This document shows positions 1-64,000 of a stretch of DNA of 64,000 bases, in pieces. This DNA comes from Alistipes sp. (GTDB lineage: Bacteria; Bacteroidota; Bacteroidia; Bacteroidales; Rikenellaceae), in contig JAFZFP010000023.1 in the NCBI GenBank assembly GCA_017555905.1, positions 95,310-159,309 of the forward strand, written 5' to 3'. Every line of letters begins with the position of its first letter. The stretch's first letter is position 1. The notes under the pieces were generated by a model. That model saw only the letters and a program-made list of their open reading frames with translations. It did not search any database and was not told where the DNA came from. The translations under genes and the position numbers were made by a program.

Positions 1-1764
1 GATGGCAATACCACTAATTGGACTGCAACGTCTGTACTATATGTAAATGGTGTGCCAGTTGAGATTGCTGGTGGTCAGGATACTCCAACCGCTGATTTTG
101 GTCCTGTGGCAATGGCTGATACCTACTACGCATCTACATCTTCAACATCTGTAAATGGTGTTAGTGGCCACGCAGTGCGTGTGTCAATTCCTGCAAAGCA
201 GCGTGTGAACACATCGCTCTTCGCTCTTAATCCAGCTGTAGGTAAGTCTACAACAAACGAGATCGAGATGACTTATCTCGCAGGTGTTATGGATGTAGTG
301 GTTGAGGGCCCATATATGATTCGCAATGCAGTTCTTACAGGTGTGAACAACCGTCGTTTGGCAGGTTCGGGTGTTGTAGATATGTCTACAGCAACTCCTC
401 GCCTTGCTCTCAGCTCTGACGCATCGAAGAGCGTGACTCTCGATTGTGGTACATCGGGCTTGAACATCGAGGGTGGTGCAACACTTCGCTTCGTTTTGCC
501 AGCGGAGGCATACACAGAGGGCTTTACCCTTACACTTGAATCAACAAACGGTGAGTCATTTACCCAGGAGATGGGTGCTGTCACCATAGAGCGCAATGTT
601 GTGGCTACATATCCTGAGACTGTGGTATGGGAGGGCGGTCAGAACGACTCTAACAGCCTCAGTAAGTTCGGATTCTCAAACTGCTATATGATTCATACTG
701 CTGGTGAGTATAGCTTCCAGACTCGTTTGGTGGATAATACTCCAGTGAACAATATCGCTAAAGTGGATTGGCTTTGGGTTTCAAGCGTAGAGGGCCAGAG
801 TGGTAATGCCCTTATTTCAAACATCCAGTATGAGAATGGCAAAGTTACATTCACCGCTTCTGAGTACGAGGGTAATGCACTCCTCGCAGCGTTTGATGAG
901 GCTGGTCAGATTGTATGGTCTTGGCATATTTGGATGACAGATCGTCCTGAGGTTCACGACTATCAGAACAACGGTATTCCCCAGAGTGGTGGCGCAACCG
1001 ACGGCTACTACTGTATGGACCGTAACCTCGGTGCTACCTCTGCTTCATCAGAGGATGGATACGAGACCTTTGGTTTGTATTATCAGTGGGGTCGTAAGGA
1101 TCCATTCATTGGTGATAGAGCTGAGGAGCGCACTCGCGATACACAGGCAGGTGGTTGGATGAATGTGGTAGAGCCTTTCGGCAATGCCTCAACTCTCACT
1201 GTTTGCAACCCTGCATACTCTCAGGCTAAGTGGGGTGTAGCTGCTGCTGACGCTAATATTGGTTCTATGGCGTATGCTACTGCTAACCCTATGACCTTCC
1301 TTTCGGCAGACCCATCAATCAGTGCTGGTACGTGGATTAATCCTGAGACTATGGGTGCTGAAAAGAATAATATCATCTATGACGCAGACAAGAGCCTCTG
1401 GCGTCCATTCCAGAAGTCTAACTATGATCCATGTCCACAGGGTTATGTAGTGCCTCGTAAGGCAATGTGGGTGGCGCTTGATAGCACAAATAGCCTATTT
1501 GTGGAGTATAAGGGCTTTATGAATACTACTGGGCTCGGTGCAAATGTGTGGTATCCTGCAGCAGGTTACCGTAGCGCTCATCCATCGGATGCTGGTGCTC
1601 TTATGAGTGTTCAGAACGATACAGGTTTTGTGAAGCTCTGGACATCGGAGCTTGAGGTAGCTTACACAGCATACTGCTTCACATTCAACTACCCTTACTA
1701 CTATGCAGGTAATGGTGCTGGTTGGGCTAATGGTTACAACGTGCGTTGCGTAAAAGCATACTAA
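1..1764 (+). CDS. FISUMP-like/fimbrillin-like surface protein, 5' end missing
   Basis: The reading frame is open from base 1, so the gene begins upstream of the window; the GTG at 52 is an internal valine, not a start. The visible 587 residues look like a secreted, beta-rich Bacteroidota surface protein. The last ~250 residues carry the signature of the Fibrobacter succinogenes major paralogous (FISUMP) type fold: MDRNLGA, then YYQWGRKDPF, then DPCPQGYVVP, and an ending of NVRCVKAY. The N-terminal half resembles fimbrillin-type beta domains, but I cannot assign a named family. The next gene follows after 26 bp on the same strand and is also a surface lipoprotein, so the two may be co-expressed. 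Exact role (adhesion or glycan binding) is unknown. Confidence 0.75.
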   Translation, partial: DGNTTNWTATSVLYVNGVPVEIAGGQDTPTADFGPVAMADTYYASTSSTSVNGVSGHAVRVSIPAKQRVNTSLFALNPAVGKSTTNEIEMTYLAGVMDVVVEGPYMIRNAVLTGVNNRRLAGSGVVDMSTATPRLALSSDASKSVTLDCGTSGLNIEGGATLRFVLPAEAYTEGFTLTLESTNGESFTQEMGAVTIERNVVATYPETVVWEGGQNDSNSLSKFGFSNCYMIHTAGEYSFQTRLVDNTPVNNIAKVDWLWVSSVEGQSGNALISNIQYENGKVTFTASEYEGNALLAAFDEAGQIVWSWHIWMTDRPEVHDYQNNGIPQSGGATDGYYCMDRNLGATSASSEDGYETFGLYYQWGRKDPFIGDRAEERTRDTQAGGWMNVVEPFGNASTLTVCNPAYSQAKWGVAAADANIGSMAYATANPMTFLSADPSISAGTWINPETMGAEKNNIIYDADKSLWRPFQKSNYDPCPQGYVVPRKAMWVALDSTNSLFVEYKGFMNTTGLGANVWYPAAGYRSAHPSDAGALMSVQNDTGFVKLWTSELEVAYTAYCFTFNYPYYYAGNGAGWANGYNVRCVKAY

Positions 1765-1790
1765 AAACTTAGGATATAATACGTTATATT

Positions 1791-3299
1791 ATGAAAATAT
1801 TGAGAGGTTTGTCAGCCCTTACTGCTGGCGTTGCAGCACTCTTTGTTGTTGCTTGTGAAGAACCAATTAATGATGTCAATCAGGAGGAGCCAAAGGTTGA
1901 GATTGAACTGGTGGTGGATCCAACATCCGTAGAACTCGCTGCGGATGGTACGGCTCAGAGAGTCTCGGTAGATACAAATGCCGAAGTGTGGGACTATGTT
2001 GTAGGTGCATCGTGGCTCACTGTCGAGAAGAGTGGTAAAGGCATTGTGCTAACTGCTCAGCCAAACGACAGCAAGAACCCTCGTGAGGGAGATGTTGTGA
2101 TTTTTGCGACTATTGGTGATGACTCAGCTCAGGTGATACTCCCTGTTACTCAGCGCGGTGGTAGTGGCTATGTCGCTGGCTCTGAGGAGTTCGAGTGCCC
2201 AGTGTTTATGAGCCTTATGTTGGAGTACTGCGATGCTAATGGCGACGGCGTAGTATCTGACGAGGAGGCTGCTATGGTTACTGAGATGGTGCTTACAATG
2301 ACCGATGATGAGGATGAGGCTCGAGAGCCTATCACATCACTCAAAGGTATTAAGCGTTTCGTAAACCTTGTGTCGCTTGATTGCGATTGCAACAATATCA
2401 CTACCCTCGACTTGAGTGGTATGGAGAAGTTGGAGTATGTAGATTGCTCATACAACCTCCTTACCGACCTAAATATCTCAGGTTGTACATCGATGAAGTG
2501 GGTTTACTGCTACTCTAATAAGATTGAGAAGGTAAACGTTCAGGGATGTAAGAACATTATGTTCTTCCAGGCATATAAAAATAATATTACATCGCTCGAC
2601 TTTAGCGATATGCCTGAGTTGGTCTACTTTGATGTTCGTCTCAACTCGCTTAAAGAGGTCGATTTCAGCAACTGTCCTAAACTTAAGGTGGCAGCTATTG
2701 GCACTAACCAGATTATGTCGCTTAACCTTGAGGGACTTCCAGAGTTGTACACATTGGGCTGTTACGAGAATAATATCGCAACGCTTGACCTAAGCAAGCT
2801 CCAGAACCTTGAGATGTTGGAGTGCTATGCAAACAATCTTGCCACACTCGACCTCTCTAACAACAAGAAACTTACTACTCTGACCTGTCAGCGCAACCTC
2901 CTCGCAGAGTTGAATATTGAGGGTTGTAGCCTCCTTAAGAAACTCGACTGTAGCGTTAATTACCTCTCAGGTACACTCAACCTCAATGACTTCCCAGCAT
3001 TGTATTGGCTGTCTTGTGGTGGAAATAACTTCACCGCTATTAATATCGATGAGTGTTCTGCAATGACTGACGTGGCGTGTGAAAATACACAGATTACAGA
3101 GCTAAATGTCTCTACATTGCCATTGCTTGAGTCGCTTGTTGCAAACGACTGTCTCCTTACGGTGATGGACTGCAGCAACAATCCTGTGCTTGAGACCCTC
3201 CACCTTCAGGGCAATCCTCTAACATCGTTGATACTATCACAAGATCATGGTGTAGCCGACCTCAAGGTAGATAATTACGACGTAATTACCTATAAGTAG
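1791..3299 (+). CDS. BACON-domain leucine-rich-repeat lipoprotein with EF-hand-like loop
   Basis: A 502-residue lipoprotein: signal peptide with lipobox FVVAC (Cys22), so it is probably anchored in a membrane and surface exposed. Residues ~40-122 match a BACON domain (DPTSVELAADG, SWLTVE, ending in VTQRG), a module usually joined to glycan-related proteins. Residues 148-159 form a calcium-binding EF-hand-like loop (DANGDGVVSDEE), here sitting between BACON and the repeats. From ~185 on there are about 14 leucine-rich repeats with a 20-22 residue period (pattern LxxLxCxxNxLxxLDLS), of the BspA-like/internalin-like style. The role is probably binding of a protein or polysaccharide; ligand unknown. 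The start is the ATG at 1791, the only one that gives a complete signal peptide. Confidence 0.85.
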   Translation: MKILRGLSALTAGVAALFVVACEEPINDVNQEEPKVEIELVVDPTSVELAADGTAQRVSVDTNAEVWDYVVGASWLTVEKSGKGIVLTAQPNDSKNPREGDVVIFATIGDDSAQVILPVTQRGGSGYVAGSEEFECPVFMSLMLEYCDANGDGVVSDEEAAMVTEMVLTMTDDEDEAREPITSLKGIKRFVNLVSLDCDCNNITTLDLSGMEKLEYVDCSYNLLTDLNISGCTSMKWVYCYSNKIEKVNVQGCKNIMFFQAYKNNITSLDFSDMPELVYFDVRLNSLKEVDFSNCPKLKVAAIGTNQIMSLNLEGLPELYTLGCYENNIATLDLSKLQNLEMLECYANNLATLDLSNNKKLTTLTCQRNLLAELNIEGCSLLKKLDCSVNYLSGTLNLNDFPALYWLSCGGNNFTAINIDECSAMTDVACENTQITELNVSTLPLLESLVANDCLLTVMDCSNNPVLETLHLQGNPLTSLILSQDHGVADLKVDNYDVITYK

Positions 3300-3326
3300 T
3301 CAGCGTGGGACTGTGTAAATAGTTAA

Positions 3327-3351
3327 GGGCGTATCCAATGCGGATACGCCC
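3327..3351. terminator. Bidirectional intrinsic terminator
   Basis: Perfect 10-bp inverted repeat (GGGCGTATCC / GGATACGCCC, loop AATGC) between the converging LRR lipoprotein gene and aspartokinase gene. The same stem motif, one base changed, recurs at 14231-14272. Confidence 0.75.
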
Positions 3352-3380
3352 TTGATTGTTGTATAAGCAAGTAGTAGCCT

Positions 3381-4634
3381 CTACTCCTTGCTACGCACCA
3401 AGCGGAGTGAGTGAGGGGTGGTCTGCTTGATGACGATGCGCTTGTCGAAGGCGTAGTTGTGGTACAACTCCTCAGTATAGTAGCGGATGGTCACCATCTC
3501 CATATCCTCCATCTTTTCAACATCGAAGCCCTCGGCAACCAACTCCGAGATAGCCTCGTCGATATGCCACGAAGCATCAACGGCCATATAGAGGTTCACT
3601 GCGGAGTTATGCACTAAGTTGATGCGGATGCGGTGGCTATCGAAGGTAGTAAATACCTTGGCAAACTTCTCCTCAAGGACAAACGACAGGTCGCGTGAGT
3701 GGAGGTTTAGGAGTACCTGATCCTTCTGAATCATAATAGGCTCGTAGGCGCGCTCCACATCACCCGTAATTACCGAGCCTGGGGCGTTCTTGTCGCCAAA
3801 GGGACGCACGTAGAGAGGTATATTCTTGGCCTCCAATGGTTTGATGGTCTTGGGGTGGATAATCTGTGCGCCACTATAGGCCATCTCGATAGTGTCTGTA
3901 TAGTTCAAGCGGTCCAACTTCTTGGCGTCGGGGAACTTCTTAGGGTCGGCATTAAGAATACCGTCCACGTCCTTCCAAACGCTCATAGACTCTGCATCGA
4001 GAACGTGTGCCACGATGGCTGCGGAGTAGTCCGAACCCTCACGGCCGAGTGTTGTGGTGGTGCCGTCGGGTGCGCCACCAATAAAGCCCTGACCCACGAA
4101 GACAGAGACGTCGCTCGCTCCAATCTCGCGCTTCAGGCGAATCGCCGTAGCTTCGATATTTACGTTGGCGTCCTTGTGGCGTTGCTCGGTGAGGAAGGCG
4201 CGACGCATATCTATCCACTTGTTGCGTACGCCGTGACCATTAAGGTAGTTGGAGATAATGGTCGTAGATATCAACTCGCCAAAGGCGACGATGGTGTCGT
4301 ACCACAATTCGGCATCGGAACTGCGGTAGATGGTGTTGCGCACGGTATTGCGCAGCTGCTTGAAGAGGAGGTCTACCTGTTCGATGGTGATGTCTGCGCC
4401 CATAAGGTCGTCGATGATGCCACGGTGGTAGGCATACGAGAGGTCTATGCGCTCCAAAGCGAGGGCCTCGTTGCCCTGTTGCATCGCCTCGAAGACACCC
4501 TCAAGGGCATTTGTGGTCTTGCCCATAGCCGAGACAATGATGAAGAGGTCGCTCTCGCCAGTTACTATGTCGAGGAGGTTTCTTACGCCCTTGGCGTCCT
4601 TGACGGATGCTCCTCCAAACTTATATACTTTCAT
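3381..4634 (-). CDS. lysC: Aspartate kinase (monofunctional)
   Basis: Phosphorylates aspartate, the first step of the lysine/threonine/methionine/diaminopimelate pathway; cytoplasmic. The 417-residue protein opens with the aspartokinase signature KFGGASVKDA, has the substrate/nucleotide motif TTLGREGSDYSA in mid-protein and the HPKTIKPLEAKNIPLYV segment that closes the kinase domain, followed by a C-terminal regulatory ACT-like region of about 125 residues. Length fits single-function aspartokinases (no homoserine dehydrogenase fusion). It lies 31 bp downstream of the Sel1-repeat gene on the same strand and probably shares its promoter. Feedback regulation through the ACT region is known for the family, not shown here. 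Confidence 0.93.
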   Translation of the reverse strand: MKVYKFGGASVKDAKGVRNLLDIVTGESDLFIIVSAMGKTTNALEGVFEAMQQGNEALALERIDLSYAYHRGIIDDLMGADITIEQVDLLFKQLRNTVRNTIYRSSDAELWYDTIVAFGELISTTIISNYLNGHGVRNKWIDMRRAFLTEQRHKDANVNIEATAIRLKREIGASDVSVFVGQGFIGGAPDGTTTTLGREGSDYSAAIVAHVLDAESMSVWKDVDGILNADPKKFPDAKKLDRLNYTDTIEMAYSGAQIIHPKTIKPLEAKNIPLYVRPFGDKNAPGSVITGDVERAYEPIMIQKDQVLLNLHSRDLSFVLEEKFAKVFTTFDSHRIRINLVHNSAVNLYMAVDASWHIDEAISELVAEGFDVEKMEDMEMVTIRYYTEELYHNYAFDKRIVIKQTTPHSLRLVRSKE

Positions 4635-4665
4635 ACAGATTTCTTCGGGTTAGTTATACATACGA

Positions 4666-5325
4666 TTATACCAAAAGACCCTCAAGGTCGTGCAAGGCAT
4701 TGATAGCATCCTCATAGCCATCCTTAGCTGCTCGGCTATACCACTCGCGAGCCGAGTCGATGTCGCGCTCTACGCCCTTGCCCTGCTCGTAGCAACTGCC
4801 CACGATGAACATAGCGTAGTCGCTATGGCCTTGAGCCGCAGCCTTCAAGAACCATTCGAAGGCTCTCTTATCATCCTTGGTAATGCCCTCACCAGAGGCG
4901 TAGCACTGGCCTACGGCAACCTCCGCCAAGTCGTAACCCTTCTCGGCAGAGAGGAGGTAGTAGCCTACGGCACGTTCAGCATCCTGCTCGGCACCAATGC
5001 CACGGAAGAGGCAGTTGCCCACCTCGTACTGAGCAACGGTGTGACCATTGCGTGCAGCCGCAAGATACCATCTTAGCGCACCATTCATACAACTATCCAC
5101 GCCTACGCCCTCGGCATAGCAACGGCCCATAGTGTACTGAGCCTCGGCAAAGCCCTGAACGGCAGCCGCAAAGAGGTAGTCGATAGCCTGAGTTATATTC
5201 TGCTCTACTCCATCGCCATTAAGGTAGCGCAAACCCATCTGATAGTCCGCCTCGAGATGCTCGATAGTAGTCTCGCATTTATCACCAATAAGTGATGCTG
5301 TAATTTTATTTAGAAAGTCACTCAT
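4666..5325 (-). CDS. Sel1-repeat (TPR-like) protein
   Basis: A 219-residue cytoplasmic protein with no signal peptide. Five Sel1-like repeats of ~36 residues fill residues ~25-210, each with the A..Y.lG.cY..G.Gv..D...A..w...AA..G pattern (for example YTMGRCYAEGVGVD and YEVGNCLFRGIGAE). Such repeats make a helical scaffold for protein-protein contacts. It is the first gene of a probable two-gene unit with aspartokinase; nothing in the sequence links the two functions. Family is certain, role unknown. Confidence 0.85.
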   Translation of the reverse strand: MSDFLNKITASLIGDKCETTIEHLEADYQMGLRYLNGDGVEQNITQAIDYLFAAAVQGFAEAQYTMGRCYAEGVGVDSCMNGALRWYLAAARNGHTVAQYEVGNCLFRGIGAEQDAERAVGYYLLSAEKGYDLAEVAVGQCYASGEGITKDDKRAFEWFLKAAAQGHSDYAMFIVGSCYEQGKGVERDIDSAREWYSRAAKDGYEDAINALHDLEGLLV

Positions 5326-5384
5326 CGTATATCATTTTTAATTTATTAGACATAATATGTTTTGTAGTTCACAATCGCAGGATA

Positions 5385-5392
5385 CAAATATA
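5385..5392 (-). promoter_or_regulatory. Bacteroidota -7 element for the Sel1-lysC unit
   Basis: On the minus strand the sequence reads TATATTTG, a match to the TAnnTTTG consensus, 60 nt upstream of the Sel1-protein start. Confidence 0.6.
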
Positions 5393-5509
5393 TGAATTTT
5401 AATGCAAAAACTGCACGAATTTGCAATTTTTTATTGTTATAAGTTTTAAAAAGCTAATCAAATTAGTATAAAAACTCGCAAAAGAGATGATTATTGCAAA
5501 TAAAAGATT

Positions 5510-5517
5510 TATCTTTG
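5510..5517 (+). promoter_or_regulatory. Bacteroidota -7 element for galE
   Basis: TATCTTTG, perfect match to TAnnTTTG, 21 nt upstream of the galE ATG. Together with the minus-strand promoter at 5385 it makes a divergent promoter region that is strongly AT-rich. Confidence 0.7.
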
Positions 5518-5538
5518 TGGTGAAATATAAGGCAGATT

Positions 5539-6567
5539 ATGAATAACAAAGGGGTACTTGTGGCAGGAGGTGCTGGCTATATAGGCTCGCACACTGTCGT
5601 AGAACTTATCAACGCAGGGTATGAGGTGGTCGTTGTGGACAACCTATCCAATAGCGACATCTCTTCGCTTGAGGGCGTAAGCAAGATTACGGGAGTGAAG
5701 CCTACGTTTTATAACGTAGATTGCTGTGATAAGGGGGCGTTGAGCGAGGTGTTCAAGCGTCACGACTTCAACTCTGTAATTCATTTTGCCGCCTTCAAGG
5801 CTGTAGGTGAGTCGGTGGAGGAACCTGCGAAATATTATCGCAACAACCTACTCTCGTTGATGAATGTCCTCGAACTTATGGTGGAGTATGGACGAAGGAA
5901 TGTTGTCTTCTCCTCTTCGGCAACCGTCTATGGCGATGCCGACGAACTCCCCGTAACGGAGGATACACCACGTAAGCCTGCAACATCTCCATACGGCAAT
6001 ACCAAGCAGATGTCAGAAGATATTTTGCGAGATAGCGTACGTGCCAATAGTTCACTCAGAGGTATCGCCTTGCGCTACTTCAACCCTATAGGCGCACACC
6101 CCTCGGCACTTATTGGTGAGTTGCCACGCGGAGTACCTAATAACCTTGTGCCATATATTACGCAGACAGCTGCAGGGGTAAGAGAGTGTCTAAGCATCTT
6201 TGGTCAGGATTATCCCACGCCCGACGGCTCGTGCCTAAGAGACTATATCGATATCGTGGATCTCGCCAAGGCACACGTGGCAGCCATCGACCGAATGGTT
6301 GAGGAGCGTGGCCAGGAGCGCTACGAGGTCTTCAACATCGGAACGGGTCGCCCAGTGTCGGTATTTGAGTTGGTGAGGGTGTTTGAGGAGGCTAACAACC
6401 TAAAACTCAACTATAAGGTTGCACCACGCCGTGCAGGAGATGTCCCTGCGGTGTGGGCTGATACCACCCGTGCTAACGAGGTATTGGGCTGGAGGGCCGA
6501 GCGTGACTTGGTTGATACCCTTAGGTCTGCTTGGCAGTGGGAGTGCAATGTGCGAGGTATAAAATAG
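5539..6567 (+). CDS. galE: UDP-glucose 4-epimerase
   Basis: Interconverts UDP-glucose and UDP-galactose (Leloir pathway and supply of galactose for surface glycans); cytoplasmic, NAD-dependent short-chain dehydrogenase fold. The 342-residue protein has the Rossmann motif GGAGYIGSH at residues 10-18, the FAAFKAVGES segment typical of GalE, the catalytic serine region SSSATVYGD and the catalytic YGNTK (YxxxK), and the RYFNPIGAHPS motif. Length and motif order are those of a normal bacterial GalE. The small barrel-like gene follows 28 bp later on the same strand. Confidence 0.95.
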   Translation: MNNKGVLVAGGAGYIGSHTVVELINAGYEVVVVDNLSNSDISSLEGVSKITGVKPTFYNVDCCDKGALSEVFKRHDFNSVIHFAAFKAVGESVEEPAKYYRNNLLSLMNVLELMVEYGRRNVVFSSSATVYGDADELPVTEDTPRKPATSPYGNTKQMSEDILRDSVRANSSLRGIALRYFNPIGAHPSALIGELPRGVPNNLVPYITQTAAGVRECLSIFGQDYPTPDGSCLRDYIDIVDLAKAHVAAIDRMVEERGQERYEVFNIGTGRPVSVFELVRVFEEANNLKLNYKVAPRRAGDVPAVWADTTRANEVLGWRAERDLVDTLRSAWQWECNVRGIK

Positions 6568-6595
6568 AAGAAAGAGTAACTATAACATATTGATA

Positions 6596-7222
6596 ATGAA
6601 ACGAATATTTTTGTTGGCTATAATGGTCCTCTTGATGGTGCCTACCGCAGAGGCTAAGCGTCGAGAGACCCCCGAGGAGATAGAGCAGAAGACTCGTCAC
6701 TACTCTGGTTGGGAGTGGGGAGCAGCGGGTAGAGTAAACCTCATCTTCTACAACCTCGACAGAACGGTTTTATTGAATCAGACCCCTTCGAGGGTGTATG
6801 CTGCAAAGGCCGATGTGGGTGGTAGCGTGATGCTCAACGGAGGTTATTTCCTCTCGAACAACTGGAAACTCGGCTTGGAGATGGGCGCATATATGCAGAG
6901 GGATATTACGATGATGCCAGCCTACCTCACGGCCCACTACTTCTATGGCAAGCGCAAGAACTGCCTCTTTAACTTCCTCAATGTAGGTACTAATGTCGTG
7001 TTCGAGAAGGGTTTGCGCTTTGGCTTCACCGGTGCTGGTGGTGTCGGCTTCCGTATTCAAGGTAAGGATAGCAACACAAAGATTGATATTATGCTTGGCT
7101 ATCAGACAAACCTTATGCGTCCACGCCCTGTGACCGAGGGAGAGTTCCACTTCCAGCAGGATGATATGTCGCGTATCCGTCTCAATCAGTCGGTATTCCT
7201 TGGCATAGGTGTAGCCTTCTAA
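6596..7222 (+). CDS. Exported protein, probable outer-membrane beta barrel
   Basis: About 208 residues beginning with a clear signal peptide (MKRIFLLAIMVLLMVPTAEA, cleaved near the AK). I chose the ATG at 6596; a TTG two codons earlier is possible but weak. The mature part alternates polar and aromatic residues (YNLDRTVLLNQ, GGYFLSNNWKLGLEMG, LRFGFTGAGGVGFRIQ) and ends in GIGVAF, with a C-terminal phenylalanine as in many outer-membrane barrels. No named family recognised. It sits between galE and an MscS-type channel gene on the same strand. Confidence 0.7.
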   Translation: MKRIFLLAIMVLLMVPTAEAKRRETPEEIEQKTRHYSGWEWGAAGRVNLIFYNLDRTVLLNQTPSRVYAAKADVGGSVMLNGGYFLSNNWKLGLEMGAYMQRDITMMPAYLTAHYFYGKRKNCLFNFLNVGTNVVFEKGLRFGFTGAGGVGFRIQGKDSNTKIDIMLGYQTNLMRPRPVTEGEFHFQQDDMSRIRLNQSVFLGIGVAF

Positions 7223-7255
7223 GTCACCGATTAACAAACGACAAATTCTACGACT

Positions 7256-8482
7256 ATGATACTCTTCGACAGTAGCATAAAGCAGTCAATTTACAACCTT
7301 CTGGTCGATTGGGGACTAAGCGAAAAGAGTGCCTCGATTGTCGATGGTGTGGTTGTGCTGATCTATATATGCCTGCTAACCTTAGTCATCAACATACTCT
7401 TCCGCTGGGGAGTTATGCGTGCTATTAGGTGGATGGTGCATCAGACACGTGTTCAGTGGGACGACATAATCTTCGACGATAAGATTATGAAGCGTCTCTC
7501 AGGTATTGTTACGCCTATAGTCCTCAAGATGTTGATGCCTTTGGCGCTGGTTGCTGTGGGTATCACGTCGGAGTGGATGATCGCCACGCTCTACAAGTGT
7601 ATCGACATCTATATCGTTGTGGCGATACTTCTGTTGGTAAACTCGTTGCTCAAAGCCATATATTCGCTGATGGTGAGTCGCCCCTCGTGGCAGGACAAGC
7701 CGATAAAGGGTCTCCTTGAGACTCTGCAGGTTATCTTGGTAATCATAGGTCTAATCCTTATCATCGCCATCATCATCGATAAGTCCCCCGTGGGCCTCCT
7801 TGCAGGTTTGGGTGCTTCGGCAGCGGTGATATCCTTCATCTTCAAGGATAGCCTCCTCGGCCTTATTGCGGGAGTGCAACTATCGGCAAACAATATGCTC
7901 AAGGTGGGTGATTGGATTGAGATGCCAAGCCGAGGTATCGACGGTATGGTTACGGAGGTGACACTTACGACGATTAAGATTCGTAGTTGGGATAATACCC
8001 GCCAGACGATACCTCCATATCTGCTTATCAGCGAGCCATTTATCAATTGGCAGGCTATGCGTGATTCGGGTGGTAGGCGAGTAAAGCGTTCGCTTAATGT
8101 CGATATGGCGAGTGTTGCGATGGCTACCGACGACCTTATTGCTGAGTTGAGTGCCAACCAGACCTTGGCGCCTATAATGAAGCAGATAGAGACAACTACC
8201 CCCGAGGGTAATGCGCTCACCAATATCGAACTCTATATGCGTGTGGTGAATCGCTATTTGGATAACCATCCGAGGGTGAACCATAGTATGTTGTGTATGG
8301 TGCGCCAACTTCAACCTACTCAGTGGGGTGTCCCTGTAGAGTTGTACTTCTTCACCTCTGCGGTGGATTGGGTGCCGCACGAGCATTTGCAGACAGAGAT
8401 TATCTCTCACGTCGTGGCCTTTGCTCCACTCTTTGGGCTCCACCTCTACCAAGCACCATCGACATTGACCTTTAGAGCATAA
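7256..8482 (+). CDS. MscS-family mechanosensitive channel (YbdG-like)
   Basis: A 408-residue inner-membrane protein of the small-conductance mechanosensitive channel family, which releases solutes when the membrane is stretched. Hydrophobic segments lie at about residues 28-48, 84-105, 112-135 and 152-180. The pore helix and start of the beta domain are plain: LLAGLGASAAVISFIFKDSL followed by VGDWIEMPSRGIDGMVTEV, the usual MscS sequence KVGDxIE...G.V.ei. The C-terminal cytoplasmic domain is longer than in E. coli MscS and resembles YbdG-type channels. Gene order with RmuC looks fortuitous. Confidence 0.88.
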   Translation: MILFDSSIKQSIYNLLVDWGLSEKSASIVDGVVVLIYICLLTLVINILFRWGVMRAIRWMVHQTRVQWDDIIFDDKIMKRLSGIVTPIVLKMLMPLALVAVGITSEWMIATLYKCIDIYIVVAILLLVNSLLKAIYSLMVSRPSWQDKPIKGLLETLQVILVIIGLILIIAIIIDKSPVGLLAGLGASAAVISFIFKDSLLGLIAGVQLSANNMLKVGDWIEMPSRGIDGMVTEVTLTTIKIRSWDNTRQTIPPYLLISEPFINWQAMRDSGGRRVKRSLNVDMASVAMATDDLIAELSANQTLAPIMKQIETTTPEGNALTNIELYMRVVNRYLDNHPRVNHSMLCMVRQLQPTQWGVPVELYFFTSAVDWVPHEHLQTEIISHVVAFAPLFGLHLYQAPSTLTFRA

Positions 8483-8507
8483 ACGCTATAATTATAATAT
8501 ATGTTAT

Positions 8508-8530
8508 GCCCAGTGCCAATGGCTCTGGGC
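8508..8530. other. Intergenic hairpin between mscS-like gene and rmuC
   Basis: GCCCAGTGCC / GGCTCTGGGC with one mismatch and a 3-nt loop, 25 nt after the channel-gene stop. There is no T-tract, so it may be an mRNA-stabilising hairpin rather than a terminator. Confidence 0.45.
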
Positions 8531-8554
8531 GCCTACTACATAACCCCATAACCT

Positions 8555-10048
8555 ATGAACTCTACAATATTGATTGCTATAGTTGGCTTTGTACTTAGTG
8601 CCGTTATTGCCTATGTCGTGGGCCGCAGATTAGGGTCTGGCGACGATACCTCCATTCGCAAGGTGCTTCAGGAGCGAGAGCAGAAGATAGAGCAACAGAG
8701 AGACGAGATTCTGCGCCTTACGGCTCAGCGCGATGTGGAGAGGTCGCGCCGTGAGCAACTGGAGTTGCAACTCGAACAGACACGCCAAGAGGCGCAACGC
8801 TCGCTCAACGAGCAGTTGTCGCAACTCAAGGAGTTCTATGAGCGAGAGATGACGCAGATGAGAGAGACCTCGGAGCGTCTCGTGGCACAACTCAAGGAGA
8901 TGAATGAGAAGCAGGTGGAGAGCCAGATGGCTCTTATACGTGAACAGATGCAGACAACCTCGGAGCGCGTACTCAAGGCTCGTCAGGAGGAGTTGGGGGC
9001 GCAAAACATAGAGCAGGTGGCCAAGATTGTAGATCCTATAAATACGGGTCTGCGCCTTATGCGCGAGGCCTTGGATAGTAGCAAGAGGGAACACCAGCAG
9101 ACTATGACACACCTCGACGCAACGATACGTGCCAATATGGAGCGAAGCACCTCGTTGGGAGAGACTGCAGATAGGCTTACTCGTGCCTTGCTTGGCAAGA
9201 CAAAGGTGCAGGGTAACTTCGGTGAGTTGAAACTTAAGCAACTTCTCGAGGATCTTGGTCTTAAGGAGAATGAGCAGTACACCACCCAGCAGACCCTAAC
9301 CACGCGCTACGGCAAGAGCATCAAGACTGAGGAGGATAGAAGGCTTGTTCCCGACTTTATCCTTCACTTTCCAGGCAACCGCGATATCATCGTGGACTCT
9401 AAGGTGAGCCTTGTAAGTTACGAGCAATATGTAAATGCCGAGGATGAGTTCCAGCGCAACGACTACCTCGCAGCCCATATTAAGAGTGTGAGGGATCACG
9501 TCAAGGGTCTTGCACGCAAGGATTATAGTCGCTATCTCGATGCCCAGTACTCAAAATTGAACTTCGTGATTATGTATATGTTCCACGAGGGAGCGCTAAA
9601 CCTCGCCCTTGTGAACGATACGGCCCTCTGGCGAGAAGCCTACGACCAGGGTGTGCTTATTATGGGGCCTCAGACGATGTATATGAACCTCAGAGTGCTT
9701 GAACTTATGTGGACACAGAGCCGACAGTTGCAGTACCAGAAGGCCATAATCAAGGAGGCCGAACTTATCATCGAGCGAGTGCAGCTCTTTGCCAAGCGCT
9801 TCAAGGATATCGAGGGTTGCCTTACCGCTACACGCGAGAGTTTCGACAGCCTGAAGTTGCTTATGGCCGATAGTGGCAAGAGTATCATCACCCCTGCTCG
9901 CAACCTTATTGCCTACGGTGTTAAGGAGTCGAAGTCTACGACCTCGAAGAGGGGTAAAAACTCAAAGGTGAGCCTCTCGGAGGTTGCACTTGAGGGGGAT
10001 GTGGCGGAGATCGCCGAGGAGGATGTTATAGAGGAGATTGCCGATTAG
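8555..10048 (+). CDS. rmuC: RmuC-family protein (DNA recombination limiting)
   Basis: A 497-residue RmuC. An N-terminal membrane anchor (residues ~4-23, ILIAIVGFVLSAVIAYVVG) is followed by a long coiled coil (~35-150, rich in E, Q, R) and then the conserved RmuC core with a restriction-nuclease-like fold: TKVQGNFGELKLKQLLE, then RLVPDFILHFPGN and IIVDSKVSL, which supply the PD...DxK type residues. E. coli RmuC limits inversion at short inverted repeats; the biochemical activity is not firmly known. The tail (~460-497) is acidic and variable. A strong hairpin follows the stop. Confidence 0.93.
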   Translation: MNSTILIAIVGFVLSAVIAYVVGRRLGSGDDTSIRKVLQEREQKIEQQRDEILRLTAQRDVERSRREQLELQLEQTRQEAQRSLNEQLSQLKEFYEREMTQMRETSERLVAQLKEMNEKQVESQMALIREQMQTTSERVLKARQEELGAQNIEQVAKIVDPINTGLRLMREALDSSKREHQQTMTHLDATIRANMERSTSLGETADRLTRALLGKTKVQGNFGELKLKQLLEDLGLKENEQYTTQQTLTTRYGKSIKTEEDRRLVPDFILHFPGNRDIIVDSKVSLVSYEQYVNAEDEFQRNDYLAAHIKSVRDHVKGLARKDYSRYLDAQYSKLNFVIMYMFHEGALNLALVNDTALWREAYDQGVLIMGPQTMYMNLRVLELMWTQSRQLQYQKAIIKEAELIIERVQLFAKRFKDIEGCLTATRESFDSLKLLMADSGKSIITPARNLIAYGVKESKSTTSKRGKNSKVSLSEVALEGDVAEIAEEDVIEEIAD

Positions 10049-10112
10049 TAGCACTCGATTCGGTCTGACCAAGAAAAAAATAACAAAAATATTTTTGAAG
10101 AAATTTATATGT

Positions 10113-10145
10113 ATTGCCATAAGGCTATTTAGGCCTTGTGGCAAT
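10113..10145 (+). terminator. Hairpin after rmuC
   Basis: ATTGCCA-AAGGC pairs with GCCTT-TGGCAAT around a short A/T loop, followed by CTCTTTTAT; starts 65 nt after the rmuC stop. Confidence 0.65.
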
Positions 10146-10296
10146 CTCTTTTATATGGTTATATCGTTTATGTTCAATGCGTTAAGCCGCTACAATAGGT
10201 TCGCAATAGTGTTGAGCGAGAGATGTTGTGTTTATGCCAATCTGCATATATTATATATAGTATAATTTTTGCTTATATAAGGATAAATATTTTTTG

Positions 10297-10328
10297 TTTG
10301 CATAATTAGTTTTATTGCCATATATTTG
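10297..10328 (+). promoter_or_regulatory. Strong promoter (-33 TTTG, -7 TATATTTG) with no gene behind it
   Basis: TTTG at 10297-10300, a 20-nt spacer, then TATATTTG at 10321-10328. This is the full Bacteroidota promoter layout. The next 170 nt contain no credible reading frame and end in a strong terminator, which points to a non-coding transcript. Confidence 0.6.
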
Positions 10329-10334
10329 CATCGA

Positions 10335-10500
10335 AAACCAATAAAAACAACGAAAAAAGATATAGTAATATAAGTTAGGTATAATAAATAGGTTAATGAT
10401 AAAAGGGTAAGATGTAAGCGTAAAATTAGTAGTGTAAAAAGTTAATAATTGTTTGTGTCCGTGAGGGTTGTCCAGCATCTGCTGGGCAACCCAATCTTTT
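10335..10500 (+). ncRNA. Candidate small RNA, ~160 nt
   Basis: Predicted transcript between the promoter at 10297-10328 and the intrinsic terminator at 10465-10500. The body is A-rich and weakly structured; the 3' end is a 12-bp stem. I do not recognise it as 6S RNA, tmRNA, SRP RNA or any riboswitch. Transcript ends are inferred, strand follows from promoter and T-tract direction. Confidence 0.4.
10465..10500 (+). terminator. Strong intrinsic terminator
   Basis: GGGTTGTCCAGC pairs with GCTGGGCAACCC (12 bp, one G-T pair, loop ATCT) and is followed by AATC and six Ts. Confidence 0.8.
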
Positions 10501-10513
10501 TTCTGGAAATAAT

Positions 10514-10550
10514 TAAGGGTGTGCCCACCAAGTTGAAGGACACACCCTTA
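10514..10550 (-). terminator. Terminator of the ABC exporter operon
   Basis: TAAGGGTGTG / CACACCCTTA inverted repeat lying just downstream of the permease stop on the minus strand. Confidence 0.65.
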
Positions 10551-10568
10551 GTTGTCGTTAAGCGTCAT

Positions 10569-11849
10569 CTACTGGCGAATCCAGCGCCAAAGGTCGCCCC
10601 ACGATGGTCGCTTGCCGTGCATAAAGATTCCGACACGGTAGATCTTCGCAGCCAGCCATGTAGTGAATATAAAGGTGCCGTAGAGTACTATAAGTGAGGT
10701 GACAATCTCCCACGTTGGGATGCCAAATGGTATTCGGGCCACCATAACCACAGGAGAGGTAAATGGTATCATCGAGCCCCAGAAGACGAGCGACGAGTTG
10801 GGGTCGCTAAAGACGGATGTCATAACAATCATCGAGAGGATGATAGGCAACATAATGACGGTATTGAACTGCTGTCCATCCTGCACAGAATCTACCGCCG
10901 AGCCCGCTGCAGCATAGAGCGAGGCGTAGAGCAGGAAGCCTCCGAGGATGAAGAGCAAAAGGTAGGCAAAGAGCATAGCGATATAGCCCGTATCGCCCAA
11001 TGTGCCAACCACCGTACCAAGCATCATATCGTTCGTAGCAGCGATATCGGCTGGCAGAAGCGTTGGGAGCAGGAACTTAGAGGATGATATTACGAGGAGG
11101 GCCCAGATGCCAATCTGTGTGATGGCTACAAGGGCGATGCCCAATATCTTACCCATCATAAGTTGGAATGGGGTACACGTAGTGACCATAACGTCGAGGA
11201 CTCTCGATGACTTCTCCTCGACTACGGAGGTGAGTACCATCTGTCCATAGAGCAGGATGACCATATAGAGCAACATACCAAGCACCAAACCAAGGATATA
11301 GTTCATACCCGAAGAGGTACTCTCCATACTCTCCTCGGCACCTGTGCCGTCGTTGAGGTAGGTGCTTAGTTCGATGTTTGTCTCTACGTTAGCCAATATC
11401 TCGTCGAGGTTGTCGATGTCGTAGGCCAAGAGTTTTTCTCGTTCGACAATCGAGGATATCTGTGTCGCTATATTCTCTTCGAGCATTGGTGAGAGCGAAC
11501 TATTGGTGATAAGTTGCACGGAGTCTCGGGCTTCGATCTCCTCACCTATGTAGAGGACACCAAAGATGCCACTCTCCTCGTTATAGACGTTGCAGGCCTC
11601 GGCCTTGCTCAGTATGCTCTCCTCGACAAATAGAATCTCGGCCGAGGGTTGTAGCTTGTCGGCAACACGGCCCGACTTGTCGATAACGACAATCTGCTTC
11701 TGGTCGCTGGTGCTGTATAGCATCATCAACGTAGGGGCAACCATAAGGCCTATCATAAGGATAGGCATAAGGAGTGTGACGATGATAAAGGACTTCTTGC
11801 GAACGCGCTCCAAATACTCGCGTTCTATAATGAGATACATCTTCTTCAT
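10569..11849 (-). CDS. ABC-2 type exporter permease (NatB-like)
   Basis: A 426-residue inner-membrane permease. One transmembrane helix near the N-terminus (residues ~21-44, after ERVRKKSF) is followed by a ~130-residue extracytoplasmic domain and then five or six more helices from ~185 (YILGLVLGMLLYMVILLYG ... ). VLTSVVEEKSSRVLDVMVT is the cytoplasmic coupling segment conserved in NatB/ABC-2 permeases. It starts 11 bp after the ATPase gene and works with it. The family exports sodium, drugs or lipids; the substrate cannot be told from sequence. Confidence 0.88.
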   Translation of the reverse strand: MKKMYLIIEREYLERVRKKSFIIVTLLMPILMIGLMVAPTLMMLYSTSDQKQIVVIDKSGRVADKLQPSAEILFVEESILSKAEACNVYNEESGIFGVLYIGEEIEARDSVQLITNSSLSPMLEENIATQISSIVEREKLLAYDIDNLDEILANVETNIELSTYLNDGTGAEESMESTSSGMNYILGLVLGMLLYMVILLYGQMVLTSVVEEKSSRVLDVMVTTCTPFQLMMGKILGIALVAITQIGIWALLVISSSKFLLPTLLPADIAATNDMMLGTVVGTLGDTGYIAMLFAYLLLFILGGFLLYASLYAAAGSAVDSVQDGQQFNTVIMLPIILSMIVMTSVFSDPNSSLVFWGSMIPFTSPVVMVARIPFGIPTWEIVTSLIVLYGTFIFTTWLAAKIYRVGIFMHGKRPSWGDLWRWIRQ

Positions 11850-11860
11850 AACTGCACGCT

Positions 11861-12787
11861 TTAAAGTGTACCGTTCACGGCACGGATGAATATGTCGTTC
11901 ATTGAGGGCATAACCTCACGCAAGGCTCTTAGCTCGCAATTGTCGTTGAGCGAGGCGATGACCGCACGTATGTCTCTATCTTCGGGGATATGTATCTTTG
12001 TCTGGCGGAAGCCTCCGACCACACCAACACTCTGTCCAATGGTTGTAGCACGTCCTGCCAAGGCCTGCTCGAATGAGGTGTCCGAGGCGCGGTGAAGAAC
12101 CTCGAAATTGTTACCTCCAGCCGAACGACGAATCTCCTCCACAGAGCCTGAGAGGATGTTATGCGACTTGTTGATAAGGGTGATATGGTCGCAAATCTCC
12201 TCAACCGATGCCATATTGTGGGTCGAGAATATCACCGTAGCACCACGGTCGCGAAGTCCCAAGATCTCCTCTTTAAGGAGGTTGGCATTGATGGGGTCGA
12301 AGCCCGAGAATGGCTCGTCGAAGATGAGCAACTTAGGTTCGTGAACAACGGTGGTGATGAACTGCACCTTCTGGGCCATACCCTTAGAGAGGTCCTCGAC
12401 CTTCTTGTCCCACCAGTCGGCGATAGAGAGTCTCTCGAACCAATGGCGTAGGCGATGCTCTGCCTCGCGGCCCTCCAGGCCCCTTAGACGTGCAAAGAAT
12501 AGGGCTTGCTCACCGACACGCATCTTCTTGTAGAGGCCTCGCTCCTCGGGCATATAACCTATCTTGAAGATATCGTTGGCTGTGAGTGTCTTGCCATCGA
12601 GTAGCACACTACCTGAATCGGCTAAGGTAATGCGTGTGATAACACGTATAAGGGTGGTCTTGCCAGCACCATTAGGGCCAAGGAGTCCGTAGACCGCTCC
12701 GCGAGGCACGTTTAGCGACACATCGTCCAGTGCCTTATGGCCCGTATAACTCTTGCTGACCCTCTCAATCTGAAGAATGTTGTCCAT
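11861..12787 (-). CDS. ABC transporter ATP-binding protein (NatA-like)
   Basis: A 308-residue ATPase that drives the neighbouring permease. Walker A GPNGAGKTT at ~38-46, signature motif LSKGMAQKVQ (LSxGM form), Walker B KLLIFDEPFSGFDP and the switch histidine in FSTHNM are all intact. A C-terminal extension of ~80 residues after residue 225 is typical of the NatA/DUF4162-type subfamily. First gene of a two-gene operon; the divergent GH2-like gene starts 110 bp away. Confidence 0.92.
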   Translation of the reverse strand: MDNILQIERVSKSYTGHKALDDVSLNVPRGAVYGLLGPNGAGKTTLIRVITRITLADSGSVLLDGKTLTANDIFKIGYMPEERGLYKKMRVGEQALFFARLRGLEGREAEHRLRHWFERLSIADWWDKKVEDLSKGMAQKVQFITTVVHEPKLLIFDEPFSGFDPINANLLKEEILGLRDRGATVIFSTHNMASVEEICDHITLINKSHNILSGSVEEIRRSAGGNNFEVLHRASDTSFEQALAGRATTIGQSVGVVGGFRQTKIHIPEDRDIRAVIASLNDNCELRALREVMPSMNDIFIRAVNGTL

Positions 12788-12868
12788 AGCAAATCAATTT
12801 TACACAAAGATAGGCAATTTCAAAACAATAAAAAAGAGTTTGCCGGTTTTTTATTGCAAAGGAATCAC

Positions 12869-12876
12869 TATCTTTG
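12869..12876 (+). promoter_or_regulatory. -7 element of the GH2-like gene
   Basis: TATCTTTG followed by C, 21 nt upstream of the ATG at 12898. Confidence 0.65.
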
Positions 12877-12897
12877 CGACAATAAAACAGAGAGATT

Positions 12898-14232
12898 ATG
12901 CTAAGAAATATAGCAAATGTGGCAATGCTCGCCATAGCACTGATTATCGGAGTGGAGGCGATGGCGCAAGCGCGCATAGCTCGCACGGAGTTCGTATGTT
13001 ACGACAAGCGTGAGGATGCGAAACGTGACGTAAGGAGTGGTATCGACAAATATATAGCCATAGCACCTACCTTGCAATTCGAGAATGCAACGGGAAGTGT
13101 GCGTGCCGTTTACGAGCAGACTATCGAGGTGCCAGCATCGTGGAACGACTATAATGCCTACCTCCATACCGAGAATGTTGGGGCGGACTACACCATATTC
13201 GTAAATGGCAAACAGGTGACTGAGCCGATAGATAGGTTTACACCTACGGAGACCTTCATTTCGCCATACATCGACCAGGGAGAGAATACCATAGCGATTG
13301 TTGTGGTGGAGGAGTCGTATATGAGACTCCTCGACGAGGGGTTGGAGCAGAGCAATCGTGCTAAGTTCGAGAACTGCTACATCTTTGCTCAGCGCAAGTT
13401 GGGTATCTACGACTACAACGTGCGTCTCGTGCCTGATTCGTTGGAGCGCTTCGCACAGTTGCAATTGGACATCGTTGCGAACAACTCCTTCTCAACAGAT
13501 GAGGTTATTGAACTCGGCTACGATATCTATGCCCCAGATGGCAAGTTGATTGACTATAGCGTAAATGGCTATGAGATAGCAGGTTTCTCGCGTGATACGG
13601 TGAACTATACCCCTTGGGTCTATAACTCGAATCCAAATCGTTGGTCGCCATCAAATCCCAAATTATACGACCTTACGTTATACATAAAACTCAGTGGCAT
13701 CCTCAGGGAGTATATACCACTTAAGGTGGGCTTTGCAAAGTATGGCTTTAACGACAAGGGTGAGATTACTGCCTTCGGAAAGCCTATCGCAATAAACAAG
13801 GCTCGCTATAACGCAATGGCAGATAGGGCAACGGCCGAGCGCGAGATAAAGGCGTTGAAAGCCAAGGGTATCAACACCCTGTGCCCCGACTACCCACAGC
13901 CAGAGTGGTTTTATGATATTTGTGATAGTGTTGGCATCTATGTTATCGACTGCGCAACAATCTCTTCGCCCTCGAAGGCTGAGGATCGCTCGGTGGAGGG
14001 TACGCCAGCAAATATGCCGTGGCTGGAGGAGGAGTATCTCTGGCGTGTTGAGGCTATGTATCGCAGGGCGCAAAACCACGTCTCAATAATCGCCTTCCGC
14101 CTTGCGGGAGATGGTTCGGGAAATGGCTACAATATGTACAAGGCCTACGAGCGATTGAAGTCGTTTGGAGACGAACGTGCCATAATCTACGAGGGGGCCG
14201 ATGGCGAATGGAACAGCGACCTCGACTGGTAA
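12898..14232 (+). CDS. GH2-like exported protein, truncated and probably inactive
   Basis: A 444-residue exported protein (signal peptide to about AMAQA, residue 24). Residues ~35-145 form a sugar-binding jelly-roll like that of glycoside hydrolase family 2, including an FVNGKQV strand; residues ~175-275 look like the following immunoglobulin-like domain. The part after ~280 resembles the start of a GH2 barrel (KPIAINKARYN; AEREIKALKAKGINT). In family members a (S/G)LGNE acid/base motif follows HxSI; here the equivalent reads RLAGDGSGNG, so the glutamate is absent, and the protein stops at YEGADGEWNSDLDW before the nucleophile region. A terminator overlaps the stop codon, so the short form seems stable. 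It is better seen as a carbohydrate-binding or remnant protein than an enzyme. Confidence 0.75.
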   Translation: MLRNIANVAMLAIALIIGVEAMAQARIARTEFVCYDKREDAKRDVRSGIDKYIAIAPTLQFENATGSVRAVYEQTIEVPASWNDYNAYLHTENVGADYTIFVNGKQVTEPIDRFTPTETFISPYIDQGENTIAIVVVEESYMRLLDEGLEQSNRAKFENCYIFAQRKLGIYDYNVRLVPDSLERFAQLQLDIVANNSFSTDEVIELGYDIYAPDGKLIDYSVNGYEIAGFSRDTVNYTPWVYNSNPNRWSPSNPKLYDLTLYIKLSGILREYIPLKVGFAKYGFNDKGEITAFGKPIAINKARYNAMADRATAEREIKALKAKGINTLCPDYPQPEWFYDICDSVGIYVIDCATISSPSKAEDRSVEGTPANMPWLEEEYLWRVEAMYRRAQNHVSIIAFRLAGDGSGNGYNMYKAYERLKSFGDERAIIYEGADGEWNSDLDW

Positions 14233-14272
14233 GATATAGGGCATATCCAATTTCGGATACGCCCTATATCTT
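14231..14272. terminator. Bidirectional terminator overlapping the GH2-like stop codon
   Basis: An 18-bp stem with one mismatch (14231-14248 with 14255-14272) followed by TTTT, between two converging genes; it begins on the last bases of the TAA stop. Confidence 0.8.
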
Positions 14273-14303
14273 TTAGATGTGATTACTTTCTGTTGGTATA
14301 ACT

Positions 14304-17300
14304 CTATGAGTTGCTTTTGCGAAAGTATTGAGTGAGATAGTCTTTGAATCTATTGTTTTCTGCGATATCCCTCCAAAGAGAGAATGGATTATACTGTTTA
14401 TATCCACGTCTATTGTTGAGGATATAATTGAGACAAAGGCTCTTGCAGTCGGATATATTCTCCTCCTTGAGTAGGATATCGACGATAACGGCAACCTCTT
14501 CCAGGTCTTGATTGGCCTTGGTGTAGACACTGCTATAGTTCTTAATGGCGTCCTTCAAGCAGCTCTTCTTGCCACTCTCGTCGTAGCAGAAGTTACCATC
14601 GAACCAATCGATAATGGTGCTTATAAGGCGTTTGCGATCGCATTGTTCGGCAAAATAGGTTACGGTCTGCACATCTATATCCATCATCCACGTCTCGGTT
14701 TCGCGGAAGATGTCGAGGAGTTTATAGATATCTATCTTGCGTTGGTTGTAGATATCTCCCCAGCAGTTGTTGAGGATCTTTGTAGCTTTGGCAGAATCTG
14801 TCGTCACATCAAGTAGGTTGCCCTGCTTGATTAGTAGTAGCGCATAGATATAGGCATTTACCACCGTTATATTAATCTGCTCGGGGTTATTCAGGATATC
14901 GGCCTTGAACTCCTCGATGGTGTTTGTTTCGCTTGTTCTGTCGTAGGTTTTTTGTTGTTGTACGTAGCGTTTGTTGATTAGTTTGTGCATACGCGCGCCA
15001 ATAGCCTCGGTTCTATAGCGTAGGTTGTCGAAGCCATACGTAGTGAATATTTCATCAAGTTCTGCCTCTGTTCTTGCAGTAAGTATCAGTGATATACACA
15101 TCTGAATACTACGGTGCAGACTTGGCGTAGAGGGGTCATTGAGGGAGTCTATTTTATTCAAGAACGCAATCATCTTCTCAAAACGATGGTCGTTGAATTT
15201 ATTGAATTTCTCCTGCTCGATGGCTCTAAACACCATATTTACATACGTCTGGGTCAGTGCGATGCCATTATTCTCGCGATATGTCTCCACCTGGTCTACC
15301 GTTAGCAAATGTCGCTGAATGGTGTACCAAAACATCTTGATCTTTGGGATGTTGAACAAGATGTTGGTGTCGATGGTGATAGTGCCATTACCCCGATCTA
15401 TCCAGAATAGTTTGTGGCTTACGGGATTAGGTAACCTCTCTATGGTGAGGAAATCTACGCCCTTGCGGTTGAGTCTTGCCACCTCGGCCATTAGGTTATA
15501 GATATCATTATGCACGATACACTTCATCTGTTCAAAAGTTCTGTAGATAAACGTGCCATCGATATAGGCTATATTATTGACCATTAGGTGGTTTACATAT
15601 TCCTTGAAGTTGTTCCACACGGTAACTTTATCTTCGTAGGCGATCTCGACCTCATTATCAAAGTTGCTGATAAACGAAGGTACGTAGTGGTAGAGTTCTG
15701 CCATCATCCTCACCACCTCGTCGCGAGTGAAGTGGTTGGCAAAATAGGTGTAGGCATCTTTTAAAATCTCGTTGAGCAGGTTGAGATCTTTATTCTCTTT
15801 TGCCCACCATATCATCGGCTCATAGATGTTGTTATCCTTGCGGAATGACGTATCATTAATGGCGTCGATAAATTTTTTAGTGCTGTCATAGTCGGGGAAT
15901 ATATCCCTGTTTTTGATATATACCGAGAGGATGCCGTTATGGGCATTAAGGTTGTAGTCCATAACGATAGGTCGTAACTCAACATTGTCCACAAGTCTGT
16001 TGTACAACTCGTCGAGTCTCTTGATATAGTTAGTATCTCGATTAGCACGATAGAAAAGTTTGTTGTAGAATACGGCATTCACACGTACAGAATCTATCTC
16101 TGCCTTATTTAAGCCATATTTTGCCATATAGTCGATATTCTTGCCATTGGGATCTAAGATATCGAATATATCGTCGATACTCAACTTGTCGAATACGGGC
16201 ACAAGCGCCATATCCGAGAGTATTCGGTTCTCGTCTACGTTATGCCACTTACGAAGGATGTCGAAGCAGGTGCTTGCCCCGATGCTCCTAATCTTTAAGT
16301 AGCACGAGAGGGCTGTTTCGTCTCTTAGTTTCGAAGGGTCGGCATCTTGAATATTCATCAGTCTGAGGCAGGTATTGGCATCGCTTAGTGTCTCGGCTTT
16401 GCTCATCAATTGGTTGAGGGTGATGAAGTTAGTCTGCTCGTCTTTGTCGTTTACCAGTGGCAATAACTGCTCGAAAGTGAGGAACTTATTCTTGAACAGA
16501 TGCGACAATGTGCTGAAGTCGTGTCGGTCAGAATCTATCATCTTTTTGTAGGCCTGCAACGCATCGAACTCGTCGAGTAGTATAAGGAGTTGATTCAGTG
16601 CGCCTATTCGTACTGGGTTGAGGTTGTATTCTGTGTCAATCTCCTCTTTGCCAATGATAGTGCGGGTAACATCTAATTCGAATACGAAGTCGAAGAGTCT
16701 CTTGCGATCCTCGTAACTGAGACGCTTGGCGATAGTCCTAATCGCTCTGAGAAGTCTCCAAAAGAAGTTCCCGCGAACGCTATCTTTGAGGTAATCCTTA
16801 CTATAGATGTCGTTCTTGATTTTGTCAAGTATATCGCGAAGTTCGTCGTAGCTGTCTACCTTGCATAGGGCAGTAATCAATGCTTCGCCTACACGAGGGA
16901 TAAAGACTTTGGTGTAGAGTCCGTCTATATCAACATCACCCTGTTCTTCCTCTTCGTCAAATTCATCTTCCGTATTTGTTACAGAGGTCATATCATAATC
17001 ATCGAGCTTGGAGTTCGCAATAAAATTAATCTCCTTGTCTACGTCAAGAGTCTTTTGCGATAGGAATGGGCTTATGCGACTGATGTTGAAGATGTCGTTT
17101 AGATCCTCTTCAGTGAATGGTGCTTTCCACGACATATCTTCATTGAAGATATAATCCAATATAATCTTCTCTTCACCCATCATCAAGGTGCGATTGCTCT
17201 TAGAGAACATAGCATAAACAACACGTTTATATAACTTTATAGCAGCGCTACTGTCCTTGTTTTTCTCATCGAGTTTTTCGATATACTCCTTGAATATGTT

Positions 17301-19154
17301 GATATAATTGTTTGCTTTGTTAAAATCGCTAATGCTTGCTATGGCAGTCTCGCAGAAGACGGTGTGGTAGTTATTGTCTATTTCGCTTATTTTCACAAGG
17401 TACTGAATACGAGGTTTGTCATTAATCTTATCTTTTTTTAAATCAAGTATAGTGTATATTGCTAAATCGATAAGGTCCAAAATCTCGTCGTCAGGAAGGT
17501 TGTTGCGGTCGCAAAGCAGGAAGCACATCTTGGCAACAGATGGAATATTGTCGCTGGATTGCTTCTTTGCATACTCGGCCAAGGAGTGATTTAGAACCAT
17601 ATCACCAGAGAGTTTATCTCTCTTTAGAGCAGAGGTAACAACCTCGTGGCAGGTTTCGATGATATACCTATCAATGTCGATACGGTCGTTGCTCTTAATG
17701 ATTAGCCCCTTGGCTCTAAGAACTTCAATATCAGTGTAGAAGTTTTTAGTATCGCCTTCATAGAAGCGGTATAGGCTACGTAACTCGTCGAGGTTTAAAA
17801 AGAAACGGGTGTCTTTTGAATATTTGTAATTGCCGACAATGGTCTTAAGAATAGTAGCCTTAGTTCTATTCTCACCGTTAGGGATATCATTGTAAAGGCT
17901 TGTTACTTGGGATGTGATATCCTTCTTATTGATAAATAGCGAACCAATAGTGTAGTTGCCCTGCTGTATCTCGTGACCTAAAACACCATCTTTAGGTAGT
18001 GCGCCATCTTTGCGCATAAGGAATATCATATTGAGGAAGGAGCGTCTGTCATAGATGTCGAAATTGACAGTGATTCTATTGATATACTTATCCAATTTAT
18101 CTCCCTCTGTGCCAAACATCGCTTTGTATAGCGCCTTCTTTCTCTCGGCCTGCATAGTACCCGATACGGTGATTATAATACGGGTATTACCGAAGTCCTC
18201 TTTTGTGAAGTCCTTGCCATCCTTTAGTCCATTAAGAACACCCCAGAGCGAGTCCTTAACCGTGTAATCTATGCTCTCTATATTCGTCTTGATGATGTCG
18301 TTAATATCATCAATAAAGTAGATGTTACCTTCGCTTTGGTCTCTTAGGTCGAGACGTATGTTGTTGAGATTAGCGGTGTTATGGAGGTTGTTGAAGAGGT
18401 GGAAAGAGTAATCCCTCCACTCTGTGAATCTCTCCATTACGTGGTATGCCGCACGGGTCTTGCCGCTATAGGGGCTACCCTCCAAGATAATGATTGGCGA
18501 CCACTCTAATATCTCGTCAATCTTACCATCTAAGTTCTCTCGACGGTAGTAGGGGTTGTCGGATTTACGGATCAGTCCTTGACCGTTTTTGTCGATGTGG
18601 GCTTTGTACGATAACTCGTCTTGAGAGTAGTTGTTGTCCAGACCGTTAGGGGTGTTTATTTTGAGCCACTTTTTGAAAAAATCAATGAAGTTGTCGCGGT
18701 TTACAATCTGGGTGTATCGCTTTGAATCTTCGTAAAGTCGGTCCTCGAAATTGTCATATCGAGTACCATTCACTACGTATGGCACACTAATATTCGCCTT
18801 GTCGTCATCATTTTCAGTAATGATAAAGGCTTTGATAAGTGGCTTATTCTTAATCTTTTGGGATTGTGAATGAGCCATCACATACTCATTAAATGTGTAC
18901 TCTCCAATCTGCGTGCCGTTGCTGGCTATGAGGATGAAAAGGTCGGAACCTACGGCGATGCCATCAATTTTGACCTGTGTATCCTGTTCTGCATCTTTGA
19001 TAGGCTCCTCGCCATAGATCGTAGCCTCGAGAACAATATCGATGCCCTCCTCCTTAAGGGTGTTATTAACCTCTTTAATAGCAGCACGGATTTGGCCTCT
19101 AAGGTTCTCCTTCATCGACGAGGCAACGAAGATACTATATGTGGTCTGTGCCAT
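14304..19154 (-). CDS. TIR-like/STAND NTPase, 1616 aa, probable anti-phage sensor
   Basis: A very large cytoplasmic protein without membrane segments. Residues ~5-115 fold like a TIR/DUF4062-type domain: strand YSIFVASS, then SDLFILIAS, then GEYTFNEYVMA, where Glu90 stands where the catalytic glutamate of TIR NADases is found. A P-loop NTPase follows: Walker A GSPYSGKT at 226-233, Walker B NIYFIDDIND at 277-286. The remaining ~1100 residues are helical and probably a repeat-type sensor, with an acidic low-complexity spot (EDEFDEEEEQGDVD) near 735. This order (effector, NTPase, long sensor) is that of STAND immune proteins such as the Avs family. Single gene, own promoter, flanked by core genes on both sides. 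TIR versus DUF4062 assignment is uncertain. Confidence 0.75.
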   Translation of the reverse strand: MAQTTYSIFVASSMKENLRGQIRAAIKEVNNTLKEEGIDIVLEATIYGEEPIKDAEQDTQVKIDGIAVGSDLFILIASNGTQIGEYTFNEYVMAHSQSQKIKNKPLIKAFIITENDDDKANISVPYVVNGTRYDNFEDRLYEDSKRYTQIVNRDNFIDFFKKWLKINTPNGLDNNYSQDELSYKAHIDKNGQGLIRKSDNPYYRRENLDGKIDEILEWSPIIILEGSPYSGKTRAAYHVMERFTEWRDYSFHLFNNLHNTANLNNIRLDLRDQSEGNIYFIDDINDIIKTNIESIDYTVKDSLWGVLNGLKDGKDFTKEDFGNTRIIITVSGTMQAERKKALYKAMFGTEGDKLDKYINRITVNFDIYDRRSFLNMIFLMRKDGALPKDGVLGHEIQQGNYTIGSLFINKKDITSQVTSLYNDIPNGENRTKATILKTIVGNYKYSKDTRFFLNLDELRSLYRFYEGDTKNFYTDIEVLRAKGLIIKSNDRIDIDRYIIETCHEVVTSALKRDKLSGDMVLNHSLAEYAKKQSSDNIPSVAKMCFLLCDRNNLPDDEILDLIDLAIYTILDLKKDKINDKPRIQYLVKISEIDNNYHTVFCETAIASISDFNKANNYINIFKEYIEKLDEKNKDSSAAIKLYKRVVYAMFSKSNRTLMMGEEKIILDYIFNEDMSWKAPFTEEDLNDIFNISRISPFLSQKTLDVDKEINFIANSKLDDYDMTSVTNTEDEFDEEEEQGDVDIDGLYTKVFIPRVGEALITALCKVDSYDELRDILDKIKNDIYSKDYLKDSVRGNFFWRLLRAIRTIAKRLSYEDRKRLFDFVFELDVTRTIIGKEEIDTEYNLNPVRIGALNQLLILLDEFDALQAYKKMIDSDRHDFSTLSHLFKNKFLTFEQLLPLVNDKDEQTNFITLNQLMSKAETLSDANTCLRLMNIQDADPSKLRDETALSCYLKIRSIGASTCFDILRKWHNVDENRILSDMALVPVFDKLSIDDIFDILDPNGKNIDYMAKYGLNKAEIDSVRVNAVFYNKLFYRANRDTNYIKRLDELYNRLVDNVELRPIVMDYNLNAHNGILSVYIKNRDIFPDYDSTKKFIDAINDTSFRKDNNIYEPMIWWAKENKDLNLLNEILKDAYTYFANHFTRDEVVRMMAELYHYVPSFISNFDNEVEIAYEDKVTVWNNFKEYVNHLMVNNIAYIDGTFIYRTFEQMKCIVHNDIYNLMAEVARLNRKGVDFLTIERLPNPVSHKLFWIDRGNGTITIDTNILFNIPKIKMFWYTIQRHLLTVDQVETYRENNGIALTQTYVNMVFRAIEQEKFNKFNDHRFEKMIAFLNKIDSLNDPSTPSLHRSIQMCISLILTARTEAELDEIFTTYGFDNLRYRTEAIGARMHKLINKRYVQQQKTYDRTSETNTIEEFKADILNNPEQINITVVNAYIYALLLIKQGNLLDVTTDSAKATKILNNCWGDIYNQRKIDIYKLLDIFRETETWMMDIDVQTVTYFAEQCDRKRLISTIIDWFDGNFCYDESGKKSCLKDAIKNYSSVYTKANQDLEEVAVIVDILLKEENISDCKSLCLNYILNNRRGYKQYNPFSLWRDIAENNRFKDYLTQYFRKSNS

Positions 19155-19188
19155 AATAGGTGGTGTTTGGAGTTAGTTTGGTTTAGCA

Positions 19189-19196
19189 CAAAGTTA
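19189..19196 (-). promoter_or_regulatory. -7 element of the large STAND gene
   Basis: Minus strand reads TAACTTTG, 34 nt upstream of the ATG at 19154. Confidence 0.6.
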
Positions 19197-19291
19197 TAAA
19201 ATTTTGCTAAAATGCCAAGCGAGATACCCTAATAATTATTCTTGTTAGAGAATAAAAGTGCGCTGAAAATTGCGAATTATGAATTGTTTTG

Positions 19292-19299
19292 TATCTTTG
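19292..19299 (+). promoter_or_regulatory. -7 element of the porin operon
   Basis: TATCTTTG, 41 nt upstream of the porin ATG. Confidence 0.65.
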
Positions 19300-19340
19300 T
19301 GTGTTATTTACTACATTGGCATAATCTAAACTTATAAAAT

Positions 19341-20537
19341 ATGATGAAAAAATTTACTAAGATTCTTTGCTTCGTTGTGGCAATATTCTCGCTCTCTGCG
19401 GTGTCTGCACAGCAGGGTTATGAGAAGAGCAACGAGATTTTCCGCCTTGGTGTTGAGGCTCGTTTCGACTACCTCAACGAGGCTGTTGCGGGAGTTCAGA
19501 ACTATGATGCTTCGGGCTTCAAGGTGCGCTACTTCAATATCCGTATGGATGGTCAGATCACTCCAAAGTTCACCTACTCTTGGCGTCAGCGTTTCAACAA
19601 AGTGAACTCTGCTGCCGACTTCGTGAACAACACCGACTGGCTCCATTTGACCTATCGCCCCAACCAGAATTGGGCTATTTCGGCAGGTAAGCAGGTGGTT
19701 ATGATTGGTGGCTGGGAGTACGACCGCGCCCCTATCGATGTCTACTACTGCTCGGAGTATTGGAACAACGTAAACTGCTTCCAACTCGGTGCAAGTGTGG
19801 CATTTACAACCAACGAGGGTAACGACACCCTCACCTTCCAGGTGTGCCAGAGTCCTTATGATACTACCTCGATGAACTTCGAGCCTGTATATGATGATGA
19901 GGGTAGTATTGTAGGCAGCGCACGTCTTGGTAAGTTGTATGCCTATAACCTCTTCTGGATGGGTCAGCACGGTTTCTATACAGCACTTCATTCATTGAAC
20001 TTCTCAGAGTATCAGCCAGGTAAGTTTGATACTTACGTGGTGTTGGGTAACCAGTTTAAGTTTGGCGATGCAACAATCCAGCTCGACTTGATGAATCGTG
20101 GTACTTCGGCACGTGAACTTTTGTTCGACAACTTCTCGATTATGGGTGAGATCGACTACCTTATCGCCGACCGTGTAAATATTTTCGCGAAGGTTACATA
20201 CGATAAGGTGGGCAACGACTACTCTTCAATCCCTGCAATTGTTGATGCCGATGGTAATGAGTTGTATGCAACACGAGGCCTCTTCCTCTTCCCAGGTACT
20301 GAGATGACACGTTTCGGTGGTGGTGTTGAGTACTATCCATTGGGTGCTAAGGGTAATCGTGATTTGCGCCTTCACGCTGCATACGTCTACAATATGGGTA
20401 ACAACACCAACCCTGGAGGAACAGCCGTGAACGAGGGTTCGTTCTTCACCGTGGGTCTCACTTGGAAGATTGATGTTATCGAGGGTATCACATCGCTCAT
20501 CGACAAGCGTCAGGCCAACCGTGCATCAAAGATGTAA
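19341..20537 (+). CDS. Porin of the phosphate-selective porin O/P type
   Basis: A 398-residue outer-membrane barrel. Signal peptide to about VSAQQG (residue 24), then alternating amphipathic strands throughout (FKVRYFNIRMDGQITPKFTYSWR; WAISAGKQVVMIGGWEYDR). The pattern of a 398-residue barrel with a GKQ..MIGGWEYD segment matches Bacteroidota OprO/OprP-like porins. It is followed 22 bp later by a membrane protein of the nucleoside-gate type, suggesting a shared transcript and possibly passage of the same class of small solute across outer and inner membranes. Substrate not determinable. Confidence 0.8.
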   Translation: MMKKFTKILCFVVAIFSLSAVSAQQGYEKSNEIFRLGVEARFDYLNEAVAGVQNYDASGFKVRYFNIRMDGQITPKFTYSWRQRFNKVNSAADFVNNTDWLHLTYRPNQNWAISAGKQVVMIGGWEYDRAPIDVYYCSEYWNNVNCFQLGASVAFTTNEGNDTLTFQVCQSPYDTTSMNFEPVYDDEGSIVGSARLGKLYAYNLFWMGQHGFYTALHSLNFSEYQPGKFDTYVVLGNQFKFGDATIQLDLMNRGTSARELLFDNFSIMGEIDYLIADRVNIFAKVTYDKVGNDYSSIPAIVDADGNELYATRGLFLFPGTEMTRFGGGVEYYPLGAKGNRDLRLHAAYVYNMGNNTNPGGTAVNEGSFFTVGLTWKIDVIEGITSLIDKRQANRASKM

Positions 20538-20559
20538 TAACCAATTATAAACTAAAGAT

Positions 20560-22143
20560 ATGGAGAATAAAACTAAAGGCTTTAAGAAGTACCTCGTTGG
20601 TATAATTTGCTTGGCTATCGTTGTCGGCATCTTTGGCGGTATCGGCTCTGTTATGGGCTTGCCAAATATGCTTAACACTATTATGAAGACGGCTCACGAC
20701 CTCTTGCTCAACACCGTCTTCTACCTTATGGCTATCTGTGTTATCACAGGTGCTTTGGGTCGCATCTTTGTTGAGTTTGGCGTTGTTAGCCTCTTGGAGC
20801 GCATCTTGCGTCCATTGATGAAACCACTCTTCAACCTTCCTGGCGTTGCGTCGTTGGGTGCTGTTATGACATTCCTTTCGGACAACCCAGCCATCATCTC
20901 GTTGGCAAAGGATAAGCGCTTCAGCTCTTATTTTAAGAAGTTCCAGTTTATCTCGCTCACCAACTTCGGTACAGCATTCGGTATGGGACTCTTGGTTATC
21001 GTGTTTATGATCTCTCAGGGTTACTTCGTTGAGCCACTCCTCGGTTTGTTGGGTGCGTTCATCGGTTGTATCGTCTCTACTCGCCTTATGCAGCGCTTCA
21101 TCCTCAAGCAGTATCCTGAGTTCGAGGAGGAGTTCGCCGCAGTTCTCGACGAGTCGGATATGCAGGCTGACGACGAGGTTAAGGAGACATCGCTCTTCAC
21201 ACGTATCCTTAACTCGTTGCTCGACGGTGGTAAGACAGGTGTGGATGTAGGTCTCTCGATTATTCCTGGTGTGCTTATCATCTCTACCTTGGTGATGTTG
21301 CTCACCTTTGGTGCTGGCGACAATGGCATCTACGATGGTGCTGCATACGAGGGTGTTGAGTTCTTGCCTTGGCTCTTCGGTCAGGTGAACTTCATCTTCG
21401 AGTGGTTGTTTGGCTTCGAGCATCCAGCCCTTATGGCATTCCCTATCACCTCTTTGGGTGCTGTAGGTGCTGCGTTGAGCCTTGTGCCTGAGTTCTCTGC
21501 TCAGGGTATCATCAACGGTAATGCTATCGCAGTATTCACCGCTATCGGTATGTGCTGGAGCGGTTACCTCAGCACACATACCGCTATGCTCGACTCTTTG
21601 GGTTATCGTAAACTCACCTCTAAGGCTATCCTTGCACACACTATTGGTGGTCTTGTTGCTGCTATTGCTGCTCACTGGTTATTCTTCCTCTATACCCTTG
21701 TATTCGGTACTCCTGCAACCTTTGAGGGTGGTGCAGACCGCTATACAACTTCGCCTATCGTTATCGAGATCGTAGGTGAGAATCAGGTGCGCCTTGGTGA
21801 CCGAGTATTTACCGATGAGGCTGACGATACTCCAGAGGAGGAAGGCTCTTTGGCACGTGTTATCGAGGGTATGCTCCTCTCTAACCACGACCAGGTAGAA
21901 CTCGTTGATGGCGTTAAGATTGACGCTGCGGACTTCATCTCTGCTGAGAAACTCTCTGAGGAGACTCGCGAGAGCCTTGTAAGTGAGGTAGAGGCTGGTT
22001 TTGCTATGTATCGCAACTCTGTTGCTAAGCAGATGTATGGCAAGGAGTTGAGCGAATTGACCGCAGAGGAGGTTGCTGCTCTTGATGAGGCAATCCCATT
22101 CCAGTTCTCTAAGACCGAGAGCGCAGAGGTTGTCGCTGAGTAG
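20560..22143 (+). CDS. Nucleoside-recognition (gate) domain membrane protein, CD0519/CD1768-like
   Basis: A 527-residue inner-membrane protein with about nine helices. Two gate-type halves are visible: residues ~45-145 (DLLLNTVFYLMAICVITGALGR; SNPAIISLAKDKR-like segment reading SDNPAIISLAKD) and ~215-390 (GKTGVDVGLSIIPGVLIISTLVM). This arrangement matches the CD0519/CD1768 family of putative transporters with nucleoside-recognition domains. The C-terminal ~120 residues are soluble and acidic, unusual and probably lineage specific. Co-transcribed with the porin; a terminator follows the stop. Confidence 0.75.
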   Translation: MENKTKGFKKYLVGIICLAIVVGIFGGIGSVMGLPNMLNTIMKTAHDLLLNTVFYLMAICVITGALGRIFVEFGVVSLLERILRPLMKPLFNLPGVASLGAVMTFLSDNPAIISLAKDKRFSSYFKKFQFISLTNFGTAFGMGLLVIVFMISQGYFVEPLLGLLGAFIGCIVSTRLMQRFILKQYPEFEEEFAAVLDESDMQADDEVKETSLFTRILNSLLDGGKTGVDVGLSIIPGVLIISTLVMLLTFGAGDNGIYDGAAYEGVEFLPWLFGQVNFIFEWLFGFEHPALMAFPITSLGAVGAALSLVPEFSAQGIINGNAIAVFTAIGMCWSGYLSTHTAMLDSLGYRKLTSKAILAHTIGGLVAAIAAHWLFFLYTLVFGTPATFEGGADRYTTSPIVIEIVGENQVRLGDRVFTDEADDTPEEEGSLARVIEGMLLSNHDQVELVDGVKIDAADFISAEKLSEETRESLVSEVEAGFAMYRNSVAKQMYGKELSELTAEEVAALDEAIPFQFSKTESAEVVAE

Positions 22144-22170
22144 TTTAACTCGCTATAATCTACATAAGTG

Positions 22171-22204
22171 GAGTGCTTTGGCAATGGCCGAGGCACTCTA
22201 TTTT
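22171..22204 (+). terminator. Intrinsic terminator of the porin operon
   Basis: GAGTGC-TTGGC / GCC-GCACTC stem (22171-22198) followed by TATTTTTT. Its position rules out a start for the next gene before about 22205. Confidence 0.75.
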
Positions 22205-22325
22205 TTGTGTCGGTATAAGTAAAACTTATCGACATATATGTTTTTTTTATGTGATTATATTGCCATTTCGCATAAAATATATTACCTTTACCCTCGATTT
22301 AATAGGATATAGTTTGTCTGTGGGT

Positions 22326-23153
22326 ATGACATCGACACGAATCTTGGCATACGGCGTTGTTGCAACGGCACTGCTCTCGATAGTTTTGGAGGCTACCATT
22401 GGTAGTTTTCCCTATGCTATTTTTAGCGCTCCGTTGAATATCCTTTGCGCCCTTTTGTGGGTGGTAGCCATAGTTGTTGCCTACCGCAAGGGTGGGGAGT
22501 CTCGCTTTGCAAAGGTGATGCTCAGTAGGGATGCTACGTGGCTCTCGTTGCTCATTATGGCGGGTGTAGGTATCTCCCTTGGCTTGGAACGTATCCCTTC
22601 GAGCAGTGCGTGGTTCGTGGTCTTAGGTCTGCTCTTTGTCCTCTCGCACCTATCCTTTGTCATCCTTCGTGGTTGGCGCAATGGGGAGGGTGTGCGTTGG
22701 CGCTTTGTCCTTACACACGTAGGGCTATGGCTTGCCCTCGGCGCAGGATTCTTGGGTGCACCCGACAGGGAGGCGTTGCGTTTGGCGGTGGATAGTGTCG
22801 CTACTAATGAGGCCTATACCGCAGATGGCGCAATCCGCATACTCCCTTATGAGGTTGCACTTGAGGAGTTGGTCGTAGAGCGTAATGAGATGGGAGCGGT
22901 GACAAACTACAAGGCTGATATAGATATCTCTGGCGATGTTGTAGAACTGCGTGTAAATCACCCTTATAACCTCTCGTTTAGCGAAAAGGTCTATCTTGTC
23001 TCCGTTCCTGAGAGTGGCGACTATGCCGTCTTGGAGATTGTTGCAGAGCCGTGGCAGTGGCTCTCGGCTTTGGGTATTGTGATGCTTATTGCTGGAGCGG
23101 TGCTCCTCTTTTTGCGTGGTCCTCGTCGAACGATTAATAGTGTGGAGCGATGA
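22326..23153 (+). CDS. ResB-like cytochrome c biogenesis protein
   Basis: About 275 residues from the ATG at 22326. Four transmembrane helices are evident (~5-25, ~30-48, ~65-85, ~93-110) plus one near the C-terminus (QWLSALGIVMLIAGAVLLFL), with a ~120-residue extracytoplasmic domain between helix 4 and the last. This is the layout of a short ResB, which with CcsA delivers haem to apocytochrome c (system II). Family assignment rests mainly on topology and on the CcsA gene that overlaps its stop by ATGA. The longer open frame upstream runs through a terminator and is not used. Confidence 0.75.
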   Translation: MTSTRILAYGVVATALLSIVLEATIGSFPYAIFSAPLNILCALLWVVAIVVAYRKGGESRFAKVMLSRDATWLSLLIMAGVGISLGLERIPSSSAWFVVLGLLFVLSHLSFVILRGWRNGEGVRWRFVLTHVGLWLALGAGFLGAPDREALRLAVDSVATNEAYTADGAIRILPYEVALEELVVERNEMGAVTNYKADIDISGDVVELRVNHPYNLSFSEKVYLVSVPESGDYAVLEIVAEPWQWLSALGIVMLIAGAVLLFLRGPRRTINSVER

Positions 23154-23938
23154 TGATGGGTTGGAACATATTTCCCTTTGTGGCTATTGCTGTAGTTCTA
23201 CTCGCGGCTGTCGGAGCGATTGTTGCGCTTCGCAGCAGAGAGTGCAGTGGCTGGGCTATGCTGTTTATGGGTTTGGGCATCGCTACTATGACACTCTTTA
23301 TCGCCCTGTTGTGGCAGACACTGCAACGCCCACCCCTACGTACTATGGGTGAGACGCGCTTGTGGTACTCCTTCTTCCTGCTTGTGGCGGGCCTCTTCAC
23401 TTATGCCCGTTGGCGCTATCGCTGGATTATGCTCTTTGCCACAATCCTCGCTACTGTATTTATCGTGATAAATATACTAAAACCAGAGATTCACGACCAG
23501 ACCCTTATGCCAGCCTTGCAGAGCGCTTGGTTCGTGCCACACGTCTCGGTCTATATGTTTTCTTATGCCCTGTTTGGGTGTGCTACGCTTCTGGCCGTTG
23601 TGGCCTTGGTGCGCCCAACCCTTGAGTTAGATGGGGCTATCGAGAGACTTATCTATGGAGGTATGGCATTCCTCACTATCGGTATGCTTACGGGTGCTCT
23701 GTGGGCTAAGGATGCTTGGGGAGCCTATTGGAGTTGGGATGCTAAGGAGGCTTGGGCGGTGGCTACGTGGAGCCTCTACCTCGTGGCCATACACCTCGCA
23801 CCGAGTGTTATGAATCATAGATCAAGACGACTCTTCTACATAACTCTTATTTTTGCCTTTTTGTCGTTGCAGATGTGCTGGTATGGTGTGAACTATCTGC
23901 CTTCGGCCCAGACGAGCGTACATACGTATAACCAATAA
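23150..23938 (+). CDS. ccsA: CcsA-like cytochrome c assembly protein
   Basis: A 262-residue integral membrane protein with eight predicted helices and the haem-handling tryptophan-rich signature WGAYWSWDAKEAWA (WxWD motif) at ~187-200 that defines the CcmC/CcmF/CcsA family. Conserved histidines sit near the periplasmic side (VPHVSVYM; YLVAIHLA). It ligates haem to apocytochromes with ResB. The start overlaps the ResB stop (ATGA), indicating translational coupling, and the next gene encodes a triheme c-type peroxidase, a likely client. Confidence 0.9.
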   Translation: MMMGWNIFPFVAIAVVLLAAVGAIVALRSRECSGWAMLFMGLGIATMTLFIALLWQTLQRPPLRTMGETRLWYSFFLLVAGLFTYARWRYRWIMLFATILATVFIVINILKPEIHDQTLMPALQSAWFVPHVSVYMFSYALFGCATLLAVVALVRPTLELDGAIERLIYGGMAFLTIGMLTGALWAKDAWGAYWSWDAKEAWAVATWSLYLVAIHLAPSVMNHRSRRLFYITLIFAFLSLQMCWYGVNYLPSAQTSVHTYNQ

Positions 23939-23959
23939 TAACCTAATAAACTAAGTCCT

Positions 23960-25381
23960 ATGAAAAAATTATTGAAGACCCTGCTTTTGGTGGCATTGGC
24001 ACTCGTGGTTGTGCTGTTTGTCATCTATAGAGTGCTGTTGTCGCTCTCTGCACCGAGCCAGGACCTTGAGCCAGATGCTCGTGTAGTGGCCATCTTGGAG
24101 AATAGCGGATGCCTCAGTTGCCATACCGCAAATCCTGAGTTGCCCTTCTATGCCGATATGCCGGTGGTTGGAAAACTCGTTAAGGAGGATATCGAGGCTG
24201 GTTATCGTGCTTTCGATATAACACCTTTGGTGGAGGCCCTCAAGGGTGGCACTGCACCTAATGTTGTGGATGTCGCTAAGGTCGAGAAGGTGGCTTTGGA
24301 CAAGAGTATGCCCGAGGCTAAGTACTACCTTATGCATTGGGGTAGCCAGATGACCGATGCTAAGGCTTCGGCTATTGCTGAGTGGGCCCGTAACTTCCGT
24401 GTTGCTTACTACAATGATGGCCTTGAGGGTGAGCGTGCTGGTGAGCCTATTCGCCCAATCATCCCATCGGAGAACGTCGATTTGCGTAAGGCGGAACTTG
24501 GCTTTGCCCTCTTCCACGATACCCGCCTCTCGGTGGACAATACCGTATCCTGTGCTTCGTGCCACGCCCTAGATATGGGTGGTGTGGATAACCATCAGTA
24601 CTCTCACGGTGTAGAGGAGCGTTTGGGTGGTGTGAATGCCCCAACGGTCTATAATGCAGTTTATAATTTCGTGCAGTTCTGGGATGGTCGTGCTAAGACC
24701 CTTGCTGAGCAGGCCGCAGGACCTCCATTGAATCCTGTGGAGATGGCGTCGGAGTCTTTCGATGAGATTATCGCTAAGTTGCAGGAGGATGAACTCTATG
24801 TTTTGGCCTTCGAGACTCTATACCCTGATGGTATCACCGAGGCTAATATTACCAATGCTATCGAGGAGTTTGAGCGTACGCTCGTTACCCCTAACTCGCA
24901 GTTCGATAAGTGGTTACTTGGTGATGATAACGCCCTGACAGCTCAGGAGTTGCGTGGCTACGAACTCTTCAAGGAGTATAGTTGTGCTACGTGCCACACT
25001 GGCGTAAACCTCGGAGGTGAGTCTTACGAACTTATGGGCTTGCGTCGCCACTACTTCGAGGAGCGAGGCTTGGAACTCACTGAAGAGGATAATGGCCGTT
25101 ATAAGCAGACTCAGGATGAGCGAGACCGCCACCGCTTCAAGGTGCCAGGCTTGCGCAATGTGGAACTCACTTGGCCATACTACCACGATGGCTCTCGCCT
25201 AACGATGGATGAGGCTGTGCGTGATATGGCACTCTATCAGTGCGATGTGGAGCTCGCCGAGGGCGACATTCAGGATATTGTAGCCTTCTTGCGTACGCTT
25301 ACAGGCGAGTACAAGGGTGAAAAACTCAGCAATAAGAATGAGTATGGTGTGATTGTGGTGGATGACCACGACCACGAGTAA
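23960..25381 (+). CDS. Triheme cytochrome c peroxidase (CcpA/MauG superfamily, YhjA-like)
   Basis: A 473-residue protein anchored by one N-terminal helix (residues ~4-27) and facing the periplasm. Three covalent haem motifs CxxCH are visible: CLSCH at 51-55, CASCH at 198-202 and CATCH at 342-346. The last two with the segment FWDGRAKTLAEQAAGPPLNPVEM make a normal di-haem bacterial peroxidase; the extra N-terminal haem domain matches triheme quinol peroxidases such as E. coli YhjA. It reduces hydrogen peroxide with electrons from the membrane. The gene follows the ResB/CcsA pair by 21 bp, so the maturation machinery and its client share an operon. Confidence 0.92.
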   Translation: MKKLLKTLLLVALALVVVLFVIYRVLLSLSAPSQDLEPDARVVAILENSGCLSCHTANPELPFYADMPVVGKLVKEDIEAGYRAFDITPLVEALKGGTAPNVVDVAKVEKVALDKSMPEAKYYLMHWGSQMTDAKASAIAEWARNFRVAYYNDGLEGERAGEPIRPIIPSENVDLRKAELGFALFHDTRLSVDNTVSCASCHALDMGGVDNHQYSHGVEERLGGVNAPTVYNAVYNFVQFWDGRAKTLAEQAAGPPLNPVEMASESFDEIIAKLQEDELYVLAFETLYPDGITEANITNAIEEFERTLVTPNSQFDKWLLGDDNALTAQELRGYELFKEYSCATCHTGVNLGGESYELMGLRRHYFEERGLELTEEDNGRYKQTQDERDRHRFKVPGLRNVELTWPYYHDGSRLTMDEAVRDMALYQCDVELAEGDIQDIVAFLRTLTGEYKGEKLSNKNEYGVIVVDDHDHE

Positions 25382-25400
25382 TCCCTAAAAGTTCTAAGAC

Positions 25401-25435
25401 GAGGGCTGTCCAATCATAGGGTTGTGGCAGCCCTC
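25401..25435 (+). terminator. Intrinsic terminator after the peroxidase operon
   Basis: GAGGGCTG / CAGCCCTC stem with an 19-nt loop, followed by TTTGTTTT. Confidence 0.65.
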
Positions 25436-25496
25436 TTTGTTTTGGGTCGTGTGCGATTTTATTTAGGGGTGAAGGGTGATATTTCACAAAAATTTG

Positions 25497-25504
25497 TATC
25501 TTTG
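25497..25504 (+). promoter_or_regulatory. -7 element of the DUF3078 gene
   Basis: TATCTTTG, 49 nt upstream of the ATG at 25554. Confidence 0.65.
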
Positions 25505-25553
25505 TAAATAATTGCTCCGTGTAACAAATAATTAACTAAAAAATAATCGTACT

Positions 25554-26606
25554 ATGAAGAGATTTTACACTACTATTATCGCCCTCTTCGTCGCTTCAGC
25601 AGCGATGGCGCAGGTGAGTATTGATGAGGTCGCTACCTCGCCAGAGCAGAAGAGTATCGAGACAGATATGAAGTCGCAGGCCGTTGATGCTAACTACGTT
25701 TCTGAGGCAGCACAACGTGCTGAGCGCCTCGCTATCCGCAAGGAGCGCAATACCGTAGATTTTACCGCTAACCTCCACGGCTCTCTCACAGCATTCAGCG
25801 AGTCTTGGCAGGCCGCAGGTGATAACACCATCACTATCTTGGCAAACCTCAACTTCTTGCACACCTACAAAAAGGGTCGCTTCACATTGACAAATACCGC
25901 ATCTGCAAAGTTCGGTTACAACAATATGAAGATGGAACTCGAGGGTAAGCAGAAGGGTGTATGGTTCAAGAACGTAGATGAGATCGCACTCTCTACCTCT
26001 CCTCAGTGGGCTTTGGTTAAGGATTGGTCGTATGGTGCTAATGTTAAGTTCCGTACCCAGTTTGCCCCAGGCTATGGCGCACGTGGCGATAAGCAGTTGG
26101 GCAACCAGCGTGTATCGAACTTTATGACCCCAGGTTATCTCGATGCATCTCTCGGTTTTACCTACATCCTCCCATCTGAGAAGTTCCCACTCAAGGTAAA
26201 CCTCGCGCCTATCGCGATGAGTGCTACCTATCGTGACGATATCCGCACCAGCAACAACTACGGTGTTGAGGAGCCTAACCGCTCAAAGTATGAGGGCGGT
26301 CTCTCTGTTCAGTTGGACTTCGACAAGACTTGGGGTAAGAATGGTTGGTTGCGCTACCGTACTACTGCATACTCATTCTATGGTTGGGTAACCGACCTCT
26401 CTAAGTGGTCAAAGGCTGAGGACAAGAGCGCTTACGAGCACGTTGTACCTACCCTCCGTTGGGAGAATACCATCGACATCAAGGCTACAAAGTATATCTC
26501 TACACAGATTTACGTTCAACTCTACTACAACAAGGCCGAGATTAACAAACTTCAGGTACAGTCTATGCTATCTGTAGGTCTTACATACACATTCAAGAAT
26601 AAGTAG
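25554..26606 (+). CDS. DUF3078-type exported protein
   Basis: 350 residues with a signal peptide (cleavage near AMAQV, residue 20). The body is beta rich and reads like the Bacteroidota DUF3078 family: WQAAGDNTITILANLNF, then LTNTASAKFGYNNM and the long run of amphipathic strands ending in VGLTYTFKNK, an outer-membrane-barrel-like C-terminus. Function unknown; outer membrane or periplasmic. The protease gene follows after 40 bp on the same strand. Confidence 0.8.
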   Translation: MKRFYTTIIALFVASAAMAQVSIDEVATSPEQKSIETDMKSQAVDANYVSEAAQRAERLAIRKERNTVDFTANLHGSLTAFSESWQAAGDNTITILANLNFLHTYKKGRFTLTNTASAKFGYNNMKMELEGKQKGVWFKNVDEIALSTSPQWALVKDWSYGANVKFRTQFAPGYGARGDKQLGNQRVSNFMTPGYLDASLGFTYILPSEKFPLKVNLAPIAMSATYRDDIRTSNNYGVEEPNRSKYEGGLSVQLDFDKTWGKNGWLRYRTTAYSFYGWVTDLSKWSKAEDKSAYEHVVPTLRWENTIDIKATKYISTQIYVQLYYNKAEINKLQVQSMLSVGLTYTFKNK

Positions 26607-26646
26607 TAGCATCGCCCGAACGTAGGGTGGTGCATAAAGTGAGGTT

Positions 26647-28380
26647 ATGGAGGAGAATAAAGAGAAGAAGGAGAGTAAGAGAAGGGGTTGGCTCGGCGTA
26701 GCCATCGCCGTTGGCTTGGCCTGCATAGTGTGGATAAGCATTGGCATAGGTCGTGTCATCGAGAACTACCGCACTCGTGTCATCATAGAGCATCTGTCCA
26801 ACCAGATAGGCACCTATGAGGATGGTATGGCGGAGTTTGCAACCGAGGCTAAGGCACTGAACGACATAATGTCGGGCAACGACAAACTCCTTCAGACGAT
26901 TCTCACCATTCGTAACAACTACGTAGATCCCATACCTCTCGATACACTCTACGAAAAGGCTATCCCCGCATTGCTCTCGGAGTTGGACCCTCACTCGGAG
27001 TATATCCCAGCCAAGATGTTCGACCGTGTGAACGAGTCGCTCGAGGGTGAGTTCGATGGCATCGGCATCGTCTTCAATGCCTTGACTGATACCATCACGG
27101 TACTCAATGTCATACCCCAAGGTCCATCCGATAAGGCTGGTGTGCGCCCAGGAGACCGCGTCATTCTCATCGACGGACAGGAGGTGGCAGGCAAGGGGCT
27201 TCCACAGGACTCTATGGTGCGCCTGATGCGTGGTCCGCGTGGCTCGAAGGTGAAACTATCGGTCAAGCGAGGCTCGCTCGACAAGTATGTAGACTTCACA
27301 ATCACACGCGCCCCTATAGAGTTGCATAGCGTGGAGACCGCATTTATCCTCGACAAGGAGGCTGGCATTGGCTTCGTGCGTCTGTCGCAGTTCTCTCGTA
27401 CCTCATACGCTGAGGTGCGCGAGGCATTGGATAGGCTCTCGGAGCAGGGTATGAAGAGCCTTATCCTCGACCTTAGAGGTAACGGTGGAGGATTCCTCGA
27501 CCAGGTGGTCAAGATAGTAAATGAGATATTGCCTAAGGGTAACCTTATAGTATATACCGAGGATCGCCACAAGCAACGTATAAACGAGTATAGCAATGGT
27601 ATTGGTGGCTACCACGATATCGACATTGTGGTACTTGTGGATGAGTTCAGTGCCTCGTCGAGCGAGATTCTTGCTGGTGCGGTGCAGGATAACGACAGAG
27701 GCCTTGTAATTGGCCGTCGCACCTTCGGCAAGGGCTTAGTGCAGGCACAGATACCCTTTGCTGATGGCTCGGCCGTGCGCCTCACCGTAGCACGCTACTA
27801 TACCCCTACGGGCCGTTCGATACAGAAGCCATATACCAATGGCGATGAGAAGTCCTATCAAATGGACCTTATCAACCGCATCAACCACCACGAACTATTC
27901 TCGGCCGATTCGATACATTTCGACGACTCGATGAAGTTTACTACGCCTAAGGGCCGTACGGTCTATGGCGGAGGTGGTATTATGCCCGATATCTTTATCC
28001 CCGTGGATACGCTCTACTACTCGCCCTATTATAATAAGGTGTGGGATGGTAACGTACTCTATCGCTATACCCTCGATTTCAGCGACCGTCACCGCAAGGA
28101 GTTGGATAGGGTGACAACCATCGAGCAACTCGATAGCCTATTGGATGGATGTAACCTCCTTGAGGAGTTTATAGCCTATGCCGAGCGCAATGGTATCCCG
28201 CGCAACGATGCGGATATCGCAAAGTCTAAGGAGGTCATCAATGCACAGATTAGGGCATATATTGGCCGTAATTGTATGGGTGACGACGCTGGCTTCTACC
28301 ATAATATATATCCAGTGGATGATGCCTTGCAACGCGCAGTGAAGGAGATTAAGAGAGGAAACGCTAAAATTAAGAGATGA
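26647..28380 (+). CDS. C-terminal processing peptidase, S41 family (CtpA-like)
   Basis: A 577-residue serine protease anchored by one helix (residues ~15-38). A PDZ domain spans ~130-215 (FDGIGIVFN; GVRPGDRVILIDGQEV) and the peptidase domain ~230-395. The catalytic dyad is visible: Ser337 in DEFSASSSEIL and Lys362 in TFGKGLVQ, with the 25-residue spacing known from tail-specific proteases. It trims or degrades periplasmic proteins from their C-terminus. The last ~180 residues, after the peptidase domain, are helical and of the kind seen in Bacteroidota homologues. It overlaps the next small gene by 4 bp (ATGA). Confidence 0.93.
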   Translation: MEENKEKKESKRRGWLGVAIAVGLACIVWISIGIGRVIENYRTRVIIEHLSNQIGTYEDGMAEFATEAKALNDIMSGNDKLLQTILTIRNNYVDPIPLDTLYEKAIPALLSELDPHSEYIPAKMFDRVNESLEGEFDGIGIVFNALTDTITVLNVIPQGPSDKAGVRPGDRVILIDGQEVAGKGLPQDSMVRLMRGPRGSKVKLSVKRGSLDKYVDFTITRAPIELHSVETAFILDKEAGIGFVRLSQFSRTSYAEVREALDRLSEQGMKSLILDLRGNGGGFLDQVVKIVNEILPKGNLIVYTEDRHKQRINEYSNGIGGYHDIDIVVLVDEFSASSSEILAGAVQDNDRGLVIGRRTFGKGLVQAQIPFADGSAVRLTVARYYTPTGRSIQKPYTNGDEKSYQMDLINRINHHELFSADSIHFDDSMKFTTPKGRTVYGGGGIMPDIFIPVDTLYYSPYYNKVWDGNVLYRYTLDFSDRHRKELDRVTTIEQLDSLLDGCNLLEEFIAYAERNGIPRNDADIAKSKEVINAQIRAYIGRNCMGDDAGFYHNIYPVDDALQRAVKEIKRGNAKIKR

Positions 28381-28631
28381 TGAAGAGAGTTGTAGGAACG
28401 CTGTTCTGCCTTGTTGCTATTGCCGTTATGGTCTTTGCCGTTCTTAACTATGGCAACTATCGTTCTATGTGCTTCGATGCTTCGGAGAGTGCGGAAATGG
28501 TGGAGGAGACCGAGGATTTGCCTTGTGCCGAGACCTGCGATAGTCTCGCCGTAGAGCCAGTTGTGACCCCAGAAGAGGTCGTTGAGGTGGTGGAAGAGCA
28601 GAAAATTGAGACCCTTGATACCGAAAATTAG
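28377..28631 (+). CDS. Small single-pass membrane protein, acidic tail
   Basis: 84 residues: a helix at ~3-22 (RVVGTLFCLVAIAVMVFAVL) followed by an acidic, Cys- and Val-rich tail (EETEDLPCAETC; TPEEVVEVVEEQ). The start overlaps the protease stop by ATGA, so it is translated together with CtpA. No family recognised; it may be an adaptor or inhibitor of the protease, which is only an inference from coupling. Confidence 0.65.
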   Translation: MMKRVVGTLFCLVAIAVMVFAVLNYGNYRSMCFDASESAEMVEETEDLPCAETCDSLAVEPVVTPEEVVEVVEEQKIETLDTEN

Positions 28632-28890
28632 AGGATAGTGGGGCAAAAAATAGAGAAAAAAGGTGCTTGCTACCACAAAAAGTAAGGGTGCAGGTAATCT
28701 TGTTTTGAGAAATTTTACGACCTCATACCCTAAAATCACGAAAAAAAGTGAAAAATTCTTCAAAAATCTTGATTGTTGTAATTAGATGATTATTAGACGA
28801 TTATATGGTTTTGACGAAGGACTGCGAAAAAAAGTTGCAAAAAAAGTGTAAAAAAGTTGCAAAATAATTTGCAGAATAAAAAAAATGATA
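28632..28890. other. Intergenic stretch before tRNA-Gly, no gene seen
   Basis: About 260 bp, very AT-rich, with repeated AAAAAGTTGCAAAA / AAAAAAGTGTAAAAAAGTTGC-like runs near 28825-28870. Apart from the tRNA promoter at its right end I see no reading frame or hairpin I would defend. Confidence 0.5.
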
Positions 28891-28898
28891 TACCTTTG
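28891..28898 (+). promoter_or_regulatory. Promoter -7 element of tRNA-Gly
   Basis: TACCTTTG followed by C, 50 nt before the tRNA 5' end. Confidence 0.65.
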
Positions 28899-28948
28899 CA
28901 CTCGCAATCGAAAAGGTTGTAGTCGTAAAATTTTAAGATGTTAGTGTT

Positions 28949-29021
28949 GCGGAAATAGCTCAGTTGGTAGAGCACAACCTTGCCAAGGTTGGGGTCGCGA
29001 GTTCGAGTCTCGTTTTCCGCT
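28949..29021 (+). tRNA. tRNA-Gly (anticodon GCC)
   Basis: Complete cloverleaf: acceptor GCGGAAA/TTTCCGC, D-arm AGCTCAGTTGGTAGAGC, anticodon stem CAACC/GGTTG around the loop TTGCCAA (anticodon GCC), T-arm with GTTCGAGTC, discriminator T. CCA is not encoded. A terminator follows at once. Its 3' end is duplicated 166 bp downstream, and the accessory island starts here, as expected for a tRNA used for integration. Confidence 0.97.
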
Positions 29022-29022
29022 C

Positions 29023-29062
29023 AAAATGAGAAAGACAGCTTCAGGCTGTCTTTTTTCATTTT
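29023..29062 (+). terminator. Terminator of tRNA-Gly
   Basis: 17-nt arm 29023-29039 pairs with 29045-29062 around a TTCAG loop; the 3' arm carries six Ts. Confidence 0.8.
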
Positions 29063-29085
29063 GTACTCGCGCAAACTATGACTCG

Positions 29086-29140
29086 CACGAAGCGACCCCA
29101 ATACTCCCCTTTCAGGGGTTGGGGGTGTAAATATAATTCG
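29086..29140 (+). repeat. Palindromic intergenic repeat, copy 1
   Basis: Starts CACGAAGCGACCCC, has the core palindrome CCCCTTTCAGGGG and ends GTGTAAATATAATTC. Copy 3 (29321-29376) is a direct copy, copy 2 is inverted. Confidence 0.7.
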
Positions 29141-29166
29141 CGAGATAATGCCCACGCGAAGCGGGG

Positions 29167-29190
29167 GTTCGAGTCTCGTTTTCCGCTCAA
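29167..29190 (+). pseudogene. Fossil 3' end of tRNA-Gly
   Basis: 24 bases identical to tRNA-Gly positions 29001-29024 (T-loop, acceptor strand, discriminator and TCAA). The 5' two-thirds of the tRNA are missing and replaced by palindromic repeat sequence. A second terminator-like hairpin follows at 29191-29230, just as after the intact gene, so this was either a tandem tRNA copy or an attachment-site duplication. Confidence 0.75.
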
Positions 29191-29230
29191 CGCACGAAGG
29201 ATAGCATAAAGCTATCCTTTTTTTTGTGCG
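29191..29230 (+). terminator. Terminator-like hairpin behind the tRNA fossil
   Basis: AAGGATAGC / GCTATCCTT stem with 8 Ts and an outer CGCAC / GTGCG pairing. Confidence 0.6.
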
Positions 29231-29252
29231 TTTCGCGGAAGAGTCCGCGACC

Positions 29253-29297
29253 ATATATACAATCCCTCCAAACCTCCCTTTGATAAGGGAGGCTTTG
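29253..29297 (-). repeat. Palindromic intergenic repeat, copy 2 (inverted)
   Basis: Core palindrome CCTCCCTTTGATAAGGGAGG with an AT flank TATATAC; reads as the same element as copies 1 and 3 on the other strand. It is followed at 29301-29315 by a 15-base inverted piece of the tRNA-Gly acceptor end (GAGCGGAAAACGAGA). Confidence 0.6.
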
Positions 29298-29320
29298 CTG
29301 GAGCGGAAAACGAGATTCGC

Positions 29321-29376
29321 CACGAAGCGACCCCGAGTTGCCCCCTGTCAGGGGGTTAGGTGTGTAAATATAATTC
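29321..29376 (+). repeat. Palindromic intergenic repeat, copy 3
   Basis: Begins CACGAAGCGACCCC, core CCCCCTGTCAGGGGG, ends GTGTAAATATAATTC, as copy 1. Confidence 0.7.
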
Positions 29377-29450
29377 CAGTAAAGTTATTTACTCTCCACA
29401 AAAGCGGCTCCTTCCGCGAAGTTAGCAATTTTTGCAATACGGTGTGTGAT

Positions 29451-29912
29451 TTACTCTAAAACGTACACCGCCTTATCGCTGTACCTATCGAGGGTGAAAT
29501 GCAGGGTGCTGAGGGAGCTGGTGTTGTCGAATTGCGTGAAATAGATCTCATCGGCGAGGCCGGCGGCGCCCCAGTTGCGTTGTTGGGTGGAGTTCCAGCT
29601 ATGGCGCGTGTAGCCACGAAACGAAATAAACAACAGTCGGTCCTCGTCAAAAGCGGCTTGCAAGTGTGGCGGAACCTTCTTATAAAGTGCTCGGCCGAGC
29701 GCAAAAATCACGGGATGATGCCGTTTGAGCAGGTAGTTTAGAATCTCTTTTTCGAGTGGGGAATGAAAGCCGCTGATGACGACTTTGTCGGTTTGGCAGA
29801 TTGATTCGGCCCATTGCAGCGCCAATTGCGTGTCGTGTGGCGTTGCTTTACGCGATGAGAAGAATGCCACTAACTCTCTATCGAGCAAGTCCTTATTTCC
29901 GGATAAGTCCAT
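29451..29912 (-). CDS. Small DprA/SMF-like Rossmann protein
   Basis: 153 residues, cytoplasmic. The opening FSGNKDLL-type motif (here MDLSGNKDLLDRELVAFFSSRK), then VVISGFHSPLEKEILNYLL and PVIFALGRAL, matches a family of short Bacteroidota proteins related to DprA/LOG Rossmann folds; GFHSPLE replaces the DprA GxARGID motif. The function is unknown; DprA relatives bind single-stranded DNA or nucleotides and some are part of defence loci. It is the first gene of the accessory island and lies on the opposite strand to the next genes. Confidence 0.6.
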   Translation of the reverse strand: MDLSGNKDLLDRELVAFFSSRKATPHDTQLALQWAESICQTDKVVISGFHSPLEKEILNYLLKRHHPVIFALGRALYKKVPPHLQAAFDEDRLLFISFRGYTRHSWNSTQQRNWGAAGLADEIYFTQFDNTSSLSTLHFTLDRYSDKAVYVLE

Positions 29913-30235
29913 AAAAAAGCGCAGGCTACTGCATTAACTTATCCCATACCGAGGTCTTGGCTACCTGTAAAACGAATAAGCAACACAGATAGCCCACGCC
30001 GGATTATATATCACATACACCGAGCCAATCGGTGATGGAGATATGCACCAAACGCAGACATCTGATTGCGAATCTTCGTTTTACTTAAACGGCCAAGTTT
30101 CGGTATGGAAGATTACGACAATAAAATGTCAACTAATATGTATGGCACAACAACCGAGGTCGTTAGCCGTAACAAAGATATAGAAAATTTTTGAGAAAGC
30201 GTGAATTTATGAAAAACTCTTGTGTGGGAATTTGT
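29913..30235. other. Intergenic region without a convincing gene
   Basis: 320 bp. It holds the upstream region of the DprA-like gene and, near its right end, the promoter of the following transcript. Short hairpin-like pieces occur (CGAGCCAATCGG); nothing is assignable. Confidence 0.4.
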
Positions 30236-30243
30236 TATCTTTG
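30236..30243 (+). promoter_or_regulatory. Promoter -7 element upstream of a candidate sRNA/leader
   Basis: TATCTTTG followed by C; no coding start follows within 200 nt. Confidence 0.55.
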
Positions 30244-30249
30244 CGAAAC

Positions 30250-30335
30250 ATCGCCAGATTTAGGGTGCAACCGCAGTGGGCTATAACTATGTGGATTGCG
30301 AGTGGAGAGAAAAAGTTTCGGCTTTTTCTCTTTTT
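30250..30335 (+). ncRNA. Candidate small RNA or leader with terminator, ~85 nt
   Basis: Predicted from the promoter at 30236-30243 to a 10-bp hairpin at 30306-30331 (AGAGAAAAAG / CTTTTTCTCT) followed by TTTT. A second, shorter G/C-rich stretch and the mini-ORF at 30460 lie beyond it, so the hairpin could be an attenuator in a leader rather than the end of a free RNA. Confidence 0.4.
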
Positions 30336-30459
30336 ATTGTCGATTGTCAGAAGTTGTCAAAAATGTGGGGTTACTTTGTGTAAAGTCCCCCTTAATTGTT
30401 TGGAACGGTTGAGAATTTTTCTCACGAGCCGACCAAGAAACTATTAAAAATTGTATGTT

Positions 30460-30603
30460 ATGTCACTTTGGGATTGGCTGCTTGCAGCGTGGATTTACGA
30501 GGAGATTTTCGATGACGATTCGAATGATAGATCGTGCGATGATGCTCGCGACAATGATTCGTATCGTGATTACGACTACGATGACTATGAAGAGGATTTT
30601 TAA
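30460..30603 (+). CDS. Acidic mini-protein, 47 aa
   Basis: ATG at 30460 to TAA at 30601-30603. The peptide begins MSLWDWLLAAWIYEEIF, an amphipathic tryptophan-rich helix, and ends in a strongly acidic tail of Asp, Tyr and Glu (YDDYEEDF at the end). Codon use is regular (GAT/GAC alternate), which argues for real coding. The gap upstream carries a Bacteroidota promoter. Membrane binding of the helix and a toxin or inhibitor role are possible but unproven; DNA-mimic-like acidity is noted without claim. Confidence 0.45.
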   Translation: MSLWDWLLAAWIYEEIFDDDSNDRSCDDARDNDSYRDYDYDDYEEDF

Positions 30604-30673
30604 GGTATTTTACAATGTTTAATAGGATAATTGCTAACTTTGTATGAAAAAGCAAGATATATTGCAAGGAGTT

Positions 30674-31366
30674 ATGGATATAATAGAAAAAGAGAGACTT
30701 ATTAAAGCCATAAATTCTAAAGGCTTACGTAATAGTTTAATATCAATATACTACAATATAGGCAGGGCTCTACCTTTTAGAGCGCAAAGATTTCCAGACG
30801 GCAGAGTTTCCGATTGGTATCGTTCTCAATTTGTCGAAGTGCATAGTGTTAAACCTGGCGGTAAAGGCGGCAAATATGGGGATGCTTACGGCTTCTACTA
30901 TCGGAATGGAAAGAGAGCTGACGCATGGGAAAATGATCCAGAAGGTAGTTGGTGTAATATAAATGATATTACTCCTCAAAATGTTCCTTGCGGGGCTTGT
31001 GGGTCATGGGTGCTACTAGATATACTAGGAGAACCAACAGACAAGCCTACCAAGATATATGCACTTGATGACAAATTAGAGTTTGGCAAATACAAAGGTA
31101 AAACACTCCGAGAAGTCGTTAAAGAAGACTGGGTATGGGTAGAATGGGCGATAGGCCAATCCGAGCATTTCTTTTGTGATATTGATGATGTGATGAACGA
31201 ACGAAAGTCTACAATAAAAGTACTCTCCCCTGATGATGTATTGACATTTGGCAAACACAAGGGTAAAACACTGCGAGAAATACACAAAGAAGACCCTAAT
31301 TACCTAATATGGGTAAGCCAAAATACAAACGATTTTGTTATTGACTTTAGTAGTCTTAATGTATAG
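30674..31366 (+). CDS. Protein with two ExoX-like C-terminal domains
   Basis: 230 residues from the ATG at 30674. That start has a good ribosome site (AAGGAG, 30666-30671); the ATG at 30644 lies one base after a perfect -7 element (TAACTTTG, 30635-30642) and would not be on the transcript. The C-terminal half holds two copies of a ~38-residue module, LEFGKYKGKTLREVVKED.WVEWAI and LTFGKHKGKTLREIHKEDPNYLIWV, that matches the small ExoX-like C-terminal domain also found in DNA-acting proteins. The N-terminal ~130 residues (SDWYRSQFVEVHSV; KGGKYGDAYGFYY) are unassigned. Probably binds DNA or nucleotides; the catalytic part of ExoX is absent. Confidence 0.65.
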   Translation: MDIIEKERLIKAINSKGLRNSLISIYYNIGRALPFRAQRFPDGRVSDWYRSQFVEVHSVKPGGKGGKYGDAYGFYYRNGKRADAWENDPEGSWCNINDITPQNVPCGACGSWVLLDILGEPTDKPTKIYALDDKLEFGKYKGKTLREVVKEDWVWVEWAIGQSEHFFCDIDDVMNERKSTIKVLSPDDVLTFGKHKGKTLREIHKEDPNYLIWVSQNTNDFVIDFSSLNV

Positions 31367-31404
31367 GTCCTTTTGCTGGTTTTGATTTAAGAACAATACA
31401 TAAT

Positions 31405-31959
31405 ATGGAGATAACCGAAAGACTACATACAACTTCTCGTGTGCAGTGGCGAGAGTGGCTGGCTGAAAACCACTCCACAAAGCGTGAGATATGGATTTCG
31501 ACAACCAAGAGTCCCGACGGATTGCAGTACCTTGATGCCGTAGAGGAGGCGCTGTGTTTCGGTTGGATAGATTCCACTATCAAAGCCGGCGATGGCGTTA
31601 TGTGGCGACGATTCTCTCCTCGCCGTAAGCGTAGTCCTTGGACCGAACTCAACAAAGAACGATGCCGACGACTCGAACGAAAGGGACTTATGACTGACGT
31701 TGGTCGTGCTGTGATGCCCAATATGGACTTTCAGATTGACGATGATGTTCTCGCGGCGCTACAAAGTGATGATGTAGTATGGCATAACTTCCAAGCATTG
31801 CCTGCGCTCTATGTACGAGTTCGCATCGATAATGTCCAAAATATCCGCAAGCGAGATCCTGAGGCTTTTCAACGCCGCCTTCAGAAGTTTATGGACAACA
31901 CCCGCCAAGGCATTATGTATGGCGAGTGGCACGATGACGGGCGACTGCTTTTCGATTAA
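31405..31959 (+). CDS. YdeI/OmdA-family protein
   Basis: 184 residues, cytoplasmic, with the family motifs near the N-terminus: REWLAENHS, then VEEALCFGWIDSTIK and RRFSPRRKRSPWTELNK. Members are grouped as bacteriocin-protection or OmpD-associated proteins, but the biochemical role is not settled. Base composition is closer to the chromosome than to the rest of the island. A terminator sits 3 bp after the stop and a minus-strand gene converges on it. Confidence 0.85.
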   Translation: MEITERLHTTSRVQWREWLAENHSTKREIWISTTKSPDGLQYLDAVEEALCFGWIDSTIKAGDGVMWRRFSPRRKRSPWTELNKERCRRLERKGLMTDVGRAVMPNMDFQIDDDVLAALQSDDVVWHNFQALPALYVRVRIDNVQNIRKRDPEAFQRRLQKFMDNTRQGIMYGEWHDDGRLLFD

Positions 31960-31962
31960 ACC

Positions 31963-31996
31963 CGCACGGTTGAGAACCATAAAACTCAACCGTGCG
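31963..31996. terminator. Bidirectional terminator
   Basis: Perfect 12-bp stem CGCACGGTTGAG / CTCAACCGTGCG with a 10-nt loop, between converging genes. Confidence 0.75.
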
Positions 31997-32007
31997 AGTC
32001 GTGGCCC

Positions 32008-32316
32008 CTAAACCGTCTGCTTGATAGTCAGTGTGATATCAAAATTATTCATTCGCAGAATGTCTGGGATTGAATATGGGTGGTAAGCGTTGAGGCTGTG
32101 GATAGCGAAGCAGATGTTGATGTACTTGAACTTATCCGCCTGTGGTTGCCAATCCTCGTAGCCGGTCTCCCAATTGACATTGTCAAAGTCGTTAACAAGG
32201 TCCGATGCTCTTACGAAATCGGCGCATTTGATGGGGAGATATCCCTGATCAAACAGCATGTCGATAACCTGGTGAATCTTGGCAAAATCGGAGCCGTAAT
32301 ACTCATCATTCGCCAT
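32008..32316 (-). CDS. Hypothetical protein, 102 aa
   Basis: Acidic cytoplasmic protein rich in Asp, Tyr and Phe (ANDEYYGSDFAKIHQVIDML; WETGYEDWQPQADKFKYINIC). No signal peptide or membrane segment. The frame is backed by a shared terminator after its stop and by a tight codon bias. I do not recognise a family. Confidence 0.6.
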   Translation of the reverse strand: MANDEYYGSDFAKIHQVIDMLFDQGYLPIKCADFVRASDLVNDFDNVNWETGYEDWQPQADKFKYINICFAIHSLNAYHPYSIPDILRMNNFDITLTIKQTV

Positions 32317-32410
32317 CTCGACTTTTGATTTGCCGAATATGTAAACCTACCCAATATGACAATTCCCAGAAGTTACCGTTGGGATAGTATACAGATTCTA
32401 ATTTTTTTAT

Positions 32411-32418
32411 TAACTTTG
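32411..32418 (+). promoter_or_regulatory. -7 element of the DUF4268 gene
   Basis: TAACTTTG, 29 nt upstream of the ATG at 32448. Confidence 0.6.
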
Positions 32419-32447
32419 TTCCACTAACGCATCTTAAAACTATTCGT

Positions 32448-33554
32448 ATGTATCTATTCGATAATGAAAGCAATAGCCTTGTAAAGGTAGACAAATGCTC
32501 GTTCAAATCCTTGGGACTTGACGAAAGAAATAATTTGCAGGAATGGATAGCCAAAGAGCCGTCATCATTAGGTGAGGAGTTGTTAATTATTCAAAAGGAA
32601 TTTGATGGATTTTCTGACACAAGAGAGAGGTTAGACCTTTTGGCTTTGGACAAGCGAGGTAACCTTGTTGTGATAGAAAATAAACTTGACGATTCAGGAC
32701 GAGATGTAACATGGCAGGCTATCAAATATGCTTCGTACTGTTCGAGCTTGACAAAGCAGGATATAATTGAGATTTATCAGAAGTATCTAGGAGCAGTAAC
32801 ATCCGCAGAAGAGTCTTTGTCGGAATTTTTCGACGGCAGAGATTTGACCGACATCGAAATTAATGTAGGAAACACTCAACGAATATTTTTTGTGGCAGCT
32901 AATTTCAGAAAAGAGGTTACATCTTCTGTAATGTGGTTGTTGAACTTTAATATTAGAATTAAGTGCTTCAAGGTTACACCATATAAGTACCACGACAAGG
33001 TATTGCTTGATTTTGATCAAATTATCCCGATCAAAGATGCCGATGATTATACAATAAAAATAGCAACCAAAACACAGAATGAGACCCAAAGTGCAGAAGC
33101 TTCGCGCATCAGATACACCAACCGACAAAACTTTTGGGCTGAATTTATAGAATACAACAAGTCTCATAGTGGATTATTTAGTACCTCTGCCGGTACTACA
33201 GATAGTTGGTTGGGAAAGTCAATAAGGGGATTTAGTGGCGTTAACATTAATATTTGCATTTATAATAGTTCTACCCGTTCCGAAGTCTACATCAACACAG
33301 GTGATAAAGATAAGAATAAGCAGATATTTGATTATCTATTATCTAACAAAGACGAGATAGAGCGACTATTTGGAGAGGAACTCGTGTGGCAAAGACTTGA
33401 CGACAAGGTTACTTGCCGTATCAGAATAGATAGAGATGATTTATCTTACCTAAATCCAGAACATCACGAATCTATTTTTGCCTTCTTTGTAGACACTACA
33501 AATAGAATTATGAAAGCGTTTTCACCTTTCGCAAAAAAATATATTGAAAAGTAG
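32448..33554 (+). CDS. DUF4268 protein with PD-(D/E)XK nuclease-like N-terminus
   Basis: 368 residues. The N-terminal ~115 residues have the look of a restriction-nuclease fold: EWIAKEPSSLGEELLIIQ, then RLDLLALDKRGNLVVIENKLDDSG, in which Asp of RLDLLALD and the Glu/Lys of VIENKL form the D...ExK set. The C-terminal half (FWAEFIEYNKSHSGLFS ... ) matches the DUF4268 family. Proteins of this design are frequent singletons in defence islands; nuclease activity is inferred, not shown. Own promoter, and a terminator-like hairpin follows at 33579-33606. Confidence 0.75.
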   Translation: MYLFDNESNSLVKVDKCSFKSLGLDERNNLQEWIAKEPSSLGEELLIIQKEFDGFSDTRERLDLLALDKRGNLVVIENKLDDSGRDVTWQAIKYASYCSSLTKQDIIEIYQKYLGAVTSAEESLSEFFDGRDLTDIEINVGNTQRIFFVAANFRKEVTSSVMWLLNFNIRIKCFKVTPYKYHDKVLLDFDQIIPIKDADDYTIKIATKTQNETQSAEASRIRYTNRQNFWAEFIEYNKSHSGLFSTSAGTTDSWLGKSIRGFSGVNINICIYNSSTRSEVYINTGDKDKNKQIFDYLLSNKDEIERLFGEELVWQRLDDKVTCRIRIDRDDLSYLNPEHHESIFAFFVDTTNRIMKAFSPFAKKYIEK

Positions 33555-34241
33555 ACTACGAGAACATTATTCAATTTGTGCGACATACCTAAGTAAGTGT
33601 GTCGCATTTTTGTGTCGCCATCCAATCGCGAAACAAATCAGATTAGTGCAAAAATTTAGACGACCTCTTTATTATCGAAGAATTTGTTGATAACTTTCCC
33701 CGATTTGTAAACCCTTTTGTAGTTTTCTCCCTAAACTGTACGATAAATAACATTTATAAGATTTAGAAATACATTATACACTTTCTTATACGAACACTCA
33801 ATATATTGAGCACCAAATATTTAGGTAGTCGCAATTTTAACCTTTTGATTATGAATCAGAAAGAGTGTATAGTATTCACCACCCATTATGACTTACAAGC
33901 AGATGTTCTCTATACACTTTTTGCGTCAGAAATCTACACTCTGGCAATTTTGAAGGAATAGTACAAAAGCATTGTCGAGTTGTTTTGGATTACTTCGATC
34001 AAAATATATAGTGTATATTGCTAATTGAAAGCACTTTACAATGTTTACTATGTCCAGAAGAAAACATTGTGTGTACTCGTTTTGCACAAAGATTTCTGCG
34101 TTTTTCTCGTCCACAAACCGCACAAAAAAACACCAAAATTTCAGACTCAGAAATCATAACCTTTTATACAAATACAACCCCGCCTTTAGCGGACTTTGCA
34201 AAGAAAGCCGGAGCACTCCGTCAAGTTTGAATAATTCTTAT
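33555..34241. other. 690-bp AT-rich gap with a terminator and four AGTGTATA sites
   Basis: A hairpin TGCGACA / TGTCGCA (33579-33606) with a following T-tract ends the DUF4268 gene. Further on, the octamer AGTGTATA occurs four times in alternating orientation: 33776-33783 (minus), 33864-33871 (plus), 33911-33918 (minus) and 34010-34017 (plus). No reading frame there looks coding. The -7 element TACCTTTG at 34242-34249 closes the stretch. Confidence 0.5.
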
Positions 34242-34249
34242 TACCTTTG
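34242..34249 (+). promoter_or_regulatory. -7 element of the exported 150-aa protein
   Basis: TACCTTTG, 28 nt upstream of the ATG at 34278. Confidence 0.6.
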
Positions 34250-34277
34250 TGCATAGAGAGTAATTTTGAGAAAATTT

Positions 34278-34730
34278 ATGAAACGGCTAATCCTTTTAAT
34301 TGTGTTGCTCATTGGGGCGTTGTGTAATGTTAGCGCACAAGATAGACTGCATCCTGCGCATACGCCAACCTCAAAGAGTGATGAGATTAAGTCTTTCATC
34401 ACGCAGATGTATAACAACAAACTCTATGAGGATTACGACTTCTTGCGAAAACATTGCTCTTCGGGATTACTCAAAAAACTTCAAGACGCGTATCCTTACG
34501 ATACCGATGGTATAGCATACGCAACTTGGCTATTTGGGAGTGGGAAACAAAACAGCAAGCTCGGGGCAGACGACAAGACTATTATGCTTGAAGTAAAAGC
34601 GGATGGGGATTGGTTTGTCTATACTGCATTGGATATGGGCTGGAAGTTTACTAACAAAATTAGAATCGCCAATAAGAGAGGAGAGATTATAATAGAGGAT
34701 GTTTGTGCTGTTAAAAATAGAACACATTAG
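34278..34730 (+). CDS. Exported protein with a DUF3828/NTF2-like look
   Basis: 150 residues from the ATG at 34278 (a TTG four codons earlier is less likely). Signal peptide MKRLILLIVLLIGALCNVSA with cleavage before QDRL. The mature part (DEIKSFITQMYNNKLYEDYDFLRKHC at its start, then beta strands TIMLEVKADGDWFVYTA and KIRIANKRGEIIIEDV) has the order of the small NTF2-like DUF3828 proteins, but similarity is only by eye. Periplasmic role unknown. Confidence 0.6.
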   Translation: MKRLILLIVLLIGALCNVSAQDRLHPAHTPTSKSDEIKSFITQMYNNKLYEDYDFLRKHCSSGLLKKLQDAYPYDTDGIAYATWLFGSGKQNSKLGADDKTIMLEVKADGDWFVYTALDMGWKFTNKIRIANKRGEIIIEDVCAVKNRTH

Positions 34731-34781
34731 CAAATACATAGAGCATTGAATCGTTACTGTTTTGACAATTACAATATATTT

Positions 34782-35687
34782 ATGGAGCAGATTGAAGATA
34801 TAATCAGACTTAGAAACATTACAAGTTGCAAACAGTATATGCGTCTCATGTTGGATTTCTATTTTGATGCCATTGAAGCTTCAAGAGAATGTGATTCAAG
34901 AATGTTATCAGATGCAAATATTTGGCTACAAGCAATTTTTACAAAAGGCTGTGCTTTCTTGAGCCTTTTAGATGGCATAAACTATGAAAAACCAGGAGTA
35001 AGACTGAATACTGTATTGGATCCATCTCTACTATTTACAATAGCAAGACGAATTTATGAATCAGTGGTAGATTTTAATATTCTATATATTCATCCTCAAA
35101 CTGAGCCGCAGAAGGAGATTTTGTATAACTTATTTATGTCTGCAGGGCTATCAGAGAGATTAAAAAATTGGGATGAGAATATGAGATCTAAATATCCCGA
35201 GCGTGCTCAACAAGAAGAAAAAGATATTCAAGATTGCAAGAACGCAATTGAAACCAATGTATTGTGGGATTCTTTAAGTGCTCGCACCAAGATGGTAATA
35301 AATAACGCAATAAACGCTCGCAAATTCAGATATCAATTTAATAATCAGAACGAGTTTGTCCCTGTTAAGTGGGAGATGGCTTATGAATTATTGAGAGTAA
35401 AGAAAGATTTATACGAGCTAATATATTCTTTTTTTAGTTTACATAGCCATCCATCCTATTTAGCCTTAATCCAATTTAGAGATGCGTTTGCTCCAGATGT
35501 TAGACAAGATCTTCAAATGGCTATTCATTCGACACAATGTATTCTCTCATTTATGAGTATTTTTATTGTGGACTACATGACATTATTTCCTAAGGTCAAA
35601 GAGATGTTCAATGGACTCGAACTTCCTATGCAGTTTGCGATAGGGATGTATGAGGATGCAATGAGGGGAGAACATAAATATAAGTAA
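34782..35687 (+). CDS. Hypothetical helical protein, 301 aa
   Basis: From the ATG at 34782; a TTG at 34746 would add 12 residues. All-helical protein with conserved-looking motifs RRIYESVVDFNILYIHP and FFSLHSHPSYLAL; a histidine-rich HSHPS near the C-terminus and a mid-protein LSARTKMVINNAINAR. The style resembles DUF5677-type or AbiV-like proteins that occur alone in defence islands, but I cannot name the family. Not membrane anchored, apart from one borderline hydrophobic stretch at the end. Confidence 0.55.
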   Translation: MEQIEDIIRLRNITSCKQYMRLMLDFYFDAIEASRECDSRMLSDANIWLQAIFTKGCAFLSLLDGINYEKPGVRLNTVLDPSLLFTIARRIYESVVDFNILYIHPQTEPQKEILYNLFMSAGLSERLKNWDENMRSKYPERAQQEEKDIQDCKNAIETNVLWDSLSARTKMVINNAINARKFRYQFNNQNEFVPVKWEMAYELLRVKKDLYELIYSFFSLHSHPSYLALIQFRDAFAPDVRQDLQMAIHSTQCILSFMSIFIVDYMTLFPKVKEMFNGLELPMQFAIGMYEDAMRGEHKYK

Positions 35688-35784
35688 AAAGACATCGGAG
35701 AAGTCGAAGATTAAGGTTGGAATTTCCTCAATATGTTGTATTGCATCAATCTAAGGTTTAACTTATTCTTTGCGAGAAATTTTC

Positions 35785-35792
35785 TATATTTG
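35785..35792 (+). promoter_or_regulatory. -7 element of the barrel-like gene
   Basis: TATATTTG, 43 nt upstream of the ATG at 35836. Confidence 0.6.
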
Positions 35793-35835
35793 TAACTAGA
35801 ATCTACTAATTTGTGTTTTATTAAACAAAACCATA

Positions 35836-36414
35836 ATGATTATGAAAAGAAATTTAATAATTCTATTTTTCATCTTCACCATTTATCCAGCTTTTGCGCA
35901 ACGGAATATATTTGAATACAACAATACCATTGATATAAATTTGGGCTATAATAATAGTGGTGCCTTAAGAACTCTAGTAGACAAGAACATTTGTGGTGTA
36001 TCTGGCATGCAACTATCGTTATGTGTGTATGGCGTTTATTTAGATGCGACTTCCAATGTGCAGGGTGATAGTAGCAGTAATATGGGAATTGGCAAATATA
36101 AAGGGTATCAAACTTGGGCTTGCCATATTGGCTATTCATTCCCTGTATGCAAATGGGCTAAGATTATTCCTGTTGTAGGAATGACTAGTTGGGCTGAGGG
36201 ATATTACGATGGTTCAGATTACTATGTAACAGATGATGGGGTGGCAAACAGATTCAAAGGAAATGGTTATAGCTATAAGGCTTTTGATTATGGTATAGTG
36301 TTTAATTTTACTATTTCTGAATGGGTAAATCTATATGTTAATATAGAGGCTCACAACATAGGTGGAGGTGTAGGATTAAGTATTCCATTAATACCTTATA
36401 AACTGAGACATTAA
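35836..36414 (+). CDS. Exported beta-barrel-like protein, 192 aa
   Basis: Signal peptide (RNLIILFFIFTIYPAFA) with cleavage before QRN; the ATG at 35842 is an equal start candidate. The mature part is Gly/Tyr-rich with amphipathic strands (IDINLGYNNSGA; MQLSLCVYGVYLDAT; GIVFNFTISEWVNLYVNI) and ends in IPYKLRH. Likely a small outer-membrane or periplasmic barrel. No known family and no obvious partner. Confidence 0.6.
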   Translation: MIMKRNLIILFFIFTIYPAFAQRNIFEYNNTIDINLGYNNSGALRTLVDKNICGVSGMQLSLCVYGVYLDATSNVQGDSSSNMGIGKYKGYQTWACHIGYSFPVCKWAKIIPVVGMTSWAEGYYDGSDYYVTDDGVANRFKGNGYSYKAFDYGIVFNFTISEWVNLYVNIEAHNIGGGVGLSIPLIPYKLRH

Positions 36415-36561
36415 CACCACATCATATATTTATTGCAAAATGCGATTGAAAAATATGAGAAGCCTAGCTCCAATTACCCAGAGCACATCTTTTCAAAAAG
36501 TGTGAATAAAGTGTCGAAAAATCAGCAGGTTGAAAATTTGCAAAACGCAGTAGTCCAGTCT

Positions 36562-36569
36562 TAACTTTG
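36562..36569 (+). promoter_or_regulatory. -7 element of the 131-aa protein
   Basis: TAACTTTG, 36 nt upstream of the ATG at 36606. Confidence 0.6.
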
Positions 36570-36605
36570 TCAGAAAAAAACGCATGTGAAACTAAAAAAT
36601 GATTT

Positions 36606-37001
36606 ATGGAAAAGACAAGACAATTGATTGAAACTCTTGGGAAGACTGGCTTTGAAGATTCGGCACACTTTTCTCCTAATGTTTTTGATAATGATGTATT
36701 ATCGAAAGTAAGGATGGTTATTCGAGATAATCTTACGAGGACTAAGACAATAAGGAATCTTGAATATACTCAGTCGTACCCCATAAAGCATAAAATTGAA
36801 AAATACTTCAAAAGTATAGGAGTACAATTGCCTGTTTGGAATGGGTTGTTGATTTATGCAATGTATCTAGAGGGTTATAAAGTTAGACGAGTTGGGACAA
36901 CAAGTTTAAATGCCTATTTTAATGTTAGTACGGTAAGTGTGCGTAAACTTATGGCTAAATCCGGTTGTGATAATCTAACCACTAAACATCTTCGTAAATA
37001 A
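36606..37001 (+). CDS. Hypothetical protein with HTH-like end, 131 aa
   Basis: Cytoplasmic, basic. The C-terminal segment TSLNAYFNVSTVSVRKLMAKSG has the spacing of a helix-turn-helix (recognition helix VSVRKLMAKSG), so it may bind DNA. The N-terminal part is helical (VLSKVRMVIRDNLTRTKTIR). No family recognised. Own promoter; followed by a decayed gene. Confidence 0.6.
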   Translation: MEKTRQLIETLGKTGFEDSAHFSPNVFDNDVLSKVRMVIRDNLTRTKTIRNLEYTQSYPIKHKIEKYFKSIGVQLPVWNGLLIYAMYLEGYKVRRVGTTSLNAYFNVSTVSVRKLMAKSGCDNLTTKHLRK

Positions 37002-37045
37002 TTGAATCAACTGCAGGTAATCTATTAGATTCTATAAAGGTCTAG

Positions 37046-37324
37046 AGTACTACAAATCATATCGTGGTTGTAACCCATCATCTGCCTACAATGGCGGTCG
37101 TTGCACCGGAGCATAGGGGCAACTTGCTAAATAGTGCCTTCGCAACGGAGTTAGGCGACTTCATCGCTGACAGCCGTATCGATGTGTGGATTTTCGGGCA
37201 CTCGCACGCCAACATAGATGCAACAATTGGCAATACCCGCATCGTTTGCAACCAGCTTGGTTATGTTTATTACCGTGAGAATCTCGGCGGTTTCGATGGC
37301 GGAAAGTTTATTGAGATTTATTAG
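37046..37324 (+). pseudogene. C-terminal fragment of a metallophosphoesterase
   Basis: The last ~90 residues of a calcineurin-like phosphoesterase: VVVTHHLPT, then WIFGHSHANID, the metal-binding GHSH motif, and the closing GFDGGKFIEIY. A stop codon (TAG at 37043) and loss of the N-terminal metal motifs show the gene is broken; the upstream part was deleted or replaced by island DNA. Confidence 0.7.
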
Positions 37325-37500
37325 TTGTATTTTTCTATTTACAAATAGTGATCAAATGAATCTTATTGGGGAATACCCCCGCCAGACACAGTACCAGCGG
37401 GGGTAGACTCTTGTAATATATAACCACTTCTCGTCAACTTTCCGACATAAATATCCCTTACAAATATTTTAATTTTTATTCGATTGAAATTGAGGGGGGG

Positions 37501-39768
37501 TTACAATCCTATTTTCGAGAGAATTTCACTTTTTGCTTTTTCGGGATACTTTATCGGACTCTTTGATGTATCTATAGTCTGCAATTTTGCTAAAGCTTCT
37601 GATATATTTCTCTCAATATAGAACAAGTATTCTGCCTCCATTGCTATCGTTATTAGATCTTTATGTCTATCATAGCTATTTTTCATAAGTTCTATAAGCT
37701 TCTGTAGAAGTTTTCTATCATCATAGGAATGGGTTCGCTCATGAACCAAACACCTAAAATAAGCTTCAATATAATACGGATTGGTGGAATCTTTTTCATA
37801 ATTATCCTTTGCCATGCAAATGGCTTCTGAATATTTTTGTTGCAAAATAAGAACCGTTACCAACTCTCTTAATGCTTTAGTGTAATTAGGGGTATCATTT
37901 AGTATTTTCTTAAATGTCCCTTCCGCTCTTGGTAGATCGCCATTAATTCTTTGCATAAATCCTTGTACAAAGAGTTTATCGCGTCCTTGCAAACCATTAA
38001 TGGCAGTATTAAACTTAACCGTTTCCTTTTCCCGAGCCAAAGACAAACATAATAAATAATAAATTTCCCTACACGCTTCAAAATACATTTTAGACTCCTC
38101 TTTCAGAAAGCCCTCACAAATTTTGATAACCATATGATATTTTCCTTTGCTATATAGTTCTCTAAGAGTTTTAATAGCAATAGATGGAACTAGCAACTTA
38201 CTATCGCTATTTCCTGCACGAATAAGAGCCTGAATCTTTAACGTGTATTCCGAAAGATCATTATCATAAAAATCTTCCTCGGCAACTAATTCTTTAGTCT
38301 TTTTTTCTATTGAGTCTCCAATATCTTTACGAGGTTGCATTGATACTCTTTCTACATAATCTGCAATTCCAGAATCGATATGAATATACTCCAAACTTGG
38401 TCCAAAAAACTCTATAATTGAAATATTGTGTAATTCTTCAAGAATGTCACAACATTCCTGTTTCCATTTCGCTCCAACAATTTCTAATAATACCTTATCG
38501 CTTACAGTGCCCAAATGCGTTAAAAGAATAACTATGTCGATTAAGGCTAACTCTCCATAAGCTTTTGCTCTACAATAATCAATGATATTTACTATAGACT
38601 TATCTCCAATAGTAACTATATGTTGAAGATTATTTCTAGCTATTAAGCGCCCATCTCGTTTTATAGTATCAATAGCCATAAAAAGTTGCGTCGGCGAACT
38701 TTTAAGATTTGTTACCCAAAAGTCAATGTCATCTGAGTCTACTTCTAGCCCTTGACCACGATAGGCATATGCCTTGAATAGGTTTCGACGATCCACTTCG
38801 CCTAATGGATGCAGTTCATAACACAACACTTCTTTTTTATCCCTAATTACATGTGTTTTGGGAGTCCTTGAGCTCACTACAAATATACCCAAGAAATTAT
38901 TTAATGAAGGATGTGATACTATCTCGTAGAACCAGTCTGCAATACTGCCTGATGTTGTTATACAACAACCGTCATCAATTATTAGAATATGCTGTTTAGT
39001 TGAGTAAGCTTTATTAAGCAACTCTACTGAAACTTCTAATTTCTTATCTTTACTCCATTCATCCCAATGGAAATCGGCAAGATTGTAAAGCTCTAGATAA
39101 CTATTCAAATACATAATAAAAGTTTCTATATAGTTTCTAGGGGATAAATGGATCTCAAGAGCATCTTTAGAATAACCTAATTTGGTCCTAATAAATTCTC
39201 TCACAAATTTTGTTCGTCCAATTCCACTACGTCCACTTGTAACAATTGCTTTAATGGAATTAAATGCAGATGAATATAATTGTGTTTCTAATTGCTCTAT
39301 CTCATTGTTACGGCCAACAAATAATTCATCCTTAAATTGAATATCTGGTCTCTTTTTATATAGTAATTGTTTTTGTTTTGCATTTATTTCGCGATGCAAT
39401 AACTTAACATTAAGGAAGGTTTTGAGATTCAAACATTCCTCTTTAGTTATCCATTCTGGGATGACAGATGTCGTAAAATTAACATCTGGGTCTATTATGT
39501 ATGGATAAAATTCTATTTTTCCATCTAACATTCTTTGACGAGCTTTTGCCACCTCTATTTTTACCCATTCAGAAGATAATGATTCTTTAGAAATTAAAAG
39601 TACAAAGATATCTGATTGTCGTATATATCTAAAAATCTCGTCTTTACTTTTCTTGGCTGGTTCAAAATCATACTCATCCAAAACACAATGTGTTCGACTT
39701 AATAATTCAACCAATTTTTTTGCGAACACTTTCTGTCTACTACTATGTGATATAAAAGCCTTTATCAT
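37501..39768 (-). CDS. TIR-STAND-TPR protein, 755 aa
   Basis: N-terminal TIR domain (residues 1-~135): KAFISHSSRQKVFAKKL, then DIFVLLISKESLSSEWVKIE with Glu72 in the catalytic glutamate position of NADase TIRs. A P-loop NTPase domain follows (~150-450): Walker A position 179-186 reads GRSGIGRT, with Arg in place of the invariant Lys, and Walker B is HILIIDDG at 260-267. The C-terminal ~300 residues are helical and TPR-like (NYTKALRELVTVLILQQKYSEAICMAK). This is the order of STAND immune sensors that deplete NAD on activation. It starts 13 nt after the AAA ATPase gene, so the two form an operon. Whether the changed Walker A abolishes nucleotide hydrolysis is unknown. Confidence 0.82.
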   Translation of the reverse strand: MIKAFISHSSRQKVFAKKLVELLSRTHCVLDEYDFEPAKKSKDEIFRYIRQSDIFVLLISKESLSSEWVKIEVAKARQRMLDGKIEFYPYIIDPDVNFTTSVIPEWITKEECLNLKTFLNVKLLHREINAKQKQLLYKKRPDIQFKDELFVGRNNEIEQLETQLYSSAFNSIKAIVTSGRSGIGRTKFVREFIRTKLGYSKDALEIHLSPRNYIETFIMYLNSYLELYNLADFHWDEWSKDKKLEVSVELLNKAYSTKQHILIIDDGCCITTSGSIADWFYEIVSHPSLNNFLGIFVVSSRTPKTHVIRDKKEVLCYELHPLGEVDRRNLFKAYAYRGQGLEVDSDDIDFWVTNLKSSPTQLFMAIDTIKRDGRLIARNNLQHIVTIGDKSIVNIIDYCRAKAYGELALIDIVILLTHLGTVSDKVLLEIVGAKWKQECCDILEELHNISIIEFFGPSLEYIHIDSGIADYVERVSMQPRKDIGDSIEKKTKELVAEEDFYDNDLSEYTLKIQALIRAGNSDSKLLVPSIAIKTLRELYSKGKYHMVIKICEGFLKEESKMYFEACREIYYLLCLSLAREKETVKFNTAINGLQGRDKLFVQGFMQRINGDLPRAEGTFKKILNDTPNYTKALRELVTVLILQQKYSEAICMAKDNYEKDSTNPYYIEAYFRCLVHERTHSYDDRKLLQKLIELMKNSYDRHKDLITIAMEAEYLFYIERNISEALAKLQTIDTSKSPIKYPEKAKSEILSKIGL

Positions 39769-39781
39769 ATCGCTTAAATAT

Positions 39782-40918
39782 TTAATTAAACATTCTATTT
39801 ATCCACATTGCGAACAACTTGTCAGTTACCGAATAGACCTTGTTTATTTCAGTAACAATATCTCGCTCCAAAAGTTTCTTAATGGCCGCCTGAACAGAGC
39901 TTGCTGACGAAAGAGCGTGTCGCTTGATAAATTGCGCTGATGTAATTTGTGTTGCCTCTCCATCTTTGGCAATAGCATATAGCAGAGCCTTCTGTTTTTC
40001 AGGAATGTTCGATAGAATTTCTCGGAATATGGTATCGTTATATGCTACCATATTAGCGATTGCGCCATCTATAATCTCTCGTGTACACTCCCCATTGTCG
40101 GTTGTATCTGCAAAGGATTCATTAAAAGTTCGCTGGATGTAGTATGTGTGTCCTTTGAATAGGTCATACACCCACTTGACATTTTCTGCAGAGATATACT
40201 TATTTCGTCTCTCAAAATGATTCATAACAAATGGTACATATATCTCAGGGACAATCGCTCTCAACTCTAAAATGTCAGCACTATTATAGAACGGTCGAGC
40301 TGAAGATGTAAACATCTCTTGCATCATATGACGCTCGCTACCAGCAAAGATAAAGTTGCTATTTTTGAGTTTCTGAATATGTGTACGCAACAGAGCCTCA
40401 ATATTTTTTTCAGGATACTTGGCAATCTGTTGAAACTCATCAATGGCCACTATACAAGGCTTGTCGGCATTCGCCAAGTAGCGGAAAATTTCCTCCAATG
40501 TATATTCTGGTATCTCAATATCGCCCAACTCTAAATTAAATGTCGGCAAGTTGGTTATAGGATCAAAACCAAATTTGCCATTTATCGATTTGATGGTCTG
40601 TATAAATAGGTTGACCATCCTGTGACTGCGCGGGAGCAAAGTGTCATAGATAGTGCGACCGAGCAGGTATGTAAACTCTCGAAGACTCGATGTGTGGAGT
40701 ATGTCTATAAAGAATGTATAGTACTCGTTAGCGATTTCAGGTTTGTCGTAGCAAAACTGAATAAGTCCAGTCTTGCCCATACGGCGAGGTGATATAACAA
40801 CAAGATTATTCCCATTGGTGATTGATTTAATCAGACGAGCAGACTCATTTACTCTGTCGCAAAAATACTCAGGCTCAATTTTACCCGTAACAATAAAAGG
40901 ATTCTTAACTTTTGCCAT
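39782..40918 (-). CDS. AAA ATPase of the archaeal-ATPase (ATPase_2) type
   Basis: 378 residues. The family trademark SPRRMGKTG stands in for Walker A (~43-51), Walker B/sensor is PCIVAIDEFQQI, and a GSERHMMQEMF motif with an arginine follows. The C-terminal ~70 residues form a winged-helix-like end (SSASSVQAAIKKLLERDIVTEI). Such ATPases are common in Bacteroidota and of unknown cell role. Here it is the first gene of an operon with the TIR-STAND protein (13-nt gap). A close paralogue lies at 51335 in front of a different pair. Confidence 0.85.
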   Translation of the reverse strand: MAKVKNPFIVTGKIEPEYFCDRVNESARLIKSITNGNNLVVISPRRMGKTGLIQFCYDKPEIANEYYTFFIDILHTSSLREFTYLLGRTIYDTLLPRSHRMVNLFIQTIKSINGKFGFDPITNLPTFNLELGDIEIPEYTLEEIFRYLANADKPCIVAIDEFQQIAKYPEKNIEALLRTHIQKLKNSNFIFAGSERHMMQEMFTSSARPFYNSADILELRAIVPEIYVPFVMNHFERRNKYISAENVKWVYDLFKGHTYYIQRTFNESFADTTDNGECTREIIDGAIANMVAYNDTIFREILSNIPEKQKALLYAIAKDGEATQITSAQFIKRHALSSASSVQAAIKKLLERDIVTEINKVYSVTDKLFAMWINRMFN

Positions 40919-40938
40919 AATACCACGAATTTTATTGG

Positions 40939-40946
40939 CAAATATA
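40939..40946 (-). promoter_or_regulatory. -7 element of the ATPase-TIR operon
   Basis: Minus strand reads TATATTTG, 20 nt upstream of the ATG at 40918. Confidence 0.65.
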
Positions 40947-40983
40947 ATTATTCATTTTGAATTATGCAAATTAAATAATGCAA

Positions 40984-41020
40984 AATGCTGGCCATTCCCG
41001 AATGGGTAATAGTCAGCATT
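40984..41020. terminator. Terminator of the 113-aa gene
   Basis: AATGCTG / CAGCATT outer stem with an inner CATTC-GAATG pairing, directly after the minus-strand stop at 41025. Confidence 0.6.
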
Positions 41021-41024
41021 GTAA

Positions 41025-41366
41025 TTAGTCATTTACCGCCAATTTTCGCTTTACAGCCGCCCTCTGGCGAATATGTGCCATCTTCTTCGTGGAGATGTAC
41101 TTTCGTTTGACACCACACAAGTCGTCATACTCTTTGAGTGTCAGATTGTCCAAATCATCCATCGCCAATAGGATATCAGGATGCAGTTGGCGGTAATAAT
41201 ATGCCCCCGAGCGGACCGATTTGCCAGTGCAACAATTGTGTATTGCCGATTTGTTTTCGTGCGACAATTCAGCGGCGCAATGCAACGAGCGAACAATCGC
41301 CACCAACACCCTTGCACCATTGAAAATAAGCACCTTGCACGGCCTTCTAAATTTACTCCTTCTCAT
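41025..41366 (-). CDS. Hypothetical basic protein, 113 aa
   Basis: Small basic cytoplasmic protein. The middle reads RSLHCAAELSHENKSAIHNCCTGKS, the shape of a helix-turn-helix or of NUMOD-type DNA-binding repeats, followed by YYYRQLHPDILLAMDDLDNLTLKEYD. Similar short proteins are frequent in Bacteroidota genomes. A dedicated terminator and clean frame support coding. DNA binding is an inference. Confidence 0.5.
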   Translation of the reverse strand: MRRSKFRRPCKVLIFNGARVLVAIVRSLHCAAELSHENKSAIHNCCTGKSVRSGAYYYRQLHPDILLAMDDLDNLTLKEYDDLCGVKRKYISTKKMAHIRQRAAVKRKLAVND

Positions 41367-41530
41367 TTGCGTTGTGATTTAATAATTAGACTATTATTAG
41401 AGTAGGAGTATTTTCGGCTTTTGGTTGGCAGCTACTTGCTTGTCCTAATCAACTTCGCAAAGTTTGCGACTATCGCAATCTATTTATCGTCAGCTATCAT
41501 TGTTTATTACTGTTTATCAAATATTTGGGC

Positions 41531-41598
41531 CTTATTTGAGCCACAACTTAGTAAAGTTCTTATTATCAATAACTTTAACATTCTGCATAGGAAAGTAA
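41531..41598 (+). repeat. 68-bp dispersed repeat, left copy
   Basis: Begins CTTATTT, contains CCACAACT and TATCAA, ends TTCTGCATAGGAAAGTAA. The right copy at 51020-51087 has the same length and the same blocks at the same spacing. A companion block AGCTATCATTGTTTAT sits just upstream (41492-). Confidence 0.65.
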
Positions 41599-41752
41599 CT
41601 AACGCCCTCTAATACTCACTAACAAACGCTAACGCTCACGAAAAGCAACAGAATTTTCTACAAAAATAGACGAATAAATCCCGAAAGCTAAACTCAACTT
41701 TCGGGATTTTTCTATGCTTTAATGTCTTCAACAAAAATATCTCGCCAAGTTT

Positions 41753-41802
41753 GCAATGAGGCGCAATGGAGTGCAATGGAGTGCAACGAGCTGCAATAAT
41801 AG
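41753..41802 (+). repeat. Iteron-like 10-bp tandem repeats (5 units)
   Basis: Units start GCAATGAGGC, GCAATGGAGT, GCAATGGAGT, GCAACGAGCT, GCAATAATAG, head to tail without gaps. The two middle units are identical. Confidence 0.6.
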
Positions 41803-41883
41803 GGCGAAGAGAATTGTACTTTCTACAAAACAGCATTGGTTGTCGGTGGAGAAAGTCGTTCACAACTTTTTTTGTAAAAAAAA

Positions 41884-41926
41884 TCACTCATTATCAAACC
41901 TTCCCTTCAATGCCCCTCTATACTTA
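41884..41926 (+). promoter_or_regulatory. Conserved leader of the HTH gene (copy A)
   Basis: TCACTC, then CAAACCTT, then CTATACTTA with TCACTC-to-TATACT spacing of exactly 35 nt, as in copy B (55793-55835); a T/A-rich tract precedes both. TATACTTA is likely a -7 variant. Confidence 0.55.
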
Positions 41927-41955
41927 ATATGAATTCACTAAAAAACAATAACAAA

Positions 41956-42312
41956 ATGGAAACGAAAGTTGTATCATTTGAGCAGATGCCAGAGCTCATT
42001 CAAAATCTGGTAGAGAGAATTGAAGCACTTGAAAAGACAGTTCGCGAGAAGCAGCAACCACAGCCACTCGAAGGAGAGCTGATGAGCGTGGAGGATGTTT
42101 GCAAGCTACTTGGCAAATCCAAATCTGCGGTGTACCGAACGGTGAGGTGTCACGACATCCCGTTTATCCGCCAGGGCAACCGATTGTACTTCGATCGACC
42201 AACCATCAAGAAATGGCTTGAGAAGAAGCAAAATATCGAGTGCATCACCAATATGGAGGAGTTCGAAAAGTTTATGACTCCCGACCCTTGGCGTTATAGA
42301 AATCGACGATAG
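41956..42312 (+). CDS. Excisionase-like helix-turn-helix protein
   Basis: 118 residues from the ATG at 41956, the first start downstream of the presumed promoter. An N-terminal coiled coil (LVERIEALEKTVREKQ) is followed by a winged HTH of the MerR/excisionase (HTH_17) type: MSVEDVCKLLGKSKSAVYRTV, then PFIRQGNRLYFDRPTIKKWLEKK. Such proteins accompany integrases and control excision or transfer of Bacteroidota mobile elements; here no integrase follows, only a terminator and the restriction-modification operon. Paralogue at 55901. Confidence 0.8.
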   Translation: METKVVSFEQMPELIQNLVERIEALEKTVREKQQPQPLEGELMSVEDVCKLLGKSKSAVYRTVRCHDIPFIRQGNRLYFDRPTIKKWLEKKQNIECITNMEEFEKFMTPDPWRYRNRR

Positions 42313-42343
42313 TAAAGCCGTTTGATGAATTAGACTAAGATTG

Positions 42344-42369
42344 AAAAGGCGGATTTAGTCCGCCTTTTT
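42344..42369 (+). terminator. Intrinsic terminator of the HTH gene
   Basis: AAAAGGCGGA / TCCGCCTTTTT, a textbook stem with a 5-nt loop. Confidence 0.85.
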
Positions 42370-42471
42370 CTTGTTCATATTAGACAGAACGACAATGCCT
42401 CTTCTACCTTATATTTATAAGATTGTTCACAAACTTTTTAGCAATATCACCTCTATCTGACAAATTTTGCT

Positions 42472-42479
42472 TATTTTTG
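42472..42479 (+). promoter_or_regulatory. -7 element of the HNH/methyltransferase operon
   Basis: TATTTTTG, 29 nt upstream of the ATG at 42509; the longest in-frame start upstream (42467) lies before the promoter. Confidence 0.5.
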
Positions 42480-42508
42480 TATGTTGGAAGATTTATATCT
42501 ATCAATTT

Positions 42509-44611
42509 ATGGATACAAGAGCATTTGTTGAGAGTTTGGTCCCTGGTAATTATTTTATTACCAAATCTATGGAGTTGACAAAAAGTCAGACTTCCGGAAC
42601 TTTATGGTATACTAAAAAATTCATTGTACTTTATTATTACATATTCCTTAACGGGAATATAAATACACTCGCGACAGCAAAAGAAATTTGCGATATTTTT
42701 GATGGATATATCAATTCGTTACCTGAGGGTCTGCAGGGAAACGCCAAAAATTATTTTTACGCATCACACAGTGTAGCAGATCTTAGAAATAAAGATTTTA
42801 AATTGTTTGGTAAGTTTGCAGGAACAAGACAGTTCTCTTCTGACGCAGAACGAATTGCCTACTATGAGAGTGCAAAAAAATATTATTTTGCCTTTTTGAT
42901 GGAGTCTGGAGGTCAAAGTGGAGTCAATAGATGGATCAAAGACCGTTTGTATACCGATGATTTTTCGTACAAGAAAATTGACGATACAATTACCAGGTGG
43001 GCTGAAGATAACCGCGATAACCCTAACGCATCCAATCAGTGGCTTAAAAAGTATAAACAGGGGGAGCGAGATATTGCCATTGCGGGAATGCGTAATGACT
43101 ATATGGCATTTGTAAGAAATGAAAGACAAATTTTGTTCTATTACGGATTCTTTCATTCAAAATCAAGTGGTAGTAACGACCGAGAATTTAGCAGTTTAAC
43201 CCCAATAGGAGAACTAGCATTACATAGTAATTACTATGAATTGATAGCCGTATGGGAGCATCAAAAAATCAAGATGCTATCTCAACCTGTGAATATTGAG
43301 ATTAGGGGTCTTGAGAATAGTCGCATCAGCAACACAGACAAGTTTGCTGTAAATCTCAACCCATATCTAACGATATTAAAGTCACTGAAAAATTCCCTTG
43401 GGTTTTCAAAGGAAGCGTATCAATATGTTATATCTAGATTATCTATATATCCTAACGATGGAGTAGATGTCTCTGAGCAATTCATTGAAAGGGTCAAAAG
43501 GAAAATTGGAGGTTTTAATCGAAGGGCAGATATTGCCACAGAGGATTTTAATAAAGAGATCCTCAAATATATTTTAGGCATTAGGAGTGATTTAGCAACA
43601 GACAATCACCTCAACCCAATTGGTCTATGCAAATGGGATGGTAATGGTTTGTCAATTACAAATCAAGCGAAGTTGGATCGTTTGATAAAGATTTACACGA
43701 CTTTATGTAAGTATAAGGTTGAAAAGTACAATGAGCTATTTCAAAATTGCACGCACGAAATAAAACGACAATACAAGTTCAACGCTAGTGCGTTACCTTA
43801 TGTTCTTAATCCGAAGATTAAGATTGATTGGGATATGTACAATATCCATGCTGACATTCTTATTCTTCTATCTTCAAGTGTGCTAATTTTAGAAGCAAAA
43901 GAGGGATGGACACTTACTCGTGATACAATAGACATCTTTGTCAATGGAATCAAAGAACTTTGCCCAAATATTTTACATATTTTAGGTTTAACAAGCAAAG
44001 CCGCATTGAGGAAGGAACTTAGAAATATTGTTGAGGTATTTGATAAAGAAAGATATGGTGTTTATCTTGAAAACAGTGCTGATGAATACCAAACTTCAGT
44101 GGCATCGTATCTTGATGAATCATTGGCAGATCTCGAACAAAAGATTAAAGACAACTCTGCTATGACATCTGTATATATTGATGGTGTACGCAAGCGAAAT
44201 ATGGTACTTATCGGATTGATCAAGTCATATAATCTGCAAAAGTATACAGCTGATGGACAGTTACTAAAATGTGAATGCTGTGGTAATCCGACATTCCTTA
44301 CTTACAAGAATGAGTCATATGTAGAGTATCATCACCTTATCCCATTTAGTGAATATGATGGTCCAGATCATAGTCTAAACATTATTGCATTGTGTCCGAT
44401 GTGTCACAGAAAACTCCACTATCTGAAGCAGGAGGATAAACGAGAACTATATGATAGCGTAGCATTGAATAGCTATACTAATTTGTCAATCGAAGATAGA
44501 TTGGTGGAGTTATTTGCTGAGCGGAAGTTGAAATCATATCAGCTTGAATTCCTGTTGGCGGATAATGCAATAGACGAGAATGCGTATAATAGAATTTTAC
44601 AAACAGCATAA
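42509..44611 (+). CDS. Large HNH endonuclease, probable restriction enzyme
   Basis: 700 residues from the ATG at 42509. The C-terminal part holds a complete HNH nuclease: CECCGNP, then VEYHHLIPFS, then LNIIALCPMCHRKLHY, with two CxxC-type zinc pairs bracketing the catalytic histidines. The first ~580 residues show no known domain; a hydrophobic beta strand followed by LEAKEGWTLTRD (near 470) might be a second nuclease-like strand. It is the first gene of a five-gene operon and overlaps the next gene by one base (TAATG). It is likely the DNA-cutting subunit, or a target-recognition plus cutting subunit, of the system. Confidence 0.75.
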   Translation: MDTRAFVESLVPGNYFITKSMELTKSQTSGTLWYTKKFIVLYYYIFLNGNINTLATAKEICDIFDGYINSLPEGLQGNAKNYFYASHSVADLRNKDFKLFGKFAGTRQFSSDAERIAYYESAKKYYFAFLMESGGQSGVNRWIKDRLYTDDFSYKKIDDTITRWAEDNRDNPNASNQWLKKYKQGERDIAIAGMRNDYMAFVRNERQILFYYGFFHSKSSGSNDREFSSLTPIGELALHSNYYELIAVWEHQKIKMLSQPVNIEIRGLENSRISNTDKFAVNLNPYLTILKSLKNSLGFSKEAYQYVISRLSIYPNDGVDVSEQFIERVKRKIGGFNRRADIATEDFNKEILKYILGIRSDLATDNHLNPIGLCKWDGNGLSITNQAKLDRLIKIYTTLCKYKVEKYNELFQNCTHEIKRQYKFNASALPYVLNPKIKIDWDMYNIHADILILLSSSVLILEAKEGWTLTRDTIDIFVNGIKELCPNILHILGLTSKAALRKELRNIVEVFDKERYGVYLENSADEYQTSVASYLDESLADLEQKIKDNSAMTSVYIDGVRKRNMVLIGLIKSYNLQKYTADGQLLKCECCGNPTFLTYKNESYVEYHHLIPFSEYDGPDHSLNIIALCPMCHRKLHYLKQEDKRELYDSVALNSYTNLSIEDRLVELFAERKLKSYQLEFLLADNAIDENAYNRILQTA

Positions 44612-45438
44612 TGGCGAAAAAAAATATAGATAATTTTATCGGTCAAATAACAAATGGGGATAGTGCTGTCGTACTTTCCACAATAAAAAGTAATAGTGTC
44701 GACCTAGTCGTTACTAGCCCTCCATACGATGAACTGAGAGATTATAATAATGACTCAGTTTGGGATTTTAATAGTTTTAAGAAAATCGCTCGCCAGTTAT
44801 ATCGAGTAGTTAAGGATGGCGGTGTTGTGGTATGGGTTGTTGGCGACTCTGTTGTTAAGGGTAATAAATCGCTTAGTAGCTTTAAACAAGCTTTGTATTT
44901 TCAGCAGATAGGATTCAACATGTTCGATGTCATAATCTACGAAAAAGCAGGTACTGCTCCTCCACATAAGAACAGATACTTTAATGCTTTTGAGTATATG
45001 TTTGTTTTGTCAAAGGGTAATCCCAAAACCATCAATCTACTTGAAGACAAACCGAACAAATGGGCGAATCATTCTACATTTGGCAATGTCACTAGAAGAG
45101 AGCAAGATGGAACATTGACTCCGAAAGGTCGAAAGGTTGTGAAGCCTTTTGGTGTTAGAACTAATATATGGAGATATAACAACGGAAAGGGGTTCTCTAC
45201 CAAAGATAAGATTGCATATGAACATCCTGCGATCTTCCCAGAGAAACTGGCACAAGATCATATAATATCTTGGTCTAATGAGGGAGACATTGTTCTTGAT
45301 CCGTTCTGTGGCAGCGGGACTGTTGCAAAAGTTGCTAGTCTACTAAATAGGAAATGGGTAGGAATTGAAATATCATCCGAATATTGTAAAATCGCGAATG
45401 AACGATTGGGTTTAGTATGTACGGAACAATTATTTTAA
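44611..45438 (+). CDS. DNA methyltransferase, beta class (SPPY)
   Basis: 275 residues. Catalytic motif IV TSPPYDELRDY at 35-45 comes first and the SAM-binding motif DPFCGSGT at 230-237 last, the beta-class order of amino-methyltransferases. SPPY suggests N4-cytosine methylation, although N6-adenine cannot be excluded. It is overlapped by the previous gene (1 bp) and the next (22 bp). No separate target-recognition domain is obvious; the insert between the motifs (~110-200) could supply it. Confidence 0.88.
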   Translation: MAKKNIDNFIGQITNGDSAVVLSTIKSNSVDLVVTSPPYDELRDYNNDSVWDFNSFKKIARQLYRVVKDGGVVVWVVGDSVVKGNKSLSSFKQALYFQQIGFNMFDVIIYEKAGTAPPHKNRYFNAFEYMFVLSKGNPKTINLLEDKPNKWANHSTFGNVTRREQDGTLTPKGRKVVKPFGVRTNIWRYNNGKGFSTKDKIAYEHPAIFPEKLAQDHIISWSNEGDIVLDPFCGSGTVAKVASLLNRKWVGIEISSEYCKIANERLGLVCTEQLF

Positions 45439-46823
45439 ATAATGCTATAGAGAATAGCATTTCACTACTTGGCAAATATAAAGATAGTATAGATCAGAGT
45501 GGTAATATCTTTGTATTGGTTAGGAATGAAGTAGATGCAGTAGGTGATGTGACTTCTGATTTTTTGGATGTCATATATGCCGCCACTTCGATAGGCTATC
45601 TGTATGTGAATACTATTGTGGTCCCAACAGACGATAGAATTAATTCTGATTTACCCGACAATGTTTTGTATATTATATGGTTAGCAAAGGATAAGAATCA
45701 TTTCTTCAATAAAGATGTGATTAGAGAGAGTCATATATGGAAAGATGTTGAGTGGGGCAAAAGAGCAAAGAACTATAACCCTAAAGGCAAAGATCCTGGC
45801 AATGTATGGATTCCAACAAAGGATGATGGCAAGGCTCATATAACAGATCACATTCTATTAAGCCTATCGGATGTAATTAATAGATTACATAGTTGTTCGG
45901 CACAGAAGGATTTGGGGACATTGTATGTAACTTCAAAGGGAATTGATAAATTAGGTCTTATTGACGGCATTCACATCGAGCAGCTATCGAGTCCTGATGT
46001 TGTAACTGAATCAAAACCTTACAGGCCAAATCCTCCTCAAATCAGCCAGCAAAAACAAATAAGTGGAACAGTTGTATTTGGTACTTCGGAGAGAATGACT
46101 AAAATTCCCAATGGAAGTGTTAATGTCGTTGTAACATCTCCTCCATACTGGGACTTAAAGGATTATTTTAAAGAGGGACAAATTGGGCAGGAGTCATATC
46201 AAACATACCTTAATCGACTTTATAATGTATGGAAGGGGTGTTATGATAAATTATCCGAAGACGGCTCTCTATGGCTTAATATTAATATTAGGACTAAGAA
46301 TGGCTCTGTCATTCTTATCCCTAGGGATTTCGTACTACAGTGTAAAAAAATTGGATTCCACTATAAAGGTGTTCTAATTTGGCACAAGTCATCAGGCATA
46401 CCCACCCATGATAAAAATATTGTGGATAGACACGAATATGTCCTTGTTTTCTCAAAAAGTGAGAAACTTAATATAAACAGTAGGATTTGCGATTTTTCTG
46501 ACTATAAAAATGGGAAGATAAATGGCGGACTATTTTGGAACATAAATAGGAAAGCTGGTAGTGTGGGTAAACAGTTTATACATCCTGCTATTTATCCCAA
46601 TGATCTTGTATCTCGCATTATACAGATTACAACTAGTGAGAATGACATGGTATTGGATCCATTTTTAGGTAGTGGCACAACCCTAATTGCAGCAATAAAA
46701 GAAGGACGAAACTGTATTGGATATGAGTACAATGAGGGATTCAAGGAGTTGATAATTAGTCGATATTTTATGGAAGTTGGCAAAGATAATATCACCTTTA
46801 TAGAATCTAAAAACAAACGATAG
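45417..46823 (+). CDS. Tandem methyltransferase: degenerate N-terminal half plus active SPPY domain
   Basis: 468 residues. The C-terminal half is a second beta-class methyltransferase with TSPPYWDLKDY at 240-250 and DPFLGSGTT at 414-422. The N-terminal ~205 residues look like the middle part of another methyltransferase (FVLVRNEV; IIWLAKDKNHFF; KGKDPGNVW, a segment usual in these enzymes) but no SPPY or FxGxGT motif is present, so this half is catalytically dead and perhaps reads the DNA target. The start lies inside the previous gene (22-bp overlap), so translation is coupled. Confidence 0.8.
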   Translation: MYGTIILNNAIENSISLLGKYKDSIDQSGNIFVLVRNEVDAVGDVTSDFLDVIYAATSIGYLYVNTIVVPTDDRINSDLPDNVLYIIWLAKDKNHFFNKDVIRESHIWKDVEWGKRAKNYNPKGKDPGNVWIPTKDDGKAHITDHILLSLSDVINRLHSCSAQKDLGTLYVTSKGIDKLGLIDGIHIEQLSSPDVVTESKPYRPNPPQISQQKQISGTVVFGTSERMTKIPNGSVNVVVTSPPYWDLKDYFKEGQIGQESYQTYLNRLYNVWKGCYDKLSEDGSLWLNINIRTKNGSVILIPRDFVLQCKKIGFHYKGVLIWHKSSGIPTHDKNIVDRHEYVLVFSKSEKLNINSRICDFSDYKNGKINGGLFWNINRKAGSVGKQFIHPAIYPNDLVSRIIQITTSENDMVLDPFLGSGTTLIAAIKEGRNCIGYEYNEGFKELIISRYFMEVGKDNITFIESKNKR

Positions 46824-46854
46824 AAGAGACAACTAATACATCATACATACTGTC

Positions 46855-48702
46855 ATGGAAGTCAACCTAAAACAAGCAATATCAATGTTTTTCTCGCAGT
46901 CTTCATTTGATATGGTATATTTGGAGGCTGTAGCTAATGCATTGGACGCAGGAGCATCAAATATAAAGATTCATTTTTCAGCATCAACGCTTTCTAATGA
47001 GAAATCATTCAAGTTGGTGATCTCTGATAATGGTATTGGCTTCACTGATGAACGCTATAAAAAGTTCTGCAGACTTTTAGATGTTGATAAAGATGACAAA
47101 GCTCATCGTGGACTTGGTAGACTGGTTTATCTATTCTACTTTGATAAGGTAAAGGTTTCAAGTTACTATAATGATAATAAGTTTCGCGAATTCAATTTCG
47201 ACAATGATTTTGGAGCGCAGAATGCCGATAATAGTACGACCCTAGAAGAAGACCATAATAATGGTAGTATCCTGGAAATGACAGGATACAATCTTAAGAA
47301 GTTGAAAACGGCAGACTTTGCAAATGCAGAGTGGATAAGAAGACGTATCCTTAAAAAATTCTATTCACTATTGTATAAAGCAAAGAAAGAAAATCGTGAT
47401 ATTACCATTACCATTCAGACAACGATAGGCACAACGGATGAGGTGCGTACTATTAGTGCCGCATCAATGCCTAATCTTGAGGAAAAGACGATTATCACTA
47501 AGCATTCGTTAGATGGAGAAATGACGCTTTACTACTCGATTAATGAGTGCGAGGTAAAAGATTCGTCAGTTATCACCGCTATTTCTATTGACAATAGAAA
47601 TGAATCTATTGAAGTATTTGCCGAGGATCGTATACCTGCAGGATACGACATGGTATTTATTCTGTACTCTGATTCCTTCCAAGGTCAGACAGACGCTACC
47701 CGTCAAGTAATTACATTGAGACCGGACACTCTAAGAATGCTGCAAAAAACCTTCCGCGATGAGATTATTACGCTCCTCGAGGAAAGAGCTCCAAAGGTTA
47801 TTGAAGAGACTCAGCATGAAGCCGAGCAAATCAATGATCAATTTCCTCATTTGCGAGGATACTTCGAGGAGAATACTATTGGCATTAGCTCAAAAGCTGA
47901 TGTGATTAAGGATGCTCAAACTAGATTCATACGCGAACAACGAGAAATATTATGCAAGTCAACAGAAAGTTTGACCGATGCAGATTTTGAGAAATCAATG
48001 AATCTTGCCGGTCGTGCTTTGACTGAGTATATCTTGTTTAGACAGAAAACCATAGATCGTCTAAAAGAGATAGACAAGAAAGATTTAGAATCTACCATCC
48101 ATAATGTTATTGTTCCGCAGAGGACTGTGTTGCGTGAGGGTAACTTTAGTCAAGATGTCTACAAAAATAATTCGTGGATACTCGATGATAAGTTTATGAC
48201 CTACACAACCGTTCTTAGCGAGATGGAGATGTCAGACCTTATAAAAGAATTAACAAAGGATGAAAATGTAGAAAGAAATGATGATAGACCAGATATCGCA
48301 GTTATTTTCTCTAATGATCCAAGTACATCTGAGAAGTTTGATGTGGTTATAATTGAATTGAAGCATAAAGGTCTAAAGTCGGAAGATAACATAAGGGTTG
48401 AAGCGCAGCTTGAAAAACGGGCACGTGATCTGTTTGCGATATATCCTGATAAAATTCAGTCTCTATGGCTATATGGCGTTGTAGAACTTGACAACGATTA
48501 CAAGGCTCTCTTGTCAACAGCAGGTTACCAGCCTATGTATTCAAAGGGTAATATATTTGTTCATACAGGAGACATAACAGTAGACTGGGAGTCAAGAACA
48601 AAAATTCCTGCAGTTCGATATATTTTGGACTTTGATGCATTAGTTAATGATGCTGATGCTCGAAATAAAACATTCTTGAATCTAATTAAAAGTAAATTTT
48701 AA
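46855..48702 (+). CDS. MORC/MutL-like GHKL ATPase with C-terminal PD-(D/E)XK nuclease core
   Basis: 615 residues. N-terminal GHKL (Bergerat) ATPase: N-box EAVANALDAGA (Glu24, Asn28, Asp31), DNGIGF at 58-63 and the lid RGLGRL at 85-90. A transducer-like domain follows (~200-330), then a helical stretch, then a restriction-nuclease-like core: RPDIAVIF (Asp480) and VVIIELKHKG (Glu501, Lys503), the D...ExK set. GHKL proteins of this MORC-like type are known from bacterial restriction-modification operons, where ATP-driven dimerisation may control DNA loading. Fourth gene of the operon. Confidence 0.8.
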   Translation: MEVNLKQAISMFFSQSSFDMVYLEAVANALDAGASNIKIHFSASTLSNEKSFKLVISDNGIGFTDERYKKFCRLLDVDKDDKAHRGLGRLVYLFYFDKVKVSSYYNDNKFREFNFDNDFGAQNADNSTTLEEDHNNGSILEMTGYNLKKLKTADFANAEWIRRRILKKFYSLLYKAKKENRDITITIQTTIGTTDEVRTISAASMPNLEEKTIITKHSLDGEMTLYYSINECEVKDSSVITAISIDNRNESIEVFAEDRIPAGYDMVFILYSDSFQGQTDATRQVITLRPDTLRMLQKTFRDEIITLLEERAPKVIEETQHEAEQINDQFPHLRGYFEENTIGISSKADVIKDAQTRFIREQREILCKSTESLTDADFEKSMNLAGRALTEYILFRQKTIDRLKEIDKKDLESTIHNVIVPQRTVLREGNFSQDVYKNNSWILDDKFMTYTTVLSEMEMSDLIKELTKDENVERNDDRPDIAVIFSNDPSTSEKFDVVIIELKHKGLKSEDNIRVEAQLEKRARDLFAIYPDKIQSLWLYGVVELDNDYKALLSTAGYQPMYSKGNIFVHTGDITVDWESRTKIPAVRYILDFDALVNDADARNKTFLNLIKSKF

Positions 48703-48704
48703 TT

Positions 48705-49427
48705 ATGAAGAAGATTTGGAATTACATAAATAATACACCACTTAATCCTATCATACTAATTTTGTTCTTCACCATTGTAGGAGGAGTACTAATGATCATA
48801 CTCGAAGACAATGAAAATAGTATGGATTATTTTCTATCATGTGTCGGATTGGGTATTAGTGCAGCTGTCGTGCAATGCACATTAATACAAAATCGCATCC
48901 AAAAGGATAACATAAGAATCCAACTTTTTGATAAACGATATGGAGTATTTCAATCTGTTTTAGATACTATTACCATTATCAAGAGAGATAACTGGGATAG
49001 ATACATTCTTTTCAATGAGAATGACATCAACAAACAGATGATACTTATTGAAGAGAACTTGTATAAATCTGTACAACTTTCTGTATGTCTGTTTGACAAC
49101 GATTTGCATTCCAAATTAGTTGCAGTGAATAACGCCTTCTGTAAAGTCACAAAGGTGTATAAAAATATGCTTACAGCCAATCTGGAGAATTTGGCAAATC
49201 AAGGAAATGCTCAAGAATACCTTTCAGTCTTGACTACTCACATATTGTCAAGTGCAGGACTTGGCTCCGAGAAATACGAAAATGATCTTAAAGAGAAATT
49301 TCCTAATGTGTATATCAATTTAATGGCGTTTTCTAAAGAGTGCGAAGCATATATTACATTTGTTGAAGAATGTGAGATTCTCAAAGATCTTGGTAGATAT
49401 GTTGTCGTTGACAAATTAGATAAATAG
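48705..49427 (+). CDS. Two-helix membrane protein of the restriction operon
   Basis: 240 residues, starting 2 bp after the ATPase stop, so it belongs to the operon. Two transmembrane helices lie at ~16-32 (IILILFFTIVGGVLMII) and ~43-60 (FLSCVGLGISAAVVQ), followed by a ~175-residue cytoplasmic, helical domain. No family recognised. It may anchor the machinery at the membrane or act as an effector; both are inferences from position. Confidence 0.65.
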   Translation: MKKIWNYINNTPLNPIILILFFTIVGGVLMIILEDNENSMDYFLSCVGLGISAAVVQCTLIQNRIQKDNIRIQLFDKRYGVFQSVLDTITIIKRDNWDRYILFNENDINKQMILIEENLYKSVQLSVCLFDNDLHSKLVAVNNAFCKVTKVYKNMLTANLENLANQGNAQEYLSVLTTHILSSAGLGSEKYENDLKEKFPNVYINLMAFSKECEAYITFVEECEILKDLGRYVVVDKLDK

Positions 49428-49438
49428 AAGATTTGCAT

Positions 49439-49531
49439 GTGACCAAAACCTCCATTCGATTTTATAATGACCGTGAGGTGCGAGCTGTTAAGGGTGAGCG
49501 AATGAGAAAATTTACTAACTTTGCAATATGA
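49439..49531 (+). pseudogene. Relic of a DinD/BRO-type gene start
   Basis: Thirty codons from GTG at 49439. The first ~17 residues (TKTSIRFYNDREVRAV) match the well-known start of DinD/BRO-N proteins; then the frame runs into unrelated sequence and the Fic promoter and stops. Only the head of the gene is left. Confidence 0.5.
49516..49523 (+). promoter_or_regulatory. -7 element immediately before the Fic start
   Basis: TAACTTTG, only 4 nt before the ATG at 49528, which would give a leaderless or nearly leaderless mRNA. Confidence 0.5.
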
Positions 49532-50598
49532 GCGAATTTGATAAATATATAGTACAAGGTGAGCCGAGCAAGAAGGCGAAAGCTAATGCGTGGCAGACGG
49601 CGATCGGTCTTCAAGATGTGGATGGTTTGAAGCCGTCGGAGTATCTTATCAAGACTGCGGTGCAGCATATCGAGGGCGATATTACTATCGACCAAGTCAA
49701 GGATATGCTCGACACCTACTACGAGACCAAAGATGTTCGAGAGCACCTTGACGATGAGCGCACAGAGGAGGCAGACAAAGTTTCGGCACGCATTACCGAG
49801 ATTTTGTCCGAGCAGTCGTTTTCGTTCACACCCGATTATCTGTTAAGGATTCACCGCAGGTTATTTGAGGGTATCTACAAGCACGCCGGTCAGTTGCGCA
49901 ATGTCAATATCACAAAGAAGGAATGGGTGCTGAATGGCGACACGGTGCTCTATTCGAACTACGATATGCTGCGTGAAACGCTCGAATACGACTTTGAGCA
50001 GGAGAAAAAGACCAACTATTCGGTGCTGAATGCCGATATGGCGGTTAAGCAGATTTGCAAGTTCGTATCGGGCATTTGGCAGATACATCCTTTCCGTGAG
50101 GGCAACACCCGCACTACCGCTGTGTTTACGATGAAGTGGTTGCAGACATTCGGATTTAATGTTGACAACGATGTGTTCAAGGATAATTCGTGGTACTTCC
50201 GCAATGCTCTTGTCCGTGCGAACTACAACAATATTCCGAAGCGTATCTTTGCCACAACGGAGTACCTAGAGATGTTTTTCCGAAACCTCATATTTGGCGA
50301 AAAGAACAAGTTGAGCAACCGTAATTTGTTGGCTGGCGAGCTCCAAAGTGCCACGCCTGAAATTTCAAAGAGCCAAAATGGCACTTTGAATGGCACTTTG
50401 AACTGCAATCTTGACGAGTTGGCACTTTTGCGATTTGTGAAAGAGAATCCCGATGCCACCCAGGTTGAGATTGCCAAGCATATCGGAAAGTCAGAAAGAA
50501 CCGTTAAGCGTATGACGCCTGTGCTTATTGAGCGTGGACTACTCGAACGAGAGAATGGCAAGCGCAATGGCAAGTGGGTGGTTAAGTGCGAAATTTAG
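49528..50598 (+). CDS. Fic-family protein with winged-helix C-terminus
   Basis: 356 residues. The Fic active-site loop HPFREGNTRT (His187 onward) is intact, so it probably transfers AMP or a similar group to a protein hydroxyl. An N-terminal helix segment YLIKTAVQHIEGDITIDQ resembles the VbhA-type inhibitory helix ([S/T]xxxE[G/N]), with Val where the Ser/Thr is expected. After the Fic domain a C-terminal winged HTH (ATQVEIAKHIGKSERTVKRM) may let it bind DNA and repress its own promoter. Toxin-like regulator or defence protein; target unknown. Confidence 0.85.
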   Translation: MSEFDKYIVQGEPSKKAKANAWQTAIGLQDVDGLKPSEYLIKTAVQHIEGDITIDQVKDMLDTYYETKDVREHLDDERTEEADKVSARITEILSEQSFSFTPDYLLRIHRRLFEGIYKHAGQLRNVNITKKEWVLNGDTVLYSNYDMLRETLEYDFEQEKKTNYSVLNADMAVKQICKFVSGIWQIHPFREGNTRTTAVFTMKWLQTFGFNVDNDVFKDNSWYFRNALVRANYNNIPKRIFATTEYLEMFFRNLIFGEKNKLSNRNLLAGELQSATPEISKSQNGTLNGTLNCNLDELALLRFVKENPDATQVEIAKHIGKSERTVKRMTPVLIERGLLERENGKRNGKWVVKCEI

Positions 50599-50619
50599 AA
50601 TAATCATTATTGATACGAC

Positions 50620-50650
50620 AACACCTTGTGAGGTTCACTCACAAGGTGTT
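50620..50650 (+). terminator. Intrinsic terminator after fic
   Basis: Perfect 13-bp stem AACACCTTGTGAG / CTCACAAGGTGTT, then CTTTTTT. Confidence 0.85.
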
Positions 50651-50670
50651 CTTTTTTATCCCCTCGAAGT

Positions 50671-50768
50671 GGTTAGGCTTACTAACCAGTTGATCAGGAA
50701 ACAAGCCAGTTGGTTAGTCTCGCTAACCGACTACAAATCTTATCAAATTGACTACAATTTGTAGTCAA
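50671..50768. repeat. Cluster of three hairpins
   Basis: GGTTAG-GCTTA-CTAACC (50671-50687), GGTTAG-TCTCG-CTAACC (50712-50728) and the perfect 21-bp palindrome TTGACTACAA-T-TTGTAGTCAA (50748-50768). The motif CCAGTTG repeats between the first two. Confidence 0.65.
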
Positions 50769-50844
50769 CTGCATTCCCAAAAATCAGATGTATTCAATCT
50801 GTATACCATTTAACATTCTACAATAGAAAGTGGACATTCACAAC

Positions 50845-50886
50845 CCCCAAAAACCATATCGACCACAAGCGACATGGTCTTTGGGG
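50845..50886. repeat. Long inverted repeat
   Basis: CCCCAAAAACCAT (50845-50857) pairs with ATGGTCTTTGGGG (50874-50886), one mismatch; no T-tract. Confidence 0.5.
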
Positions 50887-51019
50887 CTATGTTATTATTT
50901 ATCTATAATTTAACTCGTATTTTCTATGAAAAATTACTATCTTTGTGTCAGAATCAGGGCGCCAAGTGGCAAAAGCTAGAAGTAGCCATTAGCCACAATT
51001 GCAAGGCTCAATTGATGCC

Positions 51020-51087
51020 CTTATTTTACCCACAACTCCGTAACTATCTGACTATCAAGGTGGTTTACTTTCTGCATAGGCAAGTAA
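51020..51087 (+). repeat. 68-bp dispersed repeat, right copy
   Basis: Begins CTTATTT, ends TTCTGCATAGGCAAGTAA; see the left copy at 41531-41598. The block AGCTATCATCGTTTATCAAA follows at 51176-51195, whereas in the left copy it precedes. Confidence 0.65.
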
Positions 51088-51300
51088 AGAATGAGTAACG
51101 GTGATAACCAATGATAAGCAATGGTTATCAAATTGTCTATTTTAGGCCTCATAATGATAAAGTGAGTTTGTCATTAGCTATCATCGTTTATCAAATTTTC
51201 TCGCCCTATTTCAGTTCCAAGATAATACAGATTGTTTATGTTACATAAATTGTGTAAACACTTTTTGTGCAAACAATTTGCGTAGGTACATTTTTTGTAT

Positions 51301-51308
51301 TATATTTG
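51301..51308 (+). promoter_or_regulatory. -7 element of the second ATPase operon
   Basis: TATATTTG, 26 nt upstream of the ATG at 51335. Confidence 0.65.
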
Positions 51309-51334
51309 TGACAAAGAAACTAAAAACAAGTATT

Positions 51335-52468
51335 ATGGAAACTCCTTTTATCTTCGGTAAAATTGCGACTGAAAAGAATTTTACGGATAGAGAAGCCGAA
51401 ACGGCTAACTTGGTCCAGAACTTCACTTCGCTAATAAATACTATTATTATTTCTCCTCGTCGTTGGGGAAAGAGTTCGCTTGTAAACAAAGCAGCGAAAT
51501 TGGCAATGGAGAAGGACTGCAACTTGCGTATCTGCCACATTGACCTCTTCAATGTGCGCAATGAGGAGCATTTCTACTCGTTGCTTGCTCAGAAGGTTAT
51601 TGCTGCTACATCTACGAAATGGGAAGAGGCTGTAGAGAACGCAAAAAGCTTTTTCTCACACCTTGTTCCAAAGATTACTATTGGCTCCGATCCCACCAAC
51701 GAGATAGCTATCGATTTCGATTGGGACGATGTAAAGCGTAATCCAGACGAGGTGCTTGACCTTGCTGAAAAAATTGCAAAGGAGAAGGGACTGAAAATCG
51801 TTGTTTGCGTTGACGAGTTCCAAAACATTGCGGAGTTTGCTGATCCGGATTACTTCCAGAAAAAGTTGCGCTCACATTGGCAGCAACATCAGCATGTTGC
51901 ATACTGTCTCTATGGTAGTAAGCGTCATATGATGTTGGAGGTGTTCACCCACTCATCAAAACCATTCTATAAGTTTGGTACACTGATGTTCCTTGACAAA
52001 ATTGATACGCCATACCTTGTAGAGTTCTTCCATAGCCGTTTTAAGGATACTGGCAAGAGTATTAATGATGATGCAGCACACTTGATTGCAGAACTTGTGG
52101 ATAACCACCCTTACTATGCGCAGCAGCTCGCACAGCAATCTTGGTTGAGAACAAATGATGCGTGTACGACTGATATTGTGCGAGATGCCCACTCAGCATT
52201 GGTTGAGCAGTTGAGTTTATTGTTCGTGACTATTACAGAAACACTAACAACCCAGCAACTCAATTATTTAAAGGCCTTGATTGCCGGAGAAAAGGCGATA
52301 AGTTCTATTGATGTTATGCATCGCTATCAAATATCATCGACAACCGCAATCACACGCTCAAAGACTGCATTGATAAAAAATGACATACTTGACAATAAGG
52401 CGGGAGAAGTGTCATTCCAGGATCCTATTTATGCTTATTGGTTGAAGAATGAGTTTTTTGGTAAATAA
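51335..52468 (+). CDS. AAA ATPase of the ATPase_2 type (second paralogue)
   Basis: 377 residues from the ATG at 51335; an upstream start (51278) lies before the promoter. SPRRWGKSS replaces Walker A (~39-47); Walker B is KIVVCVDEFQNI; the GSKRHMMLEVF motif with arginine follows and the C-terminus is winged-helix-like (ISSTTAITRSKTALIKNDIL). Same family and design as the ATPase at 39782. It is followed after 12 nt by a receiver-domain protein, so the two ATPase paralogues each lead a different cassette. Confidence 0.85.
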   Translation: METPFIFGKIATEKNFTDREAETANLVQNFTSLINTIIISPRRWGKSSLVNKAAKLAMEKDCNLRICHIDLFNVRNEEHFYSLLAQKVIAATSTKWEEAVENAKSFFSHLVPKITIGSDPTNEIAIDFDWDDVKRNPDEVLDLAEKIAKEKGLKIVVCVDEFQNIAEFADPDYFQKKLRSHWQQHQHVAYCLYGSKRHMMLEVFTHSSKPFYKFGTLMFLDKIDTPYLVEFFHSRFKDTGKSINDDAAHLIAELVDNHPYYAQQLAQQSWLRTNDACTTDIVRDAHSALVEQLSLLFVTITETLTTQQLNYLKALIAGEKAISSIDVMHRYQISSTTAITRSKTALIKNDILDNKAGEVSFQDPIYAYWLKNEFFGK

Positions 52469-52480
52469 TTCTAATATACA

Positions 52481-53158
52481 ATGTTAAATATGGGACGAAT
52501 TATTAACATAGGAAAAATATATAGTATTCAAGACTTAAATACACCATCTCAAAAATTACACTCTAATTATCGCGATAGAGTTAAAATTGTCGTAATTGAT
52601 GATGAAGATTTTATCTATTTTGATGACTTACGCCGCAGTGGATTTAATATCACTCAATACCATGATATTGAAGATCTTCAAACATTAGACGCATTTCATG
52701 TGATTATTTGTGATATCAAAGGGATAGGTAGGCATTTTAATTCACGAGCAGAAGGCGCTTTTATTATCAGAGAACTAAAGAAAAAACATCCATATAAAGT
52801 ATTTGCTGCATATACAGGGTCAACTCACCGTATAGACATAAATGAATACCTCCTAGGTGTCCATATTATTAAGAAAGATATAGATATGGATGATTGGTGT
52901 AATGAAATTGATTCACTCGTAAGAAAAGCTGTTAGTCCACAATATGTATGGACTGCAATTAGAGAAATCCTTCTAAATGAGAATGTTTCAACATTAAGCA
53001 TTGCAAGATTAGAACACAAATATGTGGATATCATCCTTAATAAGAATGGCGATTTCACCGATCTCTTAACAGATAAAAAAATTAAAATTAGCGACAATGT
53101 TAAGGATATAATAACTACATTAATATCAAATATAGCACTAGGATTTTTGTTTAAATAA
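52481..53158 (+). CDS. Receiver-domain protein, atypical response regulator
   Basis: 225 residues. A complete receiver domain spans ~34-140: acidic pair Asp40/Asp41 (VVIDDEDF), phospho-acceptor Asp78 (VIICDIKGIG), Thr112 (FAAYTGS) and a lysine (IIKKD, ~131). The C-terminal ~80 residues are helical and do not look like a DNA-binding output domain. The ATG at 52490 is an alternative start. It begins 12 nt after the ATPase and ends 1 nt before the kinase gene, so all three form one operon and this is the probable partner of the kinase. Confidence 0.75.
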   Translation: MLNMGRIINIGKIYSIQDLNTPSQKLHSNYRDRVKIVVIDDEDFIYFDDLRRSGFNITQYHDIEDLQTLDAFHVIICDIKGIGRHFNSRAEGAFIIRELKKKHPYKVFAAYTGSTHRIDINEYLLGVHIIKKDIDMDDWCNEIDSLVRKAVSPQYVWTAIREILLNENVSTLSIARLEHKYVDIILNKNGDFTDLLTDKKIKISDNVKDIITTLISNIALGFLFK

Positions 53159-53159
53159 T

Positions 53160-54284
53160 ATGAAATACATTTCACCATACCCATATAAATTATCAAATGG
53201 AGGAGAATTAATTAATGGCGCAGTATTTAATACTCCAAATTTCTGTACAAGAAACAAACAGAATCCACAATGTAAAAAATTTTATAGATCATTAAAAAAG
53301 CGTGGGGAATTCACTTGTCCATATGGTTTTGGTGTCAATGTGGTAGATATTAAAGGAAAAGATGTAATATTGACATGTCTAAATGTTGAAACTATATCTA
53401 AAAAGAAAGAAGTTCAAAAAAGACTTGGTGCAGCGGAATTCTTTCCTCGATTGCCATATGATGAATACAAAAAGATTCTTGCTAATTTTCTCCAAATGAT
53501 AGGAGAAACATCGGATTTTGATGAATCATATTCTATTGAAACAAGACAAGCCTTTTTACAAGAGCAACAAGAAATATTGGATGATACTTTACATGAAATT
53601 CGCAAATTAAATTCTCAGCTAAAGGATACTACAAAGCGTCTATCTTCTGCTCTTAGCAGTATAAGAAATCCAACGGACCAAATAGAGTCTCTAAACTTAG
53701 ATGTATTTTCAATTACAAACCTGATGTCAATTCGACTGGATGCATATGATTTACAGGTAAATCCTGAACTTAATCTTGACTCTGGAAAGCGCCCAATTGC
53801 AATATACAAAAAGGTGGAAAAAGTTTATAAGTGCTTGAGAAGTGCAGCCCAGAAGAGAGGAATAAATATCCGATTGAACGGGGCTTCTCACAATCAATTT
53901 AATGCGACAAATGCCATTGAGATAGCCTTTTTTATCATTATAGATAATGCAATAAAATACTCTCCTACTAACAAGGAAATATCTGTCAATTTTTATGAAC
54001 GAGATGATACGTTAATATTAAATGTAAGGAATTTGGGCATTCGACCTGCAGAACACGAGAAAAGCACTTTATTTCATAGAAGTGTGAGAAGCAAGCATGT
54101 GGAATCAATAGAAGGTCGTGGTCTCGGATTGTATTTATTGAAACAAATTTGTGATACCAACAACATAAAGATCGATCTTAAAATAGAAAATAAAGACCTT
54201 TATTTTGAAAATGGTATAGCATATGCACCTTTTATAGTTTCAATGGAGTTCCGTAATATGATCATACCTGATGAGAATTTTTAA
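53160..54284 (+). CDS. Atypical soluble histidine kinase with N-terminal Cys cluster
   Basis: 374 residues, no membrane segment. H-box-like LHEIRKLNSQL (His145), N-box FFIIIDNAIKYSP (Asn263) and G2 box GRGLGLYLLKQI (~319-330) define a HATPase domain; the G1 box is weak (NLGIRP instead of DxGxG). The N-terminus carries three cysteines, Cys29, Cys38 and Cys53 (NFCTRNKQNPQC, then FTCPYGF), which could bind a metal or iron-sulfur cluster and sense redox or nitrosative stress. A coiled coil covers ~130-165. Partner of the receiver protein just upstream. A defence or stress role is inferred from the locus. Confidence 0.72.
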   Translation: MKYISPYPYKLSNGGELINGAVFNTPNFCTRNKQNPQCKKFYRSLKKRGEFTCPYGFGVNVVDIKGKDVILTCLNVETISKKKEVQKRLGAAEFFPRLPYDEYKKILANFLQMIGETSDFDESYSIETRQAFLQEQQEILDDTLHEIRKLNSQLKDTTKRLSSALSSIRNPTDQIESLNLDVFSITNLMSIRLDAYDLQVNPELNLDSGKRPIAIYKKVEKVYKCLRSAAQKRGINIRLNGASHNQFNATNAIEIAFFIIIDNAIKYSPTNKEISVNFYERDDTLILNVRNLGIRPAEHEKSTLFHRSVRSKHVESIEGRGLGLYLLKQICDTNNIKIDLKIENKDLYFENGIAYAPFIVSMEFRNMIIPDENF

Positions 54285-54634
54285 AAGTAATTATTAGGAC
54301 AAATCGCTGTAATTCAGCAAATACATTTATAAAAAAAGTGTGTGGCCAGAAAGGATGTCCCTCTTTCAGAAGTATATAGCGAGAGGAGGGCTAATGCTCT
54401 AATGCACAACTCAATACAAAATAATAAGTGAAACGACTTTGGGTGCAAAACATAAGATTCAATTCAAACGGCGAATAATAAGGAATAATCGAGGGCAAGT
54501 CGCCAATAAATAGATACAAGGAAGGCGTTAGATAAACTAAATTAAAGTATAGTTTATCCCCTAAAAATGGGCTTAATATATACTTTAATATAGTTTATAA
54601 TAGTTTGCTGGTAACAACTTTCGCAAATAATGTT
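54285..54634. other. 350-bp gap, no gene
   Basis: AT-rich. The decamer TATAGTTTAT occurs at 54550 and again near 54590 with ATATACTTTAA between, which gives a partial inverted repeat; otherwise nothing assignable. Confidence 0.4.
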
Positions 54635-54642
54635 TATCTTTG
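54635..54642 (+). promoter_or_regulatory. -7 element of the 328-aa gene
   Basis: TATCTTTG, 32 nt upstream of the ATG at 54675. Confidence 0.6.
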
Positions 54643-54674
54643 TTGAAGAATAGAAAACTCTAAAACCCAACAAT

Positions 54675-55661
54675 ATGGAGCGCATTGTTAGTGGCAATGA
54701 TATTTATTATCTAAAGGAATACCAGCTGGAAAAGGATTTTGAGCAGGATGTGGTTGCGAATTACCGACATATATTCGGTAATGATACTGTATATATTGAT
54801 ATCAAGAAGAAGATTGGTGATAACATTGTAACCATTCCAGATGGTTATTTGCTCGATTTTACTTTTTCAAATAATCCTCGCCTATATATCATTGAGAATG
54901 AATTGAGCGTTCATGATGCCTATAAACACATCGGTACTCAACTCTTGAAATTTGCTGTATCTTATAAGCAAAGTCGCCTAAAGATCAAACAGTACATCCT
55001 TGATTACCTATCTAAATCGCCTACGAATATGGCATTCATTGAGTCAAAGGCATCGGAGATGGGTTACCGTAATATAGACGCAATGCTTGAGTCTATGATT
55101 TATAGAGACACTGTAGATGCCATTGTTATTATCGACAATAGTTCTGCAGAGCTTGAGAATGTATTGAGTCATCTTTCAATGAAGATTGATATTATAGAGT
55201 TTAAGGCATACGAAAATAATAAAGGAAATCGACTCTATAAATTCATTCCATTTAATAATGAGGTTAAGGAGTTTGTGGCGGCACGAAGTGGTACAAAGAG
55301 TGTCTCTCCAGAAGATATTGATACCATTGTTGTCCCAGCTCAGGAAGAGGGCTTCCAGTCGGCTTTCATCGAGAGTAATGCGTGGTGGCAAATTCGTATA
55401 TCTGTGTCTATGCTTGATAAGATTAAGTACATTGCCGCCTATCGTACAGCTCCTGTATCAGCAATTACTCATATTGCCGAAGTTGATCGCATAGAGAGAT
55501 ACAAGGATACTAATAAATACATCCTATACTTTAAGGAGCCAGCAAAGGAGATTCCTCATATTGAGTTAGACAAAGACAAAAAAGGCGTTGCACCGCAAGC
55601 ATCTCGCTACACTAACTATGTGAGATTGATGTCTGCAACGAAATTGTCAGAGGTCTTTTAG
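54675..55661 (+). CDS. PD-(D/E)XK-like nuclease-fold protein
   Basis: 328 residues, soluble. Near the N-terminus a nuclease-type core can be read: KIGDNIVTIPDGYLLDFTF, then LYIIENELSVHDAYKHIGTQLLKFA, with Asp of IPDGYLLD and Glu of IENE in the usual positions but no lysine after the second strand (ENEL instead of ExK). The middle is helical and the C-terminal part (WWQIRISVSMLDKIKYIAAYR; VAPQASRYTNYVRL) is beta rich. Nuclease or DNA-binding role is inferred. Own promoter, own terminator. Confidence 0.6.
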   Translation: MERIVSGNDIYYLKEYQLEKDFEQDVVANYRHIFGNDTVYIDIKKKIGDNIVTIPDGYLLDFTFSNNPRLYIIENELSVHDAYKHIGTQLLKFAVSYKQSRLKIKQYILDYLSKSPTNMAFIESKASEMGYRNIDAMLESMIYRDTVDAIVIIDNSSAELENVLSHLSMKIDIIEFKAYENNKGNRLYKFIPFNNEVKEFVAARSGTKSVSPEDIDTIVVPAQEEGFQSAFIESNAWWQIRISVSMLDKIKYIAAYRTAPVSAITHIAEVDRIERYKDTNKYILYFKEPAKEIPHIELDKDKKGVAPQASRYTNYVRLMSATKLSEVF

Positions 55662-55689
55662 TATATAACTATACATATTACCAACATTA

Positions 55690-55716
55690 AGCAGAGGCAG
55701 TCCCTCTGCTTTTTTT
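55690..55716 (+). terminator. Intrinsic terminator
   Basis: AGCAGAGG / CCTCTGCT with a CAGTC loop, followed by TTTTTT. Confidence 0.85.
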
Positions 55717-55792
55717 GTGTCGTTGTCCGAGCTTTCGGGCGGATATTCCTATGCTTTTCGTAGGCAACCGCAGATTTTTTTTGAAAAATTTT

Positions 55793-55835
55793 TCACTCTT
55801 TCCAAACCTTTCCAGACAAGGGCTCCCTATACTTA
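55793..55835 (+). promoter_or_regulatory. Conserved leader of the HTH gene (copy B)
   Basis: TCACTC, CAAACCTT and CTATACTTA with the same 35-nt spacing as copy A. Further upstream CTTTCGGG and CCTATGCTTTT (55732-) echo CTTTCGGG and CTATGCTTT of copy A (41698-). Confidence 0.55.
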
Positions 55836-55900
55836 CAATGAAGCGACCACAATCGCACAGACAACAACTTTTATGTTTAACCAATAAAAATTAAAAAACT

Positions 55901-56236
55901 ATGGAGGTAATTACCATTGATTCGAAAGCTTTCCAGCAGTTGGTGGAAAAAGTAAATCTCATCGCCGATTATGTTCACGAGGCAAGATTGGAGCAGTCAA
56001 CAAACTCTGATGAGGAGTGGGTTGATAGCCAGGTTGTGTGTCAGTACTTGCGCATCTGCGAGAAGACACTCCAACGACTCCGTGCCGCCGGCAAGGTTGC
56101 TTACAGCTGTGTCGGCAACAAGTATTATTACCAGATTGCCGAGATCAAGCGTTGCCTGAAGGCGCACATCATCAAGAGTAGCGACGAGATGCTCGATGAC
56201 CTGATTCAGCGTAGCGGATACAACCCGAGAAGATAG
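55901..56236 (+). CDS. Excisionase-like helix-turn-helix protein (second copy)
   Basis: 111 residues, with a leucine/valine helix (FQQLVEKVNLIADYVHEARL) followed by an HTH_17-type domain: VDSQVVCQYLRICEKTLQRLR, then VAYSCVGNKYYYQIAEIKRCL. Same design and leader as the gene at 41956. The start follows the leader by 65 nt. Terminator after the stop; no integrase follows. Probably a leftover control gene of a mobile element. Confidence 0.78.
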   Translation: MEVITIDSKAFQQLVEKVNLIADYVHEARLEQSTNSDEEWVDSQVVCQYLRICEKTLQRLRAAGKVAYSCVGNKYYYQIAEIKRCLKAHIIKSSDEMLDDLIQRSGYNPRR

Positions 56237-56254
56237 GTCCCGCAACCCGCACAA

Positions 56255-56285
56255 AGCCCGCCCGACAATTAGTGTTTGGCGGGCT
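56255..56285 (+). terminator. Intrinsic terminator of the second HTH gene
   Basis: AGCCCGCC / GGCGGGCT stem with a 15-nt loop, then ATTTTG. Confidence 0.75.
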
Positions 56286-56344
56286 ATTTTGTCATATTGC
56301 AAAAGTTTATTTCGCAATAATTATCAACGAATTGAAATAATTAC

Positions 56345-56352
56345 TAACTTTG
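56345..56352 (+). promoter_or_regulatory. -7 element of the lipoprotein gene
   Basis: TAACTTTG, 25 nt upstream of the ATG at 56378. Confidence 0.6.
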
Positions 56353-56377
56353 TGAAAACCTATAAATATTGCCCAAT

Positions 56378-57220
56378 ATGAAAAAACTATTATTCATTGT
56401 CGCATCCTTTTTAATGGTTGCTTGTGGAGTGAAAAAATCAGAGTATAATAAAATTGTCGCACAAAGAGATTCTTTGTTGGTTGCTATAGATTCCTTGATA
56501 AAGGTGAATGATGAATTGAATAATGGAGAAGAAAGATTGATGAACTATATAAAGTTGTATAATGAAAACAAAGACTATATAAGTGCATTAGAGAAACTGA
56601 ACAAATTAAAACAATACCATAAGGAGTCTCCTATGTTTGCTAAACACAAAAATATGTTTTCAGAAATAGAGAGAAGGGCTCAAATAGTGGCAGATAGTAT
56701 AGCTAAAGTTCAAAGAGATAGTATAAAATTGGCAGGTATAAACGAGCTAGGGCAATGGTATATCGGTGATTTTGTAAATGATTTTGACGAGCCAACAGGA
56801 GAACATTTTGTATATTCTGAAATTTATGGAACATTCAGTAATAGTGCAACGGCATCAAGTAGACTAAAGGTATATGTTCAATTTTTACACTACGCTTTTA
56901 AAGATCCATACGACTATAGTGTAAGGTTTCTATTTGATGAATATAATGATGGAACATACGAAAAAGAAGAATGTACATCTATAAAGGTTGTCAATAAGCA
57001 ATTACGAAAAGTTTATAGAGAGTACAGTGCTTCGCGTTATGACTATTTAGAAGATAGTAATGGGGAGGTTTATTCCACTAAGGGAATTCTGTCCGAAGAA
57101 GGGGAGTACGAGTTTGAAATGCGATTCAAATATGGTACTGTGTACCGATTCAACATTGATACAAAATACATAAACAATGCCTTAGTAAAAGCTCGATTAA
57201 AAAGAATAGAGGATTTATAA
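56378..57220 (+). CDS. Lipoprotein with coiled coil, 280 aa
   Basis: Signal peptide with lipobox FLMVAC; the ATG at 56378 is preferred to a TTG three codons earlier. Residues ~25-110 form a coiled coil (DSLLVAIDSLIKVNDEL; EKLNKLKQYHKE), the rest is beta rich (LKVYVQFLHYAF; VYRFNIDTKYINNAL). Located on the periplasmic side. It overlaps the next gene by one base (TAATG). No family recognised. Confidence 0.65.
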   Translation: MKKLLFIVASFLMVACGVKKSEYNKIVAQRDSLLVAIDSLIKVNDELNNGEERLMNYIKLYNENKDYISALEKLNKLKQYHKESPMFAKHKNMFSEIERRAQIVADSIAKVQRDSIKLAGINELGQWYIGDFVNDFDEPTGEHFVYSEIYGTFSNSATASSRLKVYVQFLHYAFKDPYDYSVRFLFDEYNDGTYEKEECTSIKVVNKQLRKVYREYSASRYDYLEDSNGEVYSTKGILSEEGEYEFEMRFKYGTVYRFNIDTKYINNALVKARLKRIEDL

Positions 57221-57576
57221 TGGTTTGGCTCTTGCATCCTAGCCATAGGAAGTTTGTTAAATTGCTACATCAAAAGGTTGGAGCAAATGGATTTATTGTC
57301 ATAACAAAAGATGATTGTATAACATATGATAATCTTTGGACTGCACATAACAATAATTCTACGAAGATACACAAAGGGGCATATAAAATTATTATTACAG
57401 CCGTAAATAGACAACTAGAATATAATGACATAACATCAATTCATAGAACTATAAGCGTTAATTTTATCGAGTCAAAATTGCGTAAAAATGAATTACACAC
57501 ACCATTTCGAACAGTCAGAAATACGGTTATATATTTTATAGAACGATTTATATCAAAAATTATAAGACAAATATAA
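57220..57576 (+). CDS. Hypothetical basic protein, 118 aa
   Basis: Starts on the last base of the lipoprotein stop, so it is translated with it. Basic, no signal peptide; GFIVITKDDCITYDNLWTAH and a basic, hydrophobic C-terminus (TVIYFIERFISKIIRQI) are the only notable parts. Function unknown. Confidence 0.5.
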   Translation: MVWLLHPSHRKFVKLLHQKVGANGFIVITKDDCITYDNLWTAHNNNSTKIHKGAYKIIITAVNRQLEYNDITSIHRTISVNFIESKLRKNELHTPFRTVRNTVIYFIERFISKIIRQI

Positions 57577-57634
57577 AAACGAGTAATTTTTCTAAATCAA
57601 TATTTCTTATTTTGTAATGTTTGGGAAATATTAT

Positions 57635-57642
57635 TACATTTG
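57635..57642 (+). promoter_or_regulatory. -7 element of the 57654 gene pair
   Basis: TACATTTG, 11 nt upstream of the ATG at 57654. Confidence 0.5.
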
Positions 57643-57653
57643 TGCAATTAACT

Positions 57654-58055
57654 ATGAATAAATTTATGATAGCAGAATTAAAAGGTTTTCTATTGGCAAA
57701 TAATATTGAGCAGGTAGTTGCTAATGACAATGCCGTCATATTTAGAAAAGGTGGATTGTCATTCCTATTTCAGCATTCAACAGATGATCCTTACTACTTT
57801 AGGTTGTCACTACCTAAGGTAGCTTTAGCTAAAAACATCGCCAATGTGGACATAAATGATTTAGAGGTTCAATACAAAGTGATGAAAATAACAATAGTAG
57901 ATGGTGATGTATGGATTGTTGCAGAACAATTTGTATATTGTAGAGAAAATCTATCCTCGTTATTTACAAGACTCATTACTTTGTTAGAAGAGGTTCTTAA
58001 AGCATTGAAAGAAAAGTTACAAGCTAGCACAAATGTCAAAGATGAAACCGAATAA
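57654..58055 (+). CDS. Hypothetical protein, T3S-chaperone/YbjN-like look, 133 aa
   Basis: From the ATG at 57654 (57666 also possible). Order of elements: helix (MIAELKGFLLANNI), beta strands (AVIFRKGGLSFLFQH; YYFRLSLPKVA), long helix (SSLFTRLITLLEEVLKALKEKL). That resembles the CesT/YbjN fold, seen by eye only. The last 23 bases overlap the next gene, indicating a linked pair with a membrane protein. Confidence 0.5.
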   Translation: MNKFMIAELKGFLLANNIEQVVANDNAVIFRKGGLSFLFQHSTDDPYYFRLSLPKVALAKNIANVDINDLEVQYKVMKITIVDGDVWIVAEQFVYCRENLSSLFTRLITLLEEVLKALKEKLQASTNVKDETE

Positions 58056-58512
58056 TAAAAATATACCGAATAAGGAGAATATCGTAAAACCATACATAAT
58101 ACATATGTGGTGGTCAATTACAATATTATCCCTATTACTGATCGCATCAATATCATTTATTTTCAGTGAACGAGTTGTTAATGCAGATAACCTTGCTGAG
58201 TATATTTCATTTGCATCAGTTTTATTATCCATAACTTTGTCTATATTTGCAATTTTGTATACATACACATCCAATGTACAAATACAGGAACAATTTAACA
58301 AAATTGATTGTGCAGCTTCAAACATTAATGATGTATCGTATAAATTACATGATGTAAGTAGTAGATTGAATGATTCATTGACTGATATTACAACAACATT
58401 GGCAAATCTGGATAAAGGTCAACAAGAATTGAACAAAAAAGTAAGTGATAGAAATAGCATATTAACAAACATGGGCGAAATCCTTAAAGATATAAATAAT
58501 AGTGAAAGTTAA
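58033..58512 (+). CDS. Two-helix membrane protein with coiled coil, 159 aa
   Basis: Start inside the previous gene (23-bp overlap). Two transmembrane helices (~25-45 SITILSLLLIASISFIFS and ~57-78 ISFASVLLSITLSIFAIL), then a coiled coil of ~70 residues (VSYKLHDVSSRLNDSLTDIT; NLDKGQQELNKKVSDRN). Resembles small membrane sensors or scaffold proteins. Together with its partner it is the last gene pair of the island; role unknown. Confidence 0.55.
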   Translation: MSKMKPNNKNIPNKENIVKPYIIHMWWSITILSLLLIASISFIFSERVVNADNLAEYISFASVLLSITLSIFAILYTYTSNVQIQEQFNKIDCAASNINDVSYKLHDVSSRLNDSLTDITTTLANLDKGQQELNKKVSDRNSILTNMGEILKDINNSES

Positions 58513-59027
58513 GAATTATTGGTATTTTATATCACTGGAGAAACTCTGTGTTTAAAATTATCAACTAAATAGTATGGCTTTCACTCCCGCCTATGTTTTA
58601 TTATTATCTCTGCATAAGTAATTACAGCACAGAAATTTAAGGTGGACACAGTACGGCAATTCCCGTACCCAAAAAACGGTCAAAACTGTTACTTCGGAAC
58701 TCAAAAGTAAACCTAAAAATCGTGGGGAATCTGGGTGAATTTTATTCAAAAAGTTAGTCCGATAACGCGAAAAAGTTTCGGATTCTTTGAGGTTCTTTTC
58801 GGCATCTACCCATTTGTAAGATTTGAAAATAGTCCACTATTATCTGCCCCTTCCAAATGGCTATCTGCTCGAAAATAGCACTCAAATAACCTCGAAATAA
58901 AATTCACCCCGATTCCAATTTTCGCACTCAAAATGATGGGCGAACATAGGTTAAACTCTCGTTTTGAGTCGGAGAGAGTGTTGTCGCTAATAAAAATATA
59001 GGCACTATTTCGGTGGTGCTATATACA
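58513..59027. other. Right-hand edge of the island, 515 bp without a gene
   Basis: Mixed composition, no coding frame. Contains short inverted pieces such as AACTCTCGTTTTGAG and its reverse near 58955-58975, but no copy of the tRNA-Gly 3' end, so the right junction of the island cannot be fixed. Confidence 0.4.
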
Positions 59028-59060
59028 AACCCCGCTTCGATGATAAATCGAGGCGGGGTT
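59028..59060. terminator. Bidirectional terminator at the island edge
   Basis: AACCCCGC-TCGAT / ATCGA-GCGGGGTT, a 13-bp stem with loop GATAA, downstream of the minus-strand 102-aa gene. Confidence 0.75.
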
Positions 59061-59111
59061 ATGTTATTATCTCACAATCCTTGAAAGGGTTGTGGCGAAG
59101 GTGGAGCAATG

Positions 59112-59420
59112 CTACTCTAAGCGTACGCTGACTTCGGAGTAGGCGTAGCTGAGGGGGTGGCGGGGTGACTCGTAGTAACCGCCTGTGTATAGCACGGTCT
59201 TTTGTGGGCCGCACTTGAGTTCGATGAAGTCGTCGCCGATAGCACCAACAACAATCTTGGGAAGGTATTCGCAGTGTGCTGTGATGTTTGTGCCCTTCTT
59301 GAGCTCTTCGCGCTTGTAGGTCTTTGGATATGGGGTGATGGTGTTGCAACCTGGGTCGCAGGCAACGGTGTAGCCACTTACGTGGCACTCGGTCCATTTT
59401 ACGCCTCTCTGTTCGCTCAT
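59112..59420 (-). CDS. Hypothetical conserved protein, 102 aa
   Basis: Small beta-rich cytoplasmic protein with several cysteines (CHVSGYTVACDPGCNTITPYP; AHCEYLPKIVVGAIGDDFIEL). The pattern of GDDFIELKCG looks like a small beta barrel. The reverse frames in this region have long open stretches because of the G+C bias, but this one has the natural start and a terminator. Function unknown; next to proC on the same strand, with a 49-bp gap. Confidence 0.6.
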   Translation of the reverse strand: MSEQRGVKWTECHVSGYTVACDPGCNTITPYPKTYKREELKKGTNITAHCEYLPKIVVGAIGDDFIELKCGPQKTVLYTGGYYESPRHPLSYAYSEVSVRLE

Positions 59421-59469
59421 AATTATCAGGTATTTAGTTATAAATTAGTTTTTGTCCTTGATTTGGTTG

Positions 59470-60267
59470 TTATCTCTTTGTTGAAGCACGTAGTCCCTCG
59501 ATGACGCTATGGGTGAAGCCCGCGGCCTCCATAGCGTTGAGGCCCTTGATGGTGAGACCTCCAGGGGTTGTTACACGGTCAATCTCGGCCTCAGGATGAG
59601 AGCCGTTTGCCGAAAGGAGATCTACAGCACCGAGCAGGGTCTGCATTACTATATGTTTGGCGTCGTCGGCGCGGAAGCCGAGTTCCACACCGCCCTCCAT
59701 CGCTGCGCGTATATAGCGCAAGGCGTAGGCGATGCCACACGATGCCAACGACGTGGCCGCAGGCATAAGGCTCTCCTCGATAAGCATAGCCTTGCCCAAC
59801 TCGTTAAATACATCAAGTAGGAAGTCGTCAAGAACCTTCGTGGAGCGGGTGGAGCAGAGGAAAGTCATACTACTCTTCGTCGCTATGGCCGTGTTGGGTA
59901 TTATGAGGTATGTGGCAGGGAGCTCTCCATCGCCCTTGTCGAGCCACTCCGAGAGTTGAGCGATGCCCAAACCTCCGACCATCGAGGCGACGGCCTGGCG
60001 CGAGTAGTCGAGGTGAGGCTTTATCTCGTCGAGGACCTCCACCACCTTCCAAGGCTTCACGGCAAGCACAATGAGGTCGGCCTCACGCACGGCCACGCGA
60101 TTCTCCGTGGTCACGTTAATCTCTGGATATTCACCCGTTAGGGCTTCGAGTTTTGGTGTCGAAGGGTTTGAGACATAGATGTCTGTGGTGGATATCGTGC
60201 TACCCTGGGCCAGGCCTCTGGCCAATGCACCACCCATATTTCCAGCACCAATGATTGCTACTTTCAT
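59470..60267 (-). CDS. proC: Pyrroline-5-carboxylate reductase
   Basis: Last step of proline synthesis: reduces 1-pyrroline-5-carboxylate with NAD(P)H in the cytoplasm. 265 residues; N-terminal Rossmann motif IIGAGNMGGALARGL at 5-19, the ADLIVLAVKPW segment in the middle, and the C-terminal dimerisation motif VTTPGGLTIKGLNAMEAAGF close to the end. All in normal order and length, so the enzyme should be active. Confidence 0.95.
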   Translation of the reverse strand: MKVAIIGAGNMGGALARGLAQGSTISTTDIYVSNPSTPKLEALTGEYPEINVTTENRVAVREADLIVLAVKPWKVVEVLDEIKPHLDYSRQAVASMVGGLGIAQLSEWLDKGDGELPATYLIIPNTAIATKSSMTFLCSTRSTKVLDDFLLDVFNELGKAMLIEESLMPAATSLASCGIAYALRYIRAAMEGGVELGFRADDAKHIVMQTLLGAVDLLSANGSHPEAEIDRVTTPGGLTIKGLNAMEAAGFTHSVIEGLRASTKR

Positions 60268-60530
60268 ATAGTTTGCAGTTTGTGTAAAGAGTTACTCAAC
60301 TACAAAGATAATATATTTTATATAATGTATACTAATTTGAGCGCCATTTGCTACCATAGCCTTATATATTTATTCGCGGACCAATAAAAAAATATGGCTC
60401 TTGCGGCTTGCGCTCGTTATACCATCTTGCCACATACATACAAATCTTGGAATCTGTGCGTCCGTTGTTGTTGGAGTACACAGCCTATTAGTCTCCGTCA
60501 CCGCCCTCTCCTCGACGTGGTTACAAAAAA
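60268..60530. other. Intergenic region between proC and the large lipoprotein gene
   Basis: Holds the proC upstream region. No promoter match I would trust and no gene. Confidence 0.35.
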
Positions 60531-60554
60531 GGGCCTATCCCGAAAGATAGACCC
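60531..60554 (-). terminator. Intrinsic terminator of the large lipoprotein gene
   Basis: On the minus strand GGGTCTATC / GATAGGCCC followed by six Ts. Confidence 0.75.
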
Positions 60555-60573
60555 TACCATAATATAGCACTAA

Positions 60574-62649
60574 TTACTTGCGCATAATAGGCATCTTGCC
60601 CTTATGAGAGGCCATGGCCTGTGGCTTAGCAAACTGTGCTTGCTCATTGAGGCTGTCAATAAACTCCTGAGCAGGAGATACGCCCTCTTTGCTAAGTGTT
60701 ACGACATCGATAGTACCAGCGCCAAAGTTGCCCTCATAGTCCTCAGCAATGCCAAGGAATGTGTATGCTGCATCGTACTGTAGAACAGCAACTCCGCTCT
60801 CGCGATTGAGCGATACGAGGTCTGATTCCCACTCATAGCCATATGTAATCAACTCCGCGTAGATATCCTCGTCAGAGCATCCCCACTCAGTGTAGTCGCC
60901 ATCATAGAAACCTGTGTACCAGTTCATTGCATCGGCAGTTGGTAATACGTTATATGGCAACACAACATAACCCGTGCAGTTGAGGAAGCGTTCGGGATCG
61001 AGCTCGGCAAGAGCTGTACCGTCGTAGTAGTCGCCAAACTCAAACGATACGGCTGCAGTGCTTACGACCTTATCAAGTGTTGTAAACGCCTCGCTCACTG
61101 ATGCGCGGTCGCTTGCAATATCTCCGCTGTTAATATCTACAGCCACGGCATAGATGATATACTCGGTTGCAGGATTTAGCTGATTGAACATCATGGTGTA
61201 AGTACCCAAGTTTGCACCCATGTCGGTAAGATACTCGGCGCGTGAGTAGCCGAAGAAATCTGCGCCATAGTCAATCTCATCATTAGCATATGCTATGAGT
61301 GCTGCATCCTGGGTGCCATACTCCTCGATATAATACTCAAGATCAAATGTCGAGATGTATGACATAAAGTAGTGAGCACCAACAGATGGCTGTGCTGTTA
61401 CATATACTGTGTTGTGTGATAGCTTCTCATAGTCGATAGCGAACTCTACGGTCAAATCAGCAGGATCTCCCGAAGCCTCGGTTGTGGTAAATGGGAATGT
61501 GATGAGCTCTGTTGTAGGAGTCTCATTATAGCCAAAGCATACAACGACATACTCTGTTTCAGGTGAGAGACCACTAAATGTAGAGAGGTCGGTAACACCG
61601 GTGCGAAGAGCCGATTCCACACCACCATACCACCACTCAAGGTCATCGATGAGTGTCTGCATATACTCCTCGTCGCTGTCATACCAAGTTAGCGACTCGG
61701 CCGTCTGTATAGAGCAGATATATGTCTCCTCATTATTTGATGGTGTCACAGTGCCATCTACGTGGTCGTAGTATCTCTCTGTGATATTGCAATCGAAGGT
61801 GAGTTCAGAGCTCTCTGCTGTAGGGGTCTCAAATTCGACAACAAAGGCCTCGGTATTTGGCAAGAAGTCGTCATCTACACCAATGGCATAGGCATAGTGC
61901 TTTGTGCCAGCCTTGAGGTCCTCAACAGAGAGTGACTTCTCGCCAGCGAAGCAGAGGTTGGCAATCATCTGTTCAGTGGTTGCATTCATACCAAGGTAGT
62001 AGTCTCGGAGGGCTACAAGGTGGTTGATATAGGCCTCAGCGCCCTCACCGAACTCGGTCAAACGCGCCTCGCTCATAATGTTTACGAAGTAGATTGCAGT
62101 TGATGATGAAGGCACAACATTTACAGTTGCCTTATTGTAACTTATATCGCTAACACTAACCTCGAATGTGGTGTCAGACGTTGCGAGGGCGGCAGTTTTA
62201 AACTCCTTGTACTCGAAGTCGGAAACCACCTCGCCAGAGGCTGTAAGATGGTAAGCGTAGAGGTAGTACTCGGTGTTGGGAGTTAGGCCCTCGGCGATAT
62301 CCTCCTTAACGCCAGTAGTGAGGGCTGTTGCGAGATACTCCTCAAGTGTTATACCCATATTCGCGGCAAGCTGATTGAACCATGCCAAGTCATCTGCGAT
62401 ATAGGCATCGATGCTCTCGAAGGTCTCGAATGTCGCCTTGTCAGTGATCATAACCATGTATGGCATCTCCTCGGCAAGAGGAGTTACGCGGAAAGATACA
62501 GTAGTCTTGTTAGTCTCCAAAATCTCGAATGTAAAGCAAGGCTTCTCATCGGGCTGATTAGGCTTGTCGGTGGGCTCTGGCTGACAACCCACTGCTAACA
62601 ACATTGCCACTGCGGTGAACAATGGAGCGAATAGTTTGAAAGTTTTCAT
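60574..62649 (-). CDS. Large lipoprotein with five repeated beta domains
   Basis: 691 residues with a lipobox MLLAVGC (Cys22), so it is a surface or periplasmic lipoprotein. The body consists of about five diverged ~120-residue domains, each with a starting beta strand followed by a T-x-V-x-P-x-x-x-x-Y motif: TTVSFRVTPLAEEMPYMV, KATVNVVPSSSTAIYFV, HVDGTVTPSNNEETYI, NTVYVTAQPSVGAHYFM, and a last, looser one. Between them PNTEYYLYAYHLT and ETEYVVVCFGYN style segments recur. These look like fibronectin-type or BACON-like modules. It probably binds glycans or proteins; ligand unknown. Confidence 0.72.
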   Translation of the reverse strand: MKTFKLFAPLFTAVAMLLAVGCQPEPTDKPNQPDEKPCFTFEILETNKTTVSFRVTPLAEEMPYMVMITDKATFETFESIDAYIADDLAWFNQLAANMGITLEEYLATALTTGVKEDIAEGLTPNTEYYLYAYHLTASGEVVSDFEYKEFKTAALATSDTTFEVSVSDISYNKATVNVVPSSSTAIYFVNIMSEARLTEFGEGAEAYINHLVALRDYYLGMNATTEQMIANLCFAGEKSLSVEDLKAGTKHYAYAIGVDDDFLPNTEAFVVEFETPTAESSELTFDCNITERYYDHVDGTVTPSNNEETYICSIQTAESLTWYDSDEEYMQTLIDDLEWWYGGVESALRTGVTDLSTFSGLSPETEYVVVCFGYNETPTTELITFPFTTTEASGDPADLTVEFAIDYEKLSHNTVYVTAQPSVGAHYFMSYISTFDLEYYIEEYGTQDAALIAYANDEIDYGADFFGYSRAEYLTDMGANLGTYTMMFNQLNPATEYIIYAVAVDINSGDIASDRASVSEAFTTLDKVVSTAAVSFEFGDYYDGTALAELDPERFLNCTGYVVLPYNVLPTADAMNWYTGFYDGDYTEWGCSDEDIYAELITYGYEWESDLVSLNRESGVAVLQYDAAYTFLGIAEDYEGNFGAGTIDVVTLSKEGVSPAQEFIDSLNEQAQFAKPQAMASHKGKMPIMRK

Positions 62650-62749
62650 AACTGTTAATTTGAAGTTTTAGTATTTTTTTGGTAAATTTTTTCCTATGAC
62701 AATATGTCGCTAAAACTATATTGGGTGCAATCTCGGATTTTTGCCAACA

Positions 62750-62757
62750 CAAAGTTA
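62750..62757 (-). promoter_or_regulatory. -7 element of the large lipoprotein gene
   Basis: Minus strand reads TAACTTTG, 101 nt upstream of the ATG at 62649, leaving an untranslated leader of about 90 nt. Confidence 0.6.
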
Positions 62758-63230
62758 AGTAAATTTATCTAAAATTGTTATCAAGTTTAAACTTTTTTAT
62801 GCTTTTGTGCAAATCGCAGATTGTCATTAATATACATAATATATGCCATAAGCTATTATAGCGAATTTTGTCAAATATAGCTCTATTTATATATGGTGTA
62901 TATAGTCCAAAAATGTCATATATCTGACGATTACAATAGGCGTAAATCAACGCTATGATTGTCACTGCAAATTTACCCCCCCCCTTGAAATTTCCAAATT
63001 TTTGGCTAAAAAATTGATAGTAAGGGGTAAAATTTCTGCATATTACGTAAATATGCGAGATGGAACGACAATCAACCGTTGTGATAATTTGGGGTCGGGC
63101 TGTCAAAGAGATGTCAAAAGATGGAGGAGGTGTCGCGGACAACTGCAGATAATATCTTGCCATGTAGCCTTCAACTCCCGCTTGAGCTGAGCCACTGCTT
63201 TGGGTCATCAATCCGTTTGCCACAATTTGA

Positions 63231-63260
63231 CCAATAAGCCCCAATAAGCCCAATAAGCCG
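63231..63260 (+). repeat. Short tandem repeat CAATAAGCC
   Basis: Three near-perfect copies spaced 9-10 nt, plus a fourth decayed copy (CAATCAAG). Confidence 0.6.
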
Positions 63261-63323
63261 CCAATCAAGAGGACAAAAAAAGAAAGCCCCTCCACAATCA
63301 CTTGTAGAGGGGTCTTGAGGTCT

Positions 63324-63347
63324 GAAGCGAAGGATTGCCTTCGCTTC
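63324..63347. repeat. Perfect 10-bp inverted repeat
   Basis: GAAGCGAAGG and CCTTCGCTTC around ATTG; no T-tract, so not clearly a terminator. Confidence 0.6.
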
Positions 63348-63536
63348 ATATAGCCGTGTTTAGCCTTTTATAGCATTACGGATGGGTTGTAATGATTAGA
63401 GTAAACCTCATTTGACCCCATTTAACCTTGTTTAATGGGGCGTAAAAAAGGGCGTAAATTTTTTTTTCATTTTTTTACGCTCACCTCTTGACTTCTTGTA
63501 CAAATCTGGTATACTCTTAATAAATGTTTATTATTA

Positions 63537-64000
63537 ATGAAGTACAACCTTAGATTTAAGCACGATGTTAAGAAGAATGTTTACATCTCGAAGAAGGCAG
63601 ATATGAGCGCAGAGCCTTACTATCAAATCAGCGCAATCATCACTATCAATAAGAAGAGAATTAACTACTACACTGGTTTCTCAGCGCAAGAGAATGCGTG
63701 GTTTAATACTATCTCAGATGATGGTAAACACTCATACGGAGTTCGTAAAGGGTGTTATGCAAAGAAGGGGGCTCGTGTAGTTCCTTACTCAGATGTTAAT
63801 AGGGCATTGAATGTAATAACCGCAACAATGCTAACTCTATCAACCCAACAAGAAGAGTTAACAAAGGAAATCATTGTCGAAGCTCTTAATGAGGCGTTGG
63901 GTAAATCCACACGAAATAAATGCAAGGATGTTGAGGCAGTTTCAGCAGAGCCTGAAATTACTGAATCGCCAGAGCCTGAGGTGAAGGAAGAAGAGAGAAA
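63537..64000 (+). CDS. Tyrosine recombinase-like (integrase) N-terminus, cut by window end
   Basis: ATG at 63537; 154 codons are visible, still open at the window end. The first ~60 residues (NLRFKHDVKKNVYISKK; YYQISAIITINKKRINYYTGF) fit the arm-binding domain of Bacteroidota phage/transposon integrases, and the part YSDVNRALNVITATMLTLSTQQEELTK fits the following SAM-like core-binding helices. The residues after ~125 turn acidic and repetitive (EPEITESPEPEVKEEE), which is unusual for an integrase, so the assignment is tentative until the catalytic domain is seen. It may mark the start of another mobile element right of the window. Confidence 0.55.
   Translation, partial: MKYNLRFKHDVKKNVYISKKADMSAEPYYQISAIITINKKRINYYTGFSAQENAWFNTISDDGKHSYGVRKGCYAKKGARVVPYSDVNRALNVITATMLTLSTQQEELTKEIIVEALNEALGKSTRNKCKDVEAVSAEPEITESPEPEVKEEER

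Follow-up and report, generated by a model that had tools for sequence, protein, structure and literature searches.

The window, which is the whole 64,000-nucleotide stretch of DNA that was analysed, contains a run of five open reading frames (ORFs) on the + strand, separated by a TAATG overlap, a 22-bp overlap, a 31-bp gap, and a 2-bp gap, exactly as a first-pass annotation of this DNA had described. The start of the first gene is the ATG at 42509, located inside an ORF with a TTG start at 42467. Directly upstream are a conserved helix-turn-helix (HTH) gene, a terminator, and a promoter block, none of which had been mentioned in that annotation; a degenerate methyltransferase (MTase) half in the third gene had likewise been passed over. 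The features are as follows.

41929..42312, + strand: HTH_17/excisionase-type DNA-binding gene, the conserved leader (PF12728, 42.3 bits; TIGR01764, 35.3 bits, cut-off 28.8)
42343..42369, + strand: intrinsic-terminator-like hairpin 3' of the HTH gene (12 pairs, T-rich tail)
42408..42421, + strand: palindrome CTTATA-TT-TATAAG, a candidate operator (alignment)
42472..42479, + strand: TATTTTTG, a candidate cassette promoter fitting the Bacteroidota -7 consensus, TAnnTTTG (alignment)
42509..44611, + strand: R gene, 700 aa, with a C-terminal HNH nuclease (Pfam, motif strings)
43850..43900, + strand: possible second nuclease motif, D...ExK, at aa 448-464 of the HNH protein (by eye, without homologues)
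44611..45438, + strand: MTase 1, beta-class-like N6/N4 (Pfam, PADLOC, TSPPY and DPFCGSGT)
45417..46823, + strand: MTase 2, a degenerate half fused to an intact MTase (Pfam, motifs)
46855..48702, + strand: GHKL ATPase with a C-terminal PD-(D/E)XK motif, paraMORC3-like (Pfam, alignment, profile)
48705..49427, + strand: two-segment membrane protein, also present in genome G091 beside a different restriction-modification (R-M) cassette (hydrophobicity, homology)
49437..51087, + strand: right edge of the exchange site, with a Fic gene at 49528-50598 (PF02661, 52.8 bits; PADLOC PDC-S72)

The identities proposed earlier for the HNH enzyme, the two MTases, and the GHKL ATPase were borne out by Pfam scores above the cut-off and by intact motifs. 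An HNH domain was detected at aa 588-637 of the first protein (PF01844, 35 bits; cut-off 21.4), with CxxC and HH...N...H strings present. Both MTases matched N6_N4_Mtase (PF01555, 154.7 and 185.6 bits; cut-off 26.7) and carried TSPPY and DPFxGSGT strings, and in MTase 2 the intact MTase (aa ~218-450) is preceded by an extra half that is degenerate (aa 1-205, nt 45417-46031). The GHKL protein had an N-terminal HATPase_c_3 domain (PF13589, 36.1 bits; cut-off 25), and the residues E24, N28, D58, G60, G62, G86, and G88 were present in all 34 aligned GHKL sequences. In the nuclease core that had been proposed for this ATPase, the candidate C-terminal residues D480, D496, E501, and K503 were invariant in 34/34 sequences, though no Pfam family recognises this region and no library model matched it above the cut-off. 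Among the PADLOC models, proteins 2 and 3 matched those for MTases and the HNH part of protein 1 matched those for type IV nucleases; protein 4 had only a marginal match (E 0.01), and protein 5 had none.

The GHKL protein gave a full-length profile match to a wider GHKL-nuclease group, the sequence-level observation bearing on an S5 domain behind the GHKL domain. A search of the PDB with the GHKL profile gave weak matches to the GHKL part only, the best being PMS2 (E 0.012). Plasmid matches, in six records, never extended over more than 28% of the protein, and in two other same-genus genomes with close matches (L025 and L027) the gene was a fragment. By description, the protein appears to belong to a paraMORC3-like clade: in the available part of Iyer et al. 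(2008), paraMORC3 is similarly described as having an N-terminal GHKL domain with conserved motifs and a C-terminal RE-fold motif, as prevalent in Bacteroidota, and as either R-M linked or standalone. The MORC/helicase R-M operons of Iyer et al. carry a superfamily II helicase, whereas none of the five proteins here matched a helicase. VcSduA, of the Shedu type, likewise combines in one protein a GHKL ATPase followed by a PD-(D/E)XK nuclease. An assignment to canonical Shedu was rejected because no DUF4263 match was obtained in Pfam at E up to 1. PADLOC contains Shedu models, and no match to Shedu was found there for the five proteins at E up to 0.01.

The genomic contexts of the GHKL clade were examined in 43 loci. 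The GHKL gene was in a run with R-M genes (same strand, gaps of ≤150 bp) in 22 of these loci, compared to 8 of 488 control genes, which were pooled across all 80 loci and had to be ≥250 aa long, not R-M, and not part of the GHKL run (Fisher p 9e-21, with relatedness ignored and near-copies, namely L065-L068, L076, and L080; L041, L042, and L077; and L069 and L070, counted separately). In the other 21 loci, the gene was outside runs with recognised R-M genes, recognition being by BLASTP against references mostly from GHKL loci, so that further R-M genes could have escaped detection. For the wider family, the GHKL gene was in an R-M run at 3/37 loci. The partners were of type I, type ISP, HindIII-type II, and Eco57I-type IIG, or were paired C5-MTases or DUF6079 with an N6/N4 MTase; of these, the type I, ISP, HindIII, and IIG contexts go unmentioned for paraMORC3 in the available part of Iyer et al. 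(2008). Of the 43 loci, 33 entered a tree together with the window (L047, L066-L068, L076, and L078-L082 being omitted as near-copies, truncated, broken, or distant), with L046 and L061 (type I genes nearby, outside the run) and L050 (an HsdM-cluster gene on the opposite strand) labelled as alone. The type I label required eight changes on this tree, at least six of them forced by starred branches. The GHKL protein of the window had a long branch, and its nearest set was unstarred. Together, these contexts suggest autonomous behaviour of the GHKL gene, with repeated embedding in R-M operons. Literature searches joining GHKL, HsdR, and operon led to PMC8011034, in which R-M is covered, and none was found on R-M with an accessory gene, an ATP-binding protein, and Bacteroidetes.

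The same loci bear on an unlikely alternative that nevertheless retains some weight, namely, that the GHKL nuclease serves R-M systems of all types as an accessory subunit, an ATP-driven clamp that would be recruited by R or M enzymes and would finish off restricted DNA, here in concert with the HNH enzyme. GHKL genes inserted between hsd genes or lying beside other R-M genes in the 22 loci, often with tight spacing, are consistent with such a role. So is a GHKL fragment in one open frame with a type ISP protein (L081/L026; L081 is counted among the 22), as is the gene order of HindIII-type R, MTase, and GHKL in locus L079. A free exchange of partner types across the tree and the 21 copies outside runs with recognised R-M genes argue against it. 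Furthermore, the similarly laid-out GHKL-nuclease VcSduA of Vibrio cholerae has antiphage activity and is presented, in the available part of the source, as an independent system (PMC12137116). We favour autonomy of the GHKL gene over a subunit role. Against this preference, a subunit would also be consistent with the tight spacing within operons (e.g., 2 bp) and with the open frame that ISP and GHKL share, and the presence in L079 of an MTase 1-like gene (44% identity) together with the GHKL gene, behind a HindIII-type nuclease, would fit a closer link between MTase 1 and GHKL.

The first three genes encode a dedicated nuclease with an intact catalytic motif (PF01844 and motif strings) and, beside it, dedicated MTases (two PF01555 proteins), which are criteria for type II R-M. 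On this basis, they probably constitute a type II R-M module, and probably one of type IIS. By description, HpyAV/Hin4II offers a precedent for an HNH type IIS enzyme with two MTase activities, and there too, as far as the available part of the source goes, the R enzyme is unlike others outside the HNH site (PMC2816704). The two MTase activities of that system are C5 and N6A, whereas both MTases here are PF01555 proteins, and in comparison with the available account the R protein here is longer and an extra degenerate MTase half is present.

For the N-terminal 560 aa of the HNH protein, recognised relatives were not found. Matches to the HNH protein were detected in 3 of 268 family genomes besides its own (which is included in the 268), every one of them inside the HNH region. 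Among 393 order genomes, the first 560 residues matched once, over 58 residues at the end of a contig, and among 395 phylum genomes they did not match at all (own genome counted in both); a plasmid search gave nothing useful even at E 1. As no full-length relative was found, gene layout is the one line of evidence for the partnership of the HNH protein with the MTases. It is quite unlikely, in our estimation, that this protein is instead a modification-dependent nuclease (type IV, McrA-like), with the MTases being an epigenetic pair or belonging to another enzyme. The best HNH-region matches are of that kind (5-methylcytosine-specific restriction enzyme A, PDB 6ghc, E 2e-9; PADLOC mREase_IV, E 4e-11), but they are limited to 50 to 75 residues of the HNH region, which is common to many nuclease classes, and such a nuclease would risk self-cutting if cotranscribed with two active MTases. 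A type II module remains the preferred reading of these three genes.

The HTH gene had longer DNA matches, at 74 to 92% identity, in same-genus genomes. Nine stretches from eight genomes were sampled from among these matches, and six were used; G109 and a second G121 stretch, both truncated by the end of a contig, and G053, in which the HTH match ends inside the gene, were left out. Many of these relatives are MAG contigs. Behind the HTH block, the six further loci had other defence genes, namely, a TmtA-like cassette, PDC-S41 (in two genomes), a type I R-M system, C5-MTase/helicase/SpbK-like genes, or type IIG genes. In an alignment inspected by eye, the terminator sequence differed among relatives and the hairpin was kept. 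The promoter block was common to 5/8 HTH loci, while the other 3/8 had the HTH gene and terminator only. The block was conserved to 42481 in L155 and L161 (28 bp before the HNH start codon) and to 42499 in L156 and L160 (10 bp before it), and the position of TATTTTTG fitted TAnnTTTG in all five loci. Two of the five, G021 and G113, have the same PDC-S41 cassette (91% nt identity). The 33-base promoter stretch had one copy in its own genome (≤3 mismatches). The palindrome was intact in the window, L155, and L161, two bases shorter in L156, and disrupted in L160; as a single site in the window, it was not alone significant against shuffles. Restriction of the promoter block to 5/8 loci, with the palindrome intact in 3/5 of those, counts against the reading favoured below.

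On the right side, 49440-50655 had 89% nt identity to G021, 50711-51087 matched G121, and 50737-51086 matched G021, with only 45 to 50 bp (at 49437-49489) in common with G028 and G038. The arrangement resembles regulated defence islands (RptR, CapW, and CapK plus CapS), in which a small regulator gene lies upstream of diverse immune operons; here, in contrast, the regulator is an HTH_17-type protein with a terminator and in part a promoter as a fixed leader, and regulation is putative. An assignment to MADS was rejected, as the HTH protein scored 30.4 bits against the MAD1 model NF047737 (cut-off 80). A phage origin was also rejected: phages had no GHKL match, two phage records matched the HNH region of protein 1 only, and five protein scans of viral_contigs gave no relative. 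Literature treating defense systems, hotspot, Bacteroidales, and Alistipes jointly was not found.

The fifth protein, which had been called a two-helix membrane protein, indeed shows two hydrophobic stretches (windows of 19 residues with starts at 10-18 and 42-44) and matched no Pfam family over the cut-off. In G091, of the same genus, the membrane protein (89% aa identity) and the HTH gene (80% aa identity) flank a C5-MTase/McrBC-like cassette. In the best explanation, the membrane protein is tied to the site rather than to the R-M module here. The first-pass annotation had also proposed an undescribed restriction system of five components; an R-M or defence operon stands, and the single system does not. 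The gene-neighbourhood check that it had suggested found the five genes together in no other genome examined, an outcome that it had itself named as counting against the full set, and the set was not found catalogued as a known system among PADLOC models for the five proteins. That all five form one such system, with a nuclease-ATPase complex anchored in the membrane, is very unlikely: the operon layout and the promoter block in front would fit, but no second set was found in the genomes examined, and the GHKL and membrane genes were each found with other systems.

Overall, the locus is best read, with a probability of about 0.6, as an exchangeable defence cassette, probably one operon transcribed from a conserved upstream platform and holding two or three functionally separate units. 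The platform would comprise the HTH gene, terminator, and promoter block, with the cassette presumably read as a single transcript from the putative promoter and operator. In the first unit, both strands of an asymmetric site would be modified by the MTase pair, and unmarked DNA would be recognised by the HNH enzyme through its novel N-terminal region and cleaved in type IIS fashion. The second unit would be the autonomous paraMORC3-like ATPase-nuclease, which may close on DNA in an ATP-dependent manner before cutting and which embeds in many R-M operon types. The third would be the membrane protein, associated with the site rather than with this R-M module. Exchange of cassettes would presumably occur by homologous recombination between the flanking sequences.

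A protein family described in 2008 on the strength of gene context would acquire a testable role, should the GHKL nuclease prove to be a general partner embedded in R-M systems. The HNH protein would offer a restriction enzyme whose DNA-recognition region has no recognised counterpart. A conserved HTH leader before different cassettes would show how new defence systems are acquired under existing control. A bolder extension is speculative and rather improbable: the site would be a docking site at which the fixed HTH regulator, terminator, and promoter put swapped-in cassettes under ready-made control, with the GHKL nuclease serving whichever R-M type it adjoins as a general second-line effector, the HNH enzyme having a new recognition domain, and the MTase having a built-in dead half.

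A search for the degenerate MTase half in phages gave no lead. On plasmid PL100 of Haloquadratum walsbyi C23 (L039), a degenerate MTase gene (30% identity over 141 aa) overlaps a 39%-identical MTase gene, and the two correspond to the two parts of MTase 2. In contrast to MTase 2, they are separate genes, followed by a gene for a 303-aa protein without a Pfam match, which, judged by eye, might be a nuclease.

The five genes that the first-pass annotation had placed in one operon were borne out in position, strand, overlaps and gaps by an open reading frame listing and a check of the sequence, and its assignments of an HNH enzyme, two methyltransferases (MTases) and a GHKL ATPase agreed with Pfam. 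The source assembly comprised 1.77 Mb in 29 contigs, with the window at positions 95310-159309 of its contig. The genes were as follows.

42509..44611, +, HNH protein (Pfam PF01844)
44611..45438, +, MTase1, an N6_N4 MTase (Pfam PF01555)
45417..46823, +, MTase2, an N6_N4 MTase (Pfam PF01555)
46855..48702, +, GHKL ATPase (Pfam PF13589 and PF02518)
48705..49427, +, membrane protein (two hydrophobic segments; no Pfam family over the cut-off)

This layout and the domain matches indicated a real operon resembling a restriction-modification (R-M) locus. The proposal of a single five-part system was unsupported, as the GHKL and membrane genes were each found with other systems. Three findings are worth following up: this type of GHKL nuclease gene is repeatedly embedded among R-M genes of several kinds, the operon lies at a leader-and-cassette site, and the HNH enzyme is an orphan.

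The GHKL protein had matches in 8 of 268 family genomes, including its own; the two foreign full-length copies (loci L023 and L024) lay in stretches with no match to R-M reference proteins. Truncated copies with the same gene neighborhood were present in two genomes of the same genus (G044, locus L025; G131, locus L027); these stretches had no match to the R-M reference proteins used, and the copies are apparently decaying and standalone. A scan of a species-genome collection with a three-sequence GHKL alignment yielded 124 confirmed relatives, the best 80 loci of which were kept, and 43 of these (L040-L082) contained a close relative (BLASTP E up to 1e-20). R-M genes were called by matches at E up to 1e-8 to reference proteins, all identified from Pfam except the L079 MTase, for which similarity to MTase1 was used, and a run was defined by a common strand and gaps of up to 150 bp, with L081 counted via a shared open frame. 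The GHKL gene shared a run, or in L081 the frame, with an R-M gene in 22 of the 43 loci; by the same criterion the figure was 8 of 488 for control genes and 3 of 37 for loci of the wider GHKL family. The gene orders included the following.

L048, HsdM-HsdS-x-GHKL-HsdR
L044, HsdM-GHKL-HsdS
L066-L068 and L080, HsdR-GHKL-HsdS
L041, L042 and L077, GHKL-ISP
L079, HindIII-MTase-GHKL (GHKL frame broken)
L074, IIG-SMC-like-GHKL
L069 and L070, GHKL-C5-C5-AAA
L075, DUF6079-GHKL-MTase

On a GHKL tree of 34 sequences (the window and 33 of the 43 close-relative loci), the type I label needed 8 changes, of which starred branches forced at least 6; for the alone label the number was 11. The contig of L081 (stretch L026, 469-3924) had one 1,151-aa open frame joining a type ISP restriction protein (47% identity over 920 aa) to roughly 170 N-terminal residues of a GHKL relative, a copy that looks incomplete. 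GmrSD type IV genes shared runs with GHKL and type I R-M genes in L056 (5303-7003) and L062 (11878-13953), so that these operons contain three kinds of restriction gene.

The clade resembled the wider GHKL-nuclease group over its full length (hhalign probability, 100; E, 5e-54), and the tested ATPase and nuclease motif positions were invariant in 34/34 sequences. It is similar to paraMORC3 of Iyer and colleagues, described (PMC2292703) as a GHKL protein with an RE-fold nuclease found in R-M systems or standalone; the window's clade likewise occurs beside R-M genes or apart from them. The layout is also similar to that of VcSduA, an anti-phage protein whose activity is abolished by ATPase or nuclease mutations (PMC12137116), but DUF4263, the VcSduA signature, was undetected by Pfam in the window's protein.

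Among the 268 family genomes, the membrane protein was present only in its own and in G091, of the same genus, where it was 89% identical over 247 aligned positions. The G091 gene came after another cassette, encoding a C5-MTase, two proteins that match PADLOC REase_II models (their McrB/McrC-like label is our own), a PDC-M30A-like protein and further unassigned genes. An HTH gene headed the cassette in both. Across 38 kb of G091, the only DNA matches to the window were one of 29 bp and those at 41576-42381 and 48715-49502.

At the DNA level, the segment 41560-42400, which spans this HTH gene, had matches, many of them short, in 31 of 136 genus genomes, the window's included. Nine leader stretches were obtained from eight genomes, and the six with usable sequence 3' of the HTH gene had these cassettes.

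G121, TmtA-like gene
G021, PDC-S41
G113, PDC-S41
G169, type I R-M
G028, C5-MTase with helicase and SpbK-like TIR genes
G038, type IIG enzyme

These six, the window and G091, eight loci in all, were compared. Common sequence extended to 42481 in G021 and G113, through the candidate promoter and ending 28 bp short of the HNH start codon, and to 42499 in G169 and G038, 10 bp short of it; the block of G121, G028 and G091 stopped at the terminator. The TAnnTTTG element was kept in all five loci with the promoter block (window, G021, G113, G169 and G038) and the palindrome in only three. Matches restarted at 49437-49445, just 3' of the membrane gene, in G021, G028 and G038, continuing through the Fic gene in G021 and for only 45 to 50 bp in G028 and G038. 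Together these matches point to a site of cassette exchange, probably via homologous recombination, with a leader that is conserved and a trailer that is partly so, and the HTH protein would control the candidate promoter. Other groups are known to have regulators ahead of varied immune operons, among them RptR (PMC12255303) and CapK plus CapS (PMC13373217). The Fic-domain protein (49528-50598, +), with a winged-helix C terminus, matched the PDC-S72 candidate defense model (E, 2.8e-127), and its gene is part of the right flank common to G021. G121 had two copies of the leader region (L162, 8632-9014; L154, 34-918; 93% identity over 290 bp), one of which had sequence of the right flank (window 50978-51087) immediately before it, hinting at an array of exchange sites.

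The low-G+C part of the window looks like a defense island, because G+C was 33 to 43% at 30 to 60 kb versus 41 to 51% in the first 30 kb and further defense-like genes were present there (PADLOC and Pfam matches). A TIR-NLR-type protein (37501-39768, -; PADLOC TIR-NLR E, 1.5e-82; TIR_2 over the cut-off) was adjoined by an ATPase_2 gene (39782-40918, -), and a gene pair at 52481-54284 (+) matched the PDC-M43A and PDC-M43B candidate defense models.

Similarity of the HNH protein to known proteins was confined to the HNH region, which PADLOC type IV models matched and in which residues 588-650 matched PDB chain 6ghc (5-methylcytosine-specific restriction enzyme A; E, 2e-9). Matches were found in 4 of 268 family genomes, including its own, the other three solely within residues 585-651. 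The first 560 residues matched 2 of 393 order genomes and 1 of 395 phylum genomes (own included in each), the sole foreign match covering residues 7-64 at a contig end; they had no plasmid match even at E up to 1, and the whole protein had no relative in viral contigs. The D...ExK string of residues 448-464 may represent another nuclease motif. HpyAV and Hin4II are HNH enzymes with two MTase activities, and HpyAV cleaves outside its asymmetric site (PMC2816704); the HNH-MTase1-MTase2 module is probably type IIS-like.

MTase1 was 44% identical to the L079 MTase and 50 to 58% identical to three plasmid MTases; no annotated restriction gene lay within 6 kb of the latter, many neighbors being hypothetical, and a PD-(D/E)XK family gene lay ∼4 kb from the MTase in one. 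In MTase2, the intact MTase started near residue 218 and followed an extra N-terminal part. This part (residues 1-205) matched a degenerate gene of Haloquadratum walsbyi (E, 2e-12; 30% identity over 141 aa), and the gene immediately 3' of that one was homologous to the intact MTase (39%). Since the degenerate gene covered only positions 17-183 of the 221 in the PF01555 profile, it lacks the ends bearing the TSPPY and FxGxG motifs, which we take to sit at the profile's ends. At E up to 1e-30, MTase2 matched 6 of 268 family genomes, its own included, the other five within residues 204-445 only. This limit and the separate haloarchaeal gene pair led us to read MTase2 as a putative natural fusion in which a dead MTase half precedes a live enzyme. 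The H. walsbyi genes lie on plasmid PL100 (L039, 5237-7752) as a row of degenerate MTase, MTase and 303-aa protein, a candidate haloarchaeal R-M system in which the halves that make up MTase2 are encoded separately.
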